Source: Clostridia bacterium
GTDB taxonomy: Bacteria > Bacillota > Clostridia > Oscillospirales > Acutalibacteraceae
NCBI GenBank assembly: GCA_017441385.1
Contig: JAFRXY010000105.1
Coordinates: 1 to 40,690 of the forward strand
Direction of reading: 5' to 3'
DNA: 40,690 bases
Part shown: positions 1 to 40,690 of the stretch, piece by piece
Numbering within the stretch: the first letter of the stretch is position 1
Layout of the letters: every line of letters begins with the position of its first letter
Made by a program: the position numbers and the translations under genes
Notes under the pieces: model-generated
Seen by the model: only the letters and a program-made list of their open reading frames with translations
Told to the model about the DNA's origin: nothing
Databases searched by the model: none

Positions 1-7
1 ATTGCCA

Positions 8-274
8 ATGGGTAACATCGTATTTTCAGAACAGGCATGGCAGGAATATTTATCATGGCAGACAGAGGATAAAAAGACGCTGAGAAAAATCAATCAGCTT
101 TTGCAGGACATCAGCCGGAACGGATATACAGGCATGGGTAAACCGGAGGCTTTAAAGCACGAATTATCAGGCTATTGGAGCAGACGGATTGACGAAAAGA
201 ACAGGTTAGTATATCGCATTATCGGGGATAACATTGAAATTATCCAGTGTAAAAATCATTACAGCGACAAATAA
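8..274 (+). CDS. yoeB: YoeB/Txe-family mRNA interferase toxin
   Basis: An 88-residue protein of the YoeB/Txe (RelE-superfamily) toxin family, which cleaves mRNA at the ribosome and is neutralised by a YefM-type antitoxin (family knowledge). Visible family features are the FSEQAWQEYLSWQ opening, KPEAL followed by the GYWSRRID segment, RLVYRI, and the C-terminal NHY containing the catalytic His expected near residue 83. Length matches the family (about 84-90). The ATG at 8 is chosen over the TTG at 2 because it gives the standard N terminus. The antitoxin gene normally lies immediately upstream and should be just outside the left edge. It sits on the mobile element, where such modules stabilise the element (inference). 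Confidence 0.9.
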   Translation: MGNIVFSEQAWQEYLSWQTEDKKTLRKINQLLQDISRNGYTGMGKPEALKHELSGYWSRRIDEKNRLVYRIIGDNIEIIQCKNHYSDK

Positions 275-280
275 AATGCA

Positions 281-325
281 AGCTCCGCACTCTTTTCTTT
301 TTGGATTAAGTACGGAGCTATTGTT
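281..325 (+). terminator. Hairpin after yoeB, probable weak terminator
   Basis: AGCTCCG at 281-287 pairs with CGGAGCT at 313-319, followed by ATTGTTTATT. The T-run is poor, so termination is likely but inefficient. Confidence 0.4.
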
Positions 326-355
326 TATTATGCGACAGTCACAGAGCGGCGATAA

Positions 356-766
356 TTATTCAATCGGGGAAAAGGCATTCAGGAATGGGAGCGGAACAAG
401 GTAAACTGATTGCACGTTAGTCATCATTTCACCGGCGACGATTTTGTACTCAGTTTCAATGCTTTCATCAAAGGCGTTACTGCATACGATTGTAAATTCA
501 AGTACGATGTGGGCGAGACTGAGATCATCAGGAATAAGGATATGTTTTACGCCGCTGAGACAGAGAGTGTTTTTGCCGTCTTTGGTTTTGAAAAAGATTT
601 GATTCGGCATAGTCCACACGCTCACTTCAGAATAAGCGCACGTCATAATAAAAATTTCGTCTTTGCGCGTATCAAAGCCGCTTTGCATTGTGGTGTCGTA
701 CTCAAAGCAACGGGGGTTAAGTGCTTTAATGAGCCTGTCAAATTCGTAAATCGTGATTTTCTTCAT
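356..766 (-). CDS. Hypothetical protein, last gene of leftward SprT operon
   Basis: A 136-residue protein I do not recognise. It starts with MKKITIYEFDRLIKAL and has no signal peptide or membrane segment. A good ribosome site (TAGGAG, about 10 nt upstream) supports the ATG at 766. It lies 98 bases downstream of the SprT-like gene on the same strand and probably belongs to the same operon. A longer overlapping frame on the opposite strand (410-1135) lacks a ribosome site and family resemblance and is treated as a shadow. Confidence 0.6.
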   Translation of the reverse strand: MKKITIYEFDRLIKALNPRCFEYDTTMQSGFDTRKDEIFIMTCAYSEVSVWTMPNQIFFKTKDGKNTLCLSGVKHILIPDDLSLAHIVLEFTIVCSNAFDESIETEYKIVAGEMMTNVQSVYLVPLPFLNAFSPIE

Positions 767-857
767 TTTGTTTCGTCTCCTAACATAGTTGATTTATTTT
801 CACGTTGCGCCTACAATTTTCATGCAAGCGCAACGCTATTTTTGTTAATCGGGAATG

Positions 858-875
858 TTGAATGTCAACATTCAA
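858..875. repeat. 18-bp palindrome copy 1
   Basis: TTGAATGTCAACATTCAA. It overlaps the stop codon of the SprT-like gene. One of six copies on this element sharing TTGAA-N8-TTCAA. Confidence 0.6.
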
Positions 876-1518
876 TCATAGTCTCCATGCAGTCACCGCA
901 TACCACATTGACTTGCTTTGTGGCTCTCACACTGTTACCGCAACAAGGGCAAACGTATTTTCTGCTATGGCTTGCAACAGGCTTGACAGTGGGATTTACG
1001 CCGCCGCTTGACGTGTGCGTTCCCGTGCCGACAGCGGCGAAAGTGGGGACGATGCGGCACATTTCAATATCTCTCAGTTCGTCGTGCTCCAGTACCCAAA
1101 GGATCAAGTCATCATTCGGTTCAGTCTTGCAGTAACCGTATTTGTCTACACGCTCACAGTTCAGTCCGTGTGTCTCACATGCGGTTGCAAATGACTTGTT
1201 GTGGTATGTGCCGCCTCTTGACGTGTCCTGAATGTGAAGAATACAATCATTATACATGTGGCACATTTCGTGCATGAGAGAGGCAATGATATTTTCAAGA
1301 GGACGGTTGAGCGTGCCGCTTGCAATGTTGATTTCACGTCTGTATTCGTCCTTTGTTGCCCATGCGTTAAAGGGCGTATAGTGGGCGTAAGCCTTTGCCG
1401 TTGGTGTTACCGTAATAACGGGAGTAGGAAGTTCGTCATTGAAAAAGTCAGCGTTAAGAAGTCGGAAGGTTTTTTCAAGCTGATTTGTCAGCCTTGACAT
1501 GTTTGTTACCTGTTTCAT
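865..1518 (-). CDS. SprT-like zinc metalloprotease domain protein
   Basis: A 217-residue protein with a SprT-like domain. The HEMCH motif (HExxH) at residues 83-87 is the zinc-binding catalytic site, preceded by the REINIASGTL strand and LENIIASLMHEM helix typical of the family. The C-terminal part (about 188-213) has a CPCC...CGDC zinc ribbon, also typical of SprT/Spartan-like proteins. SprT-like proteases act on DNA-associated proteins in some systems; the substrate here is unknown. The start at 1518 is supported by AAGGAG 11 nt upstream. It sits between a small coiled-coil protein and a hypothetical protein in a leftward operon driven from the 2051-2080 promoter, inside the mobile element. 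Confidence 0.8.
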   Translation of the reverse strand: MKQVTNMSRLTNQLEKTFRLLNADFFNDELPTPVITVTPTAKAYAHYTPFNAWATKDEYRREINIASGTLNRPLENIIASLMHEMCHMYNDCILHIQDTSRGGTYHNKSFATACETHGLNCERVDKYGYCKTEPNDDLILWVLEHDELRDIEMCRIVPTFAAVGTGTHTSSGGVNPTVKPVASHSRKYVCPCCGNSVRATKQVNVVCGDCMETMIEC

Positions 1519-1607
1519 AAAATTTTAGCTCCTTTGATATTGATTTTCGGGAGCGGATAGTTTATAATATTTGTACCCGCTCCCTTTTGGTTTTGGATTT
1601 GTGGGTT

Positions 1608-1649
1608 AGCCCTTTGCGCTTGTTTGGCTTTTAGCGCAAGGGCTTTTTC
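1608..1649 (+). terminator. Strong stem-loop with T-run reading rightward
   Basis: AGCCCTTTGCGC at 1608-1619 pairs, with one bulge, with GCGCAAGGGCT at 1634-1644, followed by TTTTT. The T-run is on the plus strand although the flanking operon runs leftward, so it may insulate that operon from rightward transcripts. A second stem (GGGAGCGG about 1551-1558 with CCGCTCCC about 1577-1584) lies next to it. Confidence 0.5.
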
Positions 1650-1660
1650 CTTTGTGCCGC

Positions 1661-1936
1661 TTATGCGATACTGAACCGCTTGCTTGTTACCTGTTTCAGG
1701 TATGCCGTGTAGATTTCAGGCATTTTCTTCTTGAATGTTGTGCTGTCGAAACGCTGAGAGAGTACGGTTGTGTAGCGGATAATGTTTGTGCCGACCTCCA
1801 GTTCTTCAACGTCAAGCGTTATCAGTTCGGCTTTGAGTTCGTCCTTGATGGATTCAATCATTTCTTTGAGTTCGGCTTGCATGGTTTCAAGCTCTCTCAG
1901 TTCGTCAATCTTTTCTGTCATTTCGTTAGTTGTCAT
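1661..1936 (-). CDS. Small coiled-coil mobile-element protein
   Basis: A 91-residue protein. Residues 1-40 form a charged predicted coiled coil (KIDELRELETMQAELKEM). The C-terminal half carries YTTVLSQRFDSTTFKKKMPEIY and ends TSKRFSIA. Small proteins of this layout (N-terminal coiled coil, then a basic strand with SxRFD and a terminal RF-I-A) occur in phages and integrative elements of Firmicutes, with no function that I know. Ribosome site GGAG lies 10 nt upstream of the ATG at 1936. It is the first gene of the leftward operon containing the SprT-like protease. Confidence 0.7.
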   Translation of the reverse strand: MTTNEMTEKIDELRELETMQAELKEMIESIKDELKAELITLDVEELEVGTNIIRYTTVLSQRFDSTTFKKKMPEIYTAYLKQVTSKRFSIA

Positions 1937-2050
1937 AGTGGTTTATCTCCATTCATTCAAATTTTGCAATCGGGAGTGTCCCGCGCTTGTTGCCGCCTGT
2001 CCCTTTGGGACGTATCCGTTTCCAACGGTTTAACTCCCCCTCGCTGACTC

Positions 2051-2080
2051 TATCTTAGCACTATTTACGCAAATAGTCAA
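2051..2080 (-). promoter_or_regulatory. Leftward promoter of the SprT operon
   Basis: On the minus strand TTGACT (2080-2075), a 17-base spacer and TAAGAT (2057-2052). Operator palindrome O1 (2061-2076) fills the spacer, so bound repressor should block it. Confidence 0.65.
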
Positions 2081-2142
2081 GACGTAATTATGACCAAAGA
2101 TTGAAAGATATATTTGTGCAAATAGTCTATTTACGCAAATAG
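2061..2142. promoter_or_regulatory. Three operator palindromes in a divergent promoter region
   Basis: CTATTTACGCAAATAG occurs at 2061-2076 (O1) and identically at 2127-2142 (O3), with a near copy at 2110-2125 (O2, atatttgtgcaaatag). Arms CTATTT/AAATAG surround a 4-base centre. O1 lies within the leftward promoter; O3 overlaps the -35 of the rightward promoter. O2 and O3 are 17 bp apart. The likely ligand is the ribbon-helix-helix protein encoded at 2189 (inference). Confidence 0.7.
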
Positions 2143-2158
2143 AAATATGTGCTATAAT
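2130..2158 (+). promoter_or_regulatory. Rightward promoter of the CopG/Arc-like gene
   Basis: TTTACG at about 2130-2135, a 17-base spacer and a perfect TATAAT at 2153-2158. The -35 lies within operator O3. Confidence 0.65.
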
Positions 2159-2188
2159 AAACCGAATACTTTTATCAGGGGGATAATT

Positions 2189-2542
2189 ATGACGGTTAGA
2201 AAAAGTCAACAAAAGTGTGTAAATAAGTATATCGAAGGACATTATGACAGAATTAATTTAACAGTCCCAAAAGGGAAAAAAGAAATTATCAAAGCAAGTG
2301 CAGACAATAGCGGTGAAAGTGTCAACTCTTTTATAAATAGGGCTGTCGATATGCTGATAGCAAGCGGGGGTAGTAATGGTTTTATTCAGACAAAGGACGA
2401 TCAGGAATTAATAAGTTGCTTCATCTCCCACACAGAGCTTGAAAAAATAACCGCCTCTCTATCAGACGGAGAGACGGTCGGAGATTATGTCAGGGCAGCT
2501 ATTATAGATAAATTAAAGGCTGATACAGCGGCGCAACAGTGA
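2189..2542 (+). CDS. CopG/Arc-like ribbon-helix-helix regulator
   Basis: A 117-residue protein starting MTVRKSQQKCVNKYIEGHYDR. Residues 20-55 (RINLTVPKGKKEIIKASAD...SVNSFINRAVDM) match a beta strand followed by two helices as in Arc/CopG-type DNA-binding proteins. The C-terminal part (TELEKITASLSDGETVGDYVRAAIIDKL) looks like a second helical unit. The ATG at 2189 is preceded by GGGGGAT. Proteins like this commonly act as autorepressors or antitoxins; the three palindromes just upstream suggest it represses itself and the divergent SprT operon (inference). It is followed by the first hairpin-rich non-coding region. Confidence 0.7.
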   Translation: MTVRKSQQKCVNKYIEGHYDRINLTVPKGKKEIIKASADNSGESVNSFINRAVDMLIASGGSNGFIQTKDDQELISCFISHTELEKITASLSDGETVGDYVRAAIIDKLKADTAAQQ

Positions 2543-2786
2543 TTAAATGGAGCGATAGCAACGGGGCGTTTCCTGTTTTGGAATCGCTGACTTTCGCTCT
2601 TTTTTTGAGTAAAAGCACTCAGCTCACTATTGAGCTTAATAACCACTCCATTATTGGAACGGTCTAAGTTTAACTTAGTCCTGTTTTGGGATTAAGAATT
2701 AACATGTACTGAAAAGCAAGGACATCTCCGAATAGCATTTTGCTATCGAGGTTAATATAATACCGTCACGTTTTACGACGGAAATA

Positions 2787-2804
2787 TTGAATGTTATCGT
2801 TCAA
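2787..2804. repeat. 18-bp palindrome copy 2
   Basis: TTGAATGTTATCGTTCAA, within hairpin array A. Confidence 0.6.
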
Positions 2805-3209
2805 AAGCTAAATCCTGACGTCAGTATTATTGACGGCAGTTATCTTCATCATCAAAGCTGTCAGAATGAATTGTTACACCAGCCCTGAACTACATTCAAC
2901 TTTTGCGCCCCGCCACGCTGTCCAGAATGACTCTCGGTTAAATCTATGGTCATTAAATAGGGAGAGGGGGTACTCATTATCTGAGTAATATCTCAGGTAC
3001 CAAAACGGTACATCAGATTGAGCATGTTCCCAAAATGGGAATCTGCTATCAAAGGTCGTATTTTGCGACGTTAGGTTGTTATGGGGTAGCGAATCGCTAC
3101 TCCATGATTAACGGCGATAGCAATGGAGATTTGACAGCGTTGCAATTATGAGTGATTCACTGAATCCGATTCTGGATTGTGTGGGATATTCACTATGAAC
3201 AGTGTACGT

Positions 3210-3227
3210 TTGAATGTTGACATTCAA
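3210..3227. repeat. 18-bp palindrome copy 3
   Basis: TTGAATGTTGACATTCAA, the right end of hairpin array A. Flanking T and A extend the pairing by one on each side. Confidence 0.6.
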
Positions 3228-3322
3228 AATAATACAGCAAACGTATTTTGAAAAAATATGCCGTAATAGAATTAGATATTAAATGTTTTTTGTAGCATAA
3301 TGCCGATTTGATTTGCATAGTA

Positions 3323-3351
3323 TTGACAAATCTCATAAAGAGTGCTATCAT
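3323..3351 (+). promoter_or_regulatory. Strong promoter upstream of the replication-type gene
   Basis: A perfect TTGACA at 3323-3328, a 17-base spacer and TATCAT at 3346-3351. No good coding frame follows at once, so it probably drives a leader or small RNA starting near 3358. Confidence 0.65.
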
Positions 3352-3357
3352 GTAAGG

Positions 3358-3585
3358 GACAATTAAACAGGCAGTAAGATTCTGTATGCTCATAGTCTCG
3401 CCGTTGGCAGACGCTTTCATTAATTCGCTTCATCAAACTTCATTCATCATACAGGCTCACTTCAACACTGCATATCGTTATCGCTCACTTTTCTTTTTTG
3501 AAAAGCAAAAAGATTGGGTGCTTTTTAAGTGCACGTTTTTTGGGGGGGTTAATGGTATGCCTTGTTAGGTGTGCCTGTTTTTTTG
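3358..3585 (+). ncRNA. Candidate small RNA or attenuated leader
   Basis: About 228 nt from a strong promoter to a stem-loop with T-run. A 60-residue frame at 3386-3568 has no ribosome site and no recognisable features. The interior contains repeated TTCAT units (about 3418-3450), a GCAAAAAG / CTTTTT-type stem near 3489-3520 and a G7 run near 3542. Because it lies directly upstream of the winged-helix replication-type gene, it could be a copy-control RNA or a leader attenuator (inference). Confidence 0.4.
3554..3585 (+). terminator. Stem-loop with T7 run
   Basis: GGTATGCC (3554-3561) pairs with GGTGTGCC (3568-3575) through G-U pairs, loop TTGTTA, followed by TGTTTTTTTG. Confidence 0.6.
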
Positions 3586-3751
3586 TTCCTATCGAGAATT
3601 GGCTCTATAAGGCTCTCAGAGCGACTTATTTTAAATAGGCATAATTACTCGAAAAAGAGGTGAAAACGCAGCAGAGAGGCTTAGAGACGATTTTAGAGGC
3701 ATTGCATGGTGCAGACTAATGATTTACAGAAAGGAAGATTAATGTAGAAAA

Positions 3752-4369
3752 ATGAAACAAAATCCAAATCAAAGGAGCGTGATTATTCACTCTTCTGGAC
3801 GGGGAGTGATTACAAAAGATGAACTACTCTTAGCAACAAAGATATTAGGTAATGAAAGAAATTTAACGCCATTTATTTTGTTTGCTCACTTTGTCACCAA
3901 CGCAGACGGAGATTCTTTTGATTTCAGTCCGAAACAATTTGAGGCTAAAACAGGAATCAGCGCGGATAGGTGGAGAAACGCATTTTCTGAATTAATAAAA
4001 AAGGGGTATCTTGTTATTAATGAAAGCGGCGAAAACAGATTTGATTTTTATAGTCTACCGTCAATAGTTGATTTGGTGGATATACCTGCCGAGGTGGATA
4101 TACCTGCCGAGGTGGATATACCTGCCGAGGTGGATATACCTGCCGAGGGGGATATACCTGCCGACACGGATATTTTAAGCGAAGATCGTGCGAAGGAAAA
4201 AAAGAGGATGTTAAGAGGTATAATTGATGATTTGGCTGATACTATATCAGGCGGTGGGTTATATCAATCTTATGAACGTAAACAAGGCACATACCAAATT
4301 AGATCAAGCAGTCTAAAGCGTATTGGGGAAAATTCAGATGAAAATGATTTTGAGTTAGATTTTAGTTAG
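3752..4369 (+). CDS. Winged-helix replication-initiator-like protein with VDIPAE repeats
   Basis: A 205-residue protein. Residues 1-100 resemble the winged-helix N-terminal part of replication initiators or DnaD-like proteins of Firmicutes mobile elements (LTPFILFAHFVTNADGDSFDF, then a helix pair SADRWRNAFSELIKKGYLVI). Residues about 109-138 consist of a six-residue unit VDIPAE repeated four times plus a variant, encoded by 18-bp tandem repeats. The C-terminal 65 residues are charged and unrecognised. An AAGGAAG lies about 14 nt before the ATG, which is far for a ribosome site. The helicase-like gene follows 34 bases downstream, consistent with a replication module (inference). Confidence 0.65.
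   Translation: MKQNPNQRSVIIHSSGRGVITKDELLLATKILGNERNLTPFILFAHFVTNADGDSFDFSPKQFEAKTGISADRWRNAFSELIKKGYLVINESGENRFDFYSLPSIVDLVDIPAEVDIPAEVDIPAEVDIPAEGDIPADTDILSEDRAKEKKRMLRGIIDDLADTISGGGLYQSYERKQGTYQIRSSSLKRIGENSDENDFELDFS
4076..4165 (+). repeat. Five 18-bp tandem repeats within a gene
   Basis: The unit GTGGATATACCTGCCGAG repeats exactly four times (4076-4147), followed by GGGGATATACCTGCCGAC (4148-4165). The copies are identical at DNA level, implying recent slippage expansion. They encode VDIPAE. Confidence 0.95.
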
Positions 4370-4403
4370 TATGAACAAATAATAAATATGATAGGAGTAA
4401 ATT

Positions 4404-5732
4404 ATTATAGGAAATATCAAAGTTATTGATGAGCCGTGCGGCAGAGGAAAAACGTCTTTTGCTATTCAGTTAATGAACAGCGCACAGAATGAGAGTTTTA
4501 TCTATTGTACGCCCTTTCTGGACGAGGTGGAGAGAATAAAACGCGCTACGAATATAGGCATGAGAGAGCCGTCATACAAAGGCGGGCGAAAGTTGGATGA
4601 TTTTAACGACCTGCTCATGGATGGAGAGAACATTGTTGTTACTCACAGCACTTTTGCAAACGCCAACGCTGACACTTTAGAATTTTTGAGACAGGGTAAT
4701 TATACGCTGATTCTTGATGAGGTTTTGGATATACTCAATAATTATAATGATGTAGTCGGAGACAGTTTGAATAAAGCGGATATTAAATTGCTGATAAATG
4801 AGGGCTTTATCGAGGTTGACGATTACGGCAAAGTGGCATGGATAAAGGAATCATATCCTACAAGTAAATATTCCAATGTGGAAAGACTTGCAAGAAACGG
4901 TAATCTGTTTTACTTAGATGATACCATGTTGGTATGGCAGTTTCCGGCTGAGATATTCAGTACATTTAAGGAAGTGTACATTTTAACGTATCTTTTTAGA
5001 GGCAGTTACCTAAAGCCATATTTGGAGTATCACGAAATTGGTTACGAGATGAAAGGCATTGACAATAGCGGCGAAAAATATGTGCTTACGGAATACAAGA
5101 GCGACAAAGAGGATAGGGCAAAGCTAAAAGAATTAATCACCATTTACACAGACCCAAAACTTGAAGGCGAATATAAATCCTTTAAGCTGTCAAGTACATG
5201 GTTCAAAAAAAGAAGAGAAAAGAAACGAAAGCAGTCAAACGAGGATATTCAAAAGCTAAAAAACAGTATCTACAATTATTTTCGGAATAAAGCAAAAGCA
5301 AAGGCGTGTCAGATAATGTGGACGTGTCCAAAAGATTCAAGAAAGCAGTTAGAGGGCAAGGGGTACAAAGAGATCAGACGAATAACGGCAATAGAATTGA
5401 ATGGTTTGTCCGAAAAAGAAATAAGGCGGTTGAAAAACAAAAATAGCTGCTATGTAACACTAAATGCAAGAGCTACTAATGATTTTGGCGAAAGAAGTGT
5501 ACTCGCATACATAAATAATTTTTTTGCTCAACCATATATGAAAAGATACTTTGAAAATAAGAACGCCAAAGACGGAACGAATATTTCTGTCGATGAGGAT
5601 TATTTAGCGTTAAGTTGTATGATTCAATGGATTTGGAGAAGCCGTATAAGAAACGGCAAGTCGATAATAATATACATACCGTCTGATAGAATGAGGAACT
5701 TTTTTCTCAAATGGCTTGACGGAATAATGTGA
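4404..5732 (+). CDS. P-loop helicase-like protein with non-ATG start
   Basis: About 442 residues. The first ATG (4473) would delete a clear Walker A motif: translating upstream gives DEPCGRGKTSFAIQL (codons 4428-4472) in the same frame back to a stop at 4398-4400. The only available starts are ATT/ATA codons at 4401-4409; ATT at 4404 sits 6 nt after AGGAG (4393-4397) and is preferred. Further helicase-like features are VVTHSTF and LILDEVLDIL (Walker B). The basic middle (KKRREKKRKQ) and the C-terminal part are less conserved. Mobile elements of Firmicutes often carry such proteins in replication modules. An indel at 4400-4412 joining a frame from ATG 4388 is the alternative. Confidence 0.7.
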   Translation: MIGNIKVIDEPCGRGKTSFAIQLMNSAQNESFIYCTPFLDEVERIKRATNIGMREPSYKGGRKLDDFNDLLMDGENIVVTHSTFANANADTLEFLRQGNYTLILDEVLDILNNYNDVVGDSLNKADIKLLINEGFIEVDDYGKVAWIKESYPTSKYSNVERLARNGNLFYLDDTMLVWQFPAEIFSTFKEVYILTYLFRGSYLKPYLEYHEIGYEMKGIDNSGEKYVLTEYKSDKEDRAKLKELITIYTDPKLEGEYKSFKLSSTWFKKRREKKRKQSNEDIQKLKNSIYNYFRNKAKAKACQIMWTCPKDSRKQLEGKGYKEIRRITAIELNGLSEKEIRRLKNKNSCYVTLNARATNDFGERSVLAYINNFFAQPYMKRYFENKNAKDGTNISVDEDYLALSCMIQWIWRSRIRNGKSIIIYIPSDRMRNFFLKWLDGIM

Positions 5733-5744
5733 TAATTATTATCA
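5730..5744. repeat. Perfect palindrome at helicase stop codon
   Basis: TGATAATTATTATCA, beginning with the TGA stop of the helicase-like gene. It resembles the start of hairpin array B rather than a terminator. Confidence 0.5.
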
Positions 5745-5813
5745 ATTCAAGAAAACTCAAAACGCAACGCTCGATAGGTTAGGACGACCCCCTTGCTAAA
5801 ATTCAAAAAAAAC

Positions 5814-6573
5814 GCCCGATTTACGGGCTTTACGGGGTGCGACCCTTAAAGGCAGGAAATGATATAATATAAAATAATCCATAAGAAAAACAGAGGCGAT
5901 CAAGAGAGGGGTGAACGAATCGTTCAGCGTTTTATCAGCGGCATTCTGCATTGACTTTTTGGATTAAAAAGATTCTCAGTCATAAATGATGAAGCGAAGC
6001 TGAGATTTTGAAATGTTAATTTCAATTTATTAGTGAGACATTTTTGAGCGACCAATAATATACGGCGGACATTTTTGTCTATCGTTAAAAGGGGGCGGTG
6101 AATCGCCGCTTCCATTGTAAAAGATGAGGAACTGAAATAGACCGTCATGTAAAGAGTGTCTCCAAAACAGAGACCCCTTTGCTCCCCATTTTTGATGAGC
6201 GAAGCTAACAGACAATTTTGTCGTATAGTCAGAGCGGTAAATCATTGAGTCCAATTTCGGACTGAGTAAGCCTACATTAGGTGTGCCGTAAATTACGACG
6301 TACCGTATCGATCAGGGGGGAAAACTCAGTAACGAAATGTTATTGAGAAAGATGAAGCCCTATTTTAGGGCGTCATGAAAACGCTCTTTTTTGAGCGGGT
6401 TACATTAGCTCAGGGTTGATTTGCCCCCGACTATTTAGAATGGGTACGGTCTAAAACAGACCACACTTGTATTCCATTATTGGAAAGCAAGGACATTCCA
6501 AAGCGAAACAGCCTGTATTGATGACACTCGGTTGAATCTATGGTCATTCTCTCGTCTTCGGAGGATAGGGAGA
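5814..6573. repeat. Hairpin array B (non-coding)
   Basis: No convincing gene occurs in 5733-6906. Hairpins of exactly 15 bp are at 5814-5828, 5912-5926, 6095-6109, 6357-6371 and 6448-6462. Others are at 5955-5971, 6068-6079, 6158-6174, 6211-6222, 6248-6263, 6271-6281, 6287-6297, 6382-6397 and 6472-6485. The centres repeat those of array A: AAT at 5912 and 6095, AAAAC at 6158 and 6448, ATTTT at 6068, 6211 and 6357. Blocks at 6446-6454, 6473-6496, 6528-6548 and 6565-6573 match array A. Two overlapping minus-strand frames (5924-6254) are by-products of the hairpins. Confidence 0.7.
6008..6025. repeat. 18-bp palindrome copy 4
   Basis: TTGAAATGTTAATTTCAA, within hairpin array B. It matches copy 5 at 16 of 18 positions. 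Confidence 0.6.
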
Positions 6574-6590
6574 CAGCACAGAAAAGAGGG

Positions 6591-6841
6591 ATAACAACGG
6601 TATTTTTCGACAGCAGCTAAAAAAAATCAGTTTATCCACAGCAAAATACTTTAGTTAGTTAAAGTGCAGAACAACGGCATTTATCCTTTTGGATTATTGT
6701 TGGGTAAATCGCATAACAGCGGCGTTTACTCTATTGAATTATTTTGAATAATACAGTGATAAAGAGATAATAATGGAGTAATAAATGAGGGGATAATTCA
6801 ACAAAGCGGCGATACAGCCATAACAATGGTGATAACAAAGG
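6591..6841. other. Candidate origin-like region: DnaA box and repeated ATAACAA motifs
   Basis: A perfect DnaA-box sequence TTATCCACA lies at 6632-6640. Around it an AT-rich stretch has a degenerate repeat ATAACAnnGG at 6591, 6713, 6820 and 6832, with a variant at 6668, plus many GATAA words. This may be a replication origin of the element or only AT-rich leader DNA of the radical SAM gene. Repeat spacing is irregular. Confidence 0.35.
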
Positions 6842-6900
6842 GATAGAAATTTAAGAAAGAATTTTGTTGATATTTTACAAGAAATTATCAGAAAAGGAGT

Positions 6901-6920
6901 GTTGAAATGTTATCTTCAAC
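6901..6920. repeat. 18-bp palindrome copy 5, over a start codon
   Basis: TTGAAATGTTATCTTCAA at 6902-6919, extended by G/C to 6901-6920. The ATG of the radical SAM gene (6907-6909) is inside it, so a folded mRNA or bound protein could control translation. Confidence 0.65.
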
Positions 6921-8187
6921 AGATGAGACTACAATAATTGAACGGGAAACAAATTTGTGCGGCGACATTATCCTGAATGAAAAAAATACATCTTTTGAAA
7001 AGTATTCATTAGGGAATCTTGACATTGAGATAACAAGAAGGTGTAATTTTACCTGTAAACATTGCGGAAGGGGTAAGGCTCAAAATCTCACAATGACAAG
7101 GGAGATAATAGACAGGCTATTTAGCCAGATTAAAAATGTTACAGGCGGGATTTTATTAACAGGTGGAGAGGTAGCTCTTGAAATGGATATTATTGCCTAT
7201 TTTGTGAACAAATTGATTAATTGCGATTGGACACCCAAAGAATTACAGATAGGCACAAATGGTACATGTATGGAGGCTAACCAAAGATTGATCGAATTAT
7301 TGTGCAAGGTTGCTAAAGAAAAGAATATTTTAGGTGCTGTTTTTATCTCAGATGATTTATTTCACGCAGAGTGCGACAAAGAAAATTTGAGGTATAAATC
7401 ACTTGATTATTTCAAGAGTGAGGTCAAAAAAAGGGGGATGCTATTTAATCCGAACAAACCGGACGATGACAAAGGAAAGGTCAATGTTTTTGTTAAAGAT
7501 TTAAAAGAATCGGACGGTAATGATGGAGTTGTTGTAATTGGAAACGCAAGAGAATACATGGAAGAAATATCTCAAAAAGGCGTGAAACTTTTATGGGCAA
7601 TGGATGACGAACTGTTTATGTGTAATAATCACAAAATTCAGATAATTGACGGGGTTATTGGTTGTACATTATCGGTTTTGGCAAACGGCAATATTTCGAT
7701 TTGGCAGAATTATGATTATGATAGAGCCGATAAGTATTGTTTGGGAAATATTTTGTCCGAAGATTTTAAACCAATTATCGACAATCATAATGAAAAAAGA
7801 GCAATCTATCAATGCTTTGAATCAAAAAATTATTTGAATCTCAGAGCAAATAATGAGTATAACCGTGATTTTCCAAAAGACATGAGAGAGTTGTTTCGGT
7901 TTATGGAACTAAAATATAAGCTGACATTTAGAGCGCGGCAAGACGCATTACGGCTATATCCAGAGTTATCAGCAGATGAAATTGTAGCTTTATTCCCAGT
8001 GCTTACAGATTATGAATGGTTAATGATGCCTGAGTTTAGTAATTACGGCACGCCTCAAACTCCCAGAGAGGCTATTAACATAATCACCAATTGCAGGAAT
8101 GATTACGGAATTTATAGCTCTCCCAGAGACTACAGAGAAAACGCTATCAGAATAATAGTAGATGAATACATATCACAAAAATCATAA
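6907..8187 (+). CDS. Radical SAM enzyme of the mobile element
   Basis: A 426-residue protein with the CxxxCxxC iron-sulfur motif at C46, C50 and C53 (ITRRCNFTCKHC), which binds a 4Fe-4S cluster and S-adenosylmethionine in this superfamily. LLTGGEV near residue 86 is the GGE motif. A later Cys in VIGCTLSVLANGNISIW resembles the start of an auxiliary-cluster region, but a full SPASM Cys set is not seen. The C-terminal 120 residues are unrecognised. AAGGAG 7 nt upstream fixes the start. There is no precursor peptide or partner gene beside it. It stands alone between hairpin array B and the excisionase gene, bracketed by nearly identical palindromes. Substrate unknown. Confidence 0.85.
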   Translation: MLSSTDETTIIERETNLCGDIILNEKNTSFEKYSLGNLDIEITRRCNFTCKHCGRGKAQNLTMTREIIDRLFSQIKNVTGGILLTGGEVALEMDIIAYFVNKLINCDWTPKELQIGTNGTCMEANQRLIELLCKVAKEKNILGAVFISDDLFHAECDKENLRYKSLDYFKSEVKKRGMLFNPNKPDDDKGKVNVFVKDLKESDGNDGVVVIGNAREYMEEISQKGVKLLWAMDDELFMCNNHKIQIIDGVIGCTLSVLANGNISIWQNYDYDRADKYCLGNILSEDFKPIIDNHNEKRAIYQCFESKNYLNLRANNEYNRDFPKDMRELFRFMELKYKLTFRARQDALRLYPELSADEIVALFPVLTDYEWLMMPEFSNYGTPQTPREAINIITNCRNDYGIYSSPRDYRENAIRIIVDEYISQKS

Positions 8188-8188
8188 A

Positions 8189-8206
8189 TTGAAATGATAA
8201 CTTCAA
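8189..8206. repeat. 18-bp palindrome copy 6
   Basis: TTGAAATGATAACTTCAA, starting one base after the stop codon of the radical SAM gene; 16 of 18 identical to copy 5. AAAGCAAGG (8205-8213), a word shared with both hairpin arrays, overlaps it, and a CCCTGATTCAGGG hairpin (8218-8230) follows. Confidence 0.65.
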
Positions 8207-8296
8207 AGCAAGGTACGCCCTGATTCAGGGTATACCGAAAATACAAAAAAAGGGGGGGAGCCGAAATGGACACCCCCTAAAGGAGGAAATGGTTTA

Positions 8297-8518
8297 TTGA
8301 ATAAAACAGAAAAGAGTCAAAAGATGATTGATCCGCCTACATTTGCAGACTATCCCGATATTGTTACGGTGAAACAACTCAGGCAGATGTTAGCAATCGG
8401 ACATAATCAGGCATTAGACCTTGTACACAGCGGAGAGATCAAAAGTTTTAGAATTGGAAGAATGATAAAAATACCGAAAAACAGCGTGATAGACTATATT
8501 GCAAGTCAAATAAATTAG
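8297..8518 (+). CDS. xis: Excisionase-family helix-turn-helix protein
   Basis: A 73-residue protein with the excisionase/MerR-type winged helix: VTVKQLRQMLAIGHNQALDLVHSG, then IKSFRIGRMIKIPKNSVIDYI. In integrative elements such proteins bind att-flanking DNA and steer the integrase toward excision. The start is TTG at 8297, 10 nt after a perfect AGGAGG (8281-8286). An ATG at 8289 is out of frame and stops after three codons; the internal ATG at 8324 has a weaker site. The integrase follows 107 bases downstream. A G-run/C-run stem (about 8251-8278) lies directly before the ribosome site and could regulate it. Confidence 0.8.
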   Translation: MNKTEKSQKMIDPPTFADYPDIVTVKQLRQMLAIGHNQALDLVHSGEIKSFRIGRMIKIPKNSVIDYIASQIN

Positions 8519-8537
8519 AACGAATCCAAATAAACAA

Positions 8538-8586
8538 TTGACAAATGAGCCGTCACAGGCTAAACTATAATTCAGCTAATGACGGC
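8538..8586 (+). promoter_or_regulatory. Integrase promoter spanned by an inverted repeat
   Basis: TTGACA at 8538-8543, then TAAACT at 8561-8566 (17-base spacer) overlapping a TATAAT at 8566-8571. GCCGTCA (8549-8555) and TGACGGC (8580-8586) form a 7-bp inverted repeat around the -10, suggesting an operator or a leader hairpin controlling the integrase. Confidence 0.55.
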
Positions 8587-8625
8587 TTGTTTGGCTGCTA
8601 ATCGGTTAGGAGGTATTCATTTTTA

Positions 8626-9780
8626 ATGATTAGCGGAAGCATACAGGTTAAAAAAGGAAATTGTTACGCCGTGCTTGTATTGCCTACTTCCAATGGTAAA
8701 AACAAAATCAAGTGGGTAAGCATGGGAATGAAGGCGACAGAGAGCAAGCGTAAGCAAAAGCAAAGACTTGACGAGATAAGGGTTGAATACAGCGGCATTG
8801 CGTCTATCGAGGCAATAGAAACCAAATTTTGTGACCTCATTGTAAAGTGGAATGAGGAAACCAAAGAGGATAAATCCATTACCACATACGACAATTATTG
8901 TCACATGATTAACAAATACATCTACCCTTATTTTAGCGACAAAGGCTTTACACTTATGGAGCTACGACCCGCAGACATTCAGGCATATTACAGACATCTT
9001 AAAAATTTAGGGCTATCAGGTAAGACAGCCGTAAACCATCACCAGATTATTTTTACCAGTTTGAAATATGCCGTGCTGAATCGAATCATCAAAGAGAATC
9101 CCGCAGAGTTTGTCAAACGACCGAAAATCGAAAAGACAGAGCGGGAAACCTACAGCGCGGACGAGCTTGTAAATTTGATCGAAGCTGCAAAGGGCGATGT
9201 TTTGGAATCCGTTATTTTCTTGACTTTGCTTTATGGATTGAGACGTGAAGAAATACTCGGATTGAAGTGGACTAATATTGATTTTGAGCGGCATCAATTC
9301 AGAATATGCGAAACAGTCGTGCGCGGGAAGGTTGACGGTAAGTGGGTAAGAGTTGAACGCCACGCCACGAAAACAGCGACAAGCAATAGATTATTGCCAT
9401 TAAATCAGCAGATCGAAACGTATTTGCAGAATCTCAGAGCGCAACAGGAATCAAACAGACAGATGTGCGGAGACTGCTATATTAATTCTGATTTTGTATG
9501 CGTCAATACGATGGGAGAACCAATAAATCCCGATTATGTGACGCACCACTACAGCGACCTATTGAAGAAGTCAGGATTAAAGAAGATCAGATTTCACGAT
9601 TTGCGGCACAGTTGCGCGTCATTCCTTTATTGCATGGGCTTTACGTCAGGGCAGATACAAGATTGGTTAGGACATTATTCTGAATCATTCACCAAAGCAA
9701 CCTACATACACCCCGATATGACATTCAAGTTTGAGATGTTAGATAGATTAACCGCAGGGCTTATTGGTGAGAATGAATAA
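8626..9780 (+). CDS. int: Tyrosine site-specific integrase
   Basis: A 384-residue phage/ICE-type integrase. An N-terminal arm-binding segment (1-60) and a SAM-like core-binding domain (65-165) precede the catalytic domain. Catalytic residues visible: R206 (YGLRREE), H324 and R327 in HDLRH, H350 in WLGH and the nucleophile Y360 in TYIHP. GGAGG lies upstream of the ATG. The gene ends 105 bases before the tRNA-fMet 3' end, with tandem repeats between them, so the element integrated into this tRNA. Confidence 0.95.
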   Translation: MISGSIQVKKGNCYAVLVLPTSNGKNKIKWVSMGMKATESKRKQKQRLDEIRVEYSGIASIEAIETKFCDLIVKWNEETKEDKSITTYDNYCHMINKYIYPYFSDKGFTLMELRPADIQAYYRHLKNLGLSGKTAVNHHQIIFTSLKYAVLNRIIKENPAEFVKRPKIEKTERETYSADELVNLIEAAKGDVLESVIFLTLLYGLRREEILGLKWTNIDFERHQFRICETVVRGKVDGKWVRVERHATKTATSNRLLPLNQQIETYLQNLRAQQESNRQMCGDCYINSDFVCVNTMGEPINPDYVTHHYSDLLKKSGLKKIRFHDLRHSCASFLYCMGFTSGQIQDWLGHYSESFTKATYIHPDMTFKFEMLDRLTAGLIGENE

Positions 9781-9806
9781 ATAGCTAATCCCCTTTTTGA
9801 TAGTCA

Positions 9807-9828
9807 ATTTTAGAACTATTTTAGAACT
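9807..9828 (+). repeat. Tandem 11-bp direct repeats, likely integrase arm sites
   Basis: ATTTTAGAACT occurs at 9807-9817 and 9818-9828, between the integrase gene and its tRNA target. Placement and length fit arm-type binding sites. Confidence 0.55.
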
Positions 9829-9843
9829 CACGCAAAAAAGAAA

Positions 9844-9884
9844 AGCACCCGATTTACATAAAACCCGTAAATCAGGCACTTTTC
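9844..9884 (+). terminator. Terminator after integrase
   Basis: GATTTAC (9851-9857) pairs with GTAAATC (9867-9873), extended past a mismatch, with AAAA before and TTTT after. It lies directly against the tRNA 3' end. Confidence 0.5.
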
Positions 9885-9885
9885 A

Positions 9886-9962
<77 letters not shown>

Positions 9963-9992
9963 ATATCTGTTGATCGTGTCGATTGCTAAATA

Positions 9993-10021
9993 ATTATATT
10001 ACAATTCTGCCCTGATGTCAA
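9993..10021 (-). promoter_or_regulatory. Consensus promoter of tRNA-fMet
   Basis: On the minus strand TTGACA (10021-10016), a 17-base spacer and TATAAT (9998-9993). The remaining 10022-10240 is very AT-rich and holds no other feature I can name except a probable start region for spoIIP. Confidence 0.8.
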
Positions 10022-10240
10022 GTATAAATCCAATATTTTTTTATAATTGTTTATTTACAATAATATTATTAAATAATTTTATTGTATTATATCTAAATAA
10101 TTAAAATGTTGATTCTATACATCACTTTTCTGTATTCGGGAATAATATTAACCGGACATCATCATATTTTTTTCCTCTGCGGCATATTAATTGCACTGAA
10201 ACAAAAAAAGCGGTCTTCAGCCGCGTCGGAGGTAAAAAAT

Positions 10241-11401
10241 ATGAGCAGATACAAGTCTTTTTCAGTGCATTCGGGAATATGCCGCTGTCACAAAGCCATT
10301 GCGGCCATTGGGGCGGGAATTACGGCTGCCGCTCTTCCGCTCACCATTCTGGGAGTCGGCACGGTGGGCGCCGTTCTGTTCAGGGTATCGAATATTTCCG
10401 CACACAGTATGATGCCGGAAGAAATATCATCTGCGGTTGTGTCAGAGCCGGAGGAGAATTCCTCCCTGACCGAACCGGAAGAGCCTGATTCCTCCGAAGA
10501 AACACACGAACGGAAAAAGGCAAGCGGAGGCAGAGATGACACGCCGGTTTCCTCAGAATCATCCTCAGAATCTTCCTCGGAATCCAAATCCAATAAAAAA
10601 GACAGCGGAAAGGGGCAGGTAATCGAAAAGCAGATCGGCGATTCCGGCTATCATTATGGAAGCGTCTATGTCAAGGACGGCAATTCCAACTACGATCTCG
10701 ACATCAAAAAGCTGCTGAATTCCCACGCCAAGTGCAAGATAAAAAAGAACGCCGGCTATCAGGTGCTGATCGTTCACACACACACTACCGAAAGCTACGC
10801 CGAGAAGAGTCGAGACTGGTACAGCAAGCAATACAATCCCCGCACCACCGACAAATCCGAAAGCGTAGTAGCCGTCGGCGACGAAATCGAGAAGAAGCTG
10901 AACGCGGCAGGCATTCGCACCCTGCACATCACCACCTATCACGATTACCCCGAATACCCGGGTGCATACGACCGCGCCCGCAAAACCATCAAAGCCTACC
11001 TCAAAAAATATCCCTCCATCGAGATGGTGATCGACGTGCACCGCGATTCAATTACGCGCGAAGACGGCACCAAAATCAAGCCCACCTCAAAGATCAAGAG
11101 CAAAAAGGCGGCGCAGGTCATGATCATCACCGGATGTGATAATGAGGGAAAACTGGAATTCGACGGCTGGCGCAACAATTCCGTCATGGCGGTGCAGCTC
11201 CAGAAGAAAATGACCGACAAATATGAAGGCCTTGCGCGGCCGCTTTACTTCGCGCCCTTCCGCTACAATATGGATCTCACCCCCAACTCGCTTCTCATCG
11301 AATTCGGCACCGACGTCAACACGCTGGCCGAGGCGAAATATTCCGGGCAGCTGGTGGGAAACTGTCTGGTGGAAGTGCTTGAGAAGTACGTTGTCGGATG
11401 A
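10241..11401 (+). CDS. spoIIP: Stage II sporulation protein P
   Basis: A 386-residue membrane-anchored protein. SpoIIP is an amidase/endopeptidase that, with SpoIID, degrades septal peptidoglycan during forespore engulfment. Visible family motifs: VLIVHTHTTESY near residue 180, IDVHRDS near 260 and NSLLIEFGTDVNT near 350. An N-terminal transmembrane segment (about 20-48) is followed by a Ser/Glu-rich linker (65-130). The ATG at 10241 is chosen because GGAGG lies 8 nt upstream; a longer frame from 10106 has no ribosome site. Codon use and GC rise sharply compared with the mobile element to the left. A small membrane protein follows 49 bases downstream. Confidence 0.92.
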   Translation: MSRYKSFSVHSGICRCHKAIAAIGAGITAAALPLTILGVGTVGAVLFRVSNISAHSMMPEEISSAVVSEPEENSSLTEPEEPDSSEETHERKKASGGRDDTPVSSESSSESSSESKSNKKDSGKGQVIEKQIGDSGYHYGSVYVKDGNSNYDLDIKKLLNSHAKCKIKKNAGYQVLIVHTHTTESYAEKSRDWYSKQYNPRTTDKSESVVAVGDEIEKKLNAAGIRTLHITTYHDYPEYPGAYDRARKTIKAYLKKYPSIEMVIDVHRDSITREDGTKIKPTSKIKSKKAAQVMIITGCDNEGKLEFDGWRNNSVMAVQLQKKMTDKYEGLARPLYFAPFRYNMDLTPNSLLIEFGTDVNTLAEAKYSGQLVGNCLVEVLEKYVVG

Positions 11402-11450
11402 GTTATCTAAACGTAGGAAGTAGGAAGTAAGAGGCAGGAGGTAAAATCTA

Positions 11451-11645
11451 TTGAAAAAACTCACCCAGCTGCATGTCGATGTTTCGGCCTATTTTTTTGC
11501 CATGATTCTGACGGTATTGATTTGCGTATTCCTGTCGGCACTGTACTATGTGGAGCTTTGCGCCCATGAAACGCTGCTTTCATCCGGCGGAATGCTTTAC
11601 GGATTCTTTGACAGGCTGATGGATGTTATCGACGGTTATTTATGA
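11451..11645 (+). CDS. Small single-pass membrane protein
   Basis: A 64-residue protein starting at TTG, with AGGAGG (11437-11442) 8 nt upstream. Residues 12-36 form one hydrophobic segment (YFFAMILTVLICVFLSALYYV), followed by a short polar tail. I do not recognise it. It is probably cotranscribed with spoIIP, 49 bases upstream, which hints at a sporulation membrane role (inference). Confidence 0.6.
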   Translation: MKKLTQLHVDVSAYFFAMILTVLICVFLSALYYVELCAHETLLSSGGMLYGFFDRLMDVIDGYL

Positions 11646-11651
11646 AATTAA

Positions 11652-11694
11652 AAAGAGCACAGTGATCTTACGTTGAAAAAGCGCTGTGCTCTTT
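11652..11694. terminator. Bidirectional terminator
   Basis: AAAGAGCACAG (11652-11662) pairs with CTGTGCTCTTT (11684-11694). On the minus strand the stem is followed by a T-run, so it serves the converging lipoprotein gene well; on the plus strand the tail is weaker. Confidence 0.7.
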
Positions 11695-11744
11695 GATTGT
11701 GCTTTGGAATTCGGGTCAGTTGGGCGCGTTATGCGGATGAGAAA

Positions 11745-12872
11745 TCATTTCTGAATATATCCCTCGATGGGCTTGGTATACATATCGTCGGTGATCGCCT
11801 GATAGCGGCTGCCGGAATAATCGTCGGTGAAGCCGTTGTAGGCTCTGTAGACGTCGCCGGTCTCGGTATCGTACACTCTTTCATAGCCCAACGTGGCGTC
11901 GCTCTGCTTCTGGCTGGTAATGTCGTAGGAATTGTTTCTCTTTTCCCACAAATCCATGATCATATCGGAAATACTGTCATAGACCTTCTGATTGGCGATG
12001 ATGGTGGATTTGAGCTGCTGCTCCTCGCTGTTGAAGCCGTTGACGAAAGCCTGACTGAACGTGATGGTGCTGATACAGTGATCCATGACGCTCTGCCAGT
12101 TGTTGAATTCATCGTCCGGCGCGGTCATGAGAATGATATGATACACATTGAGCGGCGCGACGTCTACCTTCTTGCTGTTCAGATTGAAGGGATCGGTATT
12201 CAGCATATAGGTGCCGGAGGACATGACGGTGGAGGTGAACAAGCCCTGCATTGTCTTGCCGCTGGCATTGTTGAAGCTGGCTCTGAGAATATCTCCCCCC
12301 AGCATCGACTTGCCTAAATTCTGAATGACCTTGAATTTGTTAAGATAAGGGAAGTATTCGGTTTTCAGTTCGGTTTCGTTGCTGAGTTTGACGTTCTTGT
12401 TCCACACCTTGTAAAAGGCCTCGGTTTTCTGCGGGTTGATCGGCGCCAGCTTGGAAAACATCGCGTCGGGATAGTATTTGGCAAAGGTCTTGCGCGCCTT
12501 TTCGCTCTTCAAAAATCCTTCCTGCTTGAGACCGAACAGGAACCAGTAATCCTTGTCCTTGGGGTTGTAAACCTTGAAGGAATAATGAATGTAATCAACA
12601 GGGGCAACCTCCACCTTCCATCCGGACGGAATATCCAGACTCACAAGGCCGTTATCGTATTTTTCATATTTGACGGAACTGCTTGCGCTTTTGACGATTT
12701 TGACCTTTTCTTTTGTGCTGACAACATCATCGTCGTCGTCAATATCGCTTACATCGCGCGGATTTCTCCATCCTCCGGGTTTACTGCTTGCATTGCTTCC
12801 GCATCCTGCGACACACAGAATCATCATCGCGCACAGCACCATGCATAATAAACCTGTCAAGCGGGCTTTCAT
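11745..12872 (-). CDS. Predicted lipoprotein of unknown function
   Basis: A 375-residue secreted lipoprotein. The N terminus is a signal peptide ending in a lipobox (CVAGC, lipidated Cys at about residue 24), then an Asp-rich stretch (DIDDDDD) and a globular domain of about 300 residues. GLVSLDIPSGWKVEV near 75-90 resembles the opening of domains found in surface lipoproteins, but I do not recognise the family. AAGGAG lies 11 nt before the ATG. It is a single-gene unit with its own promoter. Confidence 0.8.
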   Translation of the reverse strand: MKARLTGLLCMVLCAMMILCVAGCGSNASSKPGGWRNPRDVSDIDDDDDVVSTKEKVKIVKSASSSVKYEKYDNGLVSLDIPSGWKVEVAPVDYIHYSFKVYNPKDKDYWFLFGLKQEGFLKSEKARKTFAKYYPDAMFSKLAPINPQKTEAFYKVWNKNVKLSNETELKTEYFPYLNKFKVIQNLGKSMLGGDILRASFNNASGKTMQGLFTSTVMSSGTYMLNTDPFNLNSKKVDVAPLNVYHIILMTAPDDEFNNWQSVMDHCISTITFSQAFVNGFNSEEQQLKSTIIANQKVYDSISDMIMDLWEKRNNSYDITSQKQSDATLGYERVYDTETGDVYRAYNGFTDDYSGSRYQAITDDMYTKPIEGYIQK

Positions 12873-12922
12873 AAGCCTTCACTCCTTCATATTTTTTTGA
12901 GCATCGTATTATGCTCTTAATT

Positions 12923-12951
12923 ATTATAGCATATCCAAGCCATGAAGTAAA
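12923..12951 (-). promoter_or_regulatory. Promoter of the lipoprotein gene
   Basis: On the minus strand TTTACT (12951-12946), a 17-base spacer and TATAAT (12928-12923). Confidence 0.65.
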
Positions 12952-13046
12952 GGATATTGGAGGACATTTTGCAAAATAAATTTGTAAAATAATAATAATA
13001 ATTATCCGTGCGTATTGTGTTTTTTATCAAAATAACAAAAAGGCAC

Positions 13047-13075
13047 TTGACAACGAATAGGGATGGTGCTATAAT
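13047..13075 (+). promoter_or_regulatory. Consensus promoter of the T-box/trpB transcript
   Basis: TTGACA (13047-13052), a 17-base spacer and TATAAT (13070-13075), all perfect. Transcription should begin near 13082. Confidence 0.85.
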
Positions 13076-13081
13076 CACCAC

Positions 13082-13378
13082 ATCAAACCTGAGAGTAAGA
13101 ATAGTAACCGGAGTCCCGGCAATTCCAGAGAGCGGCGGTTGGTGTGACGGCGCATTGCAAACTTCGGCGAATGGGCTTATGAGGGCGAACGAAAGCGCCT
13201 CGGCGCAAGTAGCAATCGACGGGAATTTCGCGCCCGTTATCATGGCGAAGCGTATGCAAGTACGTGCAAAGGTGGTCGGTTCTGTCAGAGCAGCCGGCAA
13301 GCCGGGTGGTACCGCAGGAGTCTGAATGTGATTAACGCTCCTGTCCCAGCAGTAAGCAGTTGGGGCAGGAGTTTTTTT
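13082..13378 (+). promoter_or_regulatory. Tryptophan T-box riboswitch
   Basis: A T-box leader that senses uncharged tRNA and controls readthrough into the downstream gene. Visible parts: the AGAGAG and GGTTGGTG stem I elements (about 13127-13146); a specifier in GAA-TGG (TGG at 13172-13174, a Trp codon); the T-box sequence GGGTGGTACCGC (13304-13315); and a terminator of 10 bp (13338-13347 with 13362-13371) followed by T7. The Trp specifier agrees with the tryptophan synthase gene that follows. Confidence 0.9.
13338..13378 (+). terminator. T-box conditional terminator
   Basis: CTCCTGTCCC pairs with GGGGCAGGAG with one G-U pair, then TTTTTTT. It competes with the antiterminator built on the T-box sequence. 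Confidence 0.85.
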
Positions 13379-13434
13379 ATTTCCTTCCACCAACAACCAA
13401 CCATTTATGTATCCCTAACGAAAGGAAGATCACT

Positions 13435-14811
13435 ATGAAGCAAGACAAAAACATCCCCTACAAAGTATATCTCTCCGAGGACGAACTGCCGAAGGCATGG
13501 TACAACGTGCGCGCCGACATGAAAACCAAACCGGCGCCCCTGCTCAATCCCGGCACAGGCAAGCCGCTCAAGGCGGAAGAACTCTACCCCATTTTCTGCG
13601 AAGAGCTGGTGGCGCAGGAGCTTGACAACGACACGCCTTACATCGAGATTCCGCAGGAAATCAGGGATTGCTATAAGATGTTCCGTCCCTCTCCGCTGGT
13701 GAGAGCCTACTTCTTGGAAGAAGCCCTCGGCACGCCCGCGAAGATCTACTATAAATTTGAAGGCAACAACACCAGCGGCAGCCACAAGCTGAATTCCGCC
13801 ATGGCGCAGGCCTACTACGCCAAGAAGCAGGGACTCAAGGGCGTCACTACCGAAACCGGCGCCGGTCAGTGGGGCACCGCTCTTTCCATGGCCTGCTCCT
13901 TCTTCGGACTGGACTGCAAGGTCTACATGGTCAAGGTTTCCTATGAGCAGAAGCCCTTCCGCCGCGAGGTCATGAGAACCTACGGCGCTTCCGTCACTCC
14001 TTCGCCTTCCATGGAAACCGAGGTGGGCAAGAAGATTCTCGCTGAATTCCCCGGCACTACAGGCAGCCTTGGCTGCGCCATCTCCGAAGCGGTGGAAGCT
14101 GCCACCACGCACGAGGGCTATCGCTATGTTCTCGGAAGCGTGCTCAATCAGGTGCTGCTCCATCAGTCGATCATCGGTCTGGAAGCCAAAGCCGCTTTTG
14201 ACAAGATCGGCGTCAAGCCCGACGTCATCATCGGCTGCGCCGGCGGCGGTTCCAACCTCGGCGGTCTGATTTCTCCCTTCATGGGCGAAAAGCTCAGGGG
14301 TGAAGCCGACTACCGCATTATCGCCGTGGAACCCGCTTCCTGCCCCAGCTTCACAAGGGGCAGATACGCCTACGACTTCTGCGACACCGGCAAGGTCTGC
14401 CCGCTCGCCAAGATGTACACCCTCGGCAGCGGCTTCATTCCCGCGCCGAATCACGCCGGCGGTCTGCGCTATCACGGCATGAGCTCCATTCTCTCCCAGC
14501 TCTATGACGACGGCTATATGGAGGCCACTTCCGTCATTCAGACCGACGTATTCAAGGCCGCCGAGCAGTTCGCCAGAGTGGAAGGCATCCTGCCCGCTCC
14601 CGAAAGCTCTCACGCCATCAAGGCCGCCATCGACGAGGCGCTGAAATGCAAGGAAACCGGCGAGGAGAAGACCATTCTCTTCGGACTCACCGGCACGGGC
14701 TATTTTGATATGGTAGCCTACGAGAAATTCCACAACGGCGAGATGACCGACTACATTCCCACTGATGAGGAGCTTGCCGCCAGCCTTGCCAAGCTGCCCG
14801 TCGTGAAGTAA
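13435..14811 (+). CDS. trpB: TrpB2-type tryptophan synthase beta chain
   Basis: A 458-residue PLP enzyme of the TrpB2 branch (pyridoxal-phosphate dependent TrpB-like), which makes tryptophan from indole and serine. The PLP lysine is K118 in SGSHKLNSA; GAGQWGTA and the glycine loop GCAGGGSNLGG bind substrate and phosphate. It is longer than canonical TrpB1 (about 400) and has the extended N terminus of TrpB2. The ATG at 13435 follows AAAGGAAG. There is no trpA or other trp gene beside it, so it may salvage indole (inference). Expression should be controlled by the Trp T-box. Confidence 0.92.
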   Translation: MKQDKNIPYKVYLSEDELPKAWYNVRADMKTKPAPLLNPGTGKPLKAEELYPIFCEELVAQELDNDTPYIEIPQEIRDCYKMFRPSPLVRAYFLEEALGTPAKIYYKFEGNNTSGSHKLNSAMAQAYYAKKQGLKGVTTETGAGQWGTALSMACSFFGLDCKVYMVKVSYEQKPFRREVMRTYGASVTPSPSMETEVGKKILAEFPGTTGSLGCAISEAVEAATTHEGYRYVLGSVLNQVLLHQSIIGLEAKAAFDKIGVKPDVIIGCAGGGSNLGGLISPFMGEKLRGEADYRIIAVEPASCPSFTRGRYAYDFCDTGKVCPLAKMYTLGSGFIPAPNHAGGLRYHGMSSILSQLYDDGYMEATSVIQTDVFKAAEQFARVEGILPAPESSHAIKAAIDEALKCKETGEEKTILFGLTGTGYFDMVAYEKFHNGEMTDYIPTDEELAASLAKLPVVK

Positions 14812-14861
14812 TCCTCCCGGAAGGGTTTTCTGAAAAAAATTTTGAAAATTTTGAAAAATAC

Positions 14862-14890
14862 TTGATTTTTGCTTTTCCGTGTGGTAAGAT
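14862..14890 (+). promoter_or_regulatory. Promoter and possible autoregulatory leader of rpmE
   Basis: TTGATT (14862-14867), a 17-base spacer and TAAGAT (14885-14890). The following leader (to 14972) contains GACGG/CCGTC and CAGCCG/CGGCTG pairings that could form an L31 autoregulatory structure; this is suggestive only. Confidence 0.55.
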
Positions 14891-14972
14891 AGTTTGGTAA
14901 ATCTATTGGACGGCAGCCGTCAATTTACTATTCCAAAGCGGCTGTACGGGATTTTTGAAAGAGGTGACAACC

Positions 14973-15173
14973 ATGCAGGAGAAGATGCATCCCACATACG
15001 AGGATACAACCATTACATGCGCTTGCGGCAATGTCATTCACACACGTTCCACCAAAAAGGATATCCGTGTTGAAATTTGTTCCAAATGTCATCCGTTCTT
15101 TACGGGCAAGCAGAAGTTGGTTGATACAGGCGGACGTGTTGACAGATTCAAGAAGCGCTTCGGTCTTAAGTAA
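14973..15173 (+). CDS. rpmE: 50S ribosomal protein L31, zinc-binding type
   Basis: A 66-residue L31. The start [12 protein letters not shown] is chosen because GAGGTGA precedes the ATG at 14973. CACGN near residue 17 and [12 protein letters not shown] provide the Cys set of the zinc-containing (C+) form. [16 protein letters not shown] is the conserved C terminus. It is monocistronic, with its own promoter and terminator. Confidence 0.95.
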
Positions 15174-15220
15174 GCGGCTTTTATATCGTCAAATCCCTAT
15201 TTCTTCGTAAAACAGAATCA

Positions 15221-15262
15221 GCGGCTCCCGGGTCTTACTATCAGACGCGGGAGCCGCTTTTT
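15221..15262 (+). terminator. Terminator of rpmE
   Basis: GCGGCTCCCG (15221-15230) pairs with CGGGAGCCGC (15248-15257), then TTTTT. Perfect 10-bp stem. Confidence 0.9.
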
Positions 15263-15282
15263 GCATTGCTTTATCAATCGGA

Positions 15283-16386
15283 TTACCAGTCGTGATGAAC
15301 CGCGTAGCTGTCAAGCTGTAAGCCTTCCATACTGTAGCCCTGAGAATAGATATATTCAATGATCATCGGCAGAGCCTCCACCGTGGTTCTCTTTGACTCA
15401 CCCGCGTCGTGCATCAGAATATCAGGCTTGCGGTATTTGGTAAGGTCTTTTTTTACATTTTCCAGCAGCTTATCCGGATCAAGGTTGTAGTGCTCCGCGT
15501 CACAACTGTCGACATTCCAGTCATGGTAAGTGTACCCTCTGGCAATCACACTCTTTTTCAGTTTATCCATAATTCCTTCGCAATAGTGCCGGCTGACGGT
15601 ATTGCTGGAGCCGCCCGGGAATCGGATGATCCTTGAACGCGTTCCGGTCAGGCGATAGATATAATTCTGAATACGTTCTATTTCGTTAAAGAAGGCGGTT
15701 TCACTGCGGTATATTTTATCATATTTATGCGTGTAAGTATGAAGCGCAATGGTATGACCTCTGTCCACGATCGCCTTGTAATCATCTTCCATTTCCTTGT
15801 GATAAATAACGAAAAACGTAGCCTTTGCATTGTAATAATCCAGCACGTCAAGAATATCTTTCGTATAGATCGACGGCCCGTCGTCAAATGTCAGATAAGC
15901 CACATAACCTTCCTTGTGAGGGGTAAAATTAATATAATGGTCGTTGGGCAGTTCAAGGTGAAACTCCTCCTGTTCTTCCGAAACAACCGGCTCAGAAGAA
16001 ACCGGTTCAGAGGAAGAATCCCCGCCGTCATGGGTATCTTCTTCGAGGTCGGCGGAAGAAAGGCCGTCGGTCAATGACGTCATAGCTTCTTCGGATTCAT
16101 TGAGCGCGGTATCGGTCTTTTTGATTTCTGCTTCCTTTCTGATGTGGAGATCAGAAGCGCTGACCATTCTGTATTTCAGACCGGAATCCTCTACAACCCG
16201 CGATTTTCTTACATTCACCTGATTTTTGGAAACATCGCTCGCGGAAACACTTCCGCTGAAGGTAATCTGCATCACGTTTTCCCGCACGCTGACCAGTGAT
16301 ACCGAAAGACACCCCAGCATAAAAGCAACGATCAGCACTATCGGAATGTAAAATGAAAAACCGGAATCCTGTTTTTTATTTGCCAA
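15283..16386 (-). CDS. Membrane-anchored polysaccharide deacetylase (acidic linker)
   Basis: A 367-residue NodB-type carbohydrate esterase 4 that removes acetyl groups from cell-wall or surface polysaccharide. An N-terminal membrane anchor (about 12-34) is followed by a Glu/Ser/Asp-rich linker (95-145) and the catalytic domain with TFDDGP (about 166-171), HTYTH (216-220), RFPGGSSNT and the late LMHD. TTG at 16386 is taken as start because AAGAAGGG lies just upstream; an in-frame extension to 16437 has no ribosome site. The next gene upstream on the strand is a close paralog, suggesting tandem duplication. Confidence 0.85.
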   Translation of the reverse strand: MANKKQDSGFSFYIPIVLIVAFMLGCLSVSLVSVRENVMQITFSGSVSASDVSKNQVNVRKSRVVEDSGLKYRMVSASDLHIRKEAEIKKTDTALNESEEAMTSLTDGLSSADLEEDTHDGGDSSSEPVSSEPVVSEEQEEFHLELPNDHYINFTPHKEGYVAYLTFDDGPSIYTKDILDVLDYYNAKATFFVIYHKEMEDDYKAIVDRGHTIALHTYTHKYDKIYRSETAFFNEIERIQNYIYRLTGTRSRIIRFPGGSSNTVSRHYCEGIMDKLKKSVIARGYTYHDWNVDSCDAEHYNLDPDKLLENVKKDLTKYRKPDILMHDAGESKRTTVEALPMIIEYIYSQGYSMEGLQLDSYAVHHDW

Positions 16387-16494
16387 ATGTAACCCTTCTT
16401 TCAAGATAATCAGATTGCAGACAGAACACAGCCTCAACTATATGCTTCTATGATTCTGCAACCGTTATTCGTAATAATTTTTCCCTTTCGGCTG

Positions 16495-17541
16495 TCACCA
16501 AGTATGCTGTATGACTTCCGAATCAACCGTGAGCGGCTCTATTTGATAGCCTTGCGCCTGAACAGCCTCGATAATTCTGGGAAGTGCCTCAACGGTAGTC
16601 GTCTTGGATTTGCCGGTATCGTGCATCAGAATATTCACGACAGGCTTCTTTTTCTTTAATCCTGCCTCGACTTTCTCCACCAGCAAATCCGGATCGCGGT
16701 TGATGCCGCTGGCGTCGGTGCTGTCAATATTCCAGTCGTGGAAGATATATCCGTTGTCCGTCACCGACTGCTTAAGCGTTTTCATGATGGTCTTGTTGTA
16801 CTTTCTGCTGACGGTATTGCTCGAACCGCCCGGGAACCGGATAATGTTGGAATCCACGCCTGTAACTTTTTCCACATAATCGTGTATCTTGTTGAGATCC
16901 TCATAGTACCCCTTCTCGGTTCTGTAAATCTTGCTGTAACTGTGGGTGTAGCTGTGCAGTGCGATGGTATGTCCCCGGTTCACGATGGCCTTGTATTTTT
17001 TCTCCATGTTCTTGTGATAAATGACAAAGAACGTCGCCTTCACTTCATACTGATCGAGAATATCCAGCAGCTTTTCGGTATTGATGGAAGGGCCGTCATC
17101 GAAGGTCAGATAGGCAACCTTTTCATCGCTGTTTCTGATTCTATTCGTCGTGGTTATCGTTTTTCTTGTCGTGGTTGCTGTGGCGGCCGTGGTTCGGGAC
17201 GTCGTTTTTCTGGTTGCTTTTGTGGTATCCGCCGCTTTGGAAGTTGCCGCGACGGTGGTGGCACTTTCTTCCTCTGTGATTGATTCGGAAGCGGGAGCCG
17301 CGGTCGTAGTCAAGGTTGAATTTTTGGTTATCACATAATACTTGACGCCGTTTTTCCCATCCGTTTCGATAAAATCATAGTCTGTCGGCAACATGCTGTC
17401 ATATGCCCTGCCATTTCCTACGGTAAAGCTGCTTACCAATTCCGATGATGTGGCGAATATTCCCACAGATACAATTGCTGCCAGTACCACGAAAATGACA
17501 ATAATCGAAACAGATACACGCCTTCCGTTTTTCTTTTTCAT
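16495..17541 (-). CDS. Membrane-anchored polysaccharide deacetylase (Thr-rich linker)
   Basis: A 348-residue paralog of the neighbouring deacetylase. It has an N-terminal transmembrane anchor (about 9-30), a linker at 74-133 made mostly of Thr, Ala and Ser, and a NodB domain with TFDDGP (146-151), HSYTH (196-200), RFPGGSSNTVSR and ILMHDTGKSKTT. The catalytic domains of the pair are very similar while the linkers are unrelated, so the domains duplicated or converted more recently than the anchors. The Thr-rich linker is a likely wall-spanning, possibly glycosylated segment (inference). Confidence 0.88.
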   Translation of the reverse strand: MKKKNGRRVSVSIIVIFVVLAAIVSVGIFATSSELVSSFTVGNGRAYDSMLPTDYDFIETDGKNGVKYYVITKNSTLTTTAAPASESITEEESATTVAATSKAADTTKATRKTTSRTTAATATTTRKTITTTNRIRNSDEKVAYLTFDDGPSINTEKLLDILDQYEVKATFFVIYHKNMEKKYKAIVNRGHTIALHSYTHSYSKIYRTEKGYYEDLNKIHDYVEKVTGVDSNIIRFPGGSSNTVSRKYNKTIMKTLKQSVTDNGYIFHDWNIDSTDASGINRDPDLLVEKVEAGLKKKKPVVNILMHDTGKSKTTTVEALPRIIEAVQAQGYQIEPLTVDSEVIQHTW

Positions 17542-17591
17542 AACCTCACTTCATTTCTCCCCTGTTGTATTGTAATCCGAAAATCCTTTAT

Positions 17592-19325
17592 CTATGCCCA
17601 GAACACAAAGATGTTCCAGTAAAGGACATTCACCAAGGTAATGATCATTCCGCAAAGGGTCATGATCCTCACGAATTTTGTTCCTTTTTTCATGGAAGCG
17701 CCGTTCCTGCTCAGTCCGACAATTCCAACAACCGCCAAAGCCGTCAGCACCACAGCCAGCCCCGCGATCACGGCAAATCCCCAGAAATAGGCGTCGGACG
17801 GACGGTAGGTCAGACCGCTGTAGACAATGTAGGCAGCCATTCCGACAATCGCCAGCCTGAGCAGCATGGCGATGGCAGCCCATCTTCCCATAGGTCGGCT
17901 TTCACCCCGCCTGAGCCGGCAGATCAGCATGACGATCAGCATGACCGGCGCCATCACAACGGATATGGCCCACAAACCCACAATTCCCAGTTCATAGAAT
18001 ACCTGCCACGTCGGTACGCTGAGACAATCCCCGTAAGGCGCTCTGACGACGCCGCTTTCTTTATCCCAGATCCAGAATTCCTGTCTGTCTTCCTCATCAT
18101 AGCGTAAAGGCGCAATGCTGTAGAGCTTGATAGGGCCGGTGAATACTGAACGCGCCGATTTGTAAAGTCCTGTGGGAAGCTCGCGCTTTTCACCGAAGTA
18201 ATCCGATTCGTCAAACTTCCCGAAAAGCAGCTCCGGCATCCTGCAATTGTATATTTCCTCCCCCGACTGATTGGTCATGACCGCCATGCCGATATTTTCC
18301 TCCGGCGAAAGAAGAATGTACGCCGAGCAGCCGGCGGTATTTCCTCCGTGACCGTAGACCGGCTTCCCGTAGGGGATCATCCACATTCCGTGGCAGTTGC
18401 GCGGAATGTCGGTTCCTTCATAGCAGGAGGTGGGTCTGAACAGCAGGTCGTGCGTTTCCGGCTTGGCAAAGAGCACGCTCTCCCGGTTGAGCAGCGCCTG
18501 CGCGAAAATAAGGTAATCGCCGATGGTGGACACGCAGCTTCCCGCCGGGTAAATCGGAACGTAATACCGCGAAGGTTCCAGCCGCTGGCAGTCGGTGGTA
18601 TAGCACACCAGCCTGTCCCATGCCTCGCGGACGAAGGGATTGTCGGAATAGTCCGGCTTGAGCGACGTGCGCTTCATTCCCAGCGGAGAGAAGATATGGG
18701 CGTTGACGTACTCATAGAACGGCTGTCCGGCGATACATTCCACAATATATCCGGCAAGCGCAACACCCCAGTTGGAATAGGCCGTGACGCTGCCCGGTTC
18801 AAACACCTGCTCCGGCTGACGGTGGGAAAGCAGCTCGCCCAGCGCCATCATTTCTTCTTCATCGGTGGAAAGGAAAACGTCCCACAGCATTTCCTGAAAT
18901 CCCGCGCTGTGATTCATCAGGTGGGTCATTGTCACCGGCTTGTCAAAGCGGAGGTTTTTCAGGAAGCCTTCGGGAAGATACTGCCGCACATCGGCGTCGA
19001 GGTCGATCTTCCCCTGCTCGTAAAGCTGCATGACGCTTGTCCAGACAAGCAGCTTGGTGGTGGAACCCCATTCAAAGACGGACTGTGAATCGGTCTTTAC
19101 GCCCTGCTCCCTATCGGTATATCCGAAGCAGCCGGTGTAAAGCTCCTTCTCACTGTCGAACACCGTCACGGCCATTCCAGCGGTGGTATCGGCGTGCTCG
19201 GATACATATGACTCGATTCTTTCCCCGATGTTTTCGGTTTGCTCGGCGGCAAAGACATTCACGGCTCCGAAGCAGAGCCAGAGCGCCAGCAAAAAGGCGA
19301 CGGATAGGCGTGTTCTGGTTTTCAT
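17592..19325 (-). CDS. Beta-lactamase-related serine hydrolase with C-terminal membrane region
   Basis: A 577-residue exported protein of the penicillin-binding-protein/class C beta-lactamase fold (often named serine hydrolase). The signal peptide is residues 1-27. Catalytic motifs are STTK (S88-K91), YSN (Y183-N185) and GHGG near residue 345, in place of KTG. The last 145 residues contain about four hydrophobic segments, so the enzyme domain is anchored outside the membrane. The ATG at 19325 follows GGAGG; the extension to 19406 has no support. It may act as a peptidase or esterase on wall material; resistance function is not implied. Confidence 0.85.
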   Translation of the reverse strand: MKTRTRLSVAFLLALWLCFGAVNVFAAEQTENIGERIESYVSEHADTTAGMAVTVFDSEKELYTGCFGYTDREQGVKTDSQSVFEWGSTTKLLVWTSVMQLYEQGKIDLDADVRQYLPEGFLKNLRFDKPVTMTHLMNHSAGFQEMLWDVFLSTDEEEMMALGELLSHRQPEQVFEPGSVTAYSNWGVALAGYIVECIAGQPFYEYVNAHIFSPLGMKRTSLKPDYSDNPFVREAWDRLVCYTTDCQRLEPSRYYVPIYPAGSCVSTIGDYLIFAQALLNRESVLFAKPETHDLLFRPTSCYEGTDIPRNCHGMWMIPYGKPVYGHGGNTAGCSAYILLSPEENIGMAVMTNQSGEEIYNCRMPELLFGKFDESDYFGEKRELPTGLYKSARSVFTGPIKLYSIAPLRYDEEDRQEFWIWDKESGVVRAPYGDCLSVPTWQVFYELGIVGLWAISVVMAPVMLIVMLICRLRRGESRPMGRWAAIAMLLRLAIVGMAAYIVYSGLTYRPSDAYFWGFAVIAGLAVVLTALAVVGIVGLSRNGASMKKGTKFVRIMTLCGMIITLVNVLYWNIFVFWA

Positions 19326-19412
19326 GGCGGTTCCTCCGATCTGAGTGTCCCACAAATAATGATACTCCCTTTTTATTCTACCATCATTCTGTGATGAAGT
19401 CAACAACCATCC

Positions 19413-19454
19413 AAAAAAAGCGCCGCCTTTTTGATAAAAAAAGCAGCGCTTTTT
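19413..19454. terminator. Terminator after hisF
   Basis: A/G-rich and C/T-rich arms (AAAAAGC.. with GCGCTTTTT) around 19413-19454; T-runs occur in both directions, so it can end hisF transcripts on the minus strand. Confidence 0.65.
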
Positions 19455-19465
19455 ATACGAAAAAA

Positions 19466-20227
<762 letters not shown>

Positions 20228-20242
20228 TTTTCCGTCCTCCCG

Positions 20243-20851
20243 TTATAGCAATTCTACGAAATTGTTCAGTATCTGCAAGCCGACGCTGCCGCTCTTTTCC
20301 GGATGGAACTGCGTGGCAAAGACGTTGTCCTTCCAGACCGCCGCATGGAAGGGGATTCCGTAATCCGCGACGGCGCTCACGATGCTTTCGTCTTCCGCCC
20401 TGAGATAATAGCTGTGCACGAAATAGACATAGGGCTGCTCCGAAAGCCCCCTGAAAAGCGGACACTCGCGGTCATAAGAGACGGAATTCCAACCGATGTG
20501 GGGGATTTTCAGCCCCCTGTCAGCCGGAAAGCGCCTGACGCTGCCGGGGAATAATGCAAGTCCCTCCGCTTCCGGCGATTCCTCGCTGGACGAAAAGAGC
20601 ACCTGCAGGCCGAGACAGATACCCAGAAAGGGCTTTCCGCTTGCCGCGAATTCCTTCACCGCTCCGACAAGTCCGCTTGCCGCGAGATGCTCCATGGCGT
20701 CCCCGAAGGAGCCGACTCCCGGCAGGATCGCCCCGTCCGCCGCCGAAATAACCGACGCGTCGGAGGTCACGACATTCCCGCATCCGATGTGGTCGAGCGC
20801 CTTCTGCACGCTGAGAATATTGCCCGCGCCGTAATCAATAATTGCCACCAT
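20243..20851 (-). CDS. hisH: Imidazole glycerol phosphate synthase, glutaminase subunit
   Basis: A 202-residue class I glutamine amidotransferase that supplies ammonia to HisF. The nucleophile is C79 in LGICLGLQ; the His-Glu pair is in TQFHPEKSG near the C terminus. The N terminus [11 protein letters not shown] is typical. It is the first gene of a two-gene hisH-hisF unit. Confidence 0.93.
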
Positions 20852-20890
20852 AGTATCATCGCCCTTTGCTGTTCATTCAGGAATGAATCT

Positions 20891-20919
20891 ATTGTACCAT
20901 CTGCATGAAAAGAATGCAA
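20891..20919 (-). promoter_or_regulatory. Promoter of hisHF
   Basis: On the minus strand TTGCAT (20919-20914), a 17-base spacer and TACAAT (20896-20891). Confidence 0.65.
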
Positions 20920-20970
20920 GAGGGAAAATTCGCTTTATTATATTATCACGCTAATTCTTTAAAGTAAAAT

Positions 20971-21020
20971 AAAAAAAGATATACGCACGGACAGTTCCTT
21001 GTGGAATCTGCCCGTGCGCA
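20971..21020 (-). terminator. Terminator of the glycerophosphotransferase operon
   Basis: On the minus strand TGCGCACGGGCAG (21020-21008) pairs with CTGTCCGTGCGTA (20994-20982), then a T7 run at 20977-20971. Confidence 0.85.
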
Positions 21021-21053
21021 TCACAAAAAGGAGAAACAAAAAAACGAGTAGTC

Positions 21054-22667
21054 TTAAAGAATAATATTGTCGATCACCTTGTCGGCGGCAAGCCCTTCGG
21101 TCTGGTCGAAGTTTTCCCTGACAAAGCGATACAGCCGCTCCGTCTCGAAGTCGCCCTTGCGGATGGCTTCAAGAAGTTCATCCGTCGTGCGGCAAACCTT
21201 GCCGGGGGCGTGACGGTCGAGTGTGCGGTGGAGTCCCCGCATCAGCTCGTATTCCTCCTTGTCAAAAGCAAAGAAGATCATGGGCTTGCGGTGGAGCGAA
21301 AATTCATAGATATTGGACGAATAGTCTGTGATCAGTATATCGGTGACGTAAAACAATTCATTGATGTCGGGATAGGCCGAAAAATCAATGATCCGCCCCG
21401 CGTACTCCGGGGCAATTTCCACCGGTTTCATGATAAAGGGATGCTGCTTGATGACGAAAAGGTATTCGTCCCCGCAGAAATCGTATATTTTGTCCCAGTC
21501 GAGCATTTCGTAGGGATAATAGGCGGTTCTCTGACTTGGCCCGCGGAAGGTGGGCGCGAAGAGAATGATCTTCCTCCCCCGCCAGTCGGGATTCTTGTCG
21601 TAGAAATCCCGGCGGAAGGCTGCCACCTTTTTTGCGTCAAGGTAATTGTCCAGCCGCATCAGACCGTAAGGAAGGCAGCGTTCGCGGTCAATGCCGAACA
21701 CCTCCGCATAGACTTCCCGCAGGAATTCACCCCCCACGATAGCGTAATCCAGCTGCCGATAGCAGCAGCGCCATGGGTTCGGGGTGCCCTTCTTGCCGAA
21801 GCGGGCGTACCCCACCGCCTTGAAGCCGACGCCGGCGTGCCACACCTGCACAAGGGTAGTCTTGGGGTTGAGCTTCACGTTATTGAAGAAGGTGGAGTAA
21901 TCGTCCACAAAGATATAATCCTGTCTGGCGGTAATAAACGCCAGTCGCAGCCAGACCCAGAGAATTTTGAAATTGCTGTCGTCCTCGAGGGTTTTCAAAA
22001 ACCAATAGGACATCTTAAGCCGCTTTTTATCAAGCCCGCGCTGCTTAATGCGGTCGTCGAGAGCCTTGAGATTCCCGCTCATCGGACAGCGGGATTCCGA
22101 CATAAGCAGCACGCGGGTGCCGTTCTTGGGAGTGATGTGCGAAACAATCTGATAAATGACATTGATGCCGTTTTCAAGGAAATAAATCAGTTTCTTGACA
22201 AACCGTTTTTTCAGCTTCGGAGCCTCCACCTTGAATTTGCGTTTGCGGATATTGTCGTTGCGCACCATATATGTAAAGGTCATCTCAAAGATCAGTTCGC
22301 CGTTCTCCCTGACAGGAACAAAGGTGAATACGCAGGCATAGCAGGTGCCGGCATAGCGGTAAACCTTGTCCATCCCGTTCAGACAGTAGCCGACGTCCAT
22401 GCTGATGGGAAGAAATTTCCATTCTCCCCCGTCTTCGCGGAATTTCAGATACCACACCCCGTTGGAAAGCATCTTCGCGCCGCCGATATTGGTGATGTTG
22501 ACCGTCAGCTCACCGGTTTCGGGGTCAAAATAATCCATCGGGTAGACCCTGCGGGAATTTTTATCGGCAATCGCGAACTGAATTCCTTCCCTGTCACCTT
22601 CAAGACCGGCTTTGAGATAGATATTGTCCCAGCGGAGGGTTTTTATAATAATCGTTGACTCTTCCAT
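21054..22667 (-). CDS. CDP-glycerol glycerophosphotransferase-family protein
   Basis: A 537-residue enzyme of the TagF/TarF family, which transfers glycerol phosphate (or ribitol phosphate) from CDP-activated donors to teichoic-acid or related polymers at the inner membrane face. The catalytic half (about 210-530) shows VQVWHAGVGFKAVG with the conserved His, APTFRG, IKQHPF and TDYSSNIYEF. The first 170 residues form an extra beta-rich domain. It starts 8 bases after the previous gene on the strand, with only a weak ribosome site, so it is probably translationally coupled. Confidence 0.88.
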   Translation of the reverse strand: MEESTIIIKTLRWDNIYLKAGLEGDREGIQFAIADKNSRRVYPMDYFDPETGELTVNITNIGGAKMLSNGVWYLKFREDGGEWKFLPISMDVGYCLNGMDKVYRYAGTCYACVFTFVPVRENGELIFEMTFTYMVRNDNIRKRKFKVEAPKLKKRFVKKLIYFLENGINVIYQIVSHITPKNGTRVLLMSESRCPMSGNLKALDDRIKQRGLDKKRLKMSYWFLKTLEDDSNFKILWVWLRLAFITARQDYIFVDDYSTFFNNVKLNPKTTLVQVWHAGVGFKAVGYARFGKKGTPNPWRCCYRQLDYAIVGGEFLREVYAEVFGIDRERCLPYGLMRLDNYLDAKKVAAFRRDFYDKNPDWRGRKIILFAPTFRGPSQRTAYYPYEMLDWDKIYDFCGDEYLFVIKQHPFIMKPVEIAPEYAGRIIDFSAYPDINELFYVTDILITDYSSNIYEFSLHRKPMIFFAFDKEEYELMRGLHRTLDRHAPGKVCRTTDELLEAIRKGDFETERLYRFVRENFDQTEGLAADKVIDNIIL

Positions 22668-22675
22668 TATAATCT

Positions 22676-24022
22676 TTATTTTGACTCGGTATCAAGCGAA
22701 CAGATGAAATCCACTATGCGCTCCGCAGCGTGTCCGTCCTCATAGCAGCCCTTTTCGTCAAGGAAATCCCTGACAGCCTTGGCGTAGGCGGCTTCATCAA
22801 AATCCATGATATTCTGCGAGAGCGTTTTGTCGTTCTCGGCGATGGAGAAGGGAGTCTGGTCGAGCGGATAGAAGAAGCCTCTGGAATTGATGTACTGCTT
22901 GATGTCGCGGGCATAGATGAAGGCGGGAGCGCCTTTGAGTACGAAATCAAAAATCCAGCTGGAGTAATCGGTAATTCCCACGTCGGCGGCCGCAATCAGC
23001 TCCTGCATATCAATGTAGTCGCTGGCGTCGATGATGGAATCGCGGTTGGCAAACATATGACGCAGCTCGCTGTTGTGGCGGTTGTGCATATGCGCCTTGA
23101 CAATGACCTTCCACTCGCCGCCGAATTTCTTTTCCAGTGTGTCTTTCAGCTGCATGCAGTCAATCTTGATGGCGCTCACATCGGACTTGTTATCGCGGAA
23201 AGTAGGCGCGTAAAGCACCGTTTTCACTTCCGGATCGATATGGTAAAACTGATATACCTTGTCGCGCAGCTGCTTCATCTTCTCTTGGTCAAACAGAATG
23301 TCATTTCTCGGATGACCGAATTTGAGCTGGGGCACGTCCGGCCAGAAGGAGGTGTGGAACACACCCTCTTCAAAGACACTGTCGGTGACAAAATAATCGA
23401 TGAAGCCGGCCGATTTTCTGGCCAGATTAATCCAGCGCTTCTCGCCGCCAAGCCGCTTGATACCCAGTGAACCGTGCCACAGGTCGATATAGACCTGCTC
23501 CGGCTTTTTGGGAATCTTTTTCCAGATGCAGTTGAGCGCGTTATCAATCCAGAATTTCGCTGTTCCCAGCGCGAAATAGCTTGCCAGCGAACCCCTGAGC
23601 ACCAGCTTGACGCCTGCCGGAATACCGTATTTTTCCCTATGATAGAACACGTCGGCATTCACGAGAAAAATCAGCTCATAATCCAGTCCCCGCCTGAGTA
23701 TCTCGTCCGCGACATATTTGCAGTTGCAGGTATAGCAATTCTGAAAGGTGCCGAAGACAATGCGGTTGGGGACGACCTTCATGTCCTTCATCAGCTTGCG
23801 ACGTTTGCGTGCGCCGATGGCTTCGTCACGGTCAATGAAGAACTGATTGACCGGATCGAAAAACTGAACGATTTTATCATGAATGGACTTTTTCGTCTTT
23901 CTCATGAAATTGCCTTCCGCTATGGCGGTGACAAGAATGGCCTTCCTGCCGTGTTTGATGAGTGTTATCTGCTGGGTTTCTTCGTCATATGCTTCGGTAA
24001 ACAGCTCTTTGTCTTTACCCAT
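22676..24022 (-). CDS. CDP-glycerol glycerophosphotransferase-family protein
   Basis: A 448-residue second member of the TagF/TarF family, divergent from its neighbour. Visible: YIDLWHGSLGIKRLG, YAPTFRDN, VIVKAHMHNRHN and GITDYSSWIFDF, all family catalytic or donor-binding motifs. There is a short N-terminal extension of about 60 residues. GTGAGG lies upstream of the ATG. With the upstream cytidylyltransferase and the downstream paralog it makes a three-gene leftward operon for a polyol-phosphate surface polymer (inference). Confidence 0.88.
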   Translation of the reverse strand: MGKDKELFTEAYDEETQQITLIKHGRKAILVTAIAEGNFMRKTKKSIHDKIVQFFDPVNQFFIDRDEAIGARKRRKLMKDMKVVPNRIVFGTFQNCYTCNCKYVADEILRRGLDYELIFLVNADVFYHREKYGIPAGVKLVLRGSLASYFALGTAKFWIDNALNCIWKKIPKKPEQVYIDLWHGSLGIKRLGGEKRWINLARKSAGFIDYFVTDSVFEEGVFHTSFWPDVPQLKFGHPRNDILFDQEKMKQLRDKVYQFYHIDPEVKTVLYAPTFRDNKSDVSAIKIDCMQLKDTLEKKFGGEWKVIVKAHMHNRHNSELRHMFANRDSIIDASDYIDMQELIAAADVGITDYSSWIFDFVLKGAPAFIYARDIKQYINSRGFFYPLDQTPFSIAENDKTLSQNIMDFDEAAYAKAVRDFLDEKGCYEDGHAAERIVDFICSLDTESK

Positions 24023-24083
24023 GTTAAAACCTCACGTCATAATAAAATAATACAGCTCTGCCTTACCGGCAGACAACGAATTA

Positions 24084-24845
24084 TTATTTTTTCAGATTGC
24101 GGACAACTTCCTTCTCACCGAAGCCAAAAATCTGCTCGACCTCGTGATACTGCACCAGTCCGTGGAAGATATAGAGATCCTCCGGCGTAGTGACCTTGAC
24201 GTTGCCCCTGTTGCCCTGCACCATCACGACGTCATGACCTAGTTTTTTCATCAGGGTGCATGTATCAATAATGCCCTTGTAGTCAGGGTTGACCTTCCGC
24301 ATTTCCTCGTGCGCCGCTATCACATCTTTGAGATAGAAGCACTGGGGGGCCTGCGCGGTGAAGAATTTATCACGCGACGGCACTTCCTCAATGGTCTTGC
24401 CGTCGGTGCTGATGACCGGCGTTTCAAACAGAGGCGTACAGGTAACGGCGGAACCGTGCTGTCTGACACATTCGATGTCCTCGCTGATCACCGCCGAGGT
24501 GATATGCGGACGCACGCCGTCGTGAATCAGTACGATGTCGTCCCCGTCGTTTTCATCATAGGCCAGCTTCAATGCCTTATAAATGGAATCCTGACCTGTG
24601 GTGCCGCCGGGTACAATGCCGGCCACCTTCCTGATGAGATTCTTCTCTATCAGCCTTTTCAGGTACTTGATATATTCCTCCTTGCAGGCAATGTAAATCT
24701 TGTCGATCATGTCGTGTTCCTCAAACAGGTCGAGGGTGTGAATGATAATCGGCTTGCCCGCCACTTCCAGAAACTGCTTGGGCATGCCGGAACCCATACG
24801 CGCGCCGCTGCCTCCGGCGAAGATAATGGCTATATTCTTACTCAT
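24084..24845 (-). CDS. IspD/TarI-family cytidylyltransferase
   Basis: A 253-residue nucleotidyltransferase that uses CTP to activate a polyol or methylerythritol phosphate. The signature IIFAGGSGARMG opens the Rossmann-like domain, followed by PKQF, LIHDGVRP and TAQAPQCF. The start MSKNIAIIF (24845) is preferred; a 32-residue extension to 24941 has no family match. Sequence alone does not separate IspD (isoprenoid) from TarI (ribitol-5-phosphate), but its position in front of two glycerophosphotransferase-type genes favours a TarI-like or CDP-glycerol-type role (inference). No TarJ reductase is adjacent. Confidence 0.85.
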   Translation of the reverse strand: MSKNIAIIFAGGSGARMGSGMPKQFLEVAGKPIIIHTLDLFEEHDMIDKIYIACKEEYIKYLKRLIEKNLIRKVAGIVPGGTTGQDSIYKALKLAYDENDGDDIVLIHDGVRPHITSAVISEDIECVRQHGSAVTCTPLFETPVISTDGKTIEEVPSRDKFFTAQAPQCFYLKDVIAAHEEMRKVNPDYKGIIDTCTLMKKLGHDVVMVQGNRGNVKVTTPEDLYIFHGLVQYHEVEQIFGFGEKEVVRNLKK

Positions 24846-25047
24846 TTTTTCATTTTCCCTTCTGAATGTGACTATATTCCTTATGCTATCATTATTGTAC
24901 TTCTGAAATGTCCTAACCAAAAAACTGTTCTTCCGATTCACGCTTTATATCTTATATATTAAACCATACCCGCGCCGTTTTGTCAAATAAAAGTTTCTGA
25001 TTTGTTGATGATATTATTTTGAATTTTTTTATTCAGTTTTTTACAGG

Positions 25048-25089
25048 AAAAAAGAAGCATACGGCGTGAAATTCGCTGCCGTATGCTTC
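25048..25089 (-). terminator. Terminator of the kinase gene
   Basis: On the minus strand GAAGCATACGGC (25089-25078) pairs with GCCGTATGCTTC (25065-25054), perfect 12-bp stem, followed by TTTTTT. Confidence 0.9.
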
Positions 25090-25135
25090 CTTAATTACCT
25101 TATCACTACCGGCTGGGCCGGATTTTTTCAGACTG

Positions 25136-25897
25136 TTACTGGTATTCCACCACGTTGACCCACTTGAGCAGGAATTCTCTCTCTTCCGGCTTGCCCTTGA
25201 CCGACTGGGAAGCCGCTACAATCGGGAGCCACTGCTGGACATACTGCCGTGCGGTGTCGCTCTTCTTGCAGTAGAGCTTCATGTATTTTTCCGCGAGTTC
25301 ATTCTTGCCTTCCAGTGAGAAGAGCAGGTAGGTTCTCGCAGCGTCGGCGGCGCCGTTGCCTTGGGTGACATGCGACCAGTCGAGCACATAGGCCTTGCCT
25401 TCGGGGGTGATGATGATATTGCTGGGGTTGAAGTCGCCGTGGCAGATCTTGACATGCTTCTTCATGCCCGCCAGACGCACATCCAGCTCATAGCGTGTCG
25501 TCGCGTCAAGACCTGTTTCGGAAATCTTTCTCTCCATCTTGTCCTTGAGCTTGTTGAGAAGACGCGCTCTCTTGCTCTGAATCTCCAGTTGGAGATTGAC
25601 AAACAGTTCGAGATACTCATCCAGCTTATCGGGATTCTTCTCCATCAGCTCGGCCAGCGTGGTACCCTCGATATAATCGTAGACAATCGCCCACTTGCCG
25701 TCGATCATGGTCACCTGCTGCACCTTGGCGATGGGCAGGCCTGTTTCTTCCACTCTGGCGGTATTCAAAGCCTCGTTGAGGATATCCGCCTTGGAGAAAT
25801 CCTCGTTGAATACCTTGACCGTATAGTCGCCGCATCTGTAAATGACCTTGTTCGGTCTGGTAGCAATCACTTCCATTTTACTTGTATCAAATTCCAT
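25136..25897 (-). CDS. APH/choline-kinase-fold phosphotransferase
   Basis: A 253-residue protein of the aminoglycoside phosphotransferase/choline kinase superfamily. CHGDFNPSNII near residue 145 is the catalytic loop (HxDxxxxN) and VLDWSH near 163 supplies the metal-binding Asp. The start MEFDTSKMEV follows AGGAGG; a longer frame to 25951 is unsupported. The substrate is unknown: in wall gene clusters such proteins often phosphorylate small alcohols. It lies 90 bases downstream of adhE on the same strand and just before the cytidylyltransferase operon, separated from that by a terminator. Antibiotic resistance should not be assumed. Confidence 0.8.
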   Translation of the reverse strand: MEFDTSKMEVIATRPNKVIYRCGDYTVKVFNEDFSKADILNEALNTARVEETGLPIAKVQQVTMIDGKWAIVYDYIEGTTLAELMEKNPDKLDEYLELFVNLQLEIQSKRARLLNKLKDKMERKISETGLDATTRYELDVRLAGMKKHVKICHGDFNPSNIIITPEGKAYVLDWSHVTQGNGAADAARTYLLFSLEGKNELAEKYMKLYCKKSDTARQYVQQWLPIVAASQSVKGKPEEREFLLKWVNVVEYQ

Positions 25898-25987
25898 TTG
25901 TATAAAATCCTCCTTACTATAATCAGCGCGAAGCGCTCCGAAATGATTCATTATTCTCTATTCTCTAAGCGAGCGAACGCGAGCGCC

Positions 25988-28585
25988 TTATTCTCCGTAG
26001 TAGGCCTTCCTGTAGATGTCCTTCAGTTCGCTGATGAGCGGATATCTCGGGTTGGCGCCGGTGCACTGGTCGTCAAAGGCATTCTCGCTCATCTCATCGA
26101 GGGTAGCGAGGAAATCCTCTTCCGATACGCCGTAATCGGCGATGGTCTTCTTGATGCCGATCTTCTCTTTCAGCTCCTCCAGTTTCGCAATCAGGCCTTC
26201 CAGCTTCTCGTTGTCATCCGCGCCGGGAATGCCGAGGTATTCGGCGATTTCGGCGTATCTTCTGAGGGTCTTGGGATGATCATACTGCGAGAAGGTGCCC
26301 ATCTTGGTGGGAACTTCGGCGGCGTTGAAGCGCATGACGTGGGTGAGGACAAGGGCATTGGCAATACCGTGCGCGATGTGGTGATAGGCGCCGAGCTTGT
26401 GAGCCAGCGAGTGATTGATGCCGAGGAAGGCGTTGGCGAAAGCCATACCCGCGATGGTAGCGGCGTTGGCCATCTTCTCTCTGGCGTCGGGCTGGTTGTT
26501 ACCGTCCTCATAGCAGATCGGCAGGTAGTCGAAGATGGTCTTGATGGCCTGAAGCGCCAGACCGTCGGTGTAATCGGTCGCCATGACGGAAACATAGGCT
26601 TCCAGCGCGTGGCTCATCGCGTCGATGCCCGAAGCGGAGGTAAGACCCTTGGGAGCGGTCATCTGCATATCCGCGTCGACAATCGCCATATTGGGCATGA
26701 GCTGGTAGTCGGCCAGCGGATATTTGACGCCCTCGTCATCGGTGATAACGGCAAAGGGAGTGACCTCCGAGCCGGTGCCGGCTGACGTCGGAACGGCGAT
26801 GAAGTAAGCCTTCTCACCCATCTTGGGGAAGGTATAGACTCTCTTGCGGATATCCATGAAGCGCATGGCCATATCGCGGAAATCAGCCTCTGGATGCTCG
26901 TAGAGCACCCACATGATCTTACCGGCGTCCATCGCCGAACCGCCGCCGACCGCGATAATGCAGTCAGGCTCAAAGGCGCGTATCTGCTTCACGCCTTCCA
27001 GCGCACAGGCAAGCGTCGGGTCGGGAGCCACATCGAAGAAGGTGGCGTGCACAATGCCCATTTCCTCCAGCTTGTCGGTAATGCCCTTGGTGTAGCCGTT
27101 CTTGTAAAGGAACTGGTCGGTAACGATGAATACCTTCTTTTTGCCCATGACGTTTTTCAGCTCGTCAAGCGCGACGGGCAGGCAGCCCTTCTTGATATAC
27201 ACCTTCTCAGGCGCTCTGAACCACAGCATATTCTCTCTCCTCTCGGCAACGGTCTTGATATTCAGCAGGTGCTTTACGCCCACGTTCTCCGAAACGGAGT
27301 TGCCGCCCCACGAGCCGCAGCCCAGAGTGAGCGAAGGAGCGAGCTTGAAGTTGTAGATATCGCCGATGCCGCCGTGGGAAGAAGGCGTATTGACGAGAAT
27401 GCGGCAGGTCTTCATTCTGGCGCTGAATTCGGCGATCTTGTCCTTTTCGGTGAGCGCGTTGCAGTAGAGAGAGGAAGTATGGCCGTAACCGCCGTCGGCA
27501 ATCAGCTGTTCCGCCTTTGCGACAGCGTCCTCGAAGTCCTCCGCCTTATACATGGCAAGCACAGGCGAGAGCTTTTCATGGGCGAATTCCTCGGAAATAT
27601 CGACGCTTTCCACCTCGCCGATCAGCACCTTGGTGGCTTCGGGAACTTCCACACCCGCGAGAGCGGCAATGGTAACAGGCTTCTGGCCAACGATCTTGGC
27701 GTTGAGAGCGCCGTTGATGATCATGGTTTTGCGCACCTTGTCCTTTTCATCGTCCTTGAGGAAATAACAGCCTCTCGCGGCGAATTCCGCGCGGACGGCG
27801 TCATAAATTTCCCTGTCCACGATGACCGACTGCTCGGAGGCGCAGATCATGCCGTTGTCGAATGTCTTGGAATGAATGATGGAATTGACGGCAAGAAGGA
27901 TATCCGCCGATTTGTCAATAATGGCCGGGGTATTGCCCGCGCCGACGCCGAGAGCCGGCTTGCCGGAGCTGTAGGCTGCCTTCACCATGCCGGGGCCGCC
28001 GGTAGCGAGGATAATGTCGGCTTCCTTCATGACGAGGTTGGTCATTTCGAGGGAAGGAACGTCGATCCATCCGATAATGCCTTCGGGAGCGCCGGCTTTC
28101 ACGGCCGCTTCAAGAACGAGCTTCGCGGCGGCAATGGTGCTCTTCTTGGCTCTGGGGTGAGGGCTGATGATAATGCCGTTTCTGGTTTTCAGGCAGATCA
28201 GCGTCTTGAATATCGCCGTGGAAGTGGGATTGGTGGTGGGAATGACCGCCGCCACCACACCGATCGGTTCGGCAATTCTGCGGGTTCCGAACGCCTTGTC
28301 TTCCTCTATCACGCCGCAGGTCTTTGTATCCTTGTAAGCGTTATAGATGTACTCCGCCGCGTAATTGTTCTTGATGACCTTGTCCTCCACCACGCCCATG
28401 CCGGTTTCTTCCACAGCCATTTTTGCCAGCGGAAGCCTTGCCATATTCGCGGCGGTAGCTGCGGCAAGGAAAATTTTATCGACCTGCTCCTGCGTGTAGG
28501 TCGCAAAAACTCTCTGAGCCGCTCTGACCTCTGCGAGCTTTTCTTCCAGCGCTTCCACGCTGTCTACAATACGGTAGTCTGCCAT
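25988..28585 (-). CDS. adhE: Bifunctional acetaldehyde-CoA/alcohol dehydrogenase
   Basis: A fusion enzyme of 865 residues that reduces acetyl-CoA to ethanol through acetaldehyde using two NADH. The N-terminal aldehyde dehydrogenase half carries the catalytic Cys in MICASEQS; the C-terminal iron-dependent alcohol dehydrogenase half has GGGSAMDAGK and the metal ligands in HSLAHKLGAYHHIAHG. Length is standard (about 860-890). The start MADYRIV is placed at 28585, after GGAG about 10 nt upstream. A Rex-type operator lies 88 bases upstream, so expression should rise when NADH is high. Confidence 0.96.
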   Translation of the reverse strand: MADYRIVDSVEALEEKLAEVRAAQRVFATYTQEQVDKIFLAAATAANMARLPLAKMAVEETGMGVVEDKVIKNNYAAEYIYNAYKDTKTCGVIEEDKAFGTRRIAEPIGVVAAVIPTTNPTSTAIFKTLICLKTRNGIIISPHPRAKKSTIAAAKLVLEAAVKAGAPEGIIGWIDVPSLEMTNLVMKEADIILATGGPGMVKAAYSSGKPALGVGAGNTPAIIDKSADILLAVNSIIHSKTFDNGMICASEQSVIVDREIYDAVRAEFAARGCYFLKDDEKDKVRKTMIINGALNAKIVGQKPVTIAALAGVEVPEATKVLIGEVESVDISEEFAHEKLSPVLAMYKAEDFEDAVAKAEQLIADGGYGHTSSLYCNALTEKDKIAEFSARMKTCRILVNTPSSHGGIGDIYNFKLAPSLTLGCGSWGGNSVSENVGVKHLLNIKTVAERRENMLWFRAPEKVYIKKGCLPVALDELKNVMGKKKVFIVTDQFLYKNGYTKGITDKLEEMGIVHATFFDVAPDPTLACALEGVKQIRAFEPDCIIAVGGGSAMDAGKIMWVLYEHPEADFRDMAMRFMDIRKRVYTFPKMGEKAYFIAVPTSAGTGSEVTPFAVITDDEGVKYPLADYQLMPNMAIVDADMQMTAPKGLTSASGIDAMSHALEAYVSVMATDYTDGLALQAIKTIFDYLPICYEDGNNQPDAREKMANAATIAGMAFANAFLGINHSLAHKLGAYHHIAHGIANALVLTHVMRFNAAEVPTKMGTFSQYDHPKTLRRYAEIAEYLGIPGADDNEKLEGLIAKLEELKEKIGIKKTIADYGVSEEDFLATLDEMSENAFDDQCTGANPRYPLISELKDIYRKAYYGE

Positions 28586-28672
28586 AGTGAATGTCTCCAA
28601 TCTTTCTTTGGTAATAGTATGTAATATTCCTCCGCCATCCGCAAAAAGGAGGCAAAAGCAATAATCACTTCT

Positions 28673-28690
28673 TCGTTAATATTTTAACAA
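28673..28690. promoter_or_regulatory. Rex operator upstream of adhE
   Basis: TCGTTAATATTTTAACAA matches the clostridial Rex consensus TTGTTAA-N4-TTAACAA at all but one fixed base. It lies between the adhE start and its upstream AT-rich DNA, on a chromosome that also encodes Rex at 35689. The rest of 28586-28889 is AT-rich, with a CCTCC/GGAGG stem near 28629-28652. Confidence 0.75.
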
Positions 28691-28889
28691 ACTTTTCGGG
28701 AGATGTCAAACATTATTTTTCATCATTCCCTTTACTGCATATTATACCCAATTGTTATACAAAATTCAATAATTTTTTTGAAAACATTGCAGATTTTTAT
28801 ATTGAATTTTCTTAAAATACTTATTATAGACACAATTTAGTCAAATTTTAGGGTTATAATAAAGATGGATTGAAAGGTGGTGTTGATTC

Positions 28890-29015
28890 ATGAGAAGAAA
28901 TGTTATGGCAGCTTTTGCGCTTTCCTTGGGAATTGTCGGCACGGTCATCTCCATCACGGCAATTGTGCTTGCGGGTTGCGGACTTGGCGGCAGCAAGCGT
29001 ATGTACAGACATTAG
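28890..29015 (+). CDS. Small hydrophobic peptide (41 residues)
   Basis: The frame encodes MRRNVMAAFALSLGIVGTV followed by ISITAIVLAGCG and a short basic tail ending in MYRH. It is one transmembrane helix or a lipoprotein-like signal with a Cys in LAGCG. An AAAGGTGG-type ribosome site 10 nt upstream, a TATAAT at 28854-28859 and a strong terminator downstream make it a real, monocistronic gene. I do not recognise the family. Confidence 0.65.
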   Translation: MRRNVMAAFALSLGIVGTVISITAIVLAGCGLGGSKRMYRH

Positions 29016-29027
29016 TTTTCCTCCAAT

Positions 29028-29085
29028 AAAAGCCGGACTGAGACAATCCGCACTTGCGGTATGTTCCAGTCCGGCTTTGTTTTTC
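29028..29085. terminator. Terminator between small peptide and spo0A-like gene
   Basis: AAAGCCGGACTG (29029-29040) pairs with CAGTCCGGCTTT (29067-29078), followed by GTTTTT. It can act in both directions for the converging genes. Confidence 0.85.
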
Positions 29086-29091
29086 GTTGTT

Positions 29092-29907
29092 TTAGCAGGC
29101 CGTTCTGAGGGATATTCTCAATCTGTCCGCCACCATGGCAATGAATTCGCTGTTCGTAGGCTTGCCGCGCGAAATGAGGATGGTGCTGCCGAAATACGAA
29201 GCGAGGAAGTCAATGTCCCCTCTGTCCCACGCAAGTTCGATCGCGTGGCGTATCGCGCGTTCAACACGGGAAGGAGTGGTATCGAAGCATTCCGCGACGC
29301 CGGGATAAAGCTCCTTGGTAACCGCACCGATAATGTCGGGCCGCAGAACGGTCTTGATGATGGCGCAGCGCAGATATTTATAGCCCTTAATATGAGCAGG
29401 CACTCCGATCTTATGGAGAATATCCGTCACCATAATTTCAAGTTCCACCGAATCCTCCGGAAAATCGGCATTCATATTGAAACTGCTGCCAAAAACGGGC
29501 TGCTTGTTCGCTGACGGGAAGGACAGCATATTCCAGATACTGACCGGCGACATTTCTCTGGACACCACGCAGGCCGCCCCCGCCCCGTACAGCTCACGTT
29601 CCAGTCTGAATGACAGGAACTCACAGATCACGACAAATTCCGTGCGGAACAGGTCGGGATTTCTTTTGGCCCTCCTGATGAATGACACTGCGTCCTCGTC
29701 GCCGAAATTCATATCGATCAGAACGCAGGAATCCGGGCGCTTCCGCATTTCCGCCAAAAAGGAAGCGCCGTCATCCGGAACGGATACAATACGGTTGACC
29801 AGTTTGCCAAACAGGGGAGAATTTCTGAACTGTTCGCTCTCGTTCAGCTTATTGATAAGAAACGTCTTGTTCTTATATGACATAATCACATTTTCGTTGT
29901 TATACAT
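29092..29907 (-). CDS. Spo0A-like regulator with degenerate receiver
   Basis: A 271-residue protein. The C-terminal half is a well-conserved Spo0A DNA-binding domain: VTDILHKIGVPAHIKGYKYLR near 155 and the recognition-helix region TTPSRVERAIRHAIELAWDRG near 211, then GKPTNSEFIAMVADRLR. The N-terminal half keeps a receiver-like pattern with D65 in CVLIDMNFGD, but the acidic pair after the first strand is absent (FLINKLNE), the switch Thr/Ser is not evident (VVICEF) and the Lys position reads Arg (VVSREM). Phosphorylation may be lost or altered. The start at 29907 follows GGAG. It could be the main Spo0A of this lineage or a paralog; a second copy cannot be excluded outside the window. Confidence 0.82.
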   Translation of the reverse strand: MYNNENVIMSYKNKTFLINKLNESEQFRNSPLFGKLVNRIVSVPDDGASFLAEMRKRPDSCVLIDMNFGDEDAVSFIRRAKRNPDLFRTEFVVICEFLSFRLERELYGAGAACVVSREMSPVSIWNMLSFPSANKQPVFGSSFNMNADFPEDSVELEIMVTDILHKIGVPAHIKGYKYLRCAIIKTVLRPDIIGAVTKELYPGVAECFDTTPSRVERAIRHAIELAWDRGDIDFLASYFGSTILISRGKPTNSEFIAMVADRLRISLRTAC

Positions 29908-30507
29908 ATTCGCATCTCCACATTTCTTGAAATAGTTTTTAATACAAACAGTGATAATTTAAGTCTATTGGAGTTGTAGGGGTTCATTTCGTCGACGATT
30001 CCTGCCGTGAATTATGCTACCACACTATGCGGCTGTTTTCAATAAGATCCGACGGGATTTTCTCAGTTTTTGAAATCTTTGTATTTTCACACTATCTCAA
30101 AAAATATTGGCGGCAAGTGATTTTTACCGCGATCCTATGATTGAATGAAGGATCAATAATATGACATATAATAGCAAAAATGCACGAAATTCAGCAGTAA
30201 TTGCTCGCAATTGCGCAGGGAATAGGCTGGCTTTATTCACGATTTTTGCAGCGTCATTTTTGTGATTAAAAGCAGGCAAAACTCCGCGGTTTGCCGCTCA
30301 TTTAATCACAAAAACGCTCCGAAAACACTCCATCCGCAATGTAATTGTGAATCAATGCGGCTACTTTTCTCTTCCATTCCACGCAGTCATGCAGGCGTTT
30401 TGTGCTGCTGCATAAAACCGGTTTGTCTTCCTCGACAAACTGTCGCGCGGCGGCAGTCGGAATTCTTCCCGACCGCCGCCGTGACCTATCATTTGCGCTG
30501 AATATAT
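29908..30507. other. Non-coding region upstream of spo0A-like gene with large hairpins
   Basis: No convincing gene. It holds a long imperfect inverted repeat (30251-30317), a GTTTGTC/GACAAAC stem (30421-30440) and a GC-rich stem (about 30447-30481). A sequence resembling a Spo0A box (TGTCGAG on the minus strand, about 30431-30437) and a TCGTCGACGA palindrome (29990-29999) are the only regulatory hints. Confidence 0.4.
30251..30317. repeat. Long inverted repeat of 14 + 9 bp
   Basis: TTTTTGTGATTAAA (30257-30270) and TTTAATCACAAAAA (30301-30314) are perfect complements. Inside, AGC-GGCAAA pairs with TTTGCC-GCT around ACTCCGCGG, and outer GCG pairs with CGC past a 3-base bulge. There is no T-run. 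It may be a decayed mobile repeat or a structured leader. Confidence 0.7.
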
Positions 30508-31995
30508 TCACAGAATAATGCAGATCAGCCCGCTGCATCCCTCGTTGATGATCCGCTCAATCGTTTCACGCATTTTGTCACGAGCGTCCATCGGCATCTT
30601 GCTGAGTTTATTGTGAAGTCCCTCATTGACCAGCTCATGCAGCGACTTGCCGAAGATATTGGACTGCCAGATGGAGGAAGGTTCTTCCTCAAAGCCGCGC
30701 AGCAGGTATTTCACCAGATCTTCCGACTGCTTCTCCGAGCCGACGATCGGCGCGACTTCGGTCGTGATGTTGGTCTTCACAATGTGAAGCGAAGGGGCGG
30801 AGGCGGTCAGCCGCACACCGTATCTTCCGCCCTGCCGCATCAGTTCCGGCTCTTCCAGCGTCAGTTCTTCCATAGAGGGCATGACAATGCCGTAGCCGGT
30901 TCGTTCCACCTCGTCCAGCGCGTCACTCAGTCTGTCATACTTGCTCTTGACCGCCGCAAGTTCCGCGATGGAATTCATCAGGTCGGCTTCATTCCGGATC
31001 TGCAAGCCGGTCTTTTCGCCTATTATCTTATAGAAAAGCTCCGGAAGCAGTTCCACCTTCACGCGGGTCTTGCCCGTGCCGAGGTCTATGCTTTTGGTAA
31101 CGGCGTTTGTGACATACTGGTTTTCGGCAAGAGCCGTCACAAGGCGGTCTATCTCTCTGATGCGGCGTATTCCCTTTGCCGCAGAGCGAATCGTTCCCAT
31201 CACGTCGGTTCTCAGCCAGTGGTCGCGATCCAGTGAATTGATCCAGCCCGGCATGTCGATCGCTACCGAGCGCAGAGGGAATTCATACAGCACTTCCGAA
31301 AGCACGCCCTGAATCTCGCTCTCGGTGATTTCCTGACAGTTGACCGCCATGACCGGCACGCCGTACTTCCCGGTCAGCCTTTCCGCAAGCTCCCGGCTTT
31401 CCTCCTTGGCCGGGTCGGCGCAGTTGAGCAGCACGGCGAAGGGCTTCCTGATTTCCTTCAGCTCGTTGATGACGCGTTCCTCCGCTTCCTCATACTCCTC
31501 GCGGGGAATGTCGCTGATGCTGCCGTCGGTGGTGACCACAAGTCCGATGGTGGAATGTTCGGTGATCACCTTGCGGGTACCGATCTCGGCGGCGAGATTG
31601 AAGGGAATTTCCTCGTCGTACCACGGGGTCTTCACCATGCGCGGCGCGTTGTTCTCGATATAGCCTAAGGAGGAAGGAACGATGTATCCCACGCAGTCGA
31701 TCATTCTCACCCGGAAGGAAGCGGTTTCGTCAAGGCTGATCTCGATCGCTTCTTCCGGAATGAATTTCGGCTCGGTGGTCATGATGGTGCGTCCGGCCGC
31801 CGACTGCGGCATTTCATCGGTAGCTCTTTCCACCTTGTACTTGCTGCTCATGTTGGGAATGACCAGCGTTTCCATGAACTGCTTGATGAAGGTGGATTTG
31901 CCCGTTCTCACCGGGCCGATCACACCGATATAGATATCGCCCCCGGTTCGTTCGGCGATGTCTCTGTAGATTTTGGTGTCTCCCATGTTTTTCAT
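30508..31995 (-). CDS. spoIVA: Stage IV sporulation protein A (spore coat morphogenetic ATPase)
   Basis: A 495-residue P-loop ATPase that polymerises around the forespore and is the base on which the coat assembles. Walker A is GPVRTGKST at 27-35; the start IYRDIAERTGGDIYIGVIG and the terminal NEGCSGLICIIL are strongly typical. The ATG at 31995 is 5 nt after GGAGAGCGT and preferred to the internal ATG at 31986. sipL lies 20 bases upstream on the same strand, so both are probably cotranscribed in the mother cell. Confidence 0.96.
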   Translation of the reverse strand: MKNMGDTKIYRDIAERTGGDIYIGVIGPVRTGKSTFIKQFMETLVIPNMSSKYKVERATDEMPQSAAGRTIMTTEPKFIPEEAIEISLDETASFRVRMIDCVGYIVPSSLGYIENNAPRMVKTPWYDEEIPFNLAAEIGTRKVITEHSTIGLVVTTDGSISDIPREEYEEAEERVINELKEIRKPFAVLLNCADPAKEESRELAERLTGKYGVPVMAVNCQEITESEIQGVLSEVLYEFPLRSVAIDMPGWINSLDRDHWLRTDVMGTIRSAAKGIRRIREIDRLVTALAENQYVTNAVTKSIDLGTGKTRVKVELLPELFYKIIGEKTGLQIRNEADLMNSIAELAAVKSKYDRLSDALDEVERTGYGIVMPSMEELTLEEPELMRQGGRYGVRLTASAPSLHIVKTNITTEVAPIVGSEKQSEDLVKYLLRGFEEEPSSIWQSNIFGKSLHELVNEGLHNKLSKMPMDARDKMRETIERIINEGCSGLICIIL

Positions 31996-32015
31996 ACGCT
32001 CTCCTTCAAGATGAT

Positions 32016-33551
32016 TTACGCCGTGACAATCAGCAGCCGGCTTTCCTCCACGGAGTCGCCTTCCATGCCGTTATCCAGCCGGATGGACTCCACTGAAGAA
32101 TTATACTCGCGGGCAATATCCCACAGTTCTTCCCCCGGCTCGGCAAAATACAGCACGGCGGCAGGACGGTTTTCGGGGGATTTCGGGCGGTTCTCGTCCA
32201 GTTCGACCGAGCACACCTGCCGTACAGGGATATCCTCATAGAGTGCGCTCCTCACACAAAGCTCCGCCTGAATGTCCAGCTTGCTGTCGCCGCCGACAGT
32301 GAATCCGCAGGATTTCACAACCGCCCCGCATTCCGGACGGACATTCTGCTCCTCCGCCGGCTGGGAAAGGGCGCATTCAAACCGTGCGCTCTTCTCGCTG
32401 TAGACAATTCCTCTGGAAGGGTCGCGCAGCATCATGCCGACCGCCATATTGCCGGTCACAGCGGTCTTCCCGTCTCGGTAGACGGCGCGGCTGTCGGTCA
32501 CATCCGCCCACAGATCGCATACTTTATCGATTTTGATATCTCCCGCATCAAGCGTCTGCTTCACGACAAATGTATCGGAAGCCGTATCGCAGAGTCTCTC
32601 CAGCCTGACCTGCTTCCTGACGCAGTTTGCCTCATAATCTACTGAATAGGCATCGCTTACCCATGAAACTTCCCTGTCGCGGTAGCCTCTGATATCCGCC
32701 GATATCCCGAGATCCACGTCCACCCTGCGGTATTCCCCGTCGGAATCGGTGCGCGGCGAAACTTCCAGCATATCGCAGCTCAGCGAAATGTCAAATTTAC
32801 AGTCCTCGTCCACTCCCGGAATGTCAAAGAACTGGCTGAACGGAATGACATATTCCATGCGGTCAGGGTCACTGTCCTGCTCGGTGCAGTAGACCATAGT
32901 GAAGACCGCGTTTCCCTTGACTGTCAGCTTGCCGGGAATGGGCTGTATTTCCTCCTCGCATATGACCGCTTTGGTGCGGACGATGGAAGAAATCGGCGGC
33001 TTGCCTTCGCTCAGTTCGATAGCCTCGCTGAGTTCGAAGCCGGAATGTGTGCAGCAGACAAGATCGCTGATCCGGCGGGTTTCTCTGCGGATACGCAGTC
33101 CTTCCCCTTCTACCTCCGTGATAAGCTCGTTCTCTCTGCGGCAGACCGCCGTCATGTGTACCGTAAACGCCCCGTGAATATCCAGCTTTCGCTGACTCAG
33201 CACCCGGCAGTTGACATAATCGACACGCGATTCCGCAAGCAGCCTCACATTATCGGTGCCGTCTTCATAGGGCACGCTCGCCCGGAACGGGAAATCTCTC
33301 TCGCAGCAGCGTATCTTCTTGTCGCGGTCGTCGAGATACACCACCGATATTCTCGCATTGCCTTCCACCGCAAGCGAATCGAAATTCACCTGCCGCGAAG
33401 TGATCATGGGGATCAGGCGGCATTTGAGCAGCCTGCCGATGTCGGGGCAGTAATCCGGCAGCGTCAGCTCGGTGTCCACCGTCTGTTCACAGTTGCCTTC
33501 AAAAATGACGTCCTTGGCGAACACCGGTTCGCCGACAGCTTTACATTCCAT
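32016..33551 (-). CDS. sipL: SipL-type SpoIVA-interacting LysM protein
   Basis: A 511-residue protein with DUF3794 (SPOCS) repeats: VFAKDVIFEGNCEQTVDTELTLPDYCPDIGRLLKC at the N terminus is split by further copies of the fold, and residues about 465-511 are a LysM domain (YFAEPGEELWDIAREYNSSVESI). SipL of Clostridioides binds SpoIVA through LysM and is needed for coat localisation; the direct adjacency to spoIVA supports this identity. The start at 33551 follows GGAGAAG. Confidence 0.88.
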   Translation of the reverse strand: MECKAVGEPVFAKDVIFEGNCEQTVDTELTLPDYCPDIGRLLKCRLIPMITSRQVNFDSLAVEGNARISVVYLDDRDKKIRCCERDFPFRASVPYEDGTDNVRLLAESRVDYVNCRVLSQRKLDIHGAFTVHMTAVCRRENELITEVEGEGLRIRRETRRISDLVCCTHSGFELSEAIELSEGKPPISSIVRTKAVICEEEIQPIPGKLTVKGNAVFTMVYCTEQDSDPDRMEYVIPFSQFFDIPGVDEDCKFDISLSCDMLEVSPRTDSDGEYRRVDVDLGISADIRGYRDREVSWVSDAYSVDYEANCVRKQVRLERLCDTASDTFVVKQTLDAGDIKIDKVCDLWADVTDSRAVYRDGKTAVTGNMAVGMMLRDPSRGIVYSEKSARFECALSQPAEEQNVRPECGAVVKSCGFTVGGDSKLDIQAELCVRSALYEDIPVRQVCSVELDENRPKSPENRPAAVLYFAEPGEELWDIAREYNSSVESIRLDNGMEGDSVEESRLLIVTA

Positions 33552-33651
33552 GAGCTTCTCTCCTTTTGCGGAAAATGCCGTAGGCCGGCACTTCTCTTTT
33601 GATTTCTGTCCAATAGATATTCATACCATGTCCGGGATATGCATGAATTTT

Positions 33652-33669
33652 TCGTTAAAACATTGACAA
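33652..33669. promoter_or_regulatory. Rex-type operator overlapping the acnA -35
   Basis: TCGTTAAAACATTGACAA fits TTGTTAA-N4-TTAACAA with two mismatches; the right half contains the -35 TTGACA. Bound Rex would block the acnA-rex promoter and so autoregulate. Confidence 0.6.
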
Positions 33670-33691
33670 ATCCTCCGAAATGATAGATAAT
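33663..33691 (+). promoter_or_regulatory. Promoter of the acnA-rex operon
   Basis: TTGACA (33663-33668), a 17-base spacer and GATAAT (33686-33691). Confidence 0.75.
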
Positions 33692-33729
33692 ACCTTATGT
33701 AAATAATCTGAAAAAGGAGTTTTTTGCAA

Positions 33730-35661
33730 ATGGGTTATACAATAGCAGAAAAAATCATCAAGGCTCACCTCGTGGAAGGCGAAATGGTACAGGGCACCGA
33801 CATCGGTCTGAGAATCGACCAGACCCTCACGCAGGACGCGACCGGCACCATGGCGTATCTCGAATTCGAGGCAATGGGTGTGCCGCGCGTCAAGACCGAG
33901 CGTTCGGTGGCTTACATCGACCACAACACGCTTCAGACCGGCTTTGAGAACGCGGACGATCACCGCTTCATTCAGAGCGTGGCCAAGAAGCACGGCATTT
34001 ACTTCTCCCGTCCGGGCAACGGCATCTGCCATCAGGTGCATCTGGAACGCTTCGGCATACCCGGCAAGACCCTCATCGGCTCCGACAGCCATACCCCGAC
34101 GGGCGGCGGCATCGGCATGCTGGCGATGGGCGCCGGCGGACTGGACGTCGCTGTCGCGATGGGCGGCGGCACCTATTACATCACCATGCCCAAGATGGTG
34201 CGCATCAATCTCACCGGCAAGCTCTCCCCGTGGGTTTCCGCAAAGGACATCATTCTCGAAGTGCTGCGCAGAATGTCGGTCAAAGGCGGCGTAGGCAAGA
34301 TCATCGAGTACGGCGGCGAAGGGATAAAGACCCTCTCTGTCCCCGAGAGAGCCACCATCACCAATATGGGGGCGGAACTTGGAGCGACCACTTCCGTGTT
34401 TCCTTCCGACGAAACGACAAAAGCCTTCCTCAGGGCGCAGGGCAGAGAAGCCGACTGGACGGAACTCAAGCCTGACGACGACGCGCATTACGACGAGATT
34501 CTGGAAATCAACCTCAGTGAGCTTGGCCCCATGGCGGCCGCGCCCCACATGCCCGACAACGTGAAGACCATCGACGAGCTGAAAGGACAGAAGATCGATC
34601 AGGTGCTGATCGGCTCCTGCACCAATTCCAGCTACCTCGACCTCATGCGTGTCGCGCATATCCTCAAGGGCAAGACGGTGCATCCTGACGTCAGCCTCGG
34701 CATTGCCCCCGGCTCCAAGCAGGTATACAATATGCTTGCCGCCAACGGCGCTCTTGCCGACATCATCGCCGCCGGCGCGAGAATTCTCGAATGTGCCTGC
34801 GGCCCCTGTATCGGCATGGGACAGTCCCCGAATTCCAAGGGCATTTCCCTGCGCACCTTCAACCGCAATTTTGAAGGCCGTTCCGGCACCAAGGACGGTC
34901 AGATCTATCTCGTTTCTCCCGAAACGGCGGCCGTTTCCGCCATCGCCGGCGTCTTCGCCGACGCCAGAGAACTCGGCGAAGCGGTGGAGATTCCCATGCC
35001 GGAGCATTTCCTCATCAACGACAACATGATCGTTCCTCCCGCGCCGGTCGAGAAAATGGATTCCGTCGAAATTCTGCGCGGCCCCAACATCAAGCCCTTC
35101 CCCACCAGCGAGCCGCTGCCCGAAGCCATTTCCGCCAAGGCGCTGCTGAAAGTCGGCGACAACATCACCACCGACCACATCATGCCGGCCGGCGCGAAGA
35201 TTCTTCCCTACCGTTCCAATATTCCCTTCCTCTCGAATTTCTGCTTCGCGGTGTGCGACGAGCAGTTCCCGGAACGCTGCCGCGCGGAAGGAAAGGGCAT
35301 CATCGTGGGCGGAAGCAATTACGGACAGGGCTCCTCCCGCGAACATGCCGCGCTGGTTCCGCTCTATCTCGGCGTCAAGGCGGTCATTGTGAAATCCTTC
35401 GCCCGCATTCACCTTGCCAACCTCGTCAACGCCGGCATCGTTCCGCTGACCTTTGTCAATGAAGCCGATTACGACACGGTCGATCAGATGGACGAGCTGG
35501 AAATTCCGGACATCCGAGAGCTTCTCGGCAAATCCGAGATCACGGTGGTCAACAAAACCAAAGGCTCTTCCTTCAAGGTGACCTGCGCCATCTCGGAACG
35601 TCAGCGCAACATTATTCTCGCCGGAGGTCTGCTCGACTACACAAGGGAAAACGTACAATAA
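33730..35661 (+). CDS. acnA: Aconitate hydratase (short single-chain type)
   Basis: A 643-residue 4Fe-4S enzyme that interconverts citrate and isocitrate. Cluster ligands are C297 (IGSCTNSSY) and C357/C360 (CACGPC); SDSHTPTGGG and GSNYGQGSSREHAAL are the active-site loops. It is shorter than bacterial AcnA (about 890) and matches the compact form found in many anaerobes. The ATG at 33730 follows AAGGAG. rex begins 27 bases downstream in the same operon, an unusual pairing that ties the enzyme to redox state. Confidence 0.93.
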   Translation: MGYTIAEKIIKAHLVEGEMVQGTDIGLRIDQTLTQDATGTMAYLEFEAMGVPRVKTERSVAYIDHNTLQTGFENADDHRFIQSVAKKHGIYFSRPGNGICHQVHLERFGIPGKTLIGSDSHTPTGGGIGMLAMGAGGLDVAVAMGGGTYYITMPKMVRINLTGKLSPWVSAKDIILEVLRRMSVKGGVGKIIEYGGEGIKTLSVPERATITNMGAELGATTSVFPSDETTKAFLRAQGREADWTELKPDDDAHYDEILEINLSELGPMAAAPHMPDNVKTIDELKGQKIDQVLIGSCTNSSYLDLMRVAHILKGKTVHPDVSLGIAPGSKQVYNMLAANGALADIIAAGARILECACGPCIGMGQSPNSKGISLRTFNRNFEGRSGTKDGQIYLVSPETAAVSAIAGVFADARELGEAVEIPMPEHFLINDNMIVPPAPVEKMDSVEILRGPNIKPFPTSEPLPEAISAKALLKVGDNITTDHIMPAGAKILPYRSNIPFLSNFCFAVCDEQFPERCRAEGKGIIVGGSNYGQGSSREHAALVPLYLGVKAVIVKSFARIHLANLVNAGIVPLTFVNEADYDTVDQMDELEIPDIRELLGKSEITVVNKTKGSSFKVTCAISERQRNIILAGGLLDYTRENVQ

Positions 35662-35688
35662 AACTGTTGCAGGGGAGGTTGAAATATC

Positions 35689-36345
35689 ATGTCAAAAAAC
35701 AAGAAGATTTCAATGTCGGTGGTGCGCAGGCTTCCCCGTTACTACAGATTTCTGCTTGAACTCAAAAACAACGGCATTTACCGCATATCTTCACAGGCGC
35801 TTGCCGAAAAAATGGGGGCTTCCGCCTCGCAGATCCGGCAGGATCTGAATTGCTTCGGAGGCTTCGGGCAGCAGGGTTACGGCTACGACGTTCCCAAACT
35901 GTTCGACGAACTGAGCGGCATTCTCGGACTGGACAGCCGCTATTCCGCCATTCTGCTGGGCGCGGGCAATCTCGGTCGCGCGATTCTCAACCACGTGGAC
36001 TTTGCTTCGAGGGGCTTTGAACTCAAAGCCGTATTCGACAAAAATCCCGAGATCATCGACAGCACGATAAACGGCTTAACCATAATGAATTCGGACGAGC
36101 TGTACGATTACTGCAATCAGGTCAAAATCGACGCGGCCTTCCTCTGTCTGCCAAAGGACAGCGCGGAACAGATGGCGGATATCCTGTATAATTGCGGTGT
36201 GCGAGGCTTCTGGAATTTCAGTCACTACGATCTTTCCATGAAATACAGCGATATCGTCGCCGAAAATGTCCATCTCAACGACAGTCTTATGACGCTATGC
36301 TGCTGCATAACCGAAAACAGAAGGTCGGAAAACGCAGAAGACTAA
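35689..36345 (+). CDS. rex: Redox-sensing transcriptional repressor Rex
   Basis: A 218-residue regulator that binds DNA when NAD+ dominates and releases when NADH rises. The winged-helix domain (about 1-80) contains SQALAEKMGASASQIRQDLNCFGGFGQQGYGY; the Rossmann domain starts at AILLGAGNLGRAIL. The ribosome site is GGGAGG. Predicted targets within the window are adhE and its own acnA-rex operon. Confidence 0.96.
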   Translation: MSKNKKISMSVVRRLPRYYRFLLELKNNGIYRISSQALAEKMGASASQIRQDLNCFGGFGQQGYGYDVPKLFDELSGILGLDSRYSAILLGAGNLGRAILNHVDFASRGFELKAVFDKNPEIIDSTINGLTIMNSDELYDYCNQVKIDAAFLCLPKDSAEQMADILYNCGVRGFWNFSHYDLSMKYSDIVAENVHLNDSLMTLCCCITENRRSENAED

Positions 36346-36405
36346 CAGGAATCCTATCGCTAACCGCCTTTCTCAAAGTCCATTGTCCAACAAATAGGCG
36401 ATAAC

Positions 36406-36444
36406 CAAAAAAACCTCTCTGTCTTTGTCACAGAGAGGTTTTTT
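36406..36444. terminator. Bidirectional terminator between rex and araC-type gene
   Basis: AAAAAACCTCTCTGT pairs with ACAGAGAGGTTTTTT around CTTTGTC. Perfect 15-bp stem with A/T tails on both sides. Confidence 0.92.
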
Positions 36445-36445
36445 G

Positions 36446-37336
36446 TCACTTTTTATATTTCCGGAATTCTGAAGGAGTCTGATGGCAGTGTTTCTTGAAA
36501 GTGCGGTTGAAATAGGAAATATTATTGAACCCGGTTTCATAGGCCACATCAATGATCGGCTTGTCCGTGGAACGCAGCAGCCCCTTCGCTTTGATAAGAC
36601 GGTATTCTATCACATAATCTATACACGACATGCCGGTTATGTATCGGAACAGACGTGAAAGGCCGGTTTCGCTGAGATTGACAAGCTCAGCAAGCCCGGA
36701 AAGAGTGATGTTTTCCATATAATTTTCGGAAATATAATCCACCACCTGACGGACAACGCGCACATCGTTGCTCTCCGGCGTTTCGGTTTTGATCTCGATA
36801 TATCCGTACTTCAAAAGCCCGAAAAGAATGTCGTTGATGATGCTTTTCAGTTTCAGTTCAAAGAACGGCTCATGATCGAAATAGACGTCGAAGAGCTGCA
36901 CCGCCAACGGTCTGAATTCATTATAATGCTCAGAATTATGGCGGATCACGCAGTAATCATTGCATTTTCGTCCCAGCATAGGCATAAAATAATTGGAAGC
37001 ACATGCGTCAACATTGTGATTGGTTATCATATCCAAAGAGATGAGATATGTCGCGCCAAGGAAATAATCTTTCTCGTTCACCAGCCCGAAAGAATGAAGC
37101 ACCCAAGGCATAATAACAAGAATATCTCCGAATTCCATGTCAATATCATTGCCTGACACGGTATACCGGCACCGGCCGCAGTCACAGAGAATCATTTCAA
37201 TTTCCTCATGACAGTGCAGCGGGAATGCGGAGAACAGCGTCGGCATCATCGTTCCGTAAATGACGAAGGGAAGAAGCAGGTCGCCGTGCTTCTTTTTTTC
37301 CACAAAGCCTGATATCTCCTTATCGGCGGGGTACAT
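36446..37336 (-). CDS. AraC-family transcriptional regulator
   Basis: A 296-residue regulator. An N-terminal cupin-like sensor (about 35-110: FPLHCHEEIEMILCDCG, then GDILVIMPWVLHSF) is followed by a C-terminal double helix-turn-helix (about 195-293: ITLSGLAELVNLSETGLSRLFRY and IIDVAYETGFNNISYFNRTFKKHCHQTPSEFRKYKK). GGAGG precedes the ATG at 37336. It is divergent from the MATE transporter gene, which it may control (inference). The ligand is unknown, perhaps a sugar or toxic compound. Confidence 0.92.
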   Translation of the reverse strand: MYPADKEISGFVEKKKHGDLLLPFVIYGTMMPTLFSAFPLHCHEEIEMILCDCGRCRYTVSGNDIDMEFGDILVIMPWVLHSFGLVNEKDYFLGATYLISLDMITNHNVDACASNYFMPMLGRKCNDYCVIRHNSEHYNEFRPLAVQLFDVYFDHEPFFELKLKSIINDILFGLLKYGYIEIKTETPESNDVRVVRQVVDYISENYMENITLSGLAELVNLSETGLSRLFRYITGMSCIDYVIEYRLIKAKGLLRSTDKPIIDVAYETGFNNISYFNRTFKKHCHQTPSEFRKYKK

Positions 37337-37750
37337 AACCTTACCTCCTCACAAACGGCAAAATAGTGCAAGTTCAGTATGTCTTCACTTTCGGAAAAGA
37401 CAATCACGCAATAACTGAGTATTATTAAATCTCACAACTGTTATCAACAAAACAAAAAGTTAATAAGCACAATACTCAACAAGCCGAAAAAAATAATAGA
37501 AAATGCTTCAATATATATCAGTCCAAAAAACAACCCAGGCAGAAAAAGACAATTGAAAGATAATGAGCTGTACCGGATAATGCAAGAATTGTTAAAAATA
37601 CTGCTTGTATTTCTCTATAAAAAAATTATAATAGTAATATAGCGTTAAGTCAATAGTTTTTGATAAATTTTATTTCCGTTTTATTAAAATTTTATATGTT
37701 ATTGACAATCGGTTTCTCGGTGTGGTTCTCAGAAAAGGATAAAAGGAATT
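37337..37750. other. Divergent AT-rich intergenic region
   Basis: No gene. A possible rightward promoter has TTGTAT (37605-37610), a 16-base spacer and TATAAT (37627-37632). A TTGACA at about 37703-37708 lacks a good -10. The rest is AT-rich DNA with no clear repeat. Confidence 0.4.
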
Positions 37751-39190
37751 ATGAGCGAACAAACGGATTCAAACGGTTCAGAGCGTAAGGCAAGCGCTGA
37801 TAACATTGTAAATTCATCGGTATTCAAATTGGCATGGCCGATATTTGTGCAGGCTCTGCTCGCTATGCTTCTGGGATACGCCGACACGCTCATGCTCAGC
37901 GGATATGATCAGAACGCTGTGGGAGCTATCGGTAACGCCAATCAGATACTCGGCTTTCTCACTCTCGCATTTACGGTTATTTCCAGCGCCAGCGGCATTG
38001 TGGTGGCTCAGTATCTCGGGGCAGGTCAAAAGGATAAAATCAACCGGATCTACACGGTGTGCATTGCTTTCAATTTTCTATTGAGTCTTCTCATCAGCGG
38101 AGTAGTGTTCTTTGGAAGCAATATGTTGCTGACGCTGCTGCATACTCCCGCTGAAATGACCGGAAACGCCCGCAGTTACATGCGCATTGTAGGCGGATTT
38201 ATCTTCACACAGGCGGTTCTGGACACTATGTCAAGAATTTTCCAAAGCAACGGAAAAACTGTCTTTGGCATGATCATCTCACTGGGAATGAATATTCTGA
38301 ACGTCTTTGGGAATTATCTGTTTCTCTACGGCCCCCTGAAGTCGTTGGGACTGGGTGTTTCCGGAGTAGCCGTTTCCACAACATTCAGCCGGATTACGGG
38401 GCTGTGCGCGGCATTTGTCTTTTTTGGTCTGTTTATCGACGGCCGCATCTCCGTTAAATACCTGAAACCTTTCCCGAAAGATGTTTTAAAGACGCTGCTG
38501 CGGATAGGCATTCCCACGGCCGGAGAAAATATTTCTTACAATGTATCTCAGCTTTTTGTTACCGGCTTTGTAAACACCCTCGGCATTGTCGCAATTAACA
38601 CAAAGATTTACGCAACTATTCTGAGCAATTTCGCTTATCTTTATTCACTTTCCGTAGCCATGGCAACCACAATCATTGTCGGTCATGCCATCGGCGCCGG
38701 CAATTATGATTTCGCCTACAGGCGGGTCAACAAAACCATGCGCAGCGCTCTGATCGTTTCGGCCTGCATTGCCTGTACCAATTTCATGATCAGTCCAGTC
38801 ACGCTAAGTCTGTTCACACATTCTCCTGAAATTGCCGACATCAGTTCGCAAATAATAGGTCTCGGACACAAAGTGCTGTTTGTGGGGATTTTCCTTGAAT
38901 TCGGCAGAACAAGCAATCTGGTTATCATCAACAGCCTGAAAGCGTCCGGAGATGTGAAATTTCCGACATATCTCGGCATTATCGCCATGTGGAGCTGCAC
39001 TGTGGTGTGCGGATATATTCTCGGTATCCTCTGCGGATTCGGTCTTGTCGGCATATGGATCGCAATGGCTGCCGACGAGGTGATTCGAGGGATAATAGTG
39101 GCCATACGCTGGAAGCACGGAACATGGCGAGGCAAAAGCGTCGTTCAGAAACAGGAGCAAGGCAGCCTGTCTGACATTCCCTTGCATTAA
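37751..39190 (+). CDS. MATE-family multidrug/sodium antiporter
   Basis: A 479-residue inner-membrane exporter with about 12 transmembrane helices arranged as two homologous halves, as in MATE proteins. Early features: VFKLAWPIFVQALLAMLLGYADTLML and SSASGIVVAQYLGAGQKDK; in the second half: RIGIPTAGENISYNVSQLF and MATTIIVGHAIGAGNYDFA. Length is standard (about 450-480). The start has AAGGAAT nearby. Substrate cannot be assigned. A long terminator follows. Confidence 0.92.
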   Translation: MSEQTDSNGSERKASADNIVNSSVFKLAWPIFVQALLAMLLGYADTLMLSGYDQNAVGAIGNANQILGFLTLAFTVISSASGIVVAQYLGAGQKDKINRIYTVCIAFNFLLSLLISGVVFFGSNMLLTLLHTPAEMTGNARSYMRIVGGFIFTQAVLDTMSRIFQSNGKTVFGMIISLGMNILNVFGNYLFLYGPLKSLGLGVSGVAVSTTFSRITGLCAAFVFFGLFIDGRISVKYLKPFPKDVLKTLLRIGIPTAGENISYNVSQLFVTGFVNTLGIVAINTKIYATILSNFAYLYSLSVAMATTIIVGHAIGAGNYDFAYRRVNKTMRSALIVSACIACTNFMISPVTLSLFTHSPEIADISSQIIGLGHKVLFVGIFLEFGRTSNLVIINSLKASGDVKFPTYLGIIAMWSCTVVCGYILGILCGFGLVGIWIAMAADEVIRGIIVAIRWKHGTWRGKSVVQKQEQGSLSDIPLH

Positions 39191-39272
39191 TTCTGACTTT
39201 ACCATTAAGGAATCGGTTTTTCCTCCAATTTACCGGTTTCTTAATAACACATACACAGTCTCAATATCTCGT

Positions 39273-39323
39273 AAAGCCATGCAGCGCTGTTCAATCATAA
39301 TTAAACAGCGCTGCATGGCTTTT
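39273..39323 (+). terminator. Terminator of the MATE gene (19-bp stem)
   Basis: Arms 39273-39291 and 39303-39321 are nearly perfect complements (AAAGCCATGCAGCGCTG.. with ..CAGCGCTGCATGGCTTT), followed by TTTT. Unusually long stem. Confidence 0.85.
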
Positions 39324-39377
39324 ATTCTGCGGCACCAAAGTCGAAGGGCAAAAAGAAAAATATTTTGAAAATTTCTC

Positions 39378-39406
39378 TTGACATCATTTATATAATGTGA
39401 TAGAAT
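39378..39406 (+). promoter_or_regulatory. Promoter of tRNA-Pro
   Basis: TTGACA (39378-39383), a 17-base spacer and TAGAAT (39401-39406). Confidence 0.8.
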
Positions 39407-39459
39407 AATCGAGTCGGGTTTCTGATTCAGCAGTTCCTGATGCAATATTATTCTTATTT

Positions 39460-39536
39460 CGAGATGTGGCTCAGTTTGGTAGAGCGCTGCGTTCGGGACG
39501 CAGAAGCCGCAGGTTCAAATCCTGTCATCTCGACCA
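39460..39536 (+). tRNA. tRNA-Pro (CGG)
   Basis: A 77-nt tRNA with encoded CCA. Acceptor arms CGAGATG/CATCTCG, anticodon stem CTGCG/CGCAG, loop TTCGGGA giving anticodon CGG, T-loop GGTTCAAATCC. Its 3' end faces a tyrosine integrase gene, so it is the attachment gene of a second element. Confidence 0.95.
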
Positions 39537-39547
39537 ATTTTATCCTG

Positions 39548-39600
39548 CCCCAAAATGTCCGATTTTCGGCGTTTTGGGGTGTTCTCTTTTTAAGTAGGGA
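39548..39600. terminator. Stem-loop after tRNA-Pro
   Basis: CCCCAAAA (39548-39555) pairs with TTTTGGGG (39572-39579), with an inner CCGA/TCGG stem, followed by TTCTCTTTTT. Likely tRNA terminator at the element boundary. Confidence 0.7.
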
Positions 39601-39605
39601 TTCTT

Positions 39606-39647
39606 TGTGCGTTACCGTGTGCGTTACGCCTTTTTTTGTGTGCGTTA
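39606..39647. repeat. Three direct repeats TGTGCGTTA
   Basis: Copies at 39606-39614, 39618-39626 and 39639-39647, between the tRNA and the integrase. Probable arm-type binding sites of that integrase. Confidence 0.6.
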
Positions 39648-39692
39648 TCGGTCGATTTCTGGTTTTGAGCCTGCCCTTTTCTTGCTTTATGC

Positions 39693-40690
39693 TCATGCTT
39701 CCTTGCGCTTTCTGGTGTAGATGTCCTCTACCACGTCAACGGCTTTGGCGTTGACCTCTGCAACGGCATGAGCGTAAATATTCAGCGTCGTGCTGGTCTG
39801 AGAGTGACCGAGTACCGCCGAAACGGTTTTCATGTCGATTGCGTTGCTCGTGATTGCGGTCGTTGCGTAGGCGTGACGGAAAGCGTGAAGTCCTTTGAAT
39901 GCCAGTTCCTGCTCGTCGCAGAATTCGTGCAGCCATCTGTACGGGGTGTTCGGATGAAGCGGCTCTCCGTTCCAGCCAATGAACAAGCGGTCTGTTTCTA
40001 CCCACTGATCACCGAGTTTCACGCGATGCTCATTCTGTTCAAACTGATAGAGCTGCATGAGTCTGACGGTACTCTGTGAGATTTTCAGGATACGCTTGCT
40101 CGTCTTGGTCTTGGGCGTGGAGGTGTAGGTTCCCGTCCGGCTGTTGCGGTACTGCGAGGTACGGTTGATGCTCATGGTCTGGTTGTCGAAGTCGATGTCC
40201 TTCCATTCCAAGCCCAGCACCTCACCGCGGCGCAGTCCGTAGAAAATGAGAAGATGGAACAGCAGTTGATAGTGCATCGGGGCTTTTTCATCAAGCGCGT
40301 CAAGGATTGCCGCGACTTCATCGACGGAGTAGATGTCCTTCTCTTTGGTTTCGTTTTTGACCGCTGTGACATTTCTGCAAGGGTTGTCCGCGATGATTTC
40401 GCACCTGATTGCGTAATTCATCACATCGGAGATGAAGGTGATGAAGTGTTTCTGTGTCTTGCCCGACAAGCCTTTGCCCGTTTGAAGATTGGCTCCGTCC
40501 CTCGACAGACTGAGGATAAACTGCTGGAGCTGTCTGTAAGTGATGTCGTCCACGTAGCGGTTGCCGATAGCGTCGTAAACGCGCTCCTTGCAGGACTTCA
40601 TCTGCTCAATGGTGCTGACGTTGAGTTCTTTGGTCTGCATGACCAGTGAAAACCACTCTTCCGCCAAATCCTTGAACTTGACGCGGCGGG
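39693..40690 (-). CDS. int: Tyrosine integrase of a second element (5' end cut by window)
   Basis: At least 332 residues; the frame stays open to the right edge, so the true start is outside. The visible part begins RRVKFKDLAEEWF, the usual opening of the core-binding domain; the arm-binding N terminus is missing. Catalytic residues are in YGLRRGEVLGLEW (Arg), HAFRHAYATT (His-Arg-His), VLGHSQ (His) and NIYAH (Tyr). The C-terminal end lies 156 bases from tRNA-Pro, the usual layout of a tRNA-targeting ICE or prophage. It is not closely similar to the integrase at 8626, so the two elements are unrelated by this gene. Confidence 0.93.
   Translation of the reverse strand, partial: RRVKFKDLAEEWFSLVMQTKELNVSTIEQMKSCKERVYDAIGNRYVDDITYRQLQQFILSLSRDGANLQTGKGLSGKTQKHFITFISDVMNYAIRCEIIADNPCRNVTAVKNETKEKDIYSVDEVAAILDALDEKAPMHYQLLFHLLIFYGLRRGEVLGLEWKDIDFDNQTMSINRTSQYRNSRTGTYTSTPKTKTSKRILKISQSTVRLMQLYQFEQNEHRVKLGDQWVETDRLFIGWNGEPLHPNTPYRWLHEFCDEQELAFKGLHAFRHAYATTAITSNAIDMKTVSAVLGHSQTSTTLNIYAHAVAEVNAKAVDVVEDIYTRKRKEA

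Follow-up and report, generated by a model that had tools for sequence, protein, structure and literature searches.

P4 ori1/crr is a two-part origin, elements of the REP/BOX type consist of one palindrome sequence repeated and dispersed through the genome, and sponge RNAs of the CsrB type repeat one loop motif across many hairpins. The two hairpin arrays described here resemble P4 ori1/crr in being separated non-coding regions around replication genes with sequence in common, yet their hairpins are many and dissimilar and no repeated iterons were seen inside them (of the best 20 of at least 60 repeat families, none is an iteron-like family of direct repeats inside an array). ROOL (RF03087) and GOLLD (RF02032) are, like the arrays, several hundred nucleotides long, non-coding, strongly folded and part of a phage-like mobile element. 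According to the sections of two reports drawn on here, phages and satellites have few large non-coding RNAs, and these are of unknown function (PMC12286853, PMC7567579). Excerpts of the second describe the most abundant transcripts of ICP1 and of its PLE satellite as predicted non-coding, and the long non-coding stretches of PLE as containing the origin and giving the most abundant transcript (PMC7567579). PLE satellites resemble the present island as small satellites with a long non-coding stretch, a likeness at the level of description.

The window analysed here is positions 1 to 40,690 of contig JAFRXY010000105.1 (assembly GCA_017441385.1) of a Clostridia bacterium (Acutalibacteraceae). 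An 11,181-bp mobile island has a 45-bp tRNA-Met repeat (att) at both ends, the right copy lying inside tRNA-Met at 9886..9930 of the window and the left one at 8152-8196 of L117. Its integrase and att repeat give the island the structure of a phage satellite, and no structural genes were found among the nine window proteins scanned and the L117 ORFs read by eye. Sibling islands with the same att in two congeners share only integrase, excisionase and att with it, although one of them lies on a short contig (L131) that covers only part of that sibling. The arrays, R1 (2571..3227) and R2 (5814..6573), flank two replication-like genes on the plus strand, encoding a weakly DnaD-like protein (3752..4369; phrog_186, E 8.5e-4) and a YonV-family SF2 helicase-like protein (4401..5732, with a putative ATT/ATA start codon; phrog_2467, E 2.3e-54 from the ATG at 4473). 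We tentatively read R1 and R2 as a related pair of large structured RNAs (or RNA domains), about 650-760 nt each, belonging to this small satellite-like island, and put the probability of this at roughly 0.4.

This reading starts from an excess of hairpins. Counting stems of at least 5 and loops of 3-8 against 100 dinucleotide shuffles, we found 13 hairpins in R1 (3.44±1.88 expected, shuffle maximum 10) and 10 in R2 (4.01±1.65, maximum 9), so that short hairpins stand at 2.5 to 4 times the shuffle level. With stems of at least 6, R1 still exceeded every shuffle (7 versus 0.82, maximum 4), while R2 (4 versus 1.09) only tied its top shuffle. Six other regions were all near or under expectation at stems of at least 5: the rep genes (10 versus 10.6), the radical SAM gene (5 versus 8.4), the integrase gene (3 versus 6.1), the gap 3260-3740 (2 versus 2.9), 1-2140 (12 versus 11.0) and 6580-6900 (3 versus 2.1). 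The shuffle comparison that the initial annotation had called for thus bears out its claim of unusual hairpin density, with coding controls at chance. Of the array of 15-bp hairpins with repeated loop classes that it had described, the density, the non-coding status and the positions stand, whereas the uniform length and the separate A and T loop classes do not. Its proposals of an element-encoded factor reading the loops, or of inserted mini-palindromes, are conjectures, no related site free of the palindromes having turned up for the latter. No ORF of at least 80 aa lies in either array, the longest overlapping ones (75 and 74 aa) being on the minus strand. All twelve 15-nt units were recovered in place with 4-6 consecutive outer Watson-Crick pairs; those at 3055 and 6095 each contain a G-T pair, and that at 2972 is the inner portion of a 17-nt repeat. 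However, just 9 of the 23 maximal Watson-Crick hairpins measure 15 nt, the others 13-18. The A and T loop classes collapse into one another as mutual reverse complements (9 A-centred, 10 T-centred hairpins), and AAT is a genuine, if small, class (3086, 5912, 6095). Two AAT-loop hairpins on the plus strand, 3079..3107 in R1 and 6091..6113 in R2, the latter with a different stem and three G-T pairs, are possible counterparts.

Array hairpins have 49% G+C in stems and 19% in loops, chance hairpins from shuffles 31% and 42%, and none of 5000 resamples was as extreme. Since such G+C-rich stems with tight A/T-rich loops are unlike chance hairpins, the array hairpins look shaped by selection for single-strand folding. 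They depart from the REP/BOX type in that their stems are mutually unlike and that a DNA search of the own genome with each array returned only the array itself and a 28-bp block common to both, and from the CsrB type in that their loops vary and do not form a single repeated protein site. Folding tests spanned 2540-3250 for R1 and 5800-6620 for R2. Local fold z-scores were -6.58 (plus) and -5.73 (minus) in R1, -4.95 and -4.23 in R2, and whole-region values were -4.65 and -6.17 (20 shuffles each). The initial annotation had held that the fold is kept rather than the stem sequence, and this appears to be so: the arrays surpass shuffled sequence in hairpin density, in the stem/loop G+C split and in local folding energy, and Rfam offers no fitting family. 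Together with the shared blocks amid unlike stems, the three departures from shuffles support the structured-RNA reading, for which the non-coding ICP1 and PLE transcripts in the excerpts cited above offer a precedent.

Which strand would fold as RNA is another matter. Windows of 150 nt usually folded better on the plus than on the minus strand, in line with the RNA reading, but this surplus was also seen in two of three coding controls. Besides, whole R1 gave z -6.84 on the minus strand, stronger than its plus-strand value, and without G-U pairs its minus strand folded slightly better. Stem G-T to A-C pairs stood at 22:15 in the arrays, not above the 56:30 of coding controls, and interior stem positions counted only 3:0. 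Fold energy, wobble pairs and loop orientation, the last balanced at 9:10, therefore did not separate the strands, and the tests run did not decide between RNA and DNA. Further against the RNA reading, no promoter-like site was found on the plus strand of 2159-3272 and 5277-6724, in a scan whose total was close to chance (29 versus 25.8 in shuffles). The single ROOL RNA that served as yardstick (L132, from the same family) was also much poorer in local hairpins (4 versus 2.7 expected) than R1 (14 versus 3.6) and R2 (10 versus 4.3) in that comparison.

The strand symmetry of the loops and the absence of a G-T surplus over A-C fit a close rival, which we consider possible. Here the arrays would be two cis-acting parts of the island's replication origin whose hairpins arise on single-stranded DNA, whichever the strand, or as small cruciforms, and the YonV-family helicase, the DnaD-like protein or a primase would open or exploit them. 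The genes that the arrays flank are suited to such a role, as the predicted structure of the helicase-like protein (pLDDT 87.6) has an XPD/DinG-like fold with XPD and DinG, both DNA helicases, as top solved matches. The 28-bp block (2927..2954 and 6521..6548, plus strand; 93% identity), itself an inverted repeat with arms ATGAC/GTCAT in the first copy, would be a protein site in this scenario, as would AAAGCAAGG, a motif whose pattern was defined after its plus-strand sites had been seen at 2713..2724, 6484..6495 and 8205..8216, the last in a third well-folding gap (8185-8300). On the other hand, the lack of an iteron-like family among the best 20 repeat families may speak against an origin, and we know of no origin with some twenty unrelated stems over 700 nt. 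If the DNA reading were true, the YonV family would gain a candidate substrate. Under the structured-RNA reading, each array would be transcribed from the plus strand together with the preceding gene, the 28-bp block and the smaller blocks that R1 and R2 also share would form a conserved core, A-rich loops may pair with the U-rich ones to which they are complementary, and the arrays might be acted on by the helicase, or by a different protein of the island, in replication or mobilisation. The inverted repeats at 2787..2804, 3210..3227 (both R1) and 6008..6025 (R2) belong to a separate element-wide 18-bp dyad, TTGAA-N8-TTCAA, that the initial annotation had missed; 8 of the 12 genomic sites of this dyad lie within the element.

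R1, R2 and the gap 8185-8300 each follow a plus-strand gene, which would also suit regulatory message ends, that is, 3' UTRs or leaders whose many stem-loops serve decay, attenuation or protein titration with no separate RNA gene. Terminator-like sites are indeed enriched across 1500-9900 (15 versus 5.3 in shuffles), and the rep-gene leader (3352-3600) folds strongly (z -4.87). Yet intrinsic terminators and attenuators are marked by a G+C-rich stem with a run of T after it on the strand that is transcribed, and the arrays as a whole lack this: only two of their hairpins (5912, 6367) are terminator-like on the plus strand and five (2636, 2781, 5828, 6371, 6397) on the minus strand. Considering also that 650-760 nt would make a long message end and that the loops are not one repeated protein site, we find this explanation improbable. 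One minus-strand terminator-like hairpin (5814..5828) marks the start of R2; its character, like the 28-bp block, had escaped the initial annotation.

Searches for relatives returned little beyond the locus itself. No Rfam family matched the window at gathering score, and with the cutoff relaxed to E 10 none, ROOL and GOLLD included, matched in 2500-3760 or 5730-6910. In a survey of 200 genomes, ROOL was found in one, not the host's own, and GOLLD in none, its positive controls likewise giving no match. By blastn, R1 hit only its own genome among 300 genomes of the family and nothing among phages and plasmids; R2, searched against 295 genomes of the order, gave four short foreign matches of 22-43 bases (E 1.2e-4 to 8.6e-4), of which the one examined looked coding. 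A covariance model of the core recovered just its own two copies in 220 genomes and none in L117, and neither a 21-base pattern of the core nor the second motif matched in viral contigs. The single exact 19-base core match in genome contigs was archaeal and coding by eye. A relaxed core pattern hit 22 viral stretches, all within stop-to-stop frames of 78-1291 codons and none with either of the two companion motifs less than 350 bases away; hairpins near four of the stretches number 9-11, as raw counts. Without relatives in the collections searched, conservation cannot be shown, which would also be expected of a relic devoid of present function in which palindromes accumulated, e.g. through replication slippage. 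The G+C-rich stems with A/T loops are nevertheless unlike chance hairpins, and the 93% identity of the 28-bp block argues for constraint, making a relic improbable too.

More doubtful than the structured-RNA reading itself is the broader proposal that hairpin-studded RNAs, or regions of single-stranded DNA, make up a class not described before, carried in pairs that flank a YonV-family SF2 helicase of a small satellite island. Each would have ten to twenty unlike G+C-rich stems, mutually complementary A/T-rich loops and one conserved 28-nt core, and the helicase would remodel them. Lying beside a helicase without known function, on an island of only 11 kb, two non-coding regions so dense in hairpins would offer a small, tractable system in which to study the role of such structures. 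Among phage records the YonV family matches 55 of 50,697, among plasmid records 28 of 72,556. The idea that hairpin arrays generally accompany yonV, suggested by Macrococcoides plasmids, was dropped, as the densest hairpins lay within 1 kb of the gene at just 20 of 80 loci (drawn from 352 viral loci, near-duplicates kept), a count that also weighs against the DNA reading. Two such plasmids (L015, L021) resemble the island in carrying 15-17-nt hairpins with differing stems directly before the yonV homolog, although their matches to the window are short and weak, their loops are not restricted to A/T, and L021 is additionally a large imperfect inverted repeat. The gap before yonV holds 7 hairpins in L015 and 6 in L021 (0.78 and 0.99 in shuffles, none of 200 reaching the observed count), and one stem has changed between the two plasmids yet is still paired.

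The shuffled control proposed in the initial annotation bore out its two hairpin arrays. With hairpins counted at a stem of at least 5 and a loop of 3–8 and with 100 dinucleotide shuffles per region, the first array (2571–3227) holds 13 hairpins against a shuffle mean of 3.44 (maximum 10) and the second (5814–6573) holds 10 against 4.01 (maximum 9), while six further scored regions were close to or under chance. At stems of at least 6, the count of 4 in the second array is merely level with the best shuffle. All 12 of the 15-nt units originally listed are present, yet the uniform length claimed for them applies to only 9 of 23 maximal Watson-Crick hairpins, the others measuring 13 to 18 nt. 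An ORF scan returned no frame of at least 80 aa within either array, and the longest ORFs overlapping them (75 and 74 aa) are on the minus strand.

Array sequence is 41% G+C, and chance hairpins there are A/T-rich in the stem: shuffled hairpins had a G+C content of 0.31 in stems and 0.42 in loops, versus 0.49 and 0.19 for 20 array hairpins (three 18-bp dyads excluded), and 0 of 5000 resamples of the shuffled hairpins gave a stem-loop difference as large as the observed one. Three-base loops on stems of at least 6 consisted of A/T only in 6/6 array hairpins versus 38/129 shuffled ones. Local folding (span 40, 200 shuffles, G-U pairs allowed) yielded z-scores of −6.58 (plus strand) and −5.73 (minus) for the first array and −4.95 and −4.23 for the second, with three coding stretches of the element ranging from −1.88 to +1.20. 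Since double-stranded protein sites offer no reason to combine stable stems with weak centres, we infer that the fold itself is the selected trait. The earlier proposal that fold rather than stem sequence matters is thus favoured by both composition and folding.

Regarding the loop classes proposed at the outset, the AAT class is real, with three members (3086, 5912 and 6095), whereas AAAAC/AAAAT and GTTTT/ATTTT are one centre read on opposite strands. Centres are A-runs in 9 hairpins and T-runs in 10 (shuffle expectation ∼2.4 and ∼2.7), a balance that is one of mutually complementary loops if the arrays form one RNA strand and of strand symmetry if they are DNA. The AAT hairpins at 3079–3107 and 6091–6113 each come after a T-loop hairpin (3055 and 6062, respectively); their stems differ, and both are paired if G-T is allowed. 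This sole case looks like one hairpin with compensated stems, two sequences being no proof.

Ten to twenty unlike stems across 700 nt come closer to a large structured RNA than to familiar replication origins. This resemblance, together with the precedent of the PLE phage satellite family, which is reported to produce abundant non-coding RNA (PMC7567579), is why we lean slightly towards the arrays being large structured RNAs, at a probability of roughly 0.4. That they instead act at the DNA level, as a replication region, seems to us only slightly less likely. In 150-nt windows the plus strand mostly folds better than the minus strand, which we counted for RNA, but such an excess is present in two of three coding controls too, and the whole first array reaches z −6.84 on the minus versus −4.65 on the plus strand. 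Besides, G-T versus A-C oppositions in extended stems number 22:15 in the arrays and 56:30 in coding controls, interior wobble counts are merely 3:0, and the single yardstick used, one ROOL RNA (a known large phage-borne RNA), is far poorer in local hairpins than the arrays, which counted against RNA.

The arrays also have primary sequence in common. A 28-bp block at 2927–2954 and 6521–6548 is 93% identical (local E 1.7e-6 between the regions), and TCCATTATTGGAA and AAAGCAAGGACA are further common blocks. The pattern AAAGCAAGG was defined post hoc from its sites; it matches the window three times, against an expectation of 0.03. The third match (8205) falls between genes, after the radical SAM gene, in a gap that folds well too (z −3.71).

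No relatives of the first array were found in 300 genomes of the family or in phages and plasmids, and none of the second in 295 genomes of the order beyond four short foreign matches, of which the one inspected looks coding. Searches with the 28-bp core in viral and genome collections, and with its covariance model in 220 genomes, returned no array relatives, and no such arrays appeared in titles and abstract openings of a literature search whose coverage left out most subscription journals. The yonV gene was rejected as a predictor of hairpin arrays: the densest hairpin window lay within 1 kb of it in 20/80 viral loci, that zone making up ∼3 of 11 kb. Among 16 other loci (window included), two Macrococcoides plasmids have their densest hairpin window directly upstream of yonV; little of their sequence is shared with the window. 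Upstream of the yonV homolog on the Macrococcoides plasmid L021 (3998–4507; fold z −11.67 plus, −8.22 minus strand) sits an imperfect inverted repeat of 190 nt (69%) that contains inner hairpins. An Acinetobacter phage-plasmid (L022, 18201–18386) carries four 15-nt hairpins, most of them upstream of an ArdA gene; their loops are 3 nt long and their stems differ from one another. The 500-nt window there holds 6 hairpins versus 0.82 in shuffles. Of 200 genomes from the family to which the window's genome belongs, one holds a strong ROOL RNA (L132 1501–2048, E 3.4e-82).

The window start overlaps contig C79 of the same genome (L117) by 141 bp, and the island spans 11,181 bp as computed from coordinates (L117 8152 to window 9885), bounded by 45-bp direct copies of the 3' portion of tRNA-Met. 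In its L117 part, genes for a serine recombinase and an antitoxin-like protein were recognised by eye. In the window part, protein searches identified a YoeB-type toxin (E 1.1e-34), a SprT-like protein slightly below the Pfam cut-off, weakly Arc-like (E 6e-4) and DnaD-like (E 8.5e-4; 3752–4369, plus strand) proteins, and members of the YonV, radical SAM and tyrosine integrase families; the integrase is preceded by an excisionase-like 73-aa ORF recognised by eye. No structural or transfer genes were recognised among these proteins. Two congeners have islands with an integrase 68–69% identical; in blastn of the stretches available, only integrase, excisionase and att are in common. Directly outside the left att, a tyrosine-integrase-like C-terminal fragment (L117 7806–8018) appears, by eye, to be a relic of an element that previously occupied this tRNA site. 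The DnaD-like gene contains 18-nt tandem repeats (six-codon units) at 4075–4173.

The YonV-family protein belongs to SPbeta YonV/phrog_2467; PMC5848175, which concerns yonV, reports an operon rather than a YonV function. The structure model of the YonV-family protein (443 residues, pLDDT 87.6) resembles SF2 helicases. Among solved structures XPD ranks best (3crv, E 5.9e-7, TM 0.48 by query); DinG is eighth (9kqh, 2.5e-5), and RNA helicases also appear in the list. Because the P-loop of the frame ending at 5732 precedes the first ATG and follows a stop at 4398, the gene is probably translated from ATT or ATA. At 4398–4410, no ATG, GTG or TTG stands ahead of the P-loop, and a homolog at about 2500–2520 (minus strand) of comparison locus L012 presents the same start situation by eye.

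Three inverted repeats (2787, 3210 and 6008) are copies of the 18-bp dyad TTGAA-N8-TTCAA, whose centre is similar. The 2.66-Mb genome contains 12 such sites, 8 of which lie inside the 11-kb element (these three, window 858, 6902 and 8189, and L117 8224 and 9101); the dyad is probably operator-like and is distinct from the variable-stem hairpins. One dyad crosses the start codon of the radical SAM gene and another lies directly past its stop; further ones are located at gene ends, those of the SprT-like protein and the recombinase. The 5814 hairpin, with a T run after its stem on the minus strand, is terminator-like on that strand. At 3323–3600, a leader that folds strongly (z −4.87) comes after the scan's best promoter-like site (TTGACA-17-TATCAT), and the 5' end of this leader pairs with a segment that overlaps a terminator-like T run; the leader may exert attenuator-like control over the DnaD-like and YonV-family (4401–5732, plus strand) genes. 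At 2061–2142, CTATTTACGCAAATAG occurs in two exact copies and one weaker copy over the promoter of gene 2147–2542, an operator-like arrangement.
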